From contig CAKZLM010000030.1 of assembly GCA_937126915.1 (NCBI GenBank), positions 1 to 50,134 of the forward strand: a stretch of 50,134 nt of DNA, given 5' to 3'. Below the pieces are notes generated by a model. The model ran no database searches and was not told where the DNA came from. It was given only the letters and a program-made list of their open reading frames with translations. Each line of letters begins with the position of its first letter. Positions within the stretch are counted from its first letter, which is position 1. The position numbers and the translations under genes are program-made. This document shows positions 1-50,134 of the stretch, in pieces. Source of the DNA: an uncultured Alphaproteobacteria bacterium (GTDB lineage Bacteria > Pseudomonadota > Alphaproteobacteria > Sphingomonadales > SMXR01).

Positions 1-1
1 A

Positions 2-439
2 GAAACACCCTACATGAATGTCATGGTGGGTGCCGAAGTTTCATATTATCTAGCGGGGTCTAACAAAAACATCACGGCAGGACAAATTATCCGCGACGAC
101 TTGTCCTATACCTCAGCCACCCAAAACAAAGGCAGCCTAGGTTTTGACCTAATGAGTGGTTATGTTTTGGGCCCTGATGAAAACTTCTTGGTTTTTGCCA
201 CCCTTGGCGTGCAAAGCATGAAACTTGATGTTGCCGACAGCGCCTTTGACAGCTATTCAAAGCTAGCCATCACCGCTGGCGTTGGTGGTGAAGCTTATAT
301 TTGGCGGGGTCTTGGGCTGCGTGCCAATGTCAAATTTGGTGGTGCCAGTGTTAAAGAAGACCTATTTGATGGCGCTTTAAGCTATAAAGGCAAAAAAACC
401 GCCAATACCATTAATTTGGCGATGATTTATAATTTCTAA
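2..439 (+). CDS. Outer-membrane beta-barrel protein, C-terminal part (5' end off the window)
   Basis: The reading frame is open to the left edge (codons from base 2), so this is the C-terminal part of a longer protein and the ATG at 14 is probably internal. The visible roughly 145 residues alternate short hydrophobic/aromatic strands with turns and end in Asn-Phe, the C-terminal aromatic typical of barrels inserted by the BAM complex. It resembles porin-family or OmpA-like 8-stranded barrels. A strong terminator follows at once, and a second barrel gene lies 128 bases downstream, so the two may be paralogues. No specific substrate or function can be inferred. Confidence 0.75.
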   Translation, partial: ETPYMNVMVGAEVSYYLAGSNKNITAGQIIRDDLSYTSATQNKGSLGFDLMSGYVLGPDENFLVFATLGVQSMKLDVADSAFDSYSKLAITAGVGGEAYIWRGLGLRANVKFGGASVKEDLFDGALSYKGKKTANTINLAMIYNF

Positions 440-466
440 ATCTGTCACCCAAATCCAACAAGTTAA

Positions 467-506
467 ATGCTGCCCTCAGAATAATTCCTTTGGGCGGCAT
501 TTTTTT
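467..506 (+). terminator. Rho-independent terminator after the first barrel gene
   Basis: A 9-bp stem (467-475 with 492-500, one G-U pair) encloses a 16-base loop and is followed by six T. It lies 28 bases after the stop codon. Confidence 0.85.
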
Positions 507-567
507 CTTTACCGCTGATCAATGCTGTTTCTAATATGGGCGCGAAACAATCATAAAGGGGAAACCT

Positions 568-1332
568 ATGAAACTGAAGAATTTGCTTTTGGCAACAACC
601 ATTGCGGCAGCTGGTTTGGGAACAGCGGCATCACATGCACAAACTATGGTTGGGGATTTTTATATGGGTGTTAATTTTTCTGCCATGACAGAAAAAGCCA
701 GCGGCACCATTGAGCGCTATCGCCAACGCTCTGACGCTACCTCAGCCAGCTTGGATAACACCTTCTCTGCCGATTATTCGCAAACCAATCCATTAGTAGG
801 TCTTGTTGCTGGTTGGCGCGCTGATATGGGCGGTCAATTTGCGGCTGGTATTGAAGGCGGGTTTAACGCCTCATTGAACAGTAAAAGCTTCAATCGTGAA
901 GCCGATATTTCTTTTGAGATTTATGACTTCAGCCTTAGTCAATTAAATGCCCATCCACAGCTTTATGTTAAAGCCTTGGGCGGTATATATGTTGATCCAG
1001 CCAAAAAGATGTTAGCTTTTGTATCTGCAGGCTTTAACAGCTACAAGGTTTCTAACTCAGGCGTGGTAACCTTTGATGATGGCAAGGCCAGTAAAACCAA
1101 ATTTGTACCAAGTGCAGGCCTTGAATATCGCTTCAGCGAGACTATCAGCCTACGGGGTGAATTTACCTATGCTGATTGGGAAGAAAACTTGACCCAAGCC
1201 ACCAACATCACCCCCCTTGTAACACAGGTACCAGGCAGTGATACTTTAACGGATACCATCAGCTACAGCGATTTTATGATCAAACATCAGCGTAAGTCTT
1301 TCATTAATTTTGCGCTACTTTATCGCTTCTAA
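568..1332 (+). CDS. Outer-membrane beta-barrel protein, 254 aa
   Basis: An N-terminal signal peptide is clear: Lys-rich start, hydrophobic core to about residue 20, Ala-His-Ala before Gln25. The rest is rich in amphipathic strands with aromatic girdles and ends in LLYRF, a terminal-Phe insertion signal. An AAGGGG ribosome-binding site precedes the ATG. The gene stands between two strong terminators, so it is probably monocistronic. It belongs to the broad porin-family/OMP_b-brl type; pore function or ligand cannot be told from sequence. It shares style and length class with the partial barrel upstream and the barrel gene at 6472-7077. Confidence 0.8.
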   Translation: MKLKNLLLATTIAAAGLGTAASHAQTMVGDFYMGVNFSAMTEKASGTIERYRQRSDATSASLDNTFSADYSQTNPLVGLVAGWRADMGGQFAAGIEGGFNASLNSKSFNREADISFEIYDFSLSQLNAHPQLYVKALGGIYVDPAKKMLAFVSAGFNSYKVSNSGVVTFDDGKASKTKFVPSAGLEYRFSETISLRGEFTYADWEENLTQATNITPLVTQVPGSDTLTDTISYSDFMIKHQRKSFINFALLYRF

Positions 1333-1354
1333 AGTGATCAAATCCTAAAAACAG

Positions 1355-1383
1355 AAAAGCGGGCCAATCAGCCCGCTTTTTTT
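1355..1383. terminator. Bidirectional terminator between convergent genes
   Basis: A perfect 10-bp stem (1355-1364 with 1371-1380) with a 6-base loop is flanked by T on the plus strand. It can also serve the minus-strand ABC gene that ends at 1404. Confidence 0.85.
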
Positions 1384-1403
1384 GTGGCTGCGTTTCTTTG
1401 AAA

Positions 1404-3206
1404 TTAAACAGGGTCGCCGTTTTGAAACTGTAGGTCCGCTAAACGGGCATAAAGGCCCCCTTTTGCGAACAGGGCATCATGGGTACCTTCTTCCGCTACC
1501 TTGCCTTCTTCCATCACCACAATTCGGTCAACCGCACGAACCGTTGATAAGCGGTGGGCGATAACAATGGTTGTGCGGCCCTGCATCAAATTATCAAGCG
1601 CCTTTTGAACCTTAGCTTCTGATTCACTGTCTAGGGCGCTGGTGGCCTCATCTAACAACAATATGGGCGCATCACGTAAAATGGCACGGGCAATTGCAAG
1701 GCGTTGACGCTGCCCGCCTGAAAGGCGCACTCCACGCTCGCCTAGGTAGGTTTCAATGCCCTGTGGCAGGCGTTCGATAAAATCACGCGCTTGTGCCGAT
1801 TCAATAGCCGCCATAACCTCTTCATCGCTGGCGTCAGGGCGGCCATAACGCACATTTTCAAGAACCGTATCGGCAAAAATAACCGTCTCTTGTGGCACGA
1901 TCGACATTTTAGCCCGAAAGTCAGTTGGCTCTAACGCCCTAATATCTTGTCCATTGATGGTAACCGTGCCCTGCTGAGGATCAAAGAAGCGCATAATTAA
2001 TTGCAGCACTGTCGATTTACCCGCCCCTGATGGGCCAACCAAAGCAACAGTCTCACCCTCCTTCACATTAAGGGTGAAACGATCCAAAGCTTTTTCATTG
2101 GGTTTTGATGGATAAGAAAAAGAAATATCATCAAACCCAACAGATGCTTTCATGGTTGTATCATCAATTTTGGCTGGCGTATCTGGCACTTCTAAATTGC
2201 TTTTTTGCCCCATCAGAAAGGATAAACGTTCAGCGGCACCTGCAGCACGCATCAATTCACCATAAATTTCAGACAGTGCCCCCATGGCCCCCGCCACTAA
2301 GATAGAAAGAGACACAAATGACGCCAACTCTCCACTGGTCATCGCGCCCGTTACCACATCCTTGGCACCGCGCCATAAAACCAAAACGATGGCACCAAAT
2401 AGCAACATAATAACCGCACCTGTCATCCAAGCGCGGGTGTTTATGCGTTTTTTAGCAACGCCATAAGCGCTTTCTACCGCACCAGAAAATTTTTGACGCT
2501 CTTCTTCTTCACGGGTGAAGGCTTGTACCACTTGAATGGCCCCAAGAGATTCGTCGGCCATAGTACCAACATCAGCGATGCGGTCTTGACTGTGTTTTGA
2601 AAGCGAACGAACACGGCGGCCCAAGACAATAATCGGTACTAAAATCACGGGCAGAACCAAGGCAATCATACCCAGCAATTTAGGACTGATAAAAAACAAC
2701 ATGATCACGCCACCGATCAACATTAAGAAATTGCGCATTGCCACACTTAATGATGACCCCACAACATTTTGGATGATGGTGGTATCTGCAGTTAGACGAG
2801 CTGATAATTCACCGGGGCGATTCTCTTCAAAAAAGGATGGATGCAGGGTGATAAGGTTGGCATAAACCGCTTTTCTGATATCAGCCACCACCCGTTCACC
2901 CAATGTTGTGACCAATTTAAAACGAAAAAATGTGCTGATGGCGAGGATAACGATAACGCCAAAAAGACCGGCAAAATAAGTATCAATGGCATCAGGGTCA
3001 TTGGCGACAAAACCTTGATCAATGATCAATTCCATCGATTTAAAAATCGCCAAGGTTGAGCCCGCTGCAACAACCAATGCCACCAAAGCCCCCGCTACCA
3101 TTAGCTTGTAGGGAGATAGAAAAGAGATGATTGATTTTAATTTACGCACTGGCGCTTTTTTATCACCTTCATCAATGGAAGGGGTTTCTTGTTGTTTTTT
3201 CGCCAT
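1404..3206 (-). CDS. ABC exporter, fused permease-ATPase (MsbA-like, alphaproteobacterial type)
   Basis: This is a half-transporter of about 600 residues that should dimerise in the inner membrane and export a lipid, peptide or drug-like substrate. The N-terminal half holds about six membrane segments (residues 35-310). The C-terminal ATPase has Walker A GPSGAGKST (391-399), the signature LSGGQ (495-499), Walker B ILLLDE (515-520) and an H-loop in IAHRLST. I chose the ATG at 3206 (MAKKQQ) because a purine-rich AGGGCAGG lies upstream and the family begins near here; the longest frame would start at 3278. It is divergent from rpmE, a pairing common in Alphaproteobacteria. The substrate is unknown. 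Confidence 0.88.
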   Translation of the reverse strand: MAKKQQETPSIDEGDKKAPVRKLKSIISFLSPYKLMVAGALVALVVAAGSTLAIFKSMELIIDQGFVANDPDAIDTYFAGLFGVIVILAISTFFRFKLVTTLGERVVADIRKAVYANLITLHPSFFEENRPGELSARLTADTTIIQNVVGSSLSVAMRNFLMLIGGVIMLFFISPKLLGMIALVLPVILVPIIVLGRRVRSLSKHSQDRIADVGTMADESLGAIQVVQAFTREEEERQKFSGAVESAYGVAKKRINTRAWMTGAVIMLLFGAIVLVLWRGAKDVVTGAMTSGELASFVSLSILVAGAMGALSEIYGELMRAAGAAERLSFLMGQKSNLEVPDTPAKIDDTTMKASVGFDDISFSYPSKPNEKALDRFTLNVKEGETVALVGPSGAGKSTVLQLIMRFFDPQQGTVTINGQDIRALEPTDFRAKMSIVPQETVIFADTVLENVRYGRPDASDEEVMAAIESAQARDFIERLPQGIETYLGERGVRLSGGQRQRLAIARAILRDAPILLLDEATSALDSESEAKVQKALDNLMQGRTTIVIAHRLSTVRAVDRIVVMEEGKVAEEGTHDALFAKGGLYARLADLQFQNGDPV

Positions 3207-3368
3207 AAAGCCTGCCCTTAAATCTAAACTTTGTTGCATTCCATATAGCAAGATGACGAAGGGCTTACAATGTTTCAAAAAAAATATTAGCCTTTTTACC
3301 AGATAGGGTCTTGCCAGATGGCTTTAGAATCGTTATACAGCCGCGACCTGATGCACTGGAGAAAAGCA

Positions 3369-3596
3369 ATGCGTAAAGATATTCATCCTGATTATCACAT
3401 GATTAAAGTTGTCATGTCAGATGGCAGCACATACGAAACCCGTTCTACTTGGGGTAAAGAAGGCGATACAATGACTTTGGAAATTGATCCAAAGGTACAT
3501 CCTGCCTGGACCGGTGGTACACAACGTGTATTGGACGGTGGTCGTATATCTAAATTCAACAAGCGTTTTGGTGGTTTGAACTTCGGTAAGAAGTAA
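3369..3596 (+). CDS. rpmE: Ribosomal protein bL31, zinc-independent form
   Basis: This 75-residue protein of the large ribosomal subunit contributes to the bridge between the subunits. [10 protein letters not shown] at the N-terminus and the RSTWGKEGD and HPAWTGG motifs are typical of alphaproteobacterial bL31. The frame is open upstream to 3318, but GGAG seven bases before the ATG at 3369 and the family start support this shorter form. It contains no cysteine, so it lacks the CxxC zinc ribbon of the C+ form. A terminator follows closely, so the gene is probably monocistronic. Confidence 0.95.
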
Positions 3597-3637
3597 GCCT
3601 GTCGCTTATTGGTTTAGATCAGACTGATCAGAATTTG

Positions 3638-3669
3638 AAAAGGTACTGAAGGTGATTCAGTGCCTTTTT
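3638..3669 (+). terminator. Rho-independent terminator after rpmE
   Basis: A 13-bp stem (3638-3650 with 3656-3668, one G-U) has a 5-base loop and runs into a T tract. Confidence 0.85.
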
Positions 3670-3706
3670 CGTTTTTGAAAAATTTTCATTTTTTTCATTA
3701 CGCCCT

Positions 3707-3734
3707 CTTGCAGCCCCAAAATTTATTCCTAAAT
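3707..3734 (+). promoter_or_regulatory. Candidate heat-shock (RpoH-type) promoter of hsp20
   Basis: CTTG at 3707-3710, 17 bases of spacer and CCTAAAT at 3728-3734 resemble the alphaproteobacterial sigma-32 pattern (CTTG, 17-18 bases, CYTATnT), with one deviation in the -10 part. A start near 3741 would give a leader of roughly 100 bases. This is inferred from motif and gene context only. Confidence 0.35.
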
Positions 3735-3740
3735 ATGGTT

Positions 3741-3838
3741 TATCAGACGCCGCAAAGCGGGTTTGACACGTTTAACCATAGTCCTGCCAGCTGGTCTGGG
3801 GGACAACGCAAAACTATCGCTCAAAGGAGGATGACATT
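3741..3838 (+). promoter_or_regulatory. Candidate ROSE-type RNA thermometer in the hsp20 leader
   Basis: The leader can fold into successive hairpins: CCGC/GCGG at 3750-3760, then GTCC..CCAG with CTGG..GGAC at 3781-3804. The last element places TCGCT (3817-3821), a UYGCU motif, three bases upstream of the Shine-Dalgarno AGGAGG (3825-3830). In ROSE elements UYGCU pairs imperfectly with AGGA and melts on heating. Family-level knowledge (ROSE leaders precede alphaproteobacterial hsp20 genes) agrees, but the fold was judged by eye. Confidence 0.5.
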
Positions 3839-4300
3839 ATGCGTACAGTTGATATTACACCTTTCTTGGAATCTGCCATTGGCTTTGACAATCTTTTCCG
3901 CCTATCTGACCGTTTAGAACAATTAGGCGCCAATGAACGCAGCTACCCACCTTACAACATTGAAAAACTAGACGAGCATGATTACCAAATCACGCTTGCC
4001 TTGGCTGGCTTTACCGAAGATGAAATTACCATCACCCTTGAGGATGGCCGTTTGATCATTGAAGGCGTGTCTAACACCAAAGAACAAGATAAAAAACGCA
4101 CTTTCCTTCATAAAGGCATTGCCAAACGCGCCTTTAAGCGCAGCTTCCAATTAGCTGACCACATTAAGGTTCTAGGCGCCAATTATGAAAATGGCTTGCT
4201 GTCTGTTGCCCTTCAACGTGAAGTCCCAGAACATAAAAAGCCACGTCGCATTGAAATTTCATCAAGCGACGACGCCAAACAAAAAGTTATTGAAGGTTAA
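3839..4300 (+). CDS. Small heat-shock protein, Hsp20/IbpA family
   Basis: This is an ATP-independent holdase that binds unfolding proteins in the cytoplasm and hands them to DnaK/ClpB. The 153-residue protein has the IbpA-like start (MRTVDITPF, then YPPYNIEK), an alpha-crystallin domain over about residues 38-135 and a short charged tail. The ALAGF and YENGLLSV segments correspond to conserved parts of the crystallin fold. AAGGAGG lies eight bases before the ATG, and the leader looks like a thermosensor. It is monocistronic, bounded by terminators. It could equally be named ibpA or hspA. Confidence 0.92.
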   Translation: MRTVDITPFLESAIGFDNLFRLSDRLEQLGANERSYPPYNIEKLDEHDYQITLALAGFTEDEITITLEDGRLIIEGVSNTKEQDKKRTFLHKGIAKRAFKRSFQLADHIKVLGANYENGLLSVALQREVPEHKKPRRIEISSSDDAKQKVIEG

Positions 4301-4344
4301 GATAAGCGATTTCCCAAAGTTCGCGAACTCTTAATCCCAGAATT

Positions 4345-4376
4345 AAAAGGTCCAGATCCCCATCTGGGCCTTTTTT
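4345..4376 (+). terminator. Rho-independent terminator after hsp20
   Basis: A 13-base arm at 4345-4357 pairs with 4362-4374 (one G-U) around a 4-base loop, ending in six T. Confidence 0.88.
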
Positions 4377-4446
4377 CATCTCCTCTGGTTGACCTGACAT
4401 TCTGAATGCTTATCTTAATGTCTCAGTTATTTGAGGGGAGAAAAAC

Positions 4447-5421
4447 ATGAAAGCTGTTAAGGCAAATGGCGCTGGTGGACCTGAGGTTTTATCTATTGTC
4501 GATACAGAAAAACCAGAACCAAAACATGATGAAATTCGCATTCAGGTAAAAGCCGCAGGTATCAATCGACCTGATGTCTTTCAACGGATGGGTATGTATC
4601 CCCCACCCCCTGGCGTGACTGACATCCTTGGGTTAGAAGTTAGTGGCATCATCGACAAAGTTGGGGCCAGTATCAGCGATTGGTCCGTGGGGGATGAGGT
4701 ATGCGCCCTTGTTCCCGGCGGCGGTTATGCAAACTATGTCACCACCCCACCTGATACCGTTTTAAAGAAACCACAAAACCTCTCCTTTGAAGAAGCTGCA
4801 GGCATTCCCGAAACGTTTTTCACCGTATGGACCAATGTGTTTGATCGAGGAAATTTGCAAAAGGGTGAAACCATTTTAATTCAAGGCGGCAGTTCTGGTA
4901 TTGGCACCACCGCCATACAAATGGCAAAAGCTTTTGGCTCCCATGTCATAACCACAGTGGGATCCGAAGAAAAAGCCGCCCTATGCCGTGATCTGGGTGC
5001 TGATTTGGTGATTAATTATAAAGAACAATCATTTAAAGATGTAATCACTGAACATTGGAAAAAAGGTGTTGATGTTATTTTGGATATGGTCGCCGGTGAT
5101 TATACCCAAGATCATTTAAGTCTTTTGAACCCTGCGGGGCGATTGGTGCTAATTGCCTTTTTGAAAGGGCCACATGCGGATATTAACATGCTGCCTGTTT
5201 TGACCAAGAATTTAACCATTACAGGGTCAACTCTGCGTCCTAAACCATTGGCCTATAAAAAAGATATTCGCGATAAAATTCAAAAGAACATTATGCCCCT
5301 TTTGGAAGAGGGTACCATCAAACCTGTTATAGACAGTTGTTTTTCCTTAGATAAGGTATCTGAGGCCCATGCTTTGATGGATAGCAGCAATCACAAAGGC
5401 AAAATCATCCTAACACTGTAA
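4447..5421 (+). CDS. NAD(P)H:quinone oxidoreductase, zinc-free MDR family (PIG3-like)
   Basis: This 324-residue member of the medium-chain dehydrogenase/reductase superfamily lacks the zinc-binding cysteines of alcohol dehydrogenases. It resembles the PIG3/quinone oxidoreductase subfamily, which reduces quinones with NADPH in the cytosol. A GroES-like domain with NRPDVFQRMGMYPPPPG covers about residues 1-120. A Rossmann domain with the cofactor loop IQGGSSGIG near residues 141-149 follows. GAGGGGAG precedes the ATG. The DUF1013 regulator gene lies downstream; this neighbour pair is common in Alphaproteobacteria. Confidence 0.9.
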   Translation: MKAVKANGAGGPEVLSIVDTEKPEPKHDEIRIQVKAAGINRPDVFQRMGMYPPPPGVTDILGLEVSGIIDKVGASISDWSVGDEVCALVPGGGYANYVTTPPDTVLKKPQNLSFEEAAGIPETFFTVWTNVFDRGNLQKGETILIQGGSSGIGTTAIQMAKAFGSHVITTVGSEEKAALCRDLGADLVINYKEQSFKDVITEHWKKGVDVILDMVAGDYTQDHLSLLNPAGRLVLIAFLKGPHADINMLPVLTKNLTITGSTLRPKPLAYKKDIRDKIQKNIMPLLEEGTIKPVIDSCFSLDKVSEAHALMDSSNHKGKIILTL

Positions 5422-5529
5422 GAAAGACCCCAACCCTTTAAGAAAGACATTGACTTATACCCCCTAATGGTGCTTTAAAATAACTAACCTTTCTTTTTCA
5501 AGATGACCAATTGATTTGAAAAAGGAAAA

Positions 5530-5586
5530 ATCCGGAAAATTGTTATTTTTTACACCGGATCGGGCCTTGGCCCGGCACCCTTTTTT
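5530..5586 (+). terminator. Tandem hairpins with T tract; terminator or leader attenuator
   Basis: ATCCGG (5530-5535) pairs with CCGGAT (5555-5560). Directly after it comes CGGGCCTTGGCCCG (5561-5574), and six T follow at 5581-5586. It lies 108 bases after the oxidoreductase stop and 85 before the DUF1013 start. It could end the first transcript or act in the leader of the second. The T tract is separated from the stem by six bases, which weakens the terminator reading. Confidence 0.4.
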
Positions 5587-5671
5587 GTGGTGTATCACTG
5601 AGATGATTTTTGACCTTACAAAGCTTTGAAGAAAACAGCTTTTTAAGTGAGTAACCGATAGGAGACCTTCG

Positions 5672-6373
5672 ATGAGTCAACCTTTAATGCCGATGGCAAC
5701 AGCCGTATGGTTGATTGATAATACCTCGCTGACATTTCGTCAGATTGCGCGTTTCTGTAACCTGCACGAACTAGAAGTGCAAGGCATTGCAGACGAAACT
5801 GTTGGCCAAAACATTGTGGGCATCGACCCAACTTTAAACGGTCAGCTTACTTGGGCTGAGATTGAGCGCTGCCAAAAAGACCCAACCGCATCGTTAGAGT
5901 TATTGGTTGATGAGATTCCAGCGAAAAAGCGTACCAAGGGTCCACGCTATACGCCTGTATCTAAGCGCCAAGATAAACCATCTGCCATTGCATGGTTGAT
6001 CCGCCATCACCCTGAAATTAAAGATGCTGCCATTGGTCGCTTAATTGGTACAACCAAGCCAACCATTGAAGCTATCCGTAATAAAACCCATTGGAACATT
6101 GCCAATATTCAACCCATTGATCCGGTTGCCCTTGGCCTTTGTCGTCAATTGGAATTGGATGAAATGGTTCAAAAGGCACAGAAAAAAGCAGGCATTAGCC
6201 CTGAAGAAGCTGCGGCTGCTGCGGCTGAAACCGTTGCAGAAGCTGCCAAGGCAGAAGAAGAGCCAAAAGCGGGTTCTAGCTTCCTAGACAGCCTAACCAA
6301 AACAGATGACAAACCAGCTGCAAAAGAAGAAGAGCACAGCATTGAAAGCGTGTTTGGTAAATCTGACGACTAA
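5672..6373 (+). CDS. trcR: DUF1013 family cell-cycle transcriptional regulator (TrcR type)
   Basis: This 233-residue protein belongs to the alphaproteobacterial DUF1013 family, known as TrcR, a transcriptional regulator linked to cell-cycle control. The family core covers residues 1 to about 170: MATAVWLIDNTSLTFRQIA at the start, a helix-turn-helix-like stretch in IGRLIGTTKPTIEAIRNKTHWN, and the IQPIDPVALGLC motif. After it come an Ala/Glu-rich helix and an acidic tail. AGGAG lies seven bases before the ATG. A strong terminator follows. Family membership is secure; the molecular role here is by homology. Confidence 0.88.
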   Translation: MSQPLMPMATAVWLIDNTSLTFRQIARFCNLHELEVQGIADETVGQNIVGIDPTLNGQLTWAEIERCQKDPTASLELLVDEIPAKKRTKGPRYTPVSKRQDKPSAIAWLIRHHPEIKDAAIGRLIGTTKPTIEAIRNKTHWNIANIQPIDPVALGLCRQLELDEMVQKAQKKAGISPEEAAAAAAETVAEAAKAEEEPKAGSSFLDSLTKTDDKPAAKEEEHSIESVFGKSDD

Positions 6374-6396
6374 ACAGTCGCGTCATTAAAAACAAT

Positions 6397-6433
6397 AAAG
6401 GCCCGAAGGATGATCTCTTTCGGGCCTTTTTTT
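6397..6433 (+). terminator. Rho-independent terminator after trcR
   Basis: An 11-bp perfect stem (6397-6407 with 6419-6429) is followed by a run of T to 6433. It sits between convergent genes. Confidence 0.88.
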
Positions 6434-6471
6434 AATGTCGTTCCCAATCAGGGTTTAATAAGTGGCAGGGC

Positions 6472-7077
6472 TTAATAAGTGGTGAAAAACTTATAACGTA
6501 GCGTGGTTGAGAAACTGTGACTGTCATAGACACCAAATGTCGTGCCGGTAATAGTGGTGAAATAGCGATATTCGCCACTAAAAGACAGCTCATCAGAAAT
6601 GGGATATGTCATACCAACCATGCCCTGTAGAGCTGCTTCATGGTTTTTGTCGCCTTCATCTTTAAAGTTAACAAAGGCATAACCTAAGCCAAGACCAACA
6701 TAGGGGATCACTGGATAATCCATATCAAATTCTAAAAAACTGTTGCCCATTACGGTGCTCATAATGCCACTTTTGGCAACCACAGCGCCATCCTCAGAAT
6801 TTTGATCATAGTCTGATGTGTAGGTCATCAACTCTAGCTCAAAATTAAATTCGCGCATGTTATAACCAACGGCGGCACCACCATGAAAACTGGTATCAAA
6901 TGAAAAAGTTGTAATTTCAGGCACATTGGGAACGGGAGCAAATTTTTCACGCACATTCAATGTTTGTGGACCACCGATACCCGCTTTTAATGACACATAA
7001 TAACCATCATCTGCCATCGCCGCAGGAGCCATAAGCATGCTTGATAAAGCGGTTGTTAAAGCAAAAAAATTTTTCAT
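6472..7077 (-). CDS. Outer-membrane beta-barrel protein, 201 aa
   Basis: A signal peptide (MKNFF..., Ala-Met-Ala before Asp23) is followed by an 8-strand-like barrel of about 180 residues, with GAAVGYNMREFNFELEL and PYVGLGLGYAFVNF resembling opacity/OmpA-like proteins. The C-terminus is RYKFFTTY, so the terminal aromatic is Tyr. AGGG eight bases before the ATG is the ribosome-binding site. An 8-bp inverted repeat sits 37-60 bases upstream of the start and may control the gene. It is divergent from nothing close by and convergent with trcR. Function beyond a surface barrel is unknown. Confidence 0.8.
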   Translation of the reverse strand: MKNFFALTTALSSMLMAPAAMADDGYYVSLKAGIGGPQTLNVREKFAPVPNVPEITTFSFDTSFHGGAAVGYNMREFNFELELMTYTSDYDQNSEDGAVVAKSGIMSTVMGNSFLEFDMDYPVIPYVGLGLGYAFVNFKDEGDKNHEAALQGMVGMTYPISDELSFSGEYRYFTTITGTTFGVYDSHSFSTTLRYKFFTTY

Positions 7078-7113
7078 TTAAATATCCCTAAATTATTTCA
7101 AAGAACAGTTAGC

Positions 7114-7137
7114 GCCTTAATGACATGAGATTAAGGC
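7114..7137. repeat. Perfect inverted repeat upstream of the 201-aa barrel gene
   Basis: GCCTTAAT (7114-7121) and ATTAAGGC (7130-7137) are separated by 8 bases. The position, 37-60 bases before the minus-strand start at 7077, fits an operator or a 5' leader hairpin. Confidence 0.5.
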
Positions 7138-7232
7138 AAAATAAAGCAAAAGAAGCGGCATTTGATGTTGCACAGCTAAAATACATATGGGTCGATACAA
7201 AGATACAACAAGCAAAAGACAGATACTTTTCA

Positions 7233-7266
7233 TAAAAAAACGCCCTCACATCCTGTAAGGGCGTTT
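7233..7266 (-). terminator. Minus-strand terminator after the DUF465 gene
   Basis: Arms 7238-7246 and 7258-7266 form a 9-bp stem. On the minus strand it runs into a T tract (A run at 7234-7240 on plus). Confidence 0.85.
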
Positions 7267-7291
7267 CTGCTATCTTTCCCGTAAACGGCTA

Positions 7292-7459
7292 TTAATGCTT
7301 GGTCATAGCCTTAATTTCTTCCTTAATTCGTAGCTTTCTTCGTTTTAATTCGGTAATTCGGACTGTATCGGGAAAAGGACGGTGCATCTCATCATCAATT
7401 CGTTTATCAAGGGCTTCGTGTTTCTCGTGTAAAGCGCTAACATGATTTTCATTGATCAT
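7292..7459 (-). CDS. DUF465 (YdcH-like) small coiled-coil protein, 55 aa
   Basis: Translation from the ATG at 7459 gives 55 residues starting MINENHVSALHEKHEALDKR and ending EIKAMTKH. The spacing of LHEKHEALDKRI and ITELKRRKLRIKEEI matches the two-helix DUF465/YdcH family of unknown function. GGAG lies six bases before the start, and a strong terminator follows. A second member of the family is at 8798-8995. Such genes often lie near purE in Alphaproteobacteria. Confidence 0.85.
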   Translation of the reverse strand: MINENHVSALHEKHEALDKRIDDEMHRPFPDTVRITELKRRKLRIKEEIKAMTKH

Positions 7460-7624
7460 CCGTCTCTCCTTTTCGTATAAAGTATGTAATGAACCATGAC
7501 TCCACCATATTTTTAGGTGCTTGTCATCTAAATTTAAAAGGTGATTTTGTAATAAAATTACGGTAAACCTGTGGATAACGCAATAACACCATGAAATGCA
7601 AAGAAAATTGATTGGAAAATATCC

Positions 7625-8203
7625 GTGACGAAAAATGCAAAAAAAACCAAACGATTGATTGTCGGCATTAGTGGCGCATCAGGAATAGCGTTTGGCTGGC
7701 GAATCATGGAACTTTTGCAATCCATGCCTGTGGAAACGCATTTAGTTGTGTCACCTGCTGCAGAAATGACTTTGGCCCTTGAAATGGATAAAAAAATTGC
7801 AGACCTGCGTGCCATGGCAGATGTTAACCACCCCTTCAAAGATATTGCTGCCCCCATTGCTAGTGGCAGCTTTAAAACTGATGGAATGATCATTGCTCCT
7901 TGCTCAGTGAAAACCATGTCTGAAATTGCATCAGGCATCACCCAATCACTGCTAACCCGTGCCGCAGATGTTATTCTAAAAGAACGCCGTAAACTTTATT
8001 TGATGGTGCGGGAATCACCGCTTCACCTGGGTCACTTACGCACCATGAGCACACTTTCTGAAATTGGCGCCACCATCGCACCACCGGTGCCAGCGCTGTA
8101 TGCCAAACCAGACAGCTTGGATGACATGATCACCCACACAGCAGCACGCGCCCTAGACCATTTTGATCTAGAATGCGATGAAACCTACCGCTGGAAAGAT
8201 TAA
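7625..8203 (+). CDS. ubiX: UbiX-type flavin prenyltransferase
   Basis: This 192-residue protein joins dimethylallyl phosphate to FMN, making the prenylated flavin cofactor for UbiD decarboxylases, and so supports ubiquinone synthesis. The family features are visible: LIVGISGASGIAFG (flavin-binding N-terminus, residues 11-24), IIAPCSVKTMSEIASG near the middle and MVRESPLHLGHLRTM with conserved Arg/Glu. The start is GTG at 7625; no in-frame ATG lies before the conserved N-terminus, and the ribosome-binding site is weak. No ubiD is in the window. It converges on the TIGR02444-type gene with a 7-base gap. Confidence 0.92.
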   Translation: MTKNAKKTKRLIVGISGASGIAFGWRIMELLQSMPVETHLVVSPAAEMTLALEMDKKIADLRAMADVNHPFKDIAAPIASGSFKTDGMIIAPCSVKTMSEIASGITQSLLTRAADVILKERRKLYLMVRESPLHLGHLRTMSTLSEIGATIAPPVPALYAKPDSLDDMITHTAARALDHFDLECDETYRWKD

Positions 8204-8210
8204 TAATTTG

Positions 8211-8690
8211 CTAGTTGCTCAGTTGTTCTTTCATGGCGCGCTTTAGAATGCGGTCGGCATCAGCAACATCATTTTCAGAGACATTCTTTGTGGCCAGATA
8301 GGCACTCGCAAAGTTTAGTGGTGTTGTTAAATCAGCGCCCGCTGGTTTTTGACCCAAAATCGCTTTTTCAATCATCTCAATTTGCTGTTTTTCAGCGGCC
8401 AACTCTTGTTTCATCGCATCGGCATAGGCTTGACCACGACCTTCCTTTTCAAACACCTCGCGGCGTTTTGCGCGAAGGGGAATAACCTTGTCGGTTTGCC
8501 ATTGGGCCGCGGGGGCCACTATATCTGTAAGATCAGCAAAATCGCCCTCAAAAAGGCCGCCATTTTCAACCCAATGCATGGCTAAAAACATCGGCACATC
8601 GACACCATGAATATTCTGCAATTTCAGGCACAAAGCCTTGACATCATCATCCCGATAAACAGCGCCGCAAAAGTCCCATAAATTCTTCAT
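8211..8690 (-). CDS. TIGR02444 / DUF2390 family protein of unknown function
   Basis: This 159-residue cytoplasmic protein matches the conserved hypothetical family TIGR02444. It opens with LWDFCGAVYRDDDVKALCLKLQ, continues with a Met-Phe-Leu-Ala-Met-His-Trp motif and a central ATPAxxW-like helix region, and is mostly helical. I chose the ATG at 8690; the frame also allows TTG at 8699. No enzyme motif is visible and the biochemical role is not known. It is the convergent neighbour of ubiX. Confidence 0.75.
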   Translation of the reverse strand: MKNLWDFCGAVYRDDDVKALCLKLQNIHGVDVPMFLAMHWVENGGLFEGDFADLTDIVAPAAQWQTDKVIPLRAKRREVFEKEGRGQAYADAMKQELAAEKQQIEMIEKAILGQKPAGADLTTPLNFASAYLATKNVSENDVADADRILKRAMKEQLSN

Positions 8691-8797
8691 AATAGACAAT
8701 ACCCTATCTGGTTTTATTGATTAAATTATGTTATATTCGGCCTATAGCATATTGCAATAGGGATTGCAGGCAATAATCTGTGGTTGGGGTCACATTT

Positions 8798-8995
8798 ATG
8801 GATGAAGAAGAATTACATGCGCGCCTTTTGGACATGCGCCAAGAGCACCGTGACCTTGATGAAGCCATTTCAGCCCTAAGCACCAGACAACCACAAGATC
8901 AACTGCAAATTAGCCGTTTAAAAAAGCGTAAACTGTATTTGAAAGATCAAATAGCCACGCTGGCAAGCCACCTGACGCCAGACATTATTGCCTAA
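8798..8995 (+). CDS. DUF465 (YdcH-like) small protein, 65 aa
   Basis: MDEEELHARLLDMRQEHRDL followed by LQISRLKKRKLYLKDQI is the two-helix DUF465 signature. The start was set at the ATG (8798) with GGGG eight bases upstream; GTG at 8780 in the same frame would add six residues unlike the family. The end, LTPDIIA, is typical of the alphaproteobacterial subgroup. A 10-base palindrome (TATTGCAATA, 8750-8759) lies in its upstream region. Function unknown; it is the second copy of the family within 1.5 kb. Confidence 0.85.
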   Translation: MDEEELHARLLDMRQEHRDLDEAISALSTRQPQDQLQISRLKKRKLYLKDQIATLASHLTPDIIA

Positions 8996-9115
8996 GCCAG
9001 CTATAATGCTGAAAGCTCTTTTTGAACTGGCAAGGCACCGTGAAAGAGTGGCAAAAGCCAGTTTTACTAAGATGAAAGATTAGGTGATAAGAAAATTATA
9101 GCCCCCCGCTAATCA

Positions 9116-9925
9116 CTAGCGGATATCTTCTGCTTTTTTCATGGTACGTTTGTTTTCGTACATTTTTTTATCAGCCTCAGCCAATGTCTCGTCAACCTCA
9201 CGGTTTTTATCAAAAGACACTACACCATAAGCTACCTGAACAGGAATTTCATGGCCTTCATAAATAGCTTTTGAACTGGTTATATGATCAATCAAAGACT
9301 GGGCTTTTACCGCAGCATCTTTTTCAGATGTTTGTGCTAAGATAACGCCAAATTCATCGCCACCTAAACGCCCGACCGTATCAAGATCACGAACATTTTC
9401 TAATAATTTATGAGCGACATGTTCTAAGACCACGTCACCAGCGCCATGCCCTAATTCATCATTAACGTGTTTCATATTGTTAACATCAATGAAAATTAAA
9501 CTAGACGCAGCATCATAACGGTCGGCAAAACTAATCATTTTTGACATTTCACGGACAAAAGAACGGCGATTTGCCACGGGCAACATATCGTCTTCATCGG
9601 CTAATTTTTCCATCCGCTGCAAGCGGCGTTGGGCATCTTGTAAATCTTTTCTCAGATGATCCACTTCCTCCATCAAATTCATGATGGCATCACGGACCTT
9701 AACGGTCATTTCTTCGGGTGGGATACCCATAATGGATGTGGTATCTTGAATTGACCTAACAGGACTGACAGAAACAGTAGAACCAACTCCCGTTGCAGCA
9801 GACGCGCCTGAAACACCATCAACCGCGCTAGCAGCACTAGTTTTTGATGTTTTCTTAGTCTTTTTAACAGGCGCTGATCGCACCGGACGTTGTATGCCTC
9901 TACTAGGGCCTACGCGCATAGTCAT
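9116..9925 (-). CDS. Soluble GGDEF diguanylate cyclase
   Basis: This 269-residue protein should make cyclic di-GMP from two GTP. The first 60 residues are low-complexity (Ser/Ala/Val/Lys). A coiled-coil segment (about 75-110) then precedes a GGDEF domain (about 110-265). The catalytic motif GGDEF is intact, and RDLD sits five residues before it, which matches the inhibitory I-site. The usual DxLTGLxNRR start is DMLPVANRR here. There is no signal peptide, membrane segment, sensor domain or EAL domain, so activity may depend on oligomerisation through the coiled coil. Confidence 0.92.
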   Translation of the reverse strand: MTMRVGPSRGIQRPVRSAPVKKTKKTSKTSAASAVDGVSGASAATGVGSTVSVSPVRSIQDTTSIMGIPPEEMTVKVRDAIMNLMEEVDHLRKDLQDAQRRLQRMEKLADEDDMLPVANRRSFVREMSKMISFADRYDAASSLIFIDVNNMKHVNDELGHGAGDVVLEHVAHKLLENVRDLDTVGRLGGDEFGVILAQTSEKDAAVKAQSLIDHITSSKAIYEGHEIPVQVAYGVVSFDKNREVDETLAEADKKMYENKRTMKKAEDIR

Positions 9926-10077
9926 ATCCTCTGTTGTCTGCGCTCACCATACAGCAACGCAATAAGTTCACAAGTCTTTAGACCATTAAACCATGCATTT
10001 TTTTCAATTACATGACAAAAATATCGCATTTTTTATAAAAAACCCCAAAAATCGCATAAATACTATAGAAACAATAC

Positions 10078-10105
10078 TTGCAGGAAAAAGTACGAGCTTT
10101 ATAAT
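10078..10105 (+). promoter_or_regulatory. Probable sigma-70 promoter of purEK
   Basis: TTGCAG (10078-10083), a 16-base spacer and a consensus TATAAT (10100-10105) lie 65 bases before the purE start. No other candidate in the gap fits as well. Confidence 0.5.
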
Positions 10106-10169
10106 CGCCGCTCGATTAAGCCTAAACATTAACCAAGTATAAAAACCAGTATAAAACAAAGGATTATGC

Positions 10170-10664
10170 ATGGCCGACCAAAATCCACTTGTAGGCGTTA
10201 TTATGGGTAGCCAGTCCGACTGGCCAACAATGCAACATGCCACCGATATGCTTGAAGAGCTTGGCGTGCCTTATGAAGCAAAAATTGTTTCAGCGCATCG
10301 CACCCCAGACAGATTATATTCTTATGCGACATCTGCCAAAGAGCGTGGGTTAAAATGCATCATAGCTGGCGCTGGCGGTGCCGCACACCTGCCCGGCATG
10401 GCTGCTGCCATGACCCCTCTTCCTGTTTTTGGTGTTCCTGTGCAATCTAGCATGCTGTCAGGCAAAGACAGCTTGCTGTCCATCGTCCAAATGCCAGGTG
10501 GTGTTCCTGTGGGAACCCTTGCTATTGGTAAGGCTGGCGCTAAAAATGCTGGTATTCTGGCAGCATCTGTCATTGCCTTAATGGATGACACTGTGGCTGC
10601 AAAACTTGATGATTTTAGAGCACGTCAAACCGCCAGCATCGTCGAAGATGTGGTTCGCGACTAA
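10170..10664 (+). CDS. purE: N5-carboxyaminoimidazole ribonucleotide mutase
   Basis: This 164-residue class I PurE converts N5-CAIR to CAIR in de novo purine synthesis. The signature is plain: [14 protein letters not shown] at residues 8-21, [13 protein letters not shown] near 41-53 (catalytic His) and [16 protein letters not shown] lies seven bases before the ATG. purK follows after 37 bases, as expected because PurK makes the substrate. A probable promoter lies in the 244-base gap upstream. Length is normal. Confidence 0.97.
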
Positions 10665-10701
10665 GCTATACTCACGTATCATCTGAGAGGAAAGATGACC
10701 C

Positions 10702-11775
10702 ATGTCAGTGATTGAACCAGGACAAACTGTAGGAATTTTGGGTGGCGGCCAGTTGGGCCGCATGATGGCCATGGCGGCGGCCCGCCTTGGCATCAAATGC
10801 TTCATCTATGCCCCCAAAGGCGACAATCCCGCAACGCAAGTATGCGATGGCTATATTGAGGCGGATTATGACGATGTTTCAGCCCTTGAAGAATTTGCCA
10901 GCAAAGTAGATGTCATCACCTTTGAATTTGAAAATATCCCTGCCAAAACTGCCGAGGTTTTAGCCGCCAAAAAGCTTCTTTACCCACAATGGCGTGCCTT
11001 AGCCTTAACGCAGGATCGCTTGGTGGAAAAAGACTTTATCAACACTGTTGGTGCCCCAACCGCGCCATACCATAATGTTGAAAGTTTGGCTGATTTAAAA
11101 ACCGCCGTTGAGAAAATTGGCTTGCCAGCAGTTCTTAAAACCCGACGCTTTGGCTATGATGGTAAGGGCCAAGCCACGATCAAATCAGACGCTGATATTG
11201 AAGATGCTTGGGCCGCGATGAATGATCAACCGTCCATCCTTGAGGGCTTTATTGACTTTGACCTAGAAACATCGGTGGTCATTGCCCGTAGCGCCACAGG
11301 TGAAGCCCGTGCGTGGCCCATGTCACAAAACATACACCGTAACCATATTTTAGATGAAACCATCATCCCTGCTCCCATCACAGATGAGACTCAAGTCGCA
11401 GCACGTGATATTGCCTCACGCCTTGTATCTGAGTTAGAATATGTTGGTGTTTTGGCGGTGGAATTATTTGTCAAAGCCGATGGCAGCTTAATTGTCAATG
11501 AAATTGCTCCTCGTGTGCATAATTCTGGACACTGGACCTTAGACGGCGCGGTTACTAGCCAATTTGAACAACATATCCGTGCTGTGTGTTCGCTGCCTTT
11601 AGGCGACACTAGCCCAGTAGGACCTAGGGTGATCATGAAAAACCTTATCGGTTTTGATGCTGATCAATGGCATGAAATTTTAAATGACCCCACCGCCCAT
11701 CTGCATTTATATGGTAAAACCAGCACCCGTGAAGGCCGCAAAATGGGCCATGTAACGTGGGTGAAGCACGACTAA
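10702..11775 (+). CDS. purK: 5-(carboxyamino)imidazole ribonucleotide synthase
   Basis: This 357-residue ATP-grasp enzyme carboxylates AIR with bicarbonate and ATP to N5-CAIR, the PurE substrate. The N-terminal GILGGGQLGRMMAMAAARLG (residues 11-30) is the PurK hallmark. VLKTRRFGYDGKGQ marks the ATP-grasp phosphate loop, and NEIAPRVHNSGHWT the C-terminal active site. AGAGGAAAG precedes the start. It is co-transcribed with purE. The dipeptidase gene follows after 32 bases and may share the transcript. Confidence 0.97.
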   Translation: MSVIEPGQTVGILGGGQLGRMMAMAAARLGIKCFIYAPKGDNPATQVCDGYIEADYDDVSALEEFASKVDVITFEFENIPAKTAEVLAAKKLLYPQWRALALTQDRLVEKDFINTVGAPTAPYHNVESLADLKTAVEKIGLPAVLKTRRFGYDGKGQATIKSDADIEDAWAAMNDQPSILEGFIDFDLETSVVIARSATGEARAWPMSQNIHRNHILDETIIPAPITDETQVAARDIASRLVSELEYVGVLAVELFVKADGSLIVNEIAPRVHNSGHWTLDGAVTSQFEQHIRAVCSLPLGDTSPVGPRVIMKNLIGFDADQWHEILNDPTAHLHLYGKTSTREGRKMGHVTWVKHD

Positions 11776-11807
11776 AGATCAGCAATGACAGGCCTTGAGG
11801 GAGAAAG

Positions 11808-12533
11808 ATGATGATAAAGCAGTTTGTTAAAAGCCTATCAGCCTTTCTCTTCATTGTCTTTTCCGTAGTGATGCATGTTTCTCATTCAAACGCGCAAGAC
11901 TTTAAAACCAGCGAAAGCCGCGCAGGCTTTGTTAAGATTAAAGATGCCATCGCTGACATACAAACAGATGTGCGTTATTTCGGTGAAGATAATTTTATGG
12001 GTGTTCGGGTGACTGGATACCGCGCACCGATCATTTACATCACCAAACAAGCAGCACAAGCTTTAAAAAAAGTTCAAGACGAACTGCGCCCAATGGGCCT
12101 AAGCCTGAAAGTTTTTGATGCTTACCGCCCGCAGCGTGCGGTTGATCATTTTGCACGCTGGGCTTTAGACTTGGAAGACACCAAAACCAAAGCCAAATAT
12201 TATCCCAATACCTCTAAAAACCGGCTATTTAAAGATGGTTATATTGCCAGACAATCAGGCCATACCCGCGGCTCAACAATAGACCTGACCATTGTTAGTC
12301 ACAATGATGACGGCACCAACACAGAGCTGGATATGGGAACAGGGTGGGATTTACTGGGCAAGCGATCCCATATTGATGCCGAAGGTATGACAGGCCAACA
12401 ACGCGCCAATCGCCTGCTGTTGCGCACCTTGATGATGGAACATGGTTTTCGCCCTTATGATAAAGAATGGTGGCATTTCACCCTTGAGGATGAACCTTTC
12501 CCCAACACCTATTTTGATTTTTTGGTGCAATAA
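11808..12533 (+). CDS. Periplasmic D-Ala-D-Ala dipeptidase, VanX/DdpX family
   Basis: This zinc peptidase (MEROPS M15D) cleaves D-Ala-D-Ala. It has a signal peptide (Asn-Ala-Gln near residue 30). The VanX residues line up: Arg107 in DAYRPQRAV, His152 and Asp159 in SGHTRGSTIDL, then Glu220 and His223 in KEWWHF, with the family's spacings of 7 and 3. GGGAG stands five bases before the ATG. With export to the periplasm, recycling of wall-derived D-Ala-D-Ala is a more likely role than glycopeptide resistance, as no vanHA or vanRS-like genes are near. It directly follows purK. Confidence 0.87.
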   Translation: MMIKQFVKSLSAFLFIVFSVVMHVSHSNAQDFKTSESRAGFVKIKDAIADIQTDVRYFGEDNFMGVRVTGYRAPIIYITKQAAQALKKVQDELRPMGLSLKVFDAYRPQRAVDHFARWALDLEDTKTKAKYYPNTSKNRLFKDGYIARQSGHTRGSTIDLTIVSHNDDGTNTELDMGTGWDLLGKRSHIDAEGMTGQQRANRLLLRTLMMEHGFRPYDKEWWHFTLEDEPFPNTYFDFLVQ

Positions 12534-12537
12534 TCGC

Positions 12538-12999
12538 TTAACGAGTTTTAGGCTTGTCTGATTTGCGTAATTCCACATAACCCTGATCAAAAAATCGTCT
12601 GATTAGCCCGTCTTCTTTTAAAATTGCATCTTTAAAAAGATATAATTGATCAAGATGATCTGACTTTAACGCGGCTTCACGACCATGTTTTACACCGGGA
12701 AAGTCAATCTGATCCCACACATCACCATCCCAATCTGCAAAGCGCATATGATGTTCATCTTGATCCATCCAAACATCCAGCAAAAAGGTTTGACGGTGTA
12801 GGTCAGATGCACCCTCATCCCAGCTTCCAGTGGTCAGGGCAATATGCACACCCTTTTCATGATGACCATTGGTGAAGGTGGCAATATAGGCTGCTACAGG
12901 GGCGTTTTCTTCAAAAACATAGCGGGTTAGAAAAAAGCGTGCTTGCTGGCAACAAGCACATTCCCCCAGTGATATAGCCCCATCTCTAATTTCCAGCAT
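12538..12999 (-). CDS. Hypothetical protein with N-terminal CACC cluster, 153 aa
   Basis: I do not recognise the family. The protein is acidic, soluble and tryptophan/His-rich, with no signal peptide or membrane segment. Cysteines are clustered at residues 14-17 (CACC), which could bind metal or form a redox pair. AAAGG lies before the ATG. It starts 15 bases after coq9 on the same strand, so the two are probably co-transcribed. That suggests, but does not show, a link to ubiquinone metabolism. It converges with the dipeptidase gene with a 4-base gap. Confidence 0.7.
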   Translation of the reverse strand: MLEIRDGAISLGECACCQQARFFLTRYVFEENAPVAAYIATFTNGHHEKGVHIALTTGSWDEGASDLHRQTFLLDVWMDQDEHHMRFADWDGDVWDQIDFPGVKHGREAALKSDHLDQLYLFKDAILKEDGLIRRFFDQGYVELRKSDKPKTR

Positions 13000-13014
13000 A
13001 TATATCCTTTGGCC

Positions 13015-13698
13015 TTATTTTGTTTCAGGCTCTTTGCCGCGCTTCCACGCTCCCATGCGCTCAGCCAAATGGTGCAGATCAAACTTCTCTGCTGCTTTGT
13101 GCATTTTGGCTTTGACCTTTTCAAACTGCATCACATTGTCAATGCGGCGGTCCAAAAACGCCCATGTTTCGGCATGGCCTTCACTGTCGTCATCCAACCA
13201 AATAAGCAGGGTTGAGGAATATACACCCGATAAGATAGCGCGCTTGGTATAATGATTATAATCAGTGGCGCGGTCCCCTGCCCAATGCCACATCACATCA
13301 GACGTGGTCCACAATGACTTTGTTGCAAAGGCAACATTTTGTGGTAATGCCAACCATGTTAGCGTGCGGCGCACTGCTTCTTTATGATCAGCATTCAATT
13401 GCATGCGTGCCTTAATGGCGGCAATAATTTTTTCGCGAATTTTCATTGAACCCGCATCATATTGTTCCAAAATATCAAGCATTTTTGCATCATGACTGCG
13501 GAACCAATAGTTTATCACATCTTGGCTACCCTTTGGAAAAGCCAGCTTGATATATTCAACATCAACCGCCAGCTCATTAGCGCCAGATTGAAGAACCTTA
13601 TCGCCCCAGCCATCAAAGGCTACGTGACCCAAAACGCATTCTAAAATAGCATCGCGGTTTTCATCAGGGGTATTGTTTATGTGATCAAATGTGCTCAT
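13015..13698 (-). CDS. coq9: COQ9 family protein (ubiquinone biosynthesis)
   Basis: This 227-residue protein belongs to the COQ9 family (TIGR02396, once named for being transcribed divergently from rpsU). COQ9 binds lipids and assists COQ7 in ubiquinone synthesis. The N-terminal 70 residues resemble a TetR-like helical domain. The C-terminal part carries the family's TLTWLALPQNVAFATKSLW region and a tail helix, DLHHLAERMGAW. rpsU lies divergently 299 bases away, matching the classic context. The ATG at 13698 has no clear ribosome-binding site. Confidence 0.9.
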   Translation of the reverse strand: MSTFDHINNTPDENRDAILECVLGHVAFDGWGDKVLQSGANELAVDVEYIKLAFPKGSQDVINYWFRSHDAKMLDILEQYDAGSMKIREKIIAAIKARMQLNADHKEAVRRTLTWLALPQNVAFATKSLWTTSDVMWHWAGDRATDYNHYTKRAILSGVYSSTLLIWLDDDSEGHAETWAFLDRRIDNVMQFEKVKAKMHKAAEKFDLHHLAERMGAWKRGKEPETK

Positions 13699-13818
13699 AC
13701 AATTTATCTAGCATTTATCACGACAGGGCGCAACAACAAGCCCCTTCTCACACCCTTTACTTTGTGGTATAAGATAGGGTACAGGGCCTATCTAACAATA
13801 GGTTCACCTTGGTCCGAT

Positions 13819-13869
13819 AAGTTTTCTCACTTCTTTTTCTTTCAAAAGGGAAAAGGGGAAAGAAAACTT
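13819..13869. repeat. Large imperfect hairpin in the coq9/rpsU gap
   Basis: AAGTTTTCT (13819-13827) pairs perfectly with AGAAAACTT (13861-13869). After a 3-base bulge, a pyrimidine tract (13831-13843) faces a purine tract (13848-13860) over 13 positions with one mismatch and several G-U pairs. The loop is four A. The rest of the 299-base gap holds no ORF I would call; TAGACGCG occurs twice after the hairpin. Confidence 0.55.
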
Positions 13870-13997
13870 TAGACGCGTTTTATGGCTTTTTAACTATACA
13901 TATGGCCACCTGTCTGCTATAGACGCGCTGCTCACTGACCGCAAGGGATGGAGCTTCGGACCTTTTAAAGGCCGGATAGAAAGGAGTTGATGATAGA

Positions 13998-14210
13998 ATG
14001 CAAGTATCAGTACGTGATAACAATGTAGATCAGGCTCTTCGTGCTATGAAGAAAAAACTTCAGCGGGAAGGTGTTGACCGCGAGATGAAAAGGCGCCGTT
14101 TCTATGAGAAACCATCTGAAAAGCGTGCTCGTGAACAAGCTGCAGCTGTGCGTCGTGCACGCAAGCTAGAGCGTAAGCGTCTTGAGCGTGATGGCGTTGT
14201 AATGCGTTAA
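13998..14210 (+). CDS. rpsU: Ribosomal protein bS21
   Basis: This 70-residue small-subunit protein takes part in mRNA recognition near the 16S rRNA 3' end. [20 protein letters not shown] is the alphaproteobacterial bS21 start, and the Arg/Lys-rich C-terminal helix is typical. AAGGAG lies about ten bases before the ATG. A terminator follows, so the transcript is monocistronic. The long leader (299-base gap to coq9) contains the hairpin at 13819-13869, which could influence either divergent gene. Confidence 0.95.
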
Positions 14211-14233
14211 GCTTACATCTACCATTGAATTTG

Positions 14234-14266
14234 AAAGCCGTCGCCCCATGGGTGCACGGCTTTTTT
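14234..14266 (+). terminator. Rho-independent terminator after rpsU
   Basis: AAAGCCGT (14234-14241) pairs with ACGGCTTT (14256-14263); inner GCCCC/GGTGC bases can extend the stem. Six T follow the ACGGC. Confidence 0.82.
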
Positions 14267-14372
14267 ATTGCCCACAGCACATCAGCCGGTGATTAAATCC
14301 AAGCCTCCCTAAAAAGCGTATTGATTCGCATACACGATCAGATACACTCACACCCAATAAGGGGAAAAACAT

Positions 14373-15185
14373 ATGTTCACCGATGCCATTCCATTAGCCT
14401 TGACCAACAGCGTGCTGATGCTTTTTATCGTTAGCCTTTTGTGGGTGATTAGCCGTTTGATCAAAGACCCCAGCTTTATTGACAGTTTTTGGTCTTTGGG
14501 CTTTTTGATTGTAACAGTGGTTTCTTTTTTGGTATCTGGCCAATTGATGGAACCCCAACTAACATTGCAAAAGTTATTATTGGTGATGGTGGTTCTATGG
14601 TCGTTGCGTCTAAGTGGTCACTTGTTTATTAGGTGGCGAAAAGAAGGGCTGGATAAGCGTTATGCCACGATGCTGAAACGTTGGGAAGGCAAAGAGGCCC
14701 TTTATAGCTATCTTTATATCTTCATTCTGCAGGGAGCCTTGATCATTATTATCTCTGCCCCCCTACAATGGGTGATGATTGAAACCATACCTGTTGCTTG
14801 GACACCTTTAACCATTACTGCTGTGGGCCTTTTTGCCTTTGGATTATTGTTTGAAACCATTGGCGATGCACAATTAACTGATTTTAAAGCAGACCCAGCA
14901 AACAAAGGTAAAGTGATGGACAAAGGCCTGTGGCGTTACACCCGCCACCCAAATTATTTTGGCGATGCCTGCGTTTGGTGGGGTTTTTATCTCTTATCCC
15001 TTGAAACCAGCTTTGGTGTTTACAGCTTGTTTGCACCCATCATTATGACCTTTTTATTGACCAAAGTATCAGGCGTGCCATTATTAGAGCATGGCTTGAA
15101 AAAGCATCGCCCTGACTATGCTGATTATATTAAGCGTACCAGTGGTTTTATTCCGATGCCGCCCAAGGCCAAAGAAAAAGATTAA
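14373..15185 (+). CDS. DUF1295 family integral membrane protein (steroid reductase-like)
   Basis: This 270-residue inner-membrane protein has about seven hydrophobic segments. GLWRYTRHPNYFGDACVWWGF at about residues 185-205 is the hallmark of DUF1295, related to the steroid 5-alpha-reductase C-terminal domain, which binds NADPH in characterised relatives. The substrate of DUF1295 proteins is not established. AAGGGG precedes the ATG. The next two genes follow at 26 and 32 bases, so the three form an operon ending at the terminator at 16375. Confidence 0.85.
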   Translation: MFTDAIPLALTNSVLMLFIVSLLWVISRLIKDPSFIDSFWSLGFLIVTVVSFLVSGQLMEPQLTLQKLLLVMVVLWSLRLSGHLFIRWRKEGLDKRYATMLKRWEGKEALYSYLYIFILQGALIIIISAPLQWVMIETIPVAWTPLTITAVGLFAFGLLFETIGDAQLTDFKADPANKGKVMDKGLWRYTRHPNYFGDACVWWGFYLLSLETSFGVYSLFAPIIMTFLLTKVSGVPLLEHGLKKHRPDYADYIKRTSGFIPMPPKAKEKD

Positions 15186-15211
15186 GTGCCAAACAATAGA
15201 AAGGCCCCTTT

Positions 15212-15814
15212 ATGTGGATTAAACATATCCCCTTTGAAAAAGCAAAAGACGGCCTTTTAAAATTATATCAGCGCGTAACAGGGCCTGACGAAAATGTTGA
15301 TAATATCATGTTGGCGCACAGCCTGCGGCCCCACACAATGGAGGGGCATATGGCGCTTTATAAAAGCGTCTTGCATCACTATGGCAACAGCATCCCTAAA
15401 TGGTTTCTAGAAACATTGGGCGTTTGGGTTAGCCACCTAAATGGGTGTCATTATTGTTTTGACCATCATTTCGCTGGTCTAACCCGCCTCTTGAAAGATG
15501 ACACAAAAGCCAAAAACATTAGCCGCGCCATTGCCACCAACCAACTAGCAAACGTGTTTGATGGTAAGGAATTAGCCGCCCTGCATTATGCAGCAAAACT
15601 AACCAAACACCCTGCAGATATGATCGAAAATGACATGCTGATGCTGCGAGCAGCGGGGTGGAAAGACCCTGAAATATTAGAAGTGAACCAAGTGGTTTCT
15701 TATTTTGCCTATGCCAACCGCACGGTACTGGGTTTAGGTATTTCAACTGATGGCGATGAACTTGGTTTATCGCCATCCAACAGCGATGATCCCAATGAAT
15801 GGCATCATCAATAA
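15212..15814 (+). CDS. AhpD-like, peroxidase-related protein (carboxymuconolactone decarboxylase fold)
   Basis: This 200-residue helical protein belongs to the AhpD/CMD superfamily, in the peroxidase-related subgroup (TIGR01926-like). It keeps the redox pair in NGCHYCFDHH, equivalent to AhpD's CxxC with the following His. ALHYAAKLTKHP and the C-terminal LGISTDGDELGLSPS are subgroup features. A role in peroxide or disulfide chemistry is likely by family, but the partner is unknown. AAAGG precedes the start. It is the middle gene of a three-gene operon. Confidence 0.82.
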   Translation: MWIKHIPFEKAKDGLLKLYQRVTGPDENVDNIMLAHSLRPHTMEGHMALYKSVLHHYGNSIPKWFLETLGVWVSHLNGCHYCFDHHFAGLTRLLKDDTKAKNISRAIATNQLANVFDGKELAALHYAAKLTKHPADMIENDMLMLRAAGWKDPEILEVNQVVSYFAYANRTVLGLGISTDGDELGLSPSNSDDPNEWHHQ

Positions 15815-15846
15815 AATCAACATCCAACATAAGCGAGGAAAGTAAT

Positions 15847-16335
15847 ATGAGGCAAAAACTGATGGCGGCTGTGTGCAGCATAATTTTTAGCATGACGACA
15901 ATTGTACAAGCAGAAGACTATAGCGGTAACGATGCGGAAAAAGCCGCGGCCATTGCAGTGGTGCAAAAACTATTTGATGCGATGGCAACCAGCGATGCTG
16001 AAACCGCGCAAAGCATCATTATGCCCGATGCCCGCTTTGTTGCTATCCCCAAAGCCAATGACACCGGCTTTCGTTTATCAAAAGGTGGTGATTTTGCCGC
16101 TGGCATTGCCAATTGGCCCCAAGGCATGGTGGAAAGCATGATTAATCCAAGCGCCATGGTGCGCGGCAGAATGGCTGTTGTTTGGGCACCGTTTGTGTTT
16201 CATCGCCAAGAAACCCTTAGTCATTGCGGGGTAAACACTGTGGTGCTGATTCATACTGACGGTGACTGGAAGGTTAGTGACATTACCTACACCCATGAAA
16301 CCGACGTGTGTGAGGCTATGGCGGCACAACAATAG
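15847..16335 (+). CDS. Exported NTF2-like (SnoaL-type) protein
   Basis: The protein has 162 residues with a signal peptide (MRQKLMAAVCSIIFS, Val-Gln-Ala before Glu23). The mature part looks like an NTF2/SnoaL-like cone fold: an N-terminal helix VVQKLFDAMATSDAETAQSI, then strands ending VLIHTDGDWKVSDITYTH. Such proteins may be enzymes or ligand binders; no catalytic set is clear. I chose the ATG at 15847 with GAGG upstream; a longer frame from 15799 would overlap the previous gene. It is the last gene of the operon. Confidence 0.8.
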   Translation: MRQKLMAAVCSIIFSMTTIVQAEDYSGNDAEKAAAIAVVQKLFDAMATSDAETAQSIIMPDARFVAIPKANDTGFRLSKGGDFAAGIANWPQGMVESMINPSAMVRGRMAVVWAPFVFHRQETLSHCGVNTVVLIHTDGDWKVSDITYTHETDVCEAMAAQQ

Positions 16336-16374
16336 TCCCTGCAATTTTAATAAAATACCATCTTAATTTAGATT

Positions 16375-16413
16375 AAAGCCGATTAGGGAAATCCCTTAAT
16401 CGGTTTTATTTTT
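16375..16413 (+). terminator. Rho-independent terminator after the NTF2-like gene
   Basis: AAAGCCGATTAGGG pairs with CCCTTAATCGGTTT (one bulge, one G-U) around a short A-rich loop; T-rich sequence follows. Confidence 0.85.
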
Positions 16414-16480
16414 AACCCAATTTCGGAATAAGGCAAAAACGCCATCCAATAACAACAAACAAAATGTTTGGGTTAAAAAA

Positions 16481-16900
16481 ATGATAAAAACTATCAGGCA
16501 TATGATGGGCTTTGCCCTTCTTTTAAGCTCGTTGATCTATTCATCAACCAGCTATGCTGGTCCTTCAACACTAAGGATCGTTGGGTCTTCACACACAGAT
16601 TTATTAAACCGCCGTCCAGACTTGGATGATCATTTCTGTCGCCAAGCTGTTTATATGTCTTTGTTCTCGCCTGGAATGGTACGAGTAAATTTCGCCGACA
16701 GCCGAAAAACACTTTACACGCCGATTAATCATTACCAAATTTTCATCCGTAACTATGGCTGGTCAAATTGTGAGGTTTGGACCAGAAAGCCAACTGTGGA
16801 AACGGAAAAAGAAAATCGCTCCGATAAATATCAATGCCCTAAAACTCAAGACTGGTCATTGGGCATGAAGCGATGTATAAGAGGTACAAAGTCGTCGTAA
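16481..16900 (+). CDS. Hypothetical secreted protein, 139 aa
   Basis: I do not recognise this family. A signal peptide is clear (hydrophobic residues 8-22, Ser-Tyr-Ala before Gly27). The mature part of about 113 residues is basic and has four cysteines (CRQ, NCE, QCP, RCI), which could form two periplasmic disulfides. The ribosome-binding site is poor. It precedes sspB by 37 bases on the same strand, but a terminator lies just upstream, so it may begin a transcript of its own. Confidence 0.6.
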   Translation: MIKTIRHMMGFALLLSSLIYSSTSYAGPSTLRIVGSSHTDLLNRRPDLDDHFCRQAVYMSLFSPGMVRVNFADSRKTLYTPINHYQIFIRNYGWSNCEVWTRKPTVETEKENRSDKYQCPKTQDWSLGMKRCIRGTKSS

Positions 16901-16937
16901 CCGACACATAAGAACTCTTACACATCGGATTTTTTGC

Positions 16938-17492
16938 ATGAGCGATAGTTTTTTTGATTATGATCACCTAGTACGCGAAGCATTAAAGGGCGTTGTTAAA
17001 AACGTCCTATCAGAAGTTGCCAAAAATGGGTTGATGGGTGACCATCACTTTTATGTTGCGTTTCAAACTGGCTTTCCCGGTGTGCAAATTCCAGATCACT
17101 TGCGCGAAAAATATCCCGATGAAATGACCATTGTTATCCAACATCGTTACTGGGGCTTACGCGTCCATCAAGACCGTTTTGAAATTGGTTTAAGCTTTAA
17201 TCAAAAGCCTGAACATTTGATCATTCCGTTCGAAGCCGTTGTTGGTTTTGTTGATCCAAGCGCGCAATTTGCCCTACAATTTGAAAGCGACGATGCCAAT
17301 GATGCGGAAGACTTTAGCGATGAAGAATTTGTCGCTGACCTAAACAGCTTGGTAAGCGAACCATCGTCTGATAACAATATCGACGACGAAGATGGCGATA
17401 AAAAAACTTCATCTTCTGCGGATGACGAAACTAAAGATGACGATAAGTCTGGCGATAATGTTGTGACATTGGATGCGTTCCGCAAAAAATAA
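16938..17492 (+). CDS. sspB: ClpXP adaptor SspB, alphaproteobacterial type
   Basis: This stringent-starvation-type adaptor binds ssrA-tagged proteins from stalled ribosomes and brings them to ClpXP. The globular domain spans about residues 1-115, with YDHLVREALKGVVKNVL and HHFYVAFQTGFPGVQIPDHL, then IVIQHRYWGL and IPFEAVVGFVDPS. A very acidic linker (about 120-172) follows, and the end, NVVTLDAFRKK, is the ClpX-docking tail typical of the alphaproteobacterial form. Length (184) is usual. A ribbon-helix-helix gene follows, as in many relatives. Confidence 0.93.
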   Translation: MSDSFFDYDHLVREALKGVVKNVLSEVAKNGLMGDHHFYVAFQTGFPGVQIPDHLREKYPDEMTIVIQHRYWGLRVHQDRFEIGLSFNQKPEHLIIPFEAVVGFVDPSAQFALQFESDDANDAEDFSDEEFVADLNSLVSEPSSDNNIDDEDGDKKTSSSADDETKDDDKSGDNVVTLDAFRKK

Positions 17493-17530
17493 CTAGCAAC
17501 ATCATTGCCCCCAAAGAGACAAATATTTTT

Positions 17531-17755
17531 ATGTCTGACGCTGGCCTCAAAAAACATTCCATTACCATCAATGGTCACCGCACCAGCATTTCCCTTGAAC
17601 CTGTTTTTTGGCAGGCGCTAAAGGAAGAAGCCAAGCGTGATGGCAAACCGCTTGCCCGATTGGTGTCAGAAATTGATAGCGAACGCCAACAGAACCTATC
17701 AAGCGCCTTAAGAGTTTTTGTTTTTAACCGCCTTAAAAACCGCCAAACCCCTTAA
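17531..17755 (+). CDS. Ribbon-helix-helix domain protein, 74 aa
   Basis: This short protein looks like the RHH_4-type family: a beta strand (HSITINGHRTSISLE) followed by two helices (PVFWQALKEEAKRDGKPLARLVSEI and NLSSALRVFVFNRL). Such proteins are usually DNA-binding dimers, but targets of this group are not known to me. It lies 38 bases after sspB and probably shares its transcript; the pairing is common in Alphaproteobacteria. No toxin partner is near, so an antitoxin role is unlikely. Confidence 0.82.
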   Translation: MSDAGLKKHSITINGHRTSISLEPVFWQALKEEAKRDGKPLARLVSEIDSERQQNLSSALRVFVFNRLKNRQTP

Positions 17756-17760
17756 TCAGC

Positions 17761-17830
17761 CACTGACGATTGTATCGCGCTTTTTTGAAAAGACACACAT
17801 GTCTCTTTGCAGGTCGAGTGCTTGTCAGTG
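17761..17830. repeat. Inverted repeat with nested hairpin between convergent genes
   Basis: CACTGAC (17761-17767) and GTCAGTG (17824-17830) close a region with an inner hairpin AGACA-CACA-TGTCT (17791-17804). A weak terminator-like CGAT/ATCG stem plus T6 (17767-17786) overlaps it and may end the sspB transcript. The region could be 3' UTR structure or a small RNA. Confidence 0.35.
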
Positions 17831-17923
17831 CCTCAAGGCTTTTCAACTAGAATGTTTTTTCCATACGCCCTGAGAATCGACTATTTGTTCGCCGCCTAAA
17901 ACACATGGTTATCAGCTAGTACC

Positions 17924-20900
17924 TTAATTATTACCGCCGTTTTTCTTTTTGTTTTTTTCCAACAATTTTTTAACAGCATCGGTTATGGTCGATGCCCCAT
18001 CAGCAGGTTTTGTAGGCTGCGCCCCCTCTGCATTTTCAGCGCCTTTTGGTACAAAAGATTGCACCAAATCTGTCAACAATGACTGGGTAACCGTTTGCGC
18101 CATAGCAGAGGTTAACGCCTTGGTATCCCAGTTCACACTTGGGTCACCTAATCCACCAGATATATTTAAAACAATGGGCGGCAACTCAAGCGCACTTGAA
18201 AGCGCTGTTACCAAATTACCATTGACCTGCCAGCTGCCTAAATTGGCGGTGATATTAACGTCCATTTTACCATGCTTGGTATCAAATTGCTCTGCGGTTA
18301 ATTTCATTTGCCCATTAGTGAAAGAGATCGGGCTATCGAAATTTTCAATCAAGGTGGTGCCGCCTGATAGGGTACGTTGCATCGACGCCAAAAACTCTGG
18401 AATATTCTTGCGATTGGCAATGGCGGTTTTCAAATCTGCCAACGAGAAGCCATTCAAACCAACTTTTTGCGATTGCAATTGTCCCGTCCCAGAAAGGTTT
18501 TCAATTAATTCTTGTTGGTTTGCACCGCTTGATTGCCAATCAAAGCTGGCATTACCCTGACCAATCATTGGGCTTAAGCCTGAAAAAGCAGAACTGGCTT
18601 GGTCCATCTGAATATTACTTAATTGCAGGCTAGCCGTTAACTGATTTTGGTCAGCTCGGGTGAAGCGACCATTAGTCACCACCTCGCCCTGCCATGCTTT
18701 GGCGGAAACGTCACGCCATTCTATACCACTATCACTAAAGGTCAGATTGACGATCAAATCACTGGCGTTATAGCGATCATAATGAAACGAAGCCACTTTC
18801 AACGAAAAATCGCCAATCACTTGATCCAAAAAGCTTAAATCAATGGGGTCCGTGCTCCAACGGGCGCCTCCGGGTTGCTGGGCCTTTTCAACCCCTTCTA
18901 ATTGCTCAGACAAATAACCATCTAAATTCAACGAACCAAGCGACACATCAGCATTTATCTTGGTTGGCCCCGAAGCCACCGCATTTGGCGTTGGTGGAGT
19001 CGGAAATTCAGCTGAGGCCAGTCCTGAAACAGAGGTGCCCGCAACATTACCCATTAGATCGGTTACCATGAGACGCTGCGGTGTATAATCCAATGTGGCC
19101 GTTAGGCTAATATCCGTTGACTGCTGGATCTGTGATTTAGGCTGTAACAACACACCTAAGACAGAGGACAGTTCATAAACCGATGGATGGCGAACATCCA
19201 ACACCCCCTTATAGTGATAATCTGATTGTAATTTTTCCAATTGACCAACCAAACCAAAACTGCCACCCAATGCCGCCATGGTGCCATTAACATTTAAATT
19301 ATGGGGAGCCCCCCTCAAGGCAAGGTTTGCATCAACCGGTAAGGAGCGACCACGCATTTCGACATTCATATCAATTCTTCTAAGAAGGTCTAAATGCCCT
19401 GGATGATTAAACGCTAGGGTTAAATCTATATCATTCGGATTTTCAAGCGGACCGTTTAATTTACCCGCCACTGTATATTGCGCGCGTAACGCCTCCCCTT
19501 CTAAATTTAATTGATAGTCGTTAAAGCGCCCTATCACCTGCCCTTTCATTTGAAAACGGCCAACATTGTCAGGATCAAATCCAAGGTCAAGGGCCTGCCA
19601 TTTGGCAAAATTAGACAGTGAATTTGCCGACACATCAAACTGAAGGTTAAGCCCCATTAGTTGGGACAAATCTGTCACCTGTCCTTTAAGATTTAGAATC
19701 ATACCTTCCATTGAGCCAACCCGAACGTCATGAAGACGCAACGCCCCATCACCCACATCCATATTTAAGACAATGTCACGAAGAATACCTTGATTATAAG
19801 TAATCTGACCAATGGACAGAGCAATCTTAGAGGCGCTATTGTCTAGTCCGCGCAAACTATCTGATAATTGATCTGAAAGGGTTGCTTGGGGACTATCATC
19901 ACTTTCGTCATTACTGATACTAGCAAGGAAGGGATCAAGGTCAAGTCGGTTCAGGCTGCCGTTAATATCCATTAAAGGTATATTGGTCATACCCACTTTT
20001 AAGCGACCATCAAACTGTGAAACATCAAGTTGGATAGTGCTTTCATCTAATATAATCGCATCAGCCGCTGCACGCAGGGTTGATTGGATAGAAAAGCTTT
20101 CTAATGTCTCTTCACCGAACTGATCCGTTGGCATTTCAACCCAGCTTAAAAAGTCACGCAAGCTGGCAGTATTAAAGCGTGTTTGACCGACAAATTCTGG
20201 TCTGTCAGATTGGCTTTTTAAGGTACCAGAAACATATAAGTCTGCGTTGCCGGGCAACAGCATTTTAAATTCATCTAGTTTCACACCATTTGGTAAAACA
20301 TCAAAATTCAACACTGATTGGCGAATATCTTGGCCCTTATAACGCACCTGATTTAAACCAACCGAATGCGAGCCTACAAAAGGCATGTCTTTAGGGATTG
20401 ATGTCCAAAGTTGCTGCCATTGGTCCTGAACACTGTCACCGCTACCATCTTCATCAGCTGCGACCAAAATTTGGTCAAGGTTTAAACTTTTGAACACCAA
20501 GCGTGTATTAGCCACTTGCTTTTGGCTATCGTGAAAATCCCAATCAGCGTCAAGGGTTCCGTTGGTGTCGCCAACCTTGAAAGAAGCCGCGGTTAACTTA
20601 CCCGCCCAATTGGTAGCCTTAATACCAGAAGACAAATCCCATGCTTGGTTTAAATTGACGCTAGCTTGCAAGGGCTGATAGTTACGCCCTTCAAGCAACA
20701 ATCTTAGACTATTATAAAACTGCTGAAAATTACCACCCTGCCCAATTAAACGACCGCTAAGTTCCCACTCATCAGGGTCTGACAACACGGTACCAGAAAA
20801 CTGTAACCCTGGATTATCCATATTCAAAATAAGCGACACACTTAAAGGAATGCGTTGACCATCAAACCATTCTGACATTTCAGCCTTAATTTGAACTGGT

Positions 20901-21496
20901 GTGTCTTGATAAGTGAAGGCCAATGTGGCATCAAAAGGACCATTAACATTATTGGCTTTAATGCGGGCACTTAAACCTGCAACACTGACATCTTGGTCCG
21001 TTTGGCGATTAATATAATGGATATCGCCATTTTGAATAATAAAATCATTTACACTAAGGGCAGCACCTTCTTCGTTTGATGCGCCTTCAGGACCATCGAT
21101 TGCAAATTCCCAGCTATTTTGGCCATCAGCCAAGGTCTCTAGGTAAATATCAGGCTCATCCAACAACAGGCTTAAAACTTTAATCTCACCCGTAATCAAC
21201 GGCAACAAGGCAACATTGACATCCAAACGATTTAACGATGCCAAATAAGGACTTTCAACGCCGTCCATGCTGGCAATGGTGACCGCTTCTGCGCTTAAGG
21301 CAGGTGATGGCAATAATTGAAAGCTAATTCCACCTTCAATGGCAACATCGCGGCCAGTGGCATCGGTTAAGGCAGATCTAATTTGTTGGCGATAATTATT
21401 CCAATCAATAAAGCTGGGTACCACCAAAGCAAGTCCCACCAAGGCCACAAGTGTGGCTGCACGGATCAAACCAATTTTTTGCACTCTTTGCCGCAT
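17924..21496 (-). CDS. AsmA family protein, 1190 aa
   Basis: This is a large envelope protein of the AsmA/bridge-like group, anchored in the inner membrane and reaching into the periplasm. Relatives are tied to outer-membrane lipid homeostasis. One N-terminal membrane helix (about residues 10-28) precedes the family motif FIDWNNYRQQIRSALTDATGRDVAIEGG. A very long beta-rich region follows, ending in an AsmA C-terminal domain with the TGQLQSQKVGLNGFSL segment. I chose the ATG at 21496 because GAGGA lies five bases upstream; the frame runs to 21508. The C-terminus is a Lys/Asn-rich tail. Confidence 0.88.
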   Translation of the reverse strand: MRQRVQKIGLIRAATLVALVGLALVVPSFIDWNNYRQQIRSALTDATGRDVAIEGGISFQLLPSPALSAEAVTIASMDGVESPYLASLNRLDVNVALLPLITGEIKVLSLLLDEPDIYLETLADGQNSWEFAIDGPEGASNEEGAALSVNDFIIQNGDIHYINRQTDQDVSVAGLSARIKANNVNGPFDATLAFTYQDTPVQIKAEMSEWFDGQRIPLSVSLILNMDNPGLQFSGTVLSDPDEWELSGRLIGQGGNFQQFYNSLRLLLEGRNYQPLQASVNLNQAWDLSSGIKATNWAGKLTAASFKVGDTNGTLDADWDFHDSQKQVANTRLVFKSLNLDQILVAADEDGSGDSVQDQWQQLWTSIPKDMPFVGSHSVGLNQVRYKGQDIRQSVLNFDVLPNGVKLDEFKMLLPGNADLYVSGTLKSQSDRPEFVGQTRFNTASLRDFLSWVEMPTDQFGEETLESFSIQSTLRAAADAIILDESTIQLDVSQFDGRLKVGMTNIPLMDINGSLNRLDLDPFLASISNDESDDSPQATLSDQLSDSLRGLDNSASKIALSIGQITYNQGILRDIVLNMDVGDGALRLHDVRVGSMEGMILNLKGQVTDLSQLMGLNLQFDVSANSLSNFAKWQALDLGFDPDNVGRFQMKGQVIGRFNDYQLNLEGEALRAQYTVAGKLNGPLENPNDIDLTLAFNHPGHLDLLRRIDMNVEMRGRSLPVDANLALRGAPHNLNVNGTMAALGGSFGLVGQLEKLQSDYHYKGVLDVRHPSVYELSSVLGVLLQPKSQIQQSTDISLTATLDYTPQRLMVTDLMGNVAGTSVSGLASAEFPTPPTPNAVASGPTKINADVSLGSLNLDGYLSEQLEGVEKAQQPGGARWSTDPIDLSFLDQVIGDFSLKVASFHYDRYNASDLIVNLTFSDSGIEWRDVSAKAWQGEVVTNGRFTRADQNQLTASLQLSNIQMDQASSAFSGLSPMIGQGNASFDWQSSGANQQELIENLSGTGQLQSQKVGLNGFSLADLKTAIANRKNIPEFLASMQRTLSGGTTLIENFDSPISFTNGQMKLTAEQFDTKHGKMDVNITANLGSWQVNGNLVTALSSALELPPIVLNISGGLGDPSVNWDTKALTSAMAQTVTQSLLTDLVQSFVPKGAENAEGAQPTKPADGASTITDAVKKLLEKNKKKNGGNN

Positions 21497-21675
21497 ATTT
21501 TTCCTCATTTTTAATGGGCATAAAACCTATCATAGGAAAATCCAATTGACCACCGATTAGAATGTCTCTATTGGTCGAAAATATGGCAAAATCTATAAAC
21601 TTTTGTTAAACATCAAGTTTTCCGTGACCTTTTTAACATGGGCCGTTAAATTAGCCTTAAAAGGAAAGATATATC

Positions 21676-22179
21676 GTGTCATTTGACAAAATTGATCAAC
21701 CGTTAGAATTACTCGCCACAACCGCGGTTCGGGGCTGGATGGATTATAATGGTCACATGAATGTTGCCTCATACGTACATTTATTTGATCGTGCCATTGA
21801 TCAATTCCTCAACGGCGTCAACCTTGGCCAGCAATGGATTGAAAAAGGCAAGGGATCGGTTTTTGCCCTGCAAAATCACATTCACTACCTACGTGAAGTT
21901 TCTGAGGGCCAAGACATAACCATCAGCTTACAAATGCTGGATATGGATCAAAAACGATTGCATTTGTTTTTGCGCATGAATGATGCCAAGTCAGGCCGTA
22001 TGGTTGCTGCTAGTGAGCTTTTGTCCATTTATGTCGATATGAACAGCCGCAAGTCAGCCGCCCTTCCTGACCAGCAATATCAAGCCCTGCAAAACATCTT
22101 AGCGGCACACAAAAACTTACCCAAACCGCGCGTCGCAGGCCATAAAATTGGCACTAACGCAAAATTAAAGCTTTCCTAG
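21676..22179 (+). CDS. Hot-dog fold acyl-CoA thioesterase family protein
   Basis: This 167-residue protein is of the 4-hydroxybenzoyl-CoA thioesterase-like type. VRGWMDYNGHMNVASYVHLFDRAID near residues 19-43 carries the Asp-Tyr-Asn-Gly-His-Met-Asn motif of this group. It should hydrolyse an acyl-CoA, but the acyl group is not evident. The start is GTG at 21676 with AAGGA upstream. It is the first gene of a same-strand run: ClC transporter after 73 bases, uvrD after another 56, prmA after 24. Confidence 0.85.
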   Translation: MSFDKIDQPLELLATTAVRGWMDYNGHMNVASYVHLFDRAIDQFLNGVNLGQQWIEKGKGSVFALQNHIHYLREVSEGQDITISLQMLDMDQKRLHLFLRMNDAKSGRMVAASELLSIYVDMNSRKSAALPDQQYQALQNILAAHKNLPKPRVAGHKIGTNAKLKLS

Positions 22180-22252
22180 ATTTGCGTCCCTTGATACATT
22201 GCGCAAAATTTTAGTAAAACCTGTTTATCTGTCTAGGGTGTAAGGCCATTCC

Positions 22253-24064
22253 ATGCCAATGGATCAGCAACATTATAAGTCTCATCAAAAAGTGCCTTCG
22301 GGCACGTTGCGGCATCGATTGCGTTTTGATCATATGATCCTTGCCCTGTTGGCGCTTATCATTGGCCTGTCTGTTGGATATGCTACTATTGGCTTTAGGG
22401 CGCTTATTTCAGGATCACAATTTTTGGCTTATGGCACAGGCGAAGAGCGGGTTATTTCCGCTGTAAACGCCCTTGAATGGTGGCAAGTTCTTTTGATCCC
22501 TGTGGTTGGCGGCATCATTGTGGGCCTTATTCAAAAGTTTTTAGCAGGCGGCAATAAACCTGAAAGTGTCGCCGAAGTGATCGAAGCCAATGCCCTGCGC
22601 GAAGGGAATATGAGTTGGCGCACGGGCCTTACCAGTGCCCTTGCCACCTCTATTTCCTTAGGTGTTGGTGCCTCAGCAGGGCGTGAAGGACCTGTGGTTC
22701 ATATGGGTGCCAGCATTGCATCCTTCATTGCCCAAAAACTGGGGCTTACCACTGCTGTGACCCGAACATTGCTGGCCTGTGGCGTTGCCAGCGCGGTTGC
22801 GGCCTCCTTCAACGCCCCCATTGCAGGTGTTTTTTTCGCGCTTGAGGTTGTGATGGGCCATTACGCCATCCACACCTTTGCCCCTGTGGTGATCGCAGGT
22901 GTGGCCGGCACCATTGTTAGCCGCATTCATATTGGCGACTTCCCCGCCTTCATTGTGCCAAACACTGGCGGCATTCAAAGCTTTTTAGAACTTCCCGCCT
23001 TTGCTGGCCTTGGTATTGTTTGTGCCCTAGGGGCCATTTTATTTTCTTATTCGCTGTTAAAAACGGGTGACTTTAATAAGCGCCTGCCTATTCCAGGTTG
23101 GTTGCTTCCTCCCATTGGTGGCTTGCTTGTTGGTTTAATCGCCTTGCAATTTCCAGAAATTATTGGTGTGGGTTATGAAGCCACTGACAACGCCCTCAAA
23201 GGCCAATATGAGCTTGGCTTTTTAGTGGCCTTATTCTTGGTGAAGATAATCGCCACCAGTGTCTCTATCGGGTTTAACTTTGGTGGCGGTGTTTTTGGCC
23301 CGGCGCTTTTCCTTGGGGCAATGCTGGGCGGTGCCTATGGCTATGTGGCTGGTATGGCTTTGCCTGACATGGCATCCAGCGTGATCTTATACAGTATGGT
23401 CGGCATGGGGGCTTTTGCCTCTGCTGTTTTGGGTGCCCCTATTTCAACCATTCTTATTATCTTTGAATTAACAGGCGATTATCAGGTAACCATCGCCGTT
23501 ATGATTGCCTCTGCCATTGCTAGCCTTGCGGTTGGATTGATGCATCGCAGCAGTATTTTCTATTGGATGTTAGAACGTCGCGGCATGCATTTAGAAGGTG
23601 GCAAGGCGAAATATTTACTGCAAACCACACGGGTTGAAAATATCATGGATCGTCATTTTATGACCATTCAAGAAGAGACCAAAATTGCAGAGATTAGAAA
23701 TTTATTATTAGCTCACCGCGGCGGTAAATTACTTGTCACCAACACAGCTGGCCAATTACGTGGCATTATCACAGCCAGCGAATTGGTTGGTATTGACGAT
23801 GCTGAAAATCATGATGATTTAACTGCCAATGATATTTGCCGTGAAGACCTGTTTATACTGCAAACCCAAGATAATTTAGAAACCGCCCTTGAGATGCTGG
23901 AAACATCCGGTGAAAGTGTTCTGCCCGTACTTGATTCACACAATAATGATAGCGTTGTTGCGGTGGTTCATGCCCAAGATGTTTTGCAATTATACAACCA
24001 GGCTTTGTTAGAAGTGCAAGATGGGCAGTATGATTTAAAAAAGCGTTTATCGGTTAAAAAATAA
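22253..24064 (+). CDS. ClC family chloride channel/transporter with CBS pair
   Basis: This 603-residue inner-membrane protein has the ClC anion transporter core (about residues 28-445) and two C-terminal CBS domains (about 460-590) that may sense adenine nucleotides. GASAGREGPVVHMGA holds the gating Glu of the GREGP motif. The GSGIP motif that forms the central anion site is replaced by GNKPESVAEVIEA, so selectivity may differ from model ClC proteins. GGGVFGPALFLGA corresponds to the GxFxP motif. AAGG lies seven bases before the ATG. Confidence 0.93.
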   Translation: MPMDQQHYKSHQKVPSGTLRHRLRFDHMILALLALIIGLSVGYATIGFRALISGSQFLAYGTGEERVISAVNALEWWQVLLIPVVGGIIVGLIQKFLAGGNKPESVAEVIEANALREGNMSWRTGLTSALATSISLGVGASAGREGPVVHMGASIASFIAQKLGLTTAVTRTLLACGVASAVAASFNAPIAGVFFALEVVMGHYAIHTFAPVVIAGVAGTIVSRIHIGDFPAFIVPNTGGIQSFLELPAFAGLGIVCALGAILFSYSLLKTGDFNKRLPIPGWLLPPIGGLLVGLIALQFPEIIGVGYEATDNALKGQYELGFLVALFLVKIIATSVSIGFNFGGGVFGPALFLGAMLGGAYGYVAGMALPDMASSVILYSMVGMGAFASAVLGAPISTILIIFELTGDYQVTIAVMIASAIASLAVGLMHRSSIFYWMLERRGMHLEGGKAKYLLQTTRVENIMDRHFMTIQEETKIAEIRNLLLAHRGGKLLVTNTAGQLRGIITASELVGIDDAENHDDLTANDICREDLFILQTQDNLETALEMLETSGESVLPVLDSHNNDSVVAVVHAQDVLQLYNQALLEVQDGQYDLKKRLSVKK

Positions 24065-24074
24065 CCCATCCACC

Positions 24075-24089
24075 CTAACAAATTGTTAG
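24075..24089. repeat. 15-base palindrome before uvrD
   Basis: CTAACAA (24075-24081), one central A, and TTGTTAG (24083-24089) form a perfect palindrome 32 bases upstream of the uvrD ATG. It is too tight for an RNA hairpin and better suits a protein-binding site. It does not match the alphaproteobacterial LexA box. Confidence 0.45.
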
Positions 24090-24120
24090 CATCCCCCAAT
24101 TGCCATGCTATAGATGAGCC

Positions 24121-26589
24121 ATGATTTCAGACGATTTTGACTTTGATGATTTTGATAGCGATCCTGCTATGCACGAGCCGGTGCACAGCACCCCTGACAA
24201 TGCCCAAACGCCGCCCTATCTTGATGGCTTAAATGCCCCCCAATGTGAGGCCGTTTTAGCCACTGAAGGCCCCGTGCTGGTTCTGGCTGGTGCAGGCACA
24301 GGTAAAACCCGCGTTTTAACAACCCGCATCACCCATCTTTTGGCCACAGGGTTGGCTTTTACGGGTCAAATATTGGCGGTTACATTCACCAACAAAGCCG
24401 CGCGTGAAATGCAAGACCGTGTGGCCCGCCTGATCAACCGTCCCGTTGAAGGTATGGCTATTGGCACGTTCCATTCCATTGCCGCGCGTATGTTACGCAG
24501 CCATGCCGAACTGGCAGGCCTTGAGTCAAACTTCACCATTCTTGATACCGATGACCAGTTGCGCATTTTAAAACAACTGGTAAAGGCCGAAAATATCGAC
24601 GACAAACGCTGGCCTGCCCGCCAACTTGGCTCTTTGATTGATCGCTGGAAAAACAAAGCGTTATCGCCCGCCAAAGTGCCTAAGGATGAAGGCTTTGCTT
24701 ATGCTGATGGAAAAGGCATCAAACTTTATCAACAGTATCAGCAACATTTGAAAAACATTAATGCCGCCGATTTTGGCGATTTATTACTGCATATGATTGA
24801 GATTTTCCAACAACACCCCGATGTGCTAGCGCGTTATCATGCACAATATAAATATATGCTAGTGGATGAATATCAAGACACCAACGTGGCGCAATATTTA
24901 TGGCTACGACTACTGGCCCAAGCGCAAAAAAATATCTGCTGTGTGGGTGATGATGACCAATCTATCTATGGCTGGCGCGGGGCCGAAGTTGGCAATATTT
25001 TAAAGTTTGACCAGGACTTTCCCGGCGCCAAGGTGGTGCGGTTAGAGCAAAATTATCGCAGTACACCGCATATATTAGGTGCAGCATCAGGTCTGATTGC
25101 ATGCAACCAAGGACGCCTTGGAAAAACCCTTTGGACTGAACGTACTGACGGCGACAAAGTGACCATTCAAGGGGTGTGGGACGGCAAAGAAGAAGCCCGC
25201 ACTATTGGCGAAGAAATTGAAGACCTTCAGCGCCAAAAACACCCCCTATCTGAAATTGCTGTTCTGGTTCGCGCCGGATACCAAACCCGTGAATTTGAAG
25301 AACGCTTTATTAATCTTTCGGTACCTTACCGCGTGGTGGGTGGCCCACGCTTTTATGAACGTAAAGAAATTCGCGATGCCTTGGCCTATCTGCGCCTGAT
25401 CACCACGCCTATGTACGATCCATCGTTTGAGCGCATCATCAATGTTCCAAAACGTGGCATTGGCCCAGGTACATTGCAAAAAATTCATGCCCATGGTCAA
25501 AAAATGGGTTTATCGCTTTTGGCTGCCACCCGCCATATGGTTGAGCTGGACATGCTAAAAGGCAAAGCGAAAATTAGCCTAAGCAAATTTATCGACGATT
25601 ATGATCATTGGCGCTCCTTGGCTGAACATGAAAGCCACACCAAACTGGCCGAAATTATTTTAGAAGAATCAGGCTATGTGGAGATGTGGCAACAGGACAA
25701 ATCACCCGATGCGCCGGGCCGATTAGAAAACTTGGGCGAGTTAGTACGCGCCATGGGTGACTTTGAAAACTTACCGGGTTTTTTAGAACACATTAGTCTT
25801 GTGATGGAAAACCAAGAAAACACCGACAGTGAAAAAGTGTCGATCATGACCCTTCATGCTGCTAAGGGCCTAGAATTTGATCAGGTATTTTTGCCCGGTT
25901 GGGAAGAAGGTGTTTTCCCCTCACAAATGACACTGGACGAAAGCGGCACACGCGGCCTTGAAGAAGAACGTCGCCTTGCCTATGTCGGTATTACCCGCGC
26001 CAAGAAAAAGGCCCATATCATGTTTGCTGCCAATCGACAGGTTTTTGGTCAATGGCAAACCATGCTGCCGTCACGCTTCATTGATGAATTACCCGCTGAC
26101 CATGTTGAAATGCAATCCACCACAGGCGTTTATGGCGCAGGCGGGCACCGACCCAACAGTTATTATGGCGGGTCGTCAGGGGGCTATAATCATGACAAAG
26201 ATGAAAACAGCCGTGATGGTTGGTCACGTCATGACCGAAGCGATGACTTTGCCACGGAAACCTTCAGCCCACAAAAATATTATCGTCAACAGTCAGAACA
26301 AAACAGCAGCTATGAAACCCCCGGCTGGAACCGCGCCAAACGCCGCGGTCATGATCTTCATGCCTTAAAAAACAAGATCAAAACCATTGAAGGCAAAAGC
26401 AGCCGTGTGGCAAAAGCCAAGAAAGAAAAAATTGTTTCACCCTTTGCCATTGGCGAGCGGGTGTTCCACGAAAAATTTGGCTATGGTGTTATTGAAGACA
26501 TTGAAGGTAATAAACTGGATGTTAATTTTGAAAACGGCTCTAGCAAAAAAATTATGGACAGCTTTGTCAAACCAGCGTCTTCCGTTTAA
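24121..26589 (+). CDS. uvrD: UvrD/PcrA-type ATP-dependent DNA helicase
   Basis: This 822-residue superfamily 1 helicase unwinds DNA 3'-5' in nucleotide excision and mismatch repair. An acidic N-terminus precedes motif I AGAGTGKT (56-63). TFTNKAAREM (Ia), VDEYQDTN (II), GDDDQSIYGWRGA (III), VVRLEQNYRS (IV) and VSIMTLHAAKGLEFD (V) are all intact. After a Gly/Ser/Asp-rich linker, a Tudor-like C-terminal domain (ERVFHEKFGYGVIEDIEGNKL) may contact RNA polymerase, as in PcrA/UvrD. No strong ribosome-binding site is seen at the ATG. prmA follows after 24 bases. Confidence 0.96.
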   Translation: MISDDFDFDDFDSDPAMHEPVHSTPDNAQTPPYLDGLNAPQCEAVLATEGPVLVLAGAGTGKTRVLTTRITHLLATGLAFTGQILAVTFTNKAAREMQDRVARLINRPVEGMAIGTFHSIAARMLRSHAELAGLESNFTILDTDDQLRILKQLVKAENIDDKRWPARQLGSLIDRWKNKALSPAKVPKDEGFAYADGKGIKLYQQYQQHLKNINAADFGDLLLHMIEIFQQHPDVLARYHAQYKYMLVDEYQDTNVAQYLWLRLLAQAQKNICCVGDDDQSIYGWRGAEVGNILKFDQDFPGAKVVRLEQNYRSTPHILGAASGLIACNQGRLGKTLWTERTDGDKVTIQGVWDGKEEARTIGEEIEDLQRQKHPLSEIAVLVRAGYQTREFEERFINLSVPYRVVGGPRFYERKEIRDALAYLRLITTPMYDPSFERIINVPKRGIGPGTLQKIHAHGQKMGLSLLAATRHMVELDMLKGKAKISLSKFIDDYDHWRSLAEHESHTKLAEIILEESGYVEMWQQDKSPDAPGRLENLGELVRAMGDFENLPGFLEHISLVMENQENTDSEKVSIMTLHAAKGLEFDQVFLPGWEEGVFPSQMTLDESGTRGLEEERRLAYVGITRAKKKAHIMFAANRQVFGQWQTMLPSRFIDELPADHVEMQSTTGVYGAGGHRPNSYYGGSSGGYNHDKDENSRDGWSRHDRSDDFATETFSPQKYYRQQSEQNSSYETPGWNRAKRRGHDLHALKNKIKTIEGKSSRVAKAKKEKIVSPFAIGERVFHEKFGYGVIEDIEGNKLDVNFENGSSKKIMDSFVKPASSV

Positions 26590-26613
26590 GGCACTATCAA
26601 CTAGGATTATGAC

Positions 26614-27576
26614 ATGAATCACCCATCAGATACCCCACCTGAAACTGATACGACCATAACCGTTTATCAAGCAGATTTTGAGGTGCCGATGGAGTTGGCC
26701 CAAAGAATAAATGATTATATTGTTTGGCCAATTTATGTGGATGAACCGCCTACTGTGACCACCTTTGAAAGTGTTGATAACCCCGACATTTGGATTGTAC
26801 GCATTTATCACAATGGCAAACCTGATGAAAGCATCATCCAGCACATGTTGTCTATGTTTAACGCCATTGAAGGGTTAGCGATTGATCAGCTAGCCTTTAA
26901 CGCGATTGAAGAAAGAGATTGGGTTAGTGAAAGCCAAAAGCACCTTGCCCCCATCGAAGTGGGACGCTTTGTGGCTTATGGCAGCCATGATAAAGGCACG
27001 ATTGATCCAGAAAAAATTGGCTTGTTGGTTGATGCAGGGCAGGCCTTTGGCACAGGTGGTCATGAAACCACATACGGCTGCTTATCGTTTTTAAACGATT
27101 TAAAAGATGGCGACCCATATGCCATAGCCCCAACAAACGCCCTAGACCTTGGCACCGGATCTGGCATCTTAGCTATGGCAATGGAAAGCTTATGGCAAAT
27201 ACCGATCCTTGCCACCGATATTGATGATGTTGCAGTAGATCGTGCTGCTTTTATTCTATCTGAAAATGATCGCCAAATTCGCAATGAGGGAATTCTTGAA
27301 AAGGGCATTTCCCTGATCGTGGCTGATGGTTTTGATCACCCAGCCTTTGCCTCAGAAGGGCCATTTGACCTAATAACAGCGAATATTTTGGCAGAACCCT
27401 TAATTAATCTAGCAACCAAAATTCACGCGCATTTAAGCGATAAAGGCACCCTTATTTTAGCGGGACTTCTTATCAACCAAGAGGCTGATGTACTCAATGC
27501 CTATCAAGCCATTGGTATGACCTTAAAGAAAAAGCTGCATCGCGGTGATTGGTCTATTCTTCTGTTGCAAAAATAG
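26614..27576 (+). CDS. prmA: Ribosomal protein uL11 methyltransferase
   Basis: This 320-residue SAM-dependent methyltransferase modifies ribosomal protein uL11. The divergent N-terminal domain (about 1-115) leads to the PrmA signature: AFGTGGHETTYGCLSFL, motif I ALDLGTGSGILAM with the acidic ATDID that follows, and ITANILAEPLINLA (the NxLA motif). AGGA lies seven bases before the ATG. It ends the thioesterase-ClC-uvrD-prmA run. No classic plus-strand terminator is seen in the 212 bases after it. Confidence 0.93.
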   Translation: MNHPSDTPPETDTTITVYQADFEVPMELAQRINDYIVWPIYVDEPPTVTTFESVDNPDIWIVRIYHNGKPDESIIQHMLSMFNAIEGLAIDQLAFNAIEERDWVSESQKHLAPIEVGRFVAYGSHDKGTIDPEKIGLLVDAGQAFGTGGHETTYGCLSFLNDLKDGDPYAIAPTNALDLGTGSGILAMAMESLWQIPILATDIDDVAVDRAAFILSENDRQIRNEGILEKGISLIVADGFDHPAFASEGPFDLITANILAEPLINLATKIHAHLSDKGTLILAGLLINQEADVLNAYQAIGMTLKKKLHRGDWSILLLQK

Positions 27577-27588
27577 GCCCTGACAGTT

Positions 27589-27631
27589 TTCCTCTAACAC
27601 TTCCCTTGGTAATTCCCTCGGCAGTTTCCCT
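27589..27631. repeat. Short TTCCYT motif repeated at 12-13 base spacing
   Basis: TTCC begins at 27589, 27601, 27613 and 27626, giving intervals of 12, 12 and 13 bases just after prmA. Bases between the motifs differ, so this is a degenerate minisatellite or a chance pattern. Confidence 0.35.
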
Positions 27632-27673
27632 GATAGCTTTATGGCCAACTTGTTAAGATTTAAGCTTGCCCAT

Positions 27674-27708
27674 AAAAAAACACCCCTGCATGGGGGGCCA
27701 TGCAAGGG
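27674..27708 (-). terminator. Minus-strand terminator downstream of the 88-aa gene
   Basis: CCCTGCATGG pairs with CCATGCAAGGG (one bulge) around a G-rich loop. The A run at 27674-27680 is the T tract on the minus strand. A second imperfect stem, AGTTTT.ATGT with ACAT.AAAACT at 27726-27752, lies between it and the gene. Confidence 0.75.
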
Positions 27709-27788
27709 TAGTTTGTGTCGATAAAAGTTTTCATGTAGGGGACATAAAAACTGAAGTGAGAATGCGTATAAACAACAAACTCTAGGGA

Positions 27789-28055
27789 TTAAGCAGCGCC
27801 TTGATTAGCAGCGCCACCGAATGTGTTCATTGGGTTATTGTCGTTGCCACCGAAGAATTTCTTGATTTTAGCAACAATCATTTCCAAACGTTGAGACACA
27901 GTTGGTACATTTTCAAAAATTTCAACACCTGGGGCAGCATTATATTGCGCCAACAACTGCATGAATGTGTTCGGGTCTTTACTTTCTTGACCTAACAAAT
28001 CATCAGCAAATTTATTCCAAGCAGCTTTCATTTTATTCAAAGAAAAAGTGTTCAT
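27789..28055 (-). CDS. Unrecognised small protein, 88 aa
   Basis: I do not recognise this family. The first 70 residues look helical and amphipathic (LNKMKAAWNKFADDLLG, then QRLEMIVAKIKKFFGG). The tail is Gly/Asn/Ala-rich. There is no signal peptide, membrane segment or cysteine. The gene is well delimited: an upstream inverted repeat (28092-28108), GGGA before the ATG and a strong terminator downstream. This suggests a real, separately transcribed gene. The role is unknown. Confidence 0.7.
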   Translation of the reverse strand: MNTFSLNKMKAAWNKFADDLLGQESKDPNTFMQLLAQYNAAPGVEIFENVPTVSQRLEMIVAKIKKFFGGNDNNPMNTFGGAANQGAA

Positions 28056-28091
28056 CGTTTTGATCCCAATTCATAATTTTTAACAAGCGGT

Positions 28092-28108
28092 CAGAACCTG
28101 TTGTTCTG
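28092..28108. repeat. Inverted repeat upstream of the 88-aa gene
   Basis: CAGAAC and GTTCTG are separated by CTGTT, 37-53 bases before the minus-strand start at 28055. It could be an operator or leader hairpin; GAAC-N5-GTTC does not match the LexA boxes I know. Confidence 0.45.
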
Positions 28109-28171
28109 ATGCGCTGTATATGCTCCTCAATTCACAAGAAAAAAAGAGCTATTTTCGCAAATAACCCATGC

Positions 28172-28200
28172 AAAAAATGCATAGCGTTATAGTTTAACGC
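28172..28200 (-). terminator. Weak terminator candidate after ligA
   Basis: On the minus strand a 6-bp stem (arms 28184-28189 and 28195-28200) is followed by TATGCA and T6. The T run lies in the loop of a second small palindrome (28168-28182). It may end the bamD-recN-ligA transcript, 76 bases beyond the ligA stop. Confidence 0.4.
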
Positions 28201-28276
28201 AACCATCTGGCGCATACGTATGAAAAGTTGATTTGGATTATATTTTTGAAAAGATTGTGCGATTAAAGTGGTTTAG

Positions 28277-32310
<4,034 letters not shown>

Positions 32311-32341
32311 AGCCGCCATTACCCCCCTGAAATGCGGTTAT

Positions 32342-33193
32342 TTATTGTGTGCCACTTTGCTGGTCAATGCGATCACCACGAACCGTTGGCTGCAAGGCAC
32401 GATCAACGATCCCCTGATCTGAAATGACATTTTCGCGCTGTAATAAATTATAAGCGCGTTCATACCACTCATCACCTTGATAGTTATGCGCCAACACATT
32501 GGCAACCTGAACCGCCTCTGGATCAACACCTAAAGCAAGGTATGATTCAACCAAACGGAACAATGCCTCAGGCACATGCGATGTGGTTTCATATTTTTCA
32601 ACCACTTCTTTAAAGCGCAAAATGCCACCCAAATATTGACCACGCTTTTGATAGAAACGACCAATTTCCATTTCCTTACCCGCCAAATGATCAAGGGTCA
32701 TTTCATATTTCACGCTGGCATCTTTAGCATATTCGGTATCAGGAAAACGCAAGGCAACCTCACGCAAGGCATCCATCGCTTGCTGGGTAACTTTTTGATC
32801 ACGACCAACATCGGTGATGCGCTCGTAATAACAAAGGGCGATTAAATAATAGGCGTATGGCGCACCGCTGTTACCAGGGTGCAATTGCAAGAAGCGTTCA
32901 GCCGCCAAAATGGCATCGTCATAATTATTGGCTTGGTAATGGGCAAAGGCCCCCATCAACATGGCGCGACGCGCCCATACCGAATAAGGGTGCTGGCGTT
33001 CAATTTCATCAAACACCGCCGCAGCAAGAGAATATTGCTTTGTTTCAATGCGGCCAACGCCCATGTGATACAGTGTATTAACATCACGCGCCACGTAGGT
33101 ATCTTCACCGGTGCTTGAACAGGCAGAAAGACCACCCACTGCAGACACAATAACACCTATTTTTAAGGCTTGACCAAGTCGTTTAAGATCCAT
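32342..33193 (-). CDS. bamD: BAM complex lipoprotein BamD (ComL)
   Basis: This essential outer-membrane lipoprotein helps BamA insert beta-barrels such as those encoded in the first 7 kb. The lipobox LSAC (Cys25) ends the signal peptide. TPR-like repeats cover residues 35-250, including the paired YSLAAAVFDEIERQHPYSVWA and YDDAILAAERFLQLHPGN, then ALRFPDTEYAKDASVK. It is the first gene of bamD-recN-ligA; in Alphaproteobacteria lpxC usually lies just before it, but here the neighbour is a divergent XRE gene. Confidence 0.94.
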   Translation of the reverse strand: MDLKRLGQALKIGVIVSAVGGLSACSSTGEDTYVARDVNTLYHMGVGRIETKQYSLAAAVFDEIERQHPYSVWARRAMLMGAFAHYQANNYDDAILAAERFLQLHPGNSGAPYAYYLIALCYYERITDVGRDQKVTQQAMDALREVALRFPDTEYAKDASVKYEMTLDHLAGKEMEIGRFYQKRGQYLGGILRFKEVVEKYETTSHVPEALFRLVESYLALGVDPEAVQVANVLAHNYQGDEWYERAYNLLQRENVISDQGIVDRALQPTVRGDRIDQQSGTQ

Positions 33194-33445
33194 TCCAGAC
33201 CAGCTCCAAATTCGATTTGCTAAATTTTTGTGACAGCCCTTGTATTAGACTTTTTCCACACAATTTATACTTTACATTTATTATGCTGAAAAGCGACAAC
33301 AGCCAACAGCTAAGATTCGTCGGGACTATAGCACGATACCCCCCTATCTTGGCAATCGTAATACTCATAAGTTTTGGCAAAAAAAGGGCAGAATATGCTG
33401 CTTTTTTACCGTTATCTGTGCCTTTGGCATATTATTGGAGACTAA

Positions 33446-33802
33446 ATGAACGCAATCACTAGCGATTTAATGAAACAGATGGATAAAATTGTCGGTCAAA
33501 AATTACGAGAATTGAGAACCCAACAAGGTATGACCCAGCAAGACTTAGCCGCTGTTCTAGACCTTTCCTATCAACAGGTCCAAAAGTATGAATCAGGAAC
33601 AAACCGCATCAGCGCTGGTAAACTGTATTTTTTTGCCAAAGCCCTTGGTGCCAAAGTTTCGGACTTTTATGATAGCAAGCATTTCCAAAATGTGGACACC
33701 AGCATTGATAGAGCAAAAATGCGTGATCGCATAGAAGACTTTGATGGATTGTCCCCAAACATCAAGCTGGCTTTAACGAACTTGATCCAAACGATGAAAT
33801 AA
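33446..33802 (+). CDS. XRE-family helix-turn-helix regulator, 118 aa
   Basis: This Cro/CI-type DNA-binding protein has an HTH_3 domain at about residues 17-72: VGQKLRELRTQQGMTQQDLA, then LSYQQVQKYESGTNRIS and KLYFFAKALG. The C-terminal 45 residues may dimerise. This compact form is common in Alphaproteobacteria as a stand-alone regulator. GGAG lies five bases before the ATG. It is the only plus-strand gene between 28 and 50 kb and sits exactly where lpxC is expected, between ftsZ and bamD. Its targets are unknown; the 252-base gap upstream is the likely control region for it and bamD. Confidence 0.9.
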   Translation: MNAITSDLMKQMDKIVGQKLRELRTQQGMTQQDLAAVLDLSYQQVQKYESGTNRISAGKLYFFAKALGAKVSDFYDSKHFQNVDTSIDRAKMRDRIEDFDGLSPNIKLALTNLIQTMK

Positions 33803-33803
33803 A

Positions 33804-33833
33804 AAAAGCGGCCCGAAAGCCGCTTTTCTTTTC
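33804..33833. terminator. Bidirectional terminator between the XRE gene and ftsZ
   Basis: AAAAGCGGC (33804-33812) and GCCGCTTTT (33819-33827) form a 9-bp stem with a 6-base loop. T-rich sequence follows on plus, and on minus the A run at 33801-33807 is the T tract, so it can end the dcw transcript. Confidence 0.85.
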
Positions 33834-33854
33834 CTTATTATCATCAGGCGATAA

Positions 33855-35681
33855 TTAATTGTTCTTCAAAAATGATGGGATATTCAAATCATCGTCATCG
33901 TCATCATCATTTGATTTTTTTTCAGAAGGCTTAGAGCTGGCGCTATCAATTTTAGGTTCCGCGCGCGGGGCCTCTTCACCTTGGTCACTGTTTCTAAAGT
34001 TTTGCGTTAAACGCTCAAACAAAGACAAATTACCTGCAGGTTTTGCTGCTTGTGGTGCTGCCTCAGAGGTGGCACCTTCTTCGGCTTTTTCATCACTCGT
34101 AACGCCTGCAGGTCCTGCCATAAAGGCTTCTGCTGCTTTTGCATCAGGCTGGCCTTTTGGTTCCGCAACCTTTTTAGGCTGAACCGGCTCTGCCGCCACA
34201 AATCCATCAGACTGAACGGTTTTTTCTAAAGCGTCCTCATCTTCCTTGGTTTCTTGCGGCTCACTGGCTTGTTGCTCTGGCTCGTCATCATGATCGTCGG
34301 TGTTTAGTGGCGTATCAGACTGAACCAATTCAGCCACCTTATTTAAAACATCACCTGTTTGACGGGCCTTCTCTTGTTGCTCTAATTCCATCTGTGATTG
34401 AGGCGCCTCTTGTGCTTCAGGTGCCGCTGAACGGGATTGATCATCCTTAACCTCTGGGGTTGCGACATCTTCTTTAGAAGACGCTTCTTCAGACGAATTT
34501 TCCTCAGCTTTAGGTGCCTCTTCTTGCTGTGGCACATCAATTTGATCGGGACTAATATCAAAACGCTCGTCAGTTGTTTCTTTTGGTGCAGGCGTTTCTT
34601 CCGTTTTTACTTCTGGTTTAGCTTCTACAGGCTGTGGTGCTTCAACCTTGGCGCTTGGCGCCGCTGTCATGGTGCGCTGCGGCATCGGTTGCGAGCGCAT
34701 ATCCTGATGACCCGCCCCTTCTTCCAAACCAGTGGCAACCACAGAGACCCGCATTTTGCCATCAAGTTCAGGATTAAAAGCCGAGCCCACAATGATGTTG
34801 GCATCTGGGTCAACTTGGCTGCGAATATAATTGGCCGCTTCATCCACCTCAAACAAGGTCAGATCCATACCACCGGTGATGTTAATGATAACACCCTTGG
34901 CACCCTGCATGTTCACTTCATCCAACAATGGGTTAGAAATCGCTGCTTCTGCCGCATTAACAGCGCGGTTATCGCCTTCTGCCTCGCCCGTGCCCATCAT
35001 CGCCTTACCCATGCTGTTCATCACGGTTTTGATATCGGCAAAGTCAAGGTTAATAAGGCCCGGCATAACCATCAAGTCGGTGATCCCACGCACACCAGAA
35101 TGCAACACTTGGTCAGCCATTGAAAAGGCATCGGCGAAGGTGGTTTTCTCATTGGCAATACGAAACAGGTTTTGATTAGGGATAATGATCAGGGTATCGA
35201 CATATTCTTGCAGGGCAGTAATACCAGCCTCAGCAATGGTCATACGACGCGAACCTTCAAAATGAAAAGGCTTGGTCACCACGCCAACGGTCAATATGCC
35301 GCGCTCTTTAGCCATTTTGGCCACAACAGGCGCAGCGCCCGTTCCAGTGCCGCCACCCATCCCGGCGGTGATAAACACCATATGGGCACCGTCTAGCATG
35401 TCTTCTAGGGTTTCAAGGCTTTCTTCTGCAGCAGCTTTACCCACTTCTGGCTTTGCACCCGCACCCAAACCTTGGGTAATTTGACTGCCCAATTGAATGG
35501 TGTTGCTTGCCTTTGACAATGATAAAGCCTGCGCATCCGTATTGGCTGCAACAAAATCCACACCTTGCAGGTCAGCTTCAATCATATTATTGATGGCATT
35601 ACCACCTGCGCCACCCACACCCACCACGGTAATTTTCGGGGTCATTTCCGTTAATTCCGGCATGGTTAATTCAATCGACAT
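33855..35681 (-). CDS. ftsZ: Cell division GTPase FtsZ with long acidic linker
   Basis: FtsZ is the tubulin-like GTPase that forms the division ring. The globular domain (about 15-320) has GVGGAGGNA, the tubulin signature GGGTGTG (109-115) and the T7 loop NLDFADIK (211-218). A disordered linker of roughly 275 residues follows, rich in Glu/Ala/Pro/Gln. The C-terminal peptide, [10 protein letters not shown] after an Asp run, binds FtsA. At 608 residues it is longer than most FtsZ proteins. I chose the ATG at 35681 because GGGAG lies eight bases upstream; the frame extends to 35702. It ends the dcw run. Confidence 0.97.
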
Positions 35682-35775
35682 ATTGCGGTCTCCCTTCGCC
35701 AACTTTGGCTATTACTTTTACCAATGGGGCCCTGTTTCATTTTCCCCAATTGCTTCTTGCTATCATATAAACTTA

Positions 35776-35821
35776 CGAACGTTTGGTCAGCACTTGATTT
35801 TAAGTTACCTAAAAACGTTCG
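35776..35821. repeat. Inverted repeat across the ftsA end and ftsA/ftsZ gap
   Basis: CGAACGTTT (35776-35784) and AAACGTTCG (35813-35821) are perfect 9-base arms with 28 bases between them. The second arm lies in the last ftsA codons. The core AACGTT occurs twice, 37 bases apart, so a protein-binding pair is as likely as an RNA stem. Confidence 0.5.
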
Positions 35822-37092
35822 CGTAACCAATTACTAATACTAGAAAAAAATCCTCCACCCTCTTTATGATGAGAGCCTTTTGATCGAGCATTTTGCTCGC
35901 CCAGTTCCATCGGCGCACGCAAGGCGTATAACAATAACCCCACACAGGTGGCATAATCTTCACCATAGGCTTTTTCTGGCAAGCCTTTTAGGCGGGTTGG
36001 GCGGCCAATGCGAACTTGTTTATTTAAATGACGCTGGGCTAATTCTTGCACGCCGCTTAATTGGCTTGCACCGCCTGTTAGCACCACCCGTTTACCCATC
36101 ACATGACCAAAGCCGCTTTCATTTAACTTGTCATTCACAGCCGCAAATAATTCGATCAATTTCGGCTCAATGGCTTGGGCAATTTGTAAGCGCGTTACTT
36201 GTTGGTGGCCCGCTTGCGCTGCGGTGCTTTCACCCAGAGTTGGGATGTTGATCACATCTTGCACATTAGGTCTGGCGGTTGCTACACTGCCGTAAAGAGC
36301 TTTGATCCGCTCGGCATCTTCAAGGGGGGTTAAAAGATCACGGGCAATGATACGGGTTAAATCTGCCCCACCAATGGGAACTGCGGCACAATAAACCAAC
36401 GCACCCTTGGCAAAAACACCAATATTGGTTGACCCTGCCCCCATATCAATAACGGCGGCCCCCAAATCCATTTCGTCACCCACTAAGGTAGCATAACCTG
36501 AGGCATAAGCCGAAGAGACCATGCGCGAAACACCCAAATGGGCCCGTCCGACAGAGCTTTCAAGATTGCGAATAGGACCAGACCCAGCGGTGATCAGATT
36601 AAGGGCCACCGATAAATTATCAGCATACATACCAACGGGATCGGCAACCCCAACAGCTTCGTCCAAGGAATAACAAGCTGGAAACGCATGAACGATTAAT
36701 TGATCGCCCGGATCAACATCGCGTGCAACTTCTTTAAGGGCGCGGTTCACATCGCTTTGCTCTACCGCTTGTCCCGCAATATTAACACTAATTTCTTTGA
36801 TGTTAGACTTTTGGCTGGATGCAGACAGGTTAACAATGACACTGTCAATGTTAACCCCAGCCATTTTAACGGCACGGTCCACTGCTGCGCGGATACTGTG
36901 TTCAGCAGCGGCAAGGTCAACAACAGCGCCTTTTTCAACACCAGCCGAGACATAATTACCCGTGCCGATGACTTTTATATGACCAGCATCATCAACACTG
37001 GCAATTAAACAACGCACCATGCTGGTTCCCACATCCAGCGCAGTGACCAATTTTAAATCGCGGCCTTGTCGTTTTTGAGTTTCCGTGTTCAT
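35809..37092 (-). CDS. ftsA: Cell division protein FtsA
   Basis: This actin-like ATPase anchors FtsZ to the membrane. Of 427 residues, the N-terminus has VTALDVGTSMVRCLIA (phosphate 1). VIDMGAGSTNIGVF (phosphate 2) and VVLTGGASQLSGVQELA (adenosine motif) follow. The last 15 residues (FFSSISNWLRERF) form the amphipathic membrane-targeting helix. The ftsQ stop lies 50 bases upstream. The 3' end is part of an inverted repeat. Confidence 0.97.
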   Translation of the reverse strand: MNTETQKRQGRDLKLVTALDVGTSMVRCLIASVDDAGHIKVIGTGNYVSAGVEKGAVVDLAAAEHSIRAAVDRAVKMAGVNIDSVIVNLSASSQKSNIKEISVNIAGQAVEQSDVNRALKEVARDVDPGDQLIVHAFPACYSLDEAVGVADPVGMYADNLSVALNLITAGSGPIRNLESSVGRAHLGVSRMVSSAYASGYATLVGDEMDLGAAVIDMGAGSTNIGVFAKGALVYCAAVPIGGADLTRIIARDLLTPLEDAERIKALYGSVATARPNVQDVINIPTLGESTAAQAGHQQVTRLQIAQAIEPKLIELFAAVNDKLNESGFGHVMGKRVVLTGGASQLSGVQELAQRHLNKQVRIGRPTRLKGLPEKAYGEDYATCVGLLLYALRAPMELGEQNARSKGSHHKEGGGFFSSISNWLRERF

Positions 37093-37142
37093 CTTGTTTG
37101 TTTCTTCACACCCAATTAAATCACCCTTTTACCTTAGGCGTT

Positions 37143-37967
37143 TTATAATGTTTTTTTCGTTGGCTGTTTGGCTTCTTCTTTACGCGCTTCTAAAACAGCT
37201 GTTCCCTCGTCGGTTAGTTTCACAATCATGCGGTCTTTGAGGCGCATATCAAATACCTCAATCTCACGATCCAAAATGCGATGTTCTTGATCCAAGTTTA
37301 AAAATTGCTCCCACGCTTCATTGGGGCCGTAATCTCGTTCTTCTTCGGGTAAGCGAAGGCGCATGCCTGTGCTAAAGTCCACGTCCCAACGGCGCTCACC
37401 AACACGAATGGCGGCCTTTACACGGTTCATCATATCCGGGGCGGTTGAGATGATATTATAAAGCCTTGCCACTGCTCGCGGTGCCCCTTTACCTACCACA
37501 AAGGGTAAGCCATAAAATTCTTCCAAATTTTCATCTTTGATGACAACACCTTCTTCATCAATCAAATGATGTCGACCATTTAATTGCCAAATGGCAAAGG
37601 GTTGGCGTTCGGTGATTTTAATGTCAATGCGATCGGGCAACTGTCTGCTAACACGCGCAGTTTTAACCCAAGGCAGGGTTTCCACATTAAGCTTAATGTC
37701 CGTTACATCCACCTTCATCATCGGATCACCGTAACCAATGCCCATGACCTCTCTCACTAAATGGGGTGAGGTTCGTTCAGCACCGCTAACATCAATGGTG
37801 GCAAGGGCCAAACCGGTTTTGGCCGAGGTTTCCATGACATCATTCATTACCGACTTTTGCCACATATGCCAAGGCATCAGGAAATAAACCGATGTCACCA
37901 ACACCAAGGCCACAACCATCAACATCAGGCGCCAATTTTTGGCTAAAGATGCTTTCATTTGCTTCAT
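37143..37967 (-). CDS. ftsQ: Cell division protein FtsQ
   Basis: This bitopic inner-membrane protein links early and late divisome parts. Of 274 residues, one membrane helix covers about 14-31. A POTRA domain follows: IDVSGAERTSPHLVREVMG, then LPWVKTARVSRQLPDRIDIKITERQPFAIW. The FtsQ-type beta domain begins at HHLIDEEGVVI. Its ATG overlaps the murB stop by four bases (ATGA), so the two are translationally coupled. In related genomes ddl would normally separate them. Confidence 0.94.
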   Translation of the reverse strand: MKQMKASLAKNWRLMLMVVALVLVTSVYFLMPWHMWQKSVMNDVMETSAKTGLALATIDVSGAERTSPHLVREVMGIGYGDPMMKVDVTDIKLNVETLPWVKTARVSRQLPDRIDIKITERQPFAIWQLNGRHHLIDEEGVVIKDENLEEFYGLPFVVGKGAPRAVARLYNIISTAPDMMNRVKAAIRVGERRWDVDFSTGMRLRLPEEERDYGPNEAWEQFLNLDQEHRILDREIEVFDMRLKDRMIVKLTDEGTAVLEARKEEAKQPTKKTL

Positions 37968-38947
37968 GATTTTATCCCCACTTTAACCTCAACCTCTCGA
38001 CCATTAACAAACTTGCCAACCCGTTTAATTTCCCAATGCAACTGATGCCCAGTTTTATCCAAAACCTTTTCACGCACCAACTCGCCTAATGTTTCCAAAT
38101 CATGGGCAGAGGCCCCACCATGATTAATCAAAAAATTGCAATGCTTTTCACTGACCTGTGCATCACCAACAGAAAGACCGCGACAGCCTGCTTGATCAAC
38201 CAATTGCCAAGCACTGATCGGGGCTTTCTCGCCGTCATCGTTGCCGACAATATTTTTAAACGTGCTGCCACCTGTTTTGGTTCTAAGCGGCTGACTTTCC
38301 TCGCGCGCTTTATTGATTGCTTCCATGCGTTCTATGACAACATGGCTATCTTCCTTGGTTCCTTCAAAGGTGGCCTCTACCACGATCATGTCATCACCAA
38401 TGGCACTTTTGCGGTATCTAAAATCACAATCGTTGTGGCTTAAGGTTTTAACTTCACCTTGACGGGTGATGATGGTCACTTGGGTTAAGGCATCCGCCAC
38501 TTCACGACCATAGGCCCCTGCATTCATTTTGATGGCACCGCCAATGGTGCCTGGAATTCCGCGCAAAAACTCTAACCCACCAATGCCTGCCTCAGCGGAT
38601 TTATGGGCCACGGTTATATCTATAGCTCCTGCACCTGCGGTAACTTTGCAGCCATCAATGTTAATATGGGCAAAGGGCTTACCCAGTTTAATAACAACCC
38701 CATCAACCCCGCCATCACGGACCAAAAGGTTGGAGCCGACACCCACCATAAAGACAGGAATATCCGCAGGTAAATTTTTTAAAAACTGCTGTAAATCATC
38801 AAGGTCAGCGGGTTTGAACAATACCTCAGCGGGGCCACCGGTGCGAAACCAGATCATGTTGGATAAATCAGCATTCGGCACAAGGCTACCCCTAACCGCC
38901 GGTAAGCGATCAGTTAAGCTTTCATGCTGCTTCACCTGTGCCATCAT
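37964..38947 (-). CDS. murB: UDP-N-acetylenolpyruvoylglucosamine reductase
   Basis: This FAD enzyme reduces enolpyruvyl-UDP-GlcNAc to UDP-MurNAc with NADPH. Of 327 residues, the FAD-binding part has NMIWFRTGGPAEVLF and FMVGVGSNLLVRDGGVDGVVI. LEFLRGIPGTIGGAIKMNAGAYG is the family hallmark, and the short type I/II active site includes the Ser in TKTGGSTFKN. Two adjacent ATG codons start it, six bases after murC. It overlaps ftsQ. Confidence 0.96.
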   Translation of the reverse strand: MMAQVKQHESLTDRLPAVRGSLVPNADLSNMIWFRTGGPAEVLFKPADLDDLQQFLKNLPADIPVFMVGVGSNLLVRDGGVDGVVIKLGKPFAHINIDGCKVTAGAGAIDITVAHKSAEAGIGGLEFLRGIPGTIGGAIKMNAGAYGREVADALTQVTIITRQGEVKTLSHNDCDFRYRKSAIGDDMIVVEATFEGTKEDSHVVIERMEAINKAREESQPLRTKTGGSTFKNIVGNDDGEKAPISAWQLVDQAGCRGLSVGDAQVSEKHCNFLINHGGASAHDLETLGELVREKVLDKTGHQLHWEIKRVGKFVNGREVEVKVGIKS

Positions 38948-38953
38948 TTTACT

Positions 38954-40360
38954 TTAACCCAATTTTTTTAAATCATCTGGTAGGTTATTGGCCCATTGGG
39001 TAATGTTGCCTGCCCCAAGGCACACAACCATGTCACCCGTTTCAGAAATTTCTTTTACCTTGGCGGCTAGGTCATCGGCACCTTCAATGGTGAAAACACT
39101 GCGATGCCCACGGGCCTGTAGGCCTGCCGCTAGGGCATGGTGATCGGCCCCCTCAATGGGCTGCTCACCTGCTTCATAAACTGGTGCTACTATTACCTGA
39201 TCGGCATCGCCAAAGGCGGCGCAAAAATCATCAAACAAGCTTTTTAGGCGGGTATAACGATGTGGCTGCACCACGGCTGTTACACGACCATCATGGCTGT
39301 CACGGGCGGCTTTTAACACCGCACTAATCTCAACGGGGTGATGACCATAATCATCAATGATGGTGATGCCATCCACCTTACCCACATGGGTGAAACGACG
39401 CTTAACCCCCTGAAACCCTGCGAAAGACTGACGTAATTGATCATCACTCATGCGCATTTCAAGGCCAACGGCGATGGCGGCACAGGCATTTTGCACATTA
39501 TGGATACCGGGCATGGGTAAGCGGAACCCTTCAATAATACGCTCATCACTTTTAACATGATTGGAAATTTGCACATCAAAATGGGCCGCACCGCCTGTAA
39601 ATTTGACATTAATGGCGCGCACATCTGCCTGCGCTTTTAAGCCATAGGTCACCACGCGGCGGTTCGAGATATGCGGGATCATCGCCTGCACTTCTGGGTG
39701 GTCAACGCACACAACGGCAGCGCCATAAAACGGCACCTTATCAATGAAGGTTCTAAAGGCTGCTTTAATGGCATCAAAATCGCCATAATGGTCTAAATGT
39801 TCGGGGTCAATATTGGTCACCACCGCAATGGTTGCAGGCAGACGCATGAAAGAGCCATCGCTTTCATCAGCCTCAACCACCATCCAGTCACCATCACCAA
39901 GACGGGCGTTGGTGCCATAGGCATTAATGATGCCGCCATTAATAACCGTGGGGTCAAACTTACCCCCATCCATCACCGTTGCCACCATTGATGTGGTGGT
40001 GGTTTTGCCATGGGTGCCCGCAACAGACACACACCATTTAAGGCGCATTAATTCTGCCAGCATATCAGCACGGCGTACGATGGGAATAAACTGTTCGCGG
40101 GCCGCCATAATTTCAGGGTTATCTTCACGAATGGCTGTCGACACCACTACGGCGCTAACCCCCGCAACATTTTCGCTAACCTGGCCAACCTTTACCTCAA
40201 TGCCCAACTTGGTAAGGCGTTGCACGTTGGCATTATTTGAAATATCGCTGCCCTGCACTTTATAACCAAGATTATACATGACCTCAGCAATACCTGACAT
40301 GCCAATGCCGCCAATACCTGAAAAATGAATGGTGCCTATTTCAAAGGGGATTTCTCTCAT
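38954..40360 (-). CDS. murC: UDP-N-acetylmuramate--L-alanine ligase
   Basis: This 468-residue Mur ligase adds L-Ala to UDP-MurNAc. The N-terminal Rossmann domain starts [22 protein letters not shown]. The ATP loop is [14 protein letters not shown] (about 112-125). [20 protein letters not shown] and [10 protein letters not shown] are family motifs. Its ATG overlaps the murG stop by four bases. Confidence 0.97.
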
Positions 40361-41505
40361 ACTGCTACTCTTTTATTGTTCTTACTAGTGTGGTTATGTT
40401 GCTGCGCCACATCCAAGATTATATCCGCTAAATTTTCGATGGCCTTTGACTTATCTGCTTGTTTTGACGCCTTAGCCATTTGTTGGATAATTTTACGGTC
40501 TTTCATCAATGCTGACATCTCGCTTGCCAAGGCGTCTTTGTTAAAATCTTTTTCTTCAACAATGATCGCGCCACCAATCTTTTTTAAAGCTTCGGCGTTA
40601 TAATATTGATGGTTATCAACCGCAATGGCTAATGGCACAAAAATCGCTGCTTTTCCTGCCGCGGCCACTTCACTAACCGTTAAGGCACCTGCGCGCGCGA
40701 TAATGATATCAGCCGCGGCAAACGCCATCGGCATATCATCGATAAAAGCAGGGCACTGAGCATCTATATTAAGCGCTTTATAACGCGCTTCAACACGCAC
40801 TGCGTCTTCTGGTCGGCACTGCTGGGTGATATTAAGTATCTGCTGGTCTTGCTTATTAAGGGCTGCAACGGCTTCTGGCACAATATCAGACAAAATGCGC
40901 GCCCCTTGGCTGCCACCGACAACCAAAATTGAAAAGGTTTCTTTGTTTTTCTGATCTTGATTTTCAATTTCACGAAAAGCGGCCCGAACAGGATTACCAA
41001 TTAAGTGAACCTTTGAGACAGCATCAGCAGGAATATTTTGCGTACCCTCAAACGAGGTTGCAATGGCCTTAGCTTTTGGTGCCATTGCTTTATTGACACG
41101 GCCCATAACCGCATTTTGTTCATGTAAGCAAAACGGACGACCGCTAATGCGCGCCGCCAACATTGCGGGGAAGGCTGGATAGCCGCCAAAACCCACCACC
41201 ACGTCAGCTTTTTGCTTTGTCAAAAAGGATCGTGCTTGCCACCAACCTACAACAATGGAAAACAATGACTTAAATCGCGCCACTAAGCTGCCTGATAGAT
41301 TTCCTGCCCGAATGATTTTTTTATCCAATCCCTTAAATAATTGATCAAAGGACGCACCTCGATGATCAGTTATAAGGGCAACACGATGGCCACGCTTTAC
41401 CAATTCCTCAGCCACAATTGAACCAGGGAACATATGCCCACCCGTGCCACCAGCCGCCATAACGATGCTAAAGCATTGTTTATCGTGATCTTGCCTAATC
41501 GTCAC
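40357..41505 (-). CDS. murG: UDP-GlcNAc:undecaprenyl-PP-MurNAc-pentapeptide GlcNAc transferase
   Basis: This membrane-bound GT28 glycosyltransferase makes lipid II from lipid I. Of 382 residues, the glycine loop [13 protein letters not shown] (about 16-28) opens the acceptor domain. [14 protein letters not shown] and [23 protein letters not shown] in the C-terminal domain bind UDP-GlcNAc. The start is GTG at 41505, overlapping the ftsW TGA by four bases. Confidence 0.96.
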
Positions 41506-42653
41506 CCTAGCCCCCTTTGGCCAAAGCCGACAAACTGTCCTTTTTGAAGGAAGCGGTTTTTCTTGGTAAAGGCTAAAACCAACCCCATGCTGTAGGCCAT
41601 CGCCATTAAAGACGAACCACCATAAGAAACAAACGGCAGTGTCATACCCTTATTCGGAATAACCGCTAGGTTAACACCCATATTGATCAAGGCTTGAACC
41701 CCAAACAAGGCCAACAAACCACTGACCGCATAAATGATGAACGGGTTTTCTTCTTCAACCAATTTTGCCAAACCGCGCAGCACTATCATGGAAAAAATAA
41801 TCATCAAGGACAGCAGGCCAATGAAACCGAATTCTTCTCCCGTCACTGCAAAAATAAAATCAGAGTGGGCATCAGGCAGGCTAAATTTCACCTCACCCTC
41901 ACCCGGTCCACGGCCCATTAAGCCACCCGATTGGATCGCTTCTAAGGCTTTATCGACCTGAAATGTATCGCCCTTGGTGGGATCTAAAAAGGTATCAATA
42001 CGTTGTTGCACGTGGGGTAAATTTAAATAGGCCAAAAAGGCACCAATGGCACCTAAGCCAATCACGCCACCCAACCAATAAAGCGACATCCCCGCTAACA
42101 CCAATTGACCAATGAAGACAGTAGTAATTAAAATCGTTTGCCCAAAGTCGGGTTGTGTAATTAATAGGGCCACTGACAAGGCAAAAACGGCAAGCGCAAT
42201 TTTCCGACCGGGGAAAAGCGGATTATGATATTTTTCAGACAACATCCACGCGGTAAAAACTATTAGCGATGGCTTTAAAAACTCAGATGGCTGTAGTGAG
42301 AAAAAACCCAGTGGTATCCAGCGCGTTGCGCCTTTAATTTCAGGGCCAATTAAATGGGTTAACCCCACAGCCATTAATATGAAGGGCAAGCTTATAACCG
42401 CAAGGCGTCTGGCGTTTTGCACCTCAAGCAGGCTAATACCAAACATCATAACCAACGATAGAATAACAAAAAAACCTTGGCGGGTAACAAAGTGCAAAGG
42501 GTTAAGACCAAGTTTTGCCGCCACTGGTGTTGAGGCAGCAAAGCCCATCATAAAGCCAAGCGCAATAAGGCTTAATAGAATAAGGATCATCCAACGATCC
42601 ACCTCCATCCACCAATTGCTTAAAACACTTTTTTCCGAGCGAATGACTAACAT
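41502..42653 (-). CDS. ftsW: Septal peptidoglycan glycosyltransferase FtsW
   Basis: This polytopic SEDS protein polymerises lipid II at the septum with FtsI. Of 383 residues, about ten membrane segments are visible. Family motifs are GATRWIPLGFFSLQPSEFLK, then DAHSDFIFAVTGEEFG and GMTLPFVSYGGSSLM. The conserved Asp of the long extracellular loop is present near DPTKGDTFQV. It starts three bases after murD and overlaps murG. Confidence 0.96.
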   Translation of the reverse strand: MLVIRSEKSVLSNWWMEVDRWMILILLSLIALGFMMGFAASTPVAAKLGLNPLHFVTRQGFFVILSLVMMFGISLLEVQNARRLAVISLPFILMAVGLTHLIGPEIKGATRWIPLGFFSLQPSEFLKPSLIVFTAWMLSEKYHNPLFPGRKIALAVFALSVALLITQPDFGQTILITTVFIGQLVLAGMSLYWLGGVIGLGAIGAFLAYLNLPHVQQRIDTFLDPTKGDTFQVDKALEAIQSGGLMGRGPGEGEVKFSLPDAHSDFIFAVTGEEFGFIGLLSLMIIFSMIVLRGLAKLVEEENPFIIYAVSGLLALFGVQALINMGVNLAVIPNKGMTLPFVSYGGSSLMAMAYSMGLVLAFTKKNRFLQKGQFVGFGQRGLG

Positions 42654-42656
42654 ACT

Positions 42657-44036
42657 TTACGCTCCTGATTGGTCAGAACCAATATCTGCCACCATCTTTT
42701 TAAATTGATCCCCGCGATCACCAAAACTTTTAAACTGATCAAACGAGGCACATGCCGGTGATAAAAGCACCGTACCGTTATTTTGTTTAGCGGCCTCAAA
42801 GGCACGCTTGGTAGCAATGTCTAAGGTCTCAACAATTTCATAGTCCAATTGACCCTGAAAATAATCAGCCATATCTTTGGCGGCCGCACCAATTAACCAC
42901 ACCTTTGAGACATTTTTTATCGCCCCCATAAAAGGACCAAAGGACTGTTCTTTATATTGCCCGCCCGCAATCCACTGAATGTTTTCATAAGAAGTTAAAG
43001 CCTTAACCGCGGCATGGCTGTTAGTGGCTTTCGAATCATTGATAAAAGATACCCCATCAATGGTCGCCACCTGCTCCATGCGGTGCGGCAAGCCAACATA
43101 GGTTTTTAAGGCGGCAATAACCTCTTCCTTTTTAAGGCCCAATTCGGTGGCCGCCCCATAAACAAAAGCCACATTTTGGGCATTATGAAGCCCCGGCAAA
43201 TTAGGCACGTCTTCCAGCTTCATAATAGGGCCTGCATCAGCACGATCACGGGCATCCCACAAAATGCCTGATTGCACATAAACACCATTTTGTGCTGCGC
43301 GTTGCACCGAAACAGGCACCTTGTTGCCTTCATAAATTTGATAAGTCGAGAGCGACCATTGATCATCGACACCAATGAAAGCTGGATTGTTACTATCCAT
43401 CATGGTCAGCAAGCGAACCTTGGCTTCTACATATCCTTCCATGCCGCCATGGCGCTCCAAATGGTCTGGTGCAAAGTTCAGCAGCATAGCAATGTCGCAA
43501 TTCAAATTTTCCATCAGGTCAAGTTGGAACGAGCTAAGCTCAAACACATATACCCCACCTTCTAGTAAGGGGTCCAAATCCATCACTGGCACACCAAAGT
43601 TGCCGCCCAACGCAGCGGTCATTCCGCCTTCATTCAACACATGATTTAATAGCGCCGATGTGGTTGACTTACCATTGGTTCCCGTTATGCCCACCACCTT
43701 ATGGGCGGGTAACTGATCACGAATCAAAGCAAATAATTCAATATCACCATAAACACCCAACTTGTTTGCCATGGCCTTACCAACAAGAGCATGGGGACGC
43801 GGGTGAATCAACGGCATTCCCGGCGGAAAGACAATGGCTTCTATATCTTCAAAGCTGCAATTATACAGATCAACAATGGGTAATTCGCCGCGATATTTCT
43901 CAACGGTTTCTTCGTTATCATCCCAGCAATATATCGTGGCACCCACGGCCTTTAAGGCACGTGCTACAGCCACACCAGACAAGCCCAATCCGAAGATGGC
44001 AATATGATTATCTTTAAATTTATCCAGTGGTAACAT
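42657..44036 (-). CDS. murD: UDP-N-acetylmuramoylalanine--D-glutamate ligase
   Basis: This 459-residue Mur ligase adds D-Glu to UDP-MurNAc-L-Ala. The N-terminus HIAIFGLGLSGVAVARAL is the Rossmann start. The ATP loop is GITGTNGKSTTSALLNH. ELSSFQLD, NFAPDHLERHG and NDSKATNSHAAVKAL are MurD hallmarks. AGGAG lies nine bases before the ATG. mraY lies 23 bases upstream. Confidence 0.97.
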   Translation of the reverse strand: MLPLDKFKDNHIAIFGLGLSGVAVARALKAVGATIYCWDDNEETVEKYRGELPIVDLYNCSFEDIEAIVFPPGMPLIHPRPHALVGKAMANKLGVYGDIELFALIRDQLPAHKVVGITGTNGKSTTSALLNHVLNEGGMTAALGGNFGVPVMDLDPLLEGGVYVFELSSFQLDLMENLNCDIAMLLNFAPDHLERHGGMEGYVEAKVRLLTMMDSNNPAFIGVDDQWSLSTYQIYEGNKVPVSVQRAAQNGVYVQSGILWDARDRADAGPIMKLEDVPNLPGLHNAQNVAFVYGAATELGLKKEEVIAALKTYVGLPHRMEQVATIDGVSFINDSKATNSHAAVKALTSYENIQWIAGGQYKEQSFGPFMGAIKNVSKVWLIGAAAKDMADYFQGQLDYEIVETLDIATKRAFEAAKQNNGTVLLSPACASFDQFKSFGDRGDQFKKMVADIGSDQSGA

Positions 44037-44059
44037 GCCACTTTTCTCCTATAAGCGTT

Positions 44060-45136
44060 TTAGCGCAGCTTCAACGTTGCCAATCCAATCAGCGCTAAAA
44101 TTACCGAGATAATCCAGAAGCGAATAACAATGGTCGGTTCTGCCCAGCCCTTTGCCTCAAAATGATGATGAATGGGGGCCATGCGGAATACCCGCTTGCC
44201 TGTCATTTTAAAACTAGCCACCTGAACAATCACCGACACGGTTTCTAAAACAAAAATACCGCCCACTATTGCCAACACAATTTCATGTTTTGTAATGACC
44301 GCAACACTGCCCAAAGCACCGCCTAATGATAAGGACCCAGTGTCACCCATAAAGACCATGGCGGGTGGCGCGTTATACCACAGAAAACCCAGACCAGCGC
44401 CAATAAGGGCACCGCAAAACACCACCAATTCACCGGCACCCGGAATGGCTGGAATTTGCAAATATTCTGAATAAACCGCATTGCCTACCAAATAAGTAAT
44501 GATGCCAAAGGTACCAGCCGCAATGATCACAGGCATGGTTGCCAAGCCATCCAAGCCATCGGTCAAATTAACCGCATTGCCCGCGCCAATCATCACAAAC
44601 ATGGCAAAGGGAATATAAAGAACACCCAAATCAATGATGATATCTTTGAAAAACGGCAGGGCCAACGTATTGGGCTGCAGGGTTGAAATCCAATAAGCAG
44701 CAACGCCAGTGACCGCAAATTCCATCAATAATTTATATTTACCGCGAATACCTTGGCTGGAGGTTTTTGAAACTTTCATATAGTCATCCAAAAAACCAAT
44801 AATGCCAAAGCCGATGGTCACAATCAGAACTGCCCAAACATAATCATTTCTGAGATCTGCCCAAAGCAGGGTTCCCGCTGATAATGATAGTAAAATCAAA
44901 AAGCCGCCCATGGTTGGCGTGCCTGCTTTTTGAATAATATGCGACTGGGGTCCATCCTCACGAATGGGTTGGCCTTTCTTTTGACGAACCTTCAAGGCGT
45001 TAATGATACGTGGCCCAAAAATGAAACTAATCAACAAAGCCGTCATAACAGCAAGGCCTGTGCGAAAAGTTAAATATCGTACAAGATTGAGAATTGAATA
45101 ATCATCAACATATTGTTCTAATAATAAAAATAACAT
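44060..45136 (-). CDS. mraY: Phospho-MurNAc-pentapeptide translocase
   Basis: This inner-membrane enzyme transfers phospho-MurNAc-pentapeptide to undecaprenyl phosphate, giving lipid I. Of 358 residues, about ten membrane helices are visible. The active-site motifs are present: [10 protein letters not shown] (Asp pair), [27 protein letters not shown] and the C-terminal [13 protein letters not shown]. It lies between murF and murD with short gaps. Confidence 0.97.
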
Positions 45137-45170
45137 TATTTTCCAATCAGTTACGGCCTCTTAAAACCAC

Positions 45171-46643
45171 TCATCTCTCACTTTCACGTGCCAAACCTTG
45201 GTTCATGTCGACGGTTTGACCGTGGGCATAACGTCCAAAAGGTTTGTTCACGATTAAACTAACAAGGCTGGATAAATTGACATCATGCGAGCCTTTCACC
45301 AGCACAACATCCCCTGCCACCACTTTATTTCGCAAGTCTTCATACAAGGCTTCTATGGTTTGATAGTTGCCTGCCAACACCCCATCTGGCAGTTTTTCAC
45401 AGGCCTTTATCATATCTTCTCCAATGGCAAAAACCTTATCAATTTTATTATCTTTAATGGTTTTAACCAAGTCACGATGGGCCTCATAAGACAAATCACC
45501 CAAATCATGCATCGCCCCCAAAACCGCCACACGCCGTGCTTCTGTAAAACGCAACTTTGCCTTTCCAAGGTGCTTAATAGCCAATCGCATGGTTAAAGGA
45601 TTGGCGTTATAGCTTTCATCAATAAGGGTGCAATGCCCATCCCAAACGGGGATTTTATGCTTGCGCCCGCGTCCAATCACTGACTTCATATGCGCCAAGG
45701 CAAGCCCCGCGCGTCCTAAATCAGCCTTAATGGTTTGACAAACAGCTAACACAAACAGGGCATTCTTAACCCAATGATCACCCCCTACACCAATTTTGAC
45801 CAACATATTTTGGCTACCAACCTTGGCTGCAAAACAACTGCAATCATCATGATGTTTGATGTTTTTTGCATGGCAGTAAGCTTGTTCAAGCGCATTTGAA
45901 ATTGCCTTAATCTTCAGTTCTTTACGGCGCAGTAAGAGGTTGGTTAAATCTTCATAACTGGGGCAGTCAGCATCAATAAAAACGCAACCGTCCTTTTGAA
46001 CATGTGCAGCTAGAACGGCTTTTTCCGCCAACAGCGCTTCCATTGTTTCAAACCCTTCAAAATGTGAGGCGCTGACATTGGTAATGATACCATGATGAGG
46101 ATTGACCAATTTCACCAACGGCTCAAGATCACCGGGGTGCGAACTGCCAATCTCAAAAACACCATTTAAAGCGTGGGCTGGCATTCGACAAAGTGATAAC
46201 GGCACACCAATATGATTGTTTAAGCTTTTGGCGTTAGCGTGGGCTTTGCCCATTGGCTCAAGTGCTGGAACCAAACATTCTTTTAAACTGGTTTTGCCCG
46301 CTGTTCCTGCAATGGCGATGATAGTTGCTTTGGTTCTTTTGCGGGCAAAGGCCGCCAAATCATAAAGCGCCTTTTTGGTATCAGCGACATAAATCAAACG
46401 CTTGTCATCAGGATCAACACCTTTGGGCGGCGTGTCGACAATGGCCATGGTTGCGCCTTTTTTAAATGCCCCAGCGACATATCCATGACCATCTGTCTTT
46501 GCGCCCCTTAGCGCGATAAACACATCTCCAAAAACAGCGGTTCTACTGTCGATGGACACCCCACGCGCAATCAAATCTGCGCCGCCCTTTCCAAGGGTCG
46601 CTGATCTAATTTCTGCAGCTGTCCAAAGACATGTTTCTGGCAT
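45171..46643 (-). CDS. murF: UDP-MurNAc-tripeptide--D-alanyl-D-alanine ligase
   Basis: This 490-residue Mur ligase attaches the D-Ala-D-Ala dipeptide, completing the pentapeptide. GVSIDSRTAVFGDVFIALRG starts the substrate domain. The ATP loop reads AGTAGKTSLKE, a variant of GxxGKTxxKE. DESYNANPLTMRLAIKHL and AVLGAMHDLGDLS are family motifs. It needs the Ddl product, yet no ddl lies in the cluster. It begins 18 bases after murE. Confidence 0.96.
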   Translation of the reverse strand: MPETCLWTAAEIRSATLGKGGADLIARGVSIDSRTAVFGDVFIALRGAKTDGHGYVAGAFKKGATMAIVDTPPKGVDPDDKRLIYVADTKKALYDLAAFARKRTKATIIAIAGTAGKTSLKECLVPALEPMGKAHANAKSLNNHIGVPLSLCRMPAHALNGVFEIGSSHPGDLEPLVKLVNPHHGIITNVSASHFEGFETMEALLAEKAVLAAHVQKDGCVFIDADCPSYEDLTNLLLRRKELKIKAISNALEQAYCHAKNIKHHDDCSCFAAKVGSQNMLVKIGVGGDHWVKNALFVLAVCQTIKADLGRAGLALAHMKSVIGRGRKHKIPVWDGHCTLIDESYNANPLTMRLAIKHLGKAKLRFTEARRVAVLGAMHDLGDLSYEAHRDLVKTIKDNKIDKVFAIGEDMIKACEKLPDGVLAGNYQTIEALYEDLRNKVVAGDVVLVKGSHDVNLSSLVSLIVNKPFGRYAHGQTVDMNQGLARESER

Positions 46644-46661
46644 TTGTCTTCTTTCTTTTTC

Positions 46662-48188
46662 CTAGCTATCTAAATCCATACTCACCTGCCCTGATAAAGC
46701 ATTTAGGGCCATTTTAATGGCGGCGAAATCGTCAAACGGCAACACTTTGTCACCAACAATTTGGCCTGTTTCATGGCCCTTACCTGAAACCACTAAAACA
46801 TCGCCTTCTTCCAAATCTTTAACCGCCATCTCAATGGCTTTTTCGCGGCTGGAAAAATCACCAGCGCCTGGGCACGCGGCTAGAATTTCTGACCGAATGG
46901 TGGCGGCATTTTCACTGCGCGGGTTGTCGTCGGTGACATAAACACGATCAGCCAAACGCGCGGCAATTTCACCCATTTGCGGGCGCTTACCCTTATCACG
47001 GTCACCACCGCAACCAAACACCACGCCTAACTTGCCACTGCCCATACCACGAGCTGATCGCAAGGCATGTTCCAAACCATCAGGGGTATGAGCATAATCA
47101 ACATAGATATGGCCGCCAGATGGGGTTTTGCCCGCCAATTCCATCCGTCCCGGAACCGCTTTTAATTTTGGCAAGCAATTAAAAACTTCTTCGGGTTTCT
47201 CGCCAGAGGCAATGACAATGCCTGCCGCAACCGCCATGTTCCATGCCTGAAAACGGCCTGCTAACGGGATTTCTAAATCAAACATTTTGGTGCGATATCC
47301 AATGGTGATTGATTGCGACGGTCCGTTGGTTTCAATATCCAACAAGCAAATTTCCGAACGTGCATCTTCACCCACCGTGATGGTTTTAATGCCACGCTCT
47401 TTCATCATTTCGACAAGACGCTCACCCCACTTTTCATGAAGAAAAATAACCGCAGTGCCATCTTTTCTAAGAACCTCAGTGAACAATCTTGCCTTTGCTG
47501 TAAAGTAATCTTCTTCCGACCCATGATAATCCATATGATCACGGGTTAGGTTGGTAAAAGCGGCAATTTTCACATCACAGCCATCAACCCGAAATTGATC
47601 CAACCCGTGACTGGACGCCTCAAGGGCAGCATGGGTAACGCCTGCTTGTGATAAATTAGAGAGATGTTGATGTAAGCTAATGCTATCAGGCGTGGTTAAA
47701 CTGCCTTCAATTTTATAATCATCACTATCAACTCCTAGGGTTCCAACACTGGCAGATGAATGCCCCAACTGCTGCCATATGGCACGGGCAAAACTCGCCA
47801 CAGAGCTTTTGCCATTGGTCCCTGTTACCGCAGAAAGACAACCGGGTTGGAACTTGGAAAACAACGCGGCCAACCCGGCCAGTTTCTTACGGGGGTTATT
47901 GTCTTTTATTAAAACCGCTGAGCCGACATCAAGGCCTTCATCCTCGCGCTTATCAGTTAGGATAACGCTGGCACCTTGCTCTAATGCTTGTGGGATATAA
48001 TCATATCCATCAACTTTAACACCCTTGATGGCCGCAAAGAGATAATCTTTTTTCACCTGCCTGCTGTCGATAGCCAACCCCTTTACCGTTGCGTCTTGGG
48101 CAAGCTTTTCACTCGGCAAAAGATCAGAAAGAAGCATTGATTTTTCTTGTTGTTCAGTCATTTTTTGGGGACGACCTTTCTTATTCAT
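46662..48188 (-). CDS. murE: UDP-MurNAc-L-Ala-D-Glu--meso-diaminopimelate ligase
   Basis: This Mur ligase adds the third residue of the stem peptide. Of 508 residues, the ATP loop is TGTNGKSSVAS (122-132), the carbamylated Lys lies in YFTAKARLF, and DNPR at 421-424 marks meso-diaminopimelate specificity. The frame from 48188 overlaps the ftsI end by eight bases. An ATG nine codons later (48161, MTEQQ) with AAAGG upstream is an alternative start. Confidence 0.95.
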   Translation of the reverse strand: MNKKGRPQKMTEQQEKSMLLSDLLPSEKLAQDATVKGLAIDSRQVKKDYLFAAIKGVKVDGYDYIPQALEQGASVILTDKREDEGLDVGSAVLIKDNNPRKKLAGLAALFSKFQPGCLSAVTGTNGKSSVASFARAIWQQLGHSSASVGTLGVDSDDYKIEGSLTTPDSISLHQHLSNLSQAGVTHAALEASSHGLDQFRVDGCDVKIAAFTNLTRDHMDYHGSEEDYFTAKARLFTEVLRKDGTAVIFLHEKWGERLVEMMKERGIKTITVGEDARSEICLLDIETNGPSQSITIGYRTKMFDLEIPLAGRFQAWNMAVAAGIVIASGEKPEEVFNCLPKLKAVPGRMELAGKTPSGGHIYVDYAHTPDGLEHALRSARGMGSGKLGVVFGCGGDRDKGKRPQMGEIAARLADRVYVTDDNPRSENAATIRSEILAACPGAGDFSSREKAIEMAVKDLEEGDVLVVSGKGHETGQIVGDKVLPFDDFAAIKMALNALSGQVSMDLDS

Positions 48189-49872
48189 GACTTAAATTTT
48201 CTTCAACAACAGGTAATGAAAGCGTTTGGAAACCTTTCGGTTTCTGGCGCGGCTTAACTCCTAACATTGGTGCAATACGGGCAATAACCCGTCCCACCGT
48301 TGGCGCTGACACCCAGCCACCACCAACAAAGTTAAAGGTGTCTTTGGTGCCTTTAGGTTCATCAAAAATGGTGAACACCAAATAGCGCGGATCATCCATT
48401 GGAAAGACCCCTACAAAAGACGCCATCACCGCTTTTTCGTTATAGCCACCAGCCACAGATTTTTCTGCCGTTCCGGTTTTACCACCAACCAAATAGCCAG
48501 CGACATCTGCCTGACTGCCAGTTCCCTCTTCCACCACCAAGCGCATTAAGCGTCTAATTTGTGCACTGGTTTTGGACGAGATAACCTGCTTTGCCTGTAC
48601 CAATTGTTGATTATCATCATTTCTGACCAATGTGGCTGGATTGTGGAAACCTCCGTTCACCATTGAGGCAATTGCACTACCCAATTGAACAGGCGAAACG
48701 GCTAAGCCGTGTCCATAAGAAATGGTCATGCCTTGCACCCGCGACCAACGCTCTGGCAATAAAGGCGCCCCAACCTCGCTTAATTCAATGCTCGCTGGTG
48801 ATAGCAATCCTAAATCACGCATAAACATTTGCTGCTCGTCATAGCCAATATCATCAACAATGCGGGCTGCGCCAATGTTTGAAGAATAAGCATAAATTTC
48901 GGGCACATTCAGCCAGCGTTTTTGTGGGTGATCATCATGAATACGGAAACGCCCAATGCGCAACGGCTCGGTTGCGTCATATCGACTGTTTAAGGTAATG
49001 GTGCCATCATCCAACCCCTGCGCCACAGTGAAGGTTTTAAAAGTACTGCCCAACTCATAAACCCCTTGAGTGGCACGATTAAAGAAATGACTTTTAGGGC
49101 TGGCCGATGCATTATTTGGGTCAAAATCAGGCAAGGACGCCATTGCCAACACTTCGCCTGTGCGAACATCCATCACCAAACCAGCACCGCCAAGCGCTTC
49201 ATGCTTTTGCATGGTTGCCATCATTTCATCTTCTAAGGCATGCTGAATACGCACATCAAGAGACAGCTGATACGGCTCTTCAATATAGGCCTCATCGGAC
49301 AAGCGGTCATTCATATAACGCTCAATCCCACCAAGGCCATTGCGATCAACACCCACATAACCCAACACATGGGCCGCTAACGCACCCTTTGGATAAACCC
49401 GTTTTTCTTCCTTATGAAACTGTAACGCCGGATCACCAATGGCGTTGGCGTTATAGACCTCTTCCGGGGTTAGTTGTCGCTTAATCCAAACAAATTTCGC
49501 ACTGGATGTTAGGCGATTATAAATCTGATTATAATTAAGGTCAGGCATTACCTTAACCAAGCGATCGGTCAATTCTGCGGCATCCTTCACTTGGCGTGGA
49601 TCAGCTGAAAGTGATTGCATTTCCATATTGGTTGCAAGCACCACACCGTTACGATCAATTATTTCTGAACGGCTGGCTAATTGTGGCAACACGGTTCTAT
49701 CGCGCTTGGTCACCTCAACCAATTCCATAGCCAGACCAAGATCTAAGGCACGAAGGGCCAGAAAACTGAAACAAACAGCGAAAATTACCAAGGCACCAAT
49801 TAGCCGTTGACGGGCCATTTGCAGCCCCTCACGCCTTTTGCCATCTAATTTTCTTACCGCCGCTTGCTCCAC
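48181..49872 (-). CDS. ftsI: Septal transpeptidase FtsI (penicillin-binding protein 3)
   Basis: This class B PBP crosslinks septal peptidoglycan with FtsW. Of 563 residues, a cytoplasmic tail and one membrane helix (about 24-46) precede the pedestal domain. The transpeptidase motifs are STFK (276-279), SSN (330-332) and KTG (465-467). The start is GTG at 49872; the ATG at residue 19 is an alternative. It follows ftsL by 51 bases and overlaps murE. Confidence 0.96.
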   Translation of the reverse strand: MEQAAVRKLDGKRREGLQMARQRLIGALVIFAVCFSFLALRALDLGLAMELVEVTKRDRTVLPQLASRSEIIDRNGVVLATNMEMQSLSADPRQVKDAAELTDRLVKVMPDLNYNQIYNRLTSSAKFVWIKRQLTPEEVYNANAIGDPALQFHKEEKRVYPKGALAAHVLGYVGVDRNGLGGIERYMNDRLSDEAYIEEPYQLSLDVRIQHALEDEMMATMQKHEALGGAGLVMDVRTGEVLAMASLPDFDPNNASASPKSHFFNRATQGVYELGSTFKTFTVAQGLDDGTITLNSRYDATEPLRIGRFRIHDDHPQKRWLNVPEIYAYSSNIGAARIVDDIGYDEQQMFMRDLGLLSPASIELSEVGAPLLPERWSRVQGMTISYGHGLAVSPVQLGSAIASMVNGGFHNPATLVRNDDNQQLVQAKQVISSKTSAQIRRLMRLVVEEGTGSQADVAGYLVGGKTGTAEKSVAGGYNEKAVMASFVGVFPMDDPRYLVFTIFDEPKGTKDTFNFVGGGWVSAPTVGRVIARIAPMLGVKPRQKPKGFQTLSLPVVEENLSHE

Positions 49873-49923
49873 CCTATCACGTCCTCATTTTACCCTGTTA
49901 TAAATTGCCAATTGCTTATGCCC

Positions 49924-50134
49924 TTAACGATTGTTTGGCCCCACCCCATCATCAGAAACGGTTGTTTCCACCACCCCAGTTGTTACATCGTTAATGGCGC
50001 CAAAAATATCTGGATAACCCCCTTGGTCAGAAATGCTGGCCCAATGGGGTTTTAGGCGTGGTGAAGGCACAATAAAGTCCGCCACCGCAATGATTGGGCT
50101 ATCAACATCTTTTCTAAACGGAATTTCTTCAAGG
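49924..50134 (-). CDS. ftsL: FtsL-like cell division protein, C-terminal part (5' end off the window)
   Basis: The last 69 codons of a minus-strand frame open to the right edge end at 49924. It begins LEEIPFRKDVDSP and closes with an acidic/Asn tail. The membrane helix and coiled coil that define FtsL would lie beyond the window, so the call rests on position directly upstream of ftsI, where ftsL lies in dcw clusters. Confidence 0.55.
   Translation of the reverse strand, partial: LEEIPFRKDVDSPIIAVADFIVPSPRLKPHWASISDQGGYPDIFGAINDVTTGVVETTVSDDGVGPNNR

Follow-up and report, generated by a model that had tools for sequence, protein, structure and literature searches.

The lpxC gene and the other lipid A genes that we tested were very probably deleted in the common ancestor of the order to which this uncultured alphaproteobacterium belongs, and sphingolipids would now build the outer leaflet of its outer membrane. 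Gene absences, gene presences, synteny and a clade in one gene tree are the observations on which this reading rests. The order is taken here as Sphingomonadales in the broad GTDB sense. The stretch of DNA analysed, called the window below, covers 50,134 nucleotides and belongs to a genome of 2.79 Mb that is 99.09% complete.

The junction between ftsZ and bamD

A sequence-only reading of this region had reported a junction devoid of lpxC, where ftsZ meets a convergent XRE gene and bamD-recN-ligA follows. This arrangement was confirmed. The window carries, in this order, ligA (NAD-dependent DNA ligase, 28277..30616), recN (30625..32319) and bamD (32342..33193) on the minus strand, an XRE gene (33446..33802) on the plus strand and ftsZ (33855..35702) on the minus strand, followed on the same strand by ftsA plus other division and murein genes. 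All of these except the XRE gene were named from their translations, and homologues of recN adjoin bamD in relatives. No lpxC was found in the window among open reading frames of at least 50 aa, at E values up to 10 with our own LpxC profile. The XRE gene, of opposite orientation to both neighbours, is convergent with ftsZ and divergent from bamD. It encodes a XRE/Cro-family HTH regulator of 118 aa with an HTH_3 domain (Pfam, E=6e-14), which may resemble the PraR/PhrR-type regulators of rhizobia.

A candidate for the bidirectional terminator claimed at the end of ftsZ was also recovered. Between the XRE gene and ftsZ lies a stem-loop resembling a bidirectional intrinsic terminator (33804..33827, given on the plus strand), with a perfect 9-bp stem and a T-run. 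The scan returned four sites of this kind where shuffled sequences gave 3.9 on average, a number not above chance; the stems of the remaining three have 5 pairs each, compared to 9 bp here. Judged against loci of the type ftsZ-lpxC-XRE-bamD, described below, the former lpxC would have lain in this terminator region.

The divergent intergenic region between the XRE gene and bamD (33194..33445) measures 252 bp. From this position, the XRE protein probably regulates its own gene and perhaps bamD too. A search of 25 XRE-bamD intergenic regions revealed no common operator: short-gap palindromes were no more frequent than in shuffled sequences. With long gaps, one A/T-rich half-site occurred in 6 of the 25 regions, and 50 shuffles gave at most 5; we took this as an effect of composition. 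GANTC sites numbered 20 across these regions for 23.8 expected. A TTGGC...GCCAA pair is found again and again among the XRE-bamD regions of some Kordiimonadaceae.

Lipid A genes in the genome, the order and the class

The sequence-only reading preferred a relocation of lpxC, with absent or altered lipid A synthesis as its second option. If lpxC had merely moved, lipid A would be made normally; lpxC is often found in other clusters in bacteria (excerpts of PMC3087551), and BamD and LptD are both present. The lipid A genes searched were LpxC, LpxB, LpxD and KdtA. The Pfam LpxC search gave zero matches across the whole genome, and LpxB, LpxD and KdtA had no match anywhere in it. Four of 14 control genomes, including E. 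coli and Caulobacter, were positive for LpxC. In a class sample of 241 genomes with a completeness floor of 90%, the same search found LpxC in 206, and the method is therefore sensitive. With this profile negative genome-wide and the three other genes undetected as well, relocation is almost certainly wrong, and the gene content supports the other option in its stricter form, a lack of lipid A synthesis.

We extended the search to 60 genomes of the order (1.1–4.6 Mb), consisting of the window genome and 59 relatives, 51 of which have a completeness of 90% or more and a contamination of 5% or less. They fall into families designated f1 to f8; the window genome belongs to f1, and f4 and f5 were taken as Kordiimonadaceae and Sphingomonadaceae, respectively. 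LpxC was above the cut-off in none of the 60, and neither LpxB nor LpxD was detected in any (0/60 each). A sub-cut-off LpxC match in one relative (G048, E=4.8e-4, in a 607-aa frame) was taken as chance. KdtA was found in four genomes (G014, G015, G021, G026), members of f3 and f8 only. These KdtA loci (L034, L035, L033 and L032, respectively) thus stand in genomes without LpxC, LpxB and LpxD. The G026 copy carries one in-frame stop, and an M23 peptidase gene adjoins KdtA in G021 and G014, the neighbours in G015 and G026 appearing similar by eye.

LptD is kept in all 60 genomes and a BamD homologue in 58, none having been obtained for G007 and G026. The presence of bamD and barrel genes, which had been advanced in favour of relocation, loses its force, since relatives without LpxC keep these genes.

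The class sample included 35 genomes without an LpxC match. Among the 20 listed, 4 belong to this order and 16 to other orders; LpxC absence therefore also occurs outside the order, in 16 genomes or more, and further LPS-less Alphaproteobacteria may exist.

The XRE gene and the probable loss of lpxC

To compare the junction with those that still carry lpxC, we used the 30 best-scoring of the 206 class matches. Within about 1.5 kb of lpxC, bamD was present in 24 of these loci, ftsZ in 24 and both in 21, in agreement with the order ftsZ-lpxC-bamD that had been given for many Alphaproteobacteria. In 7 of these best 30 loci (L195, L198, L200, L201, L203, L207, L220), an inverted XRE gene lies between lpxC and bamD. 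ftsZ is upstream within reach in six of the seven, while L203 ends before it.

In the order, an inverted XRE gene of the same family adjoins bamD in 32 of the 60 genomes, a count obtained by comparing gene positions between searches, with part of the junctions viewed directly. The pair was found in every genome of f1, f3, f4, f6 and f7 for which bamD was found, and in none of the 26 genomes of f2, f5 and f8. For the sequence-only reading, close relatives that all share this order and carry lpxC elsewhere would make it an ordinary lineage trait. The first part holds in these 32 genomes; the second does not, lpxC being gone and not elsewhere. Kordiimonadaceae loci keep XRE-bamD, with ftsZ absent from the roughly 6 kb fetched. 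In place of ftsZ, loci of the f4 type show an aminotransferase-like gene (L038) or an aconitase-like gene (L143), both named from translations.

Are the XRE genes beside lpxC the same gene as that of the window? The HTH_3 domain was detected in the window XRE gene and in two of the seven from lpxC-bearing loci (outgroup XREs). Against a profile of the order's junction XREs, the outgroup proteins score 120–146 bits, the weakest 120.4, whereas the best paralogue reaches 120.2 bits and one true junction XRE (G042) only 107.7. As these scores overlap, the profile alone cannot separate outgroup junction XREs from paralogues. In an XRE tree, from which four long-branch rows (L003, L009, L015, L023) were left out, the seven outgroup XREs cluster with the junction XREs, with support of 94/90 for their grouping with two f3 rows. 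Nineteen of 20 paralogues stand apart (97/94) and one lies inside the junction XREs; branches are long. AU tests reject neither a tree that unites all paralogues (p=0.293) nor a grouping of the order's junction XREs that excludes the outgroup ones (p=0.198). The outgroup XREs are putative orthologues, with moderate support, of the junction XREs of the order.

These data bear on a displacement of lpxC by an inserted XRE gene; the sequence-only reading had assumed such an insertion. The gene does occupy the expected place of lpxC, on the opposite strand, and the orthology between order and outgroup is moderately supported only. Nevertheless, insertion is very unlikely: it is contradicted by the seven loci where an inverted XRE coexists with lpxC. 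Also against it, the XREs of these loci join the junction genes in the tree, with all but one of the 20 paralogues elsewhere, and in Kordiimonadaceae the XRE gene remains by bamD in loci that have no ftsZ in about 6 kb. The window XRE gene is probably not an insertion but an old neighbour of lpxC. Taken together, synteny and the XRE tree give as simplest history an ancestral junction that would have read ftsZ-lpxC-XRE(inverted)-bamD, a deletion of lpxC that would have left ftsZ-XRE-bamD, the arrangement of the window, after which f2, f5 and f8 would have lost the XRE gene.

Whether lpxC was lost once or several times was examined with a BamD tree built from hand-picked rows: 27 of the 58 order genomes in which bamD was found, 22 lpxC loci out of the 24 that have bamD in reach (L206 and L207 were left out) and three named loci, two from Maricaulis and one from Parvibaculum, in all of which lpxC was seen. 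One branch separates the 27 LpxC-less rows of the order from the 25 LpxC-bearing rows, with support of 99/90 and presence in 100% of 200 bootstrap trees. This tree leads us to favour a single event for the loss of lpxC, a single-gene tree not being proof of one event. Several independent losses of lipid A inside the order would fit the variable junctions, with XRE beside bamD in some families and not in others, and also the lingering of KdtA solely in members of f3 and f8. We consider them unlikely: all 60 genomes are without LpxB and without an above-cut-off LpxC, the LpxC-less BamD rows form one clade, and a single loss is the simpler account. The loss of the lipid A genes tested would then date to the common ancestor of the broad-GTDB Sphingomonadales. 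Within the order, the BamD tree places the XRE-bearing f3 and the XRE-less f8 together on one side, so that the XRE gene was lost later, provided that the loss of lpxC was single.

Ceramide genes and comparison with known systems

Published work in Caulobacter and Sphingomonas defines a set of five ceramide genes, which we searched using the E. coli BL21 genes as reference proteins. Four of them form a single row, aasR-cerR-acpR-spt, all on the minus strand of contig C115 of the window genome (locus L245). aasR (L245:6433-8289) and cerR (L245:5382-6431) were assigned by 45% and 33% identity to the BL21 proteins, acpR (L245:4926-5213) by its phosphopantetheine domain and position, and spt (L245:3711-4910; placed at C115:3714-4901 by the profile search) by SPT profile, NF047599 and PDB matches. 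Among PDB entries, serine palmitoyltransferases match the Spt protein best (E=3.6e-175). With 621 bits, this protein is over the NF047599 cut-off of 500, and it falls 19 bits short of NF047603, the alphaproteobacterial SPT model (650.8 for a cut-off of 670), a cut-off passed by 14 of the 60 order genomes. A bare E value is not diagnostic of SPT, since related enzymes give matches in each of the 60 genomes and in 12 of the 14 controls. By score, 58 of the 60 reach at least 498 bits on the SPT profile and the next match is at 253 bits; G019 and G040 are without one.

No Pfam family matches E. coli YghO, and a protein query was therefore used for the fifth gene, bCerS. Its counterpart in the window genome (L246:5041-6183, contig C153; placed at C153:5047-6165 by the query) is 42% identical to BL21 YghO. 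bCerS was found in 59 of the 60 order genomes; the exception, G007, has a completeness of 71%. A flippase-like gene (L246:7195-8736) and an LptG-type permease gene are in its neighbourhood. PF04339 (FemAB_like), first tried as the ceramide synthase family, proved wrong, YghO being the true counterpart. A PF04339 gene occurs in 57 of the 60 genomes and is missing from the window genome, G003 and G006; no recognised spt lay alongside it in six loci inspected by eye. Near the spt row and convergent with it, a lipid-kinase-like gene with a DAGK_cat match (L245:1693-2694) overlaps a gene without Pfam match (L245:2691-3605). This pair is a candidate for ceramide head-group genes.

In the mechanism that we propose, AasR and AcpR would supply the acyl chain, Spt, bCerS and CerR would synthesize the ceramide, and the retained Lpt machine would export the sphingolipids to an outer leaflet like that of Sphingomonas. 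The retention of LptD and of LptF/G-type permeases suggests that the bridge which once served LPS now transports the new lipid. A leaflet made of neither LPS nor chiefly sphingolipids, the latter being a side product, deserves some thought, since a structural role does not follow from ceramide genes by themselves and Caulobacter makes both LPS and sphingolipids (excerpts of PMC11324152). We give it little weight, because the lipid A genes are gone and the ceramide genes near-universal, as in Sphingomonas, which makes no lipid A (PMC11324152, PMC10964400, both in excerpt).

LPS-free, sphingolipid-bearing sphingomonads are already known. Extension of this genotype to Kordiimonadaceae and to f1, as read from the genomes, looks unreported. 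In a survey of 2020 covering more than 1,000 type strains, sphingolipids seemed confined to classical Sphingomonadales and were considered a likely apomorphy of that order; the survey noted that reports from other groups were lacking and treated Kordiimonadales as a separate order (PMC7179689). In the literature that we searched, mostly non-subscription and mostly by title, no report of a sphingolipid or a serine palmitoyltransferase in Kordiimonas or Kordiimonadales was apparent.

By gene content, the loss of lipid A genes and the possession of ceramide genes are common to Kordiimonadaceae and additional families, which supports the broader grouping of the order and gives the LPS-free outer membrane a deeper origin. 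These bacteria are predicted to carry no endotoxin and to be unresponsive to LpxC inhibitors. The missing lpxC is a lineage trait, though an informative one: it becomes a deletion whose position on a tree can be determined, with an identifiable scar, and adds a small new piece to the history of the junction. We also put forward, tentatively and with more doubt than belief, a wider reading in which lipid A loss and sphingolipid replacement were one ancestral event, a synapomorphy of the order (Sphingomonadaceae, Kordiimonadaceae and several more families) predating the sphingomonads, and in which the XRE gene, a remnant of the neighbourhood of lpxC, now controls outer-membrane assembly via bamD.

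Among known systems, the closest is the LPS-less glycosphingolipid outer membrane of Sphingomonas and Zymomonas (Sphingomonadaceae). The same genes are absent there, as judged from f5, as here (LpxC above cut-off, LpxB, LpxD), Spt and bCerS are present and LptD is kept. The window differs in keeping XRE-bamD beside ftsZ. In addition, aasR is reported to be distant from acpR-spt in Sphingomonadaceae (excerpts of PMC9386255), in contrast to the single row of the window genome. The ceramide cluster of Caulobacter crescentus and E. coli BL21 (aasR, cerR, acpR, spt, cerS) has all five counterparts here, four of them in one row; bCerS is however on a separate contig, and Caulobacter and E. coli also have LpxC. 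Wolbachia, Ehrlichia and Anaplasma are intracellular bacteria with small genomes. They resemble the order in being without Kdo2-lipid A genes (PMC3087551, in the parts seen) and differ from it in that its sampled members have genomes of 1.1–4.6 Mb and a ceramide pathway.
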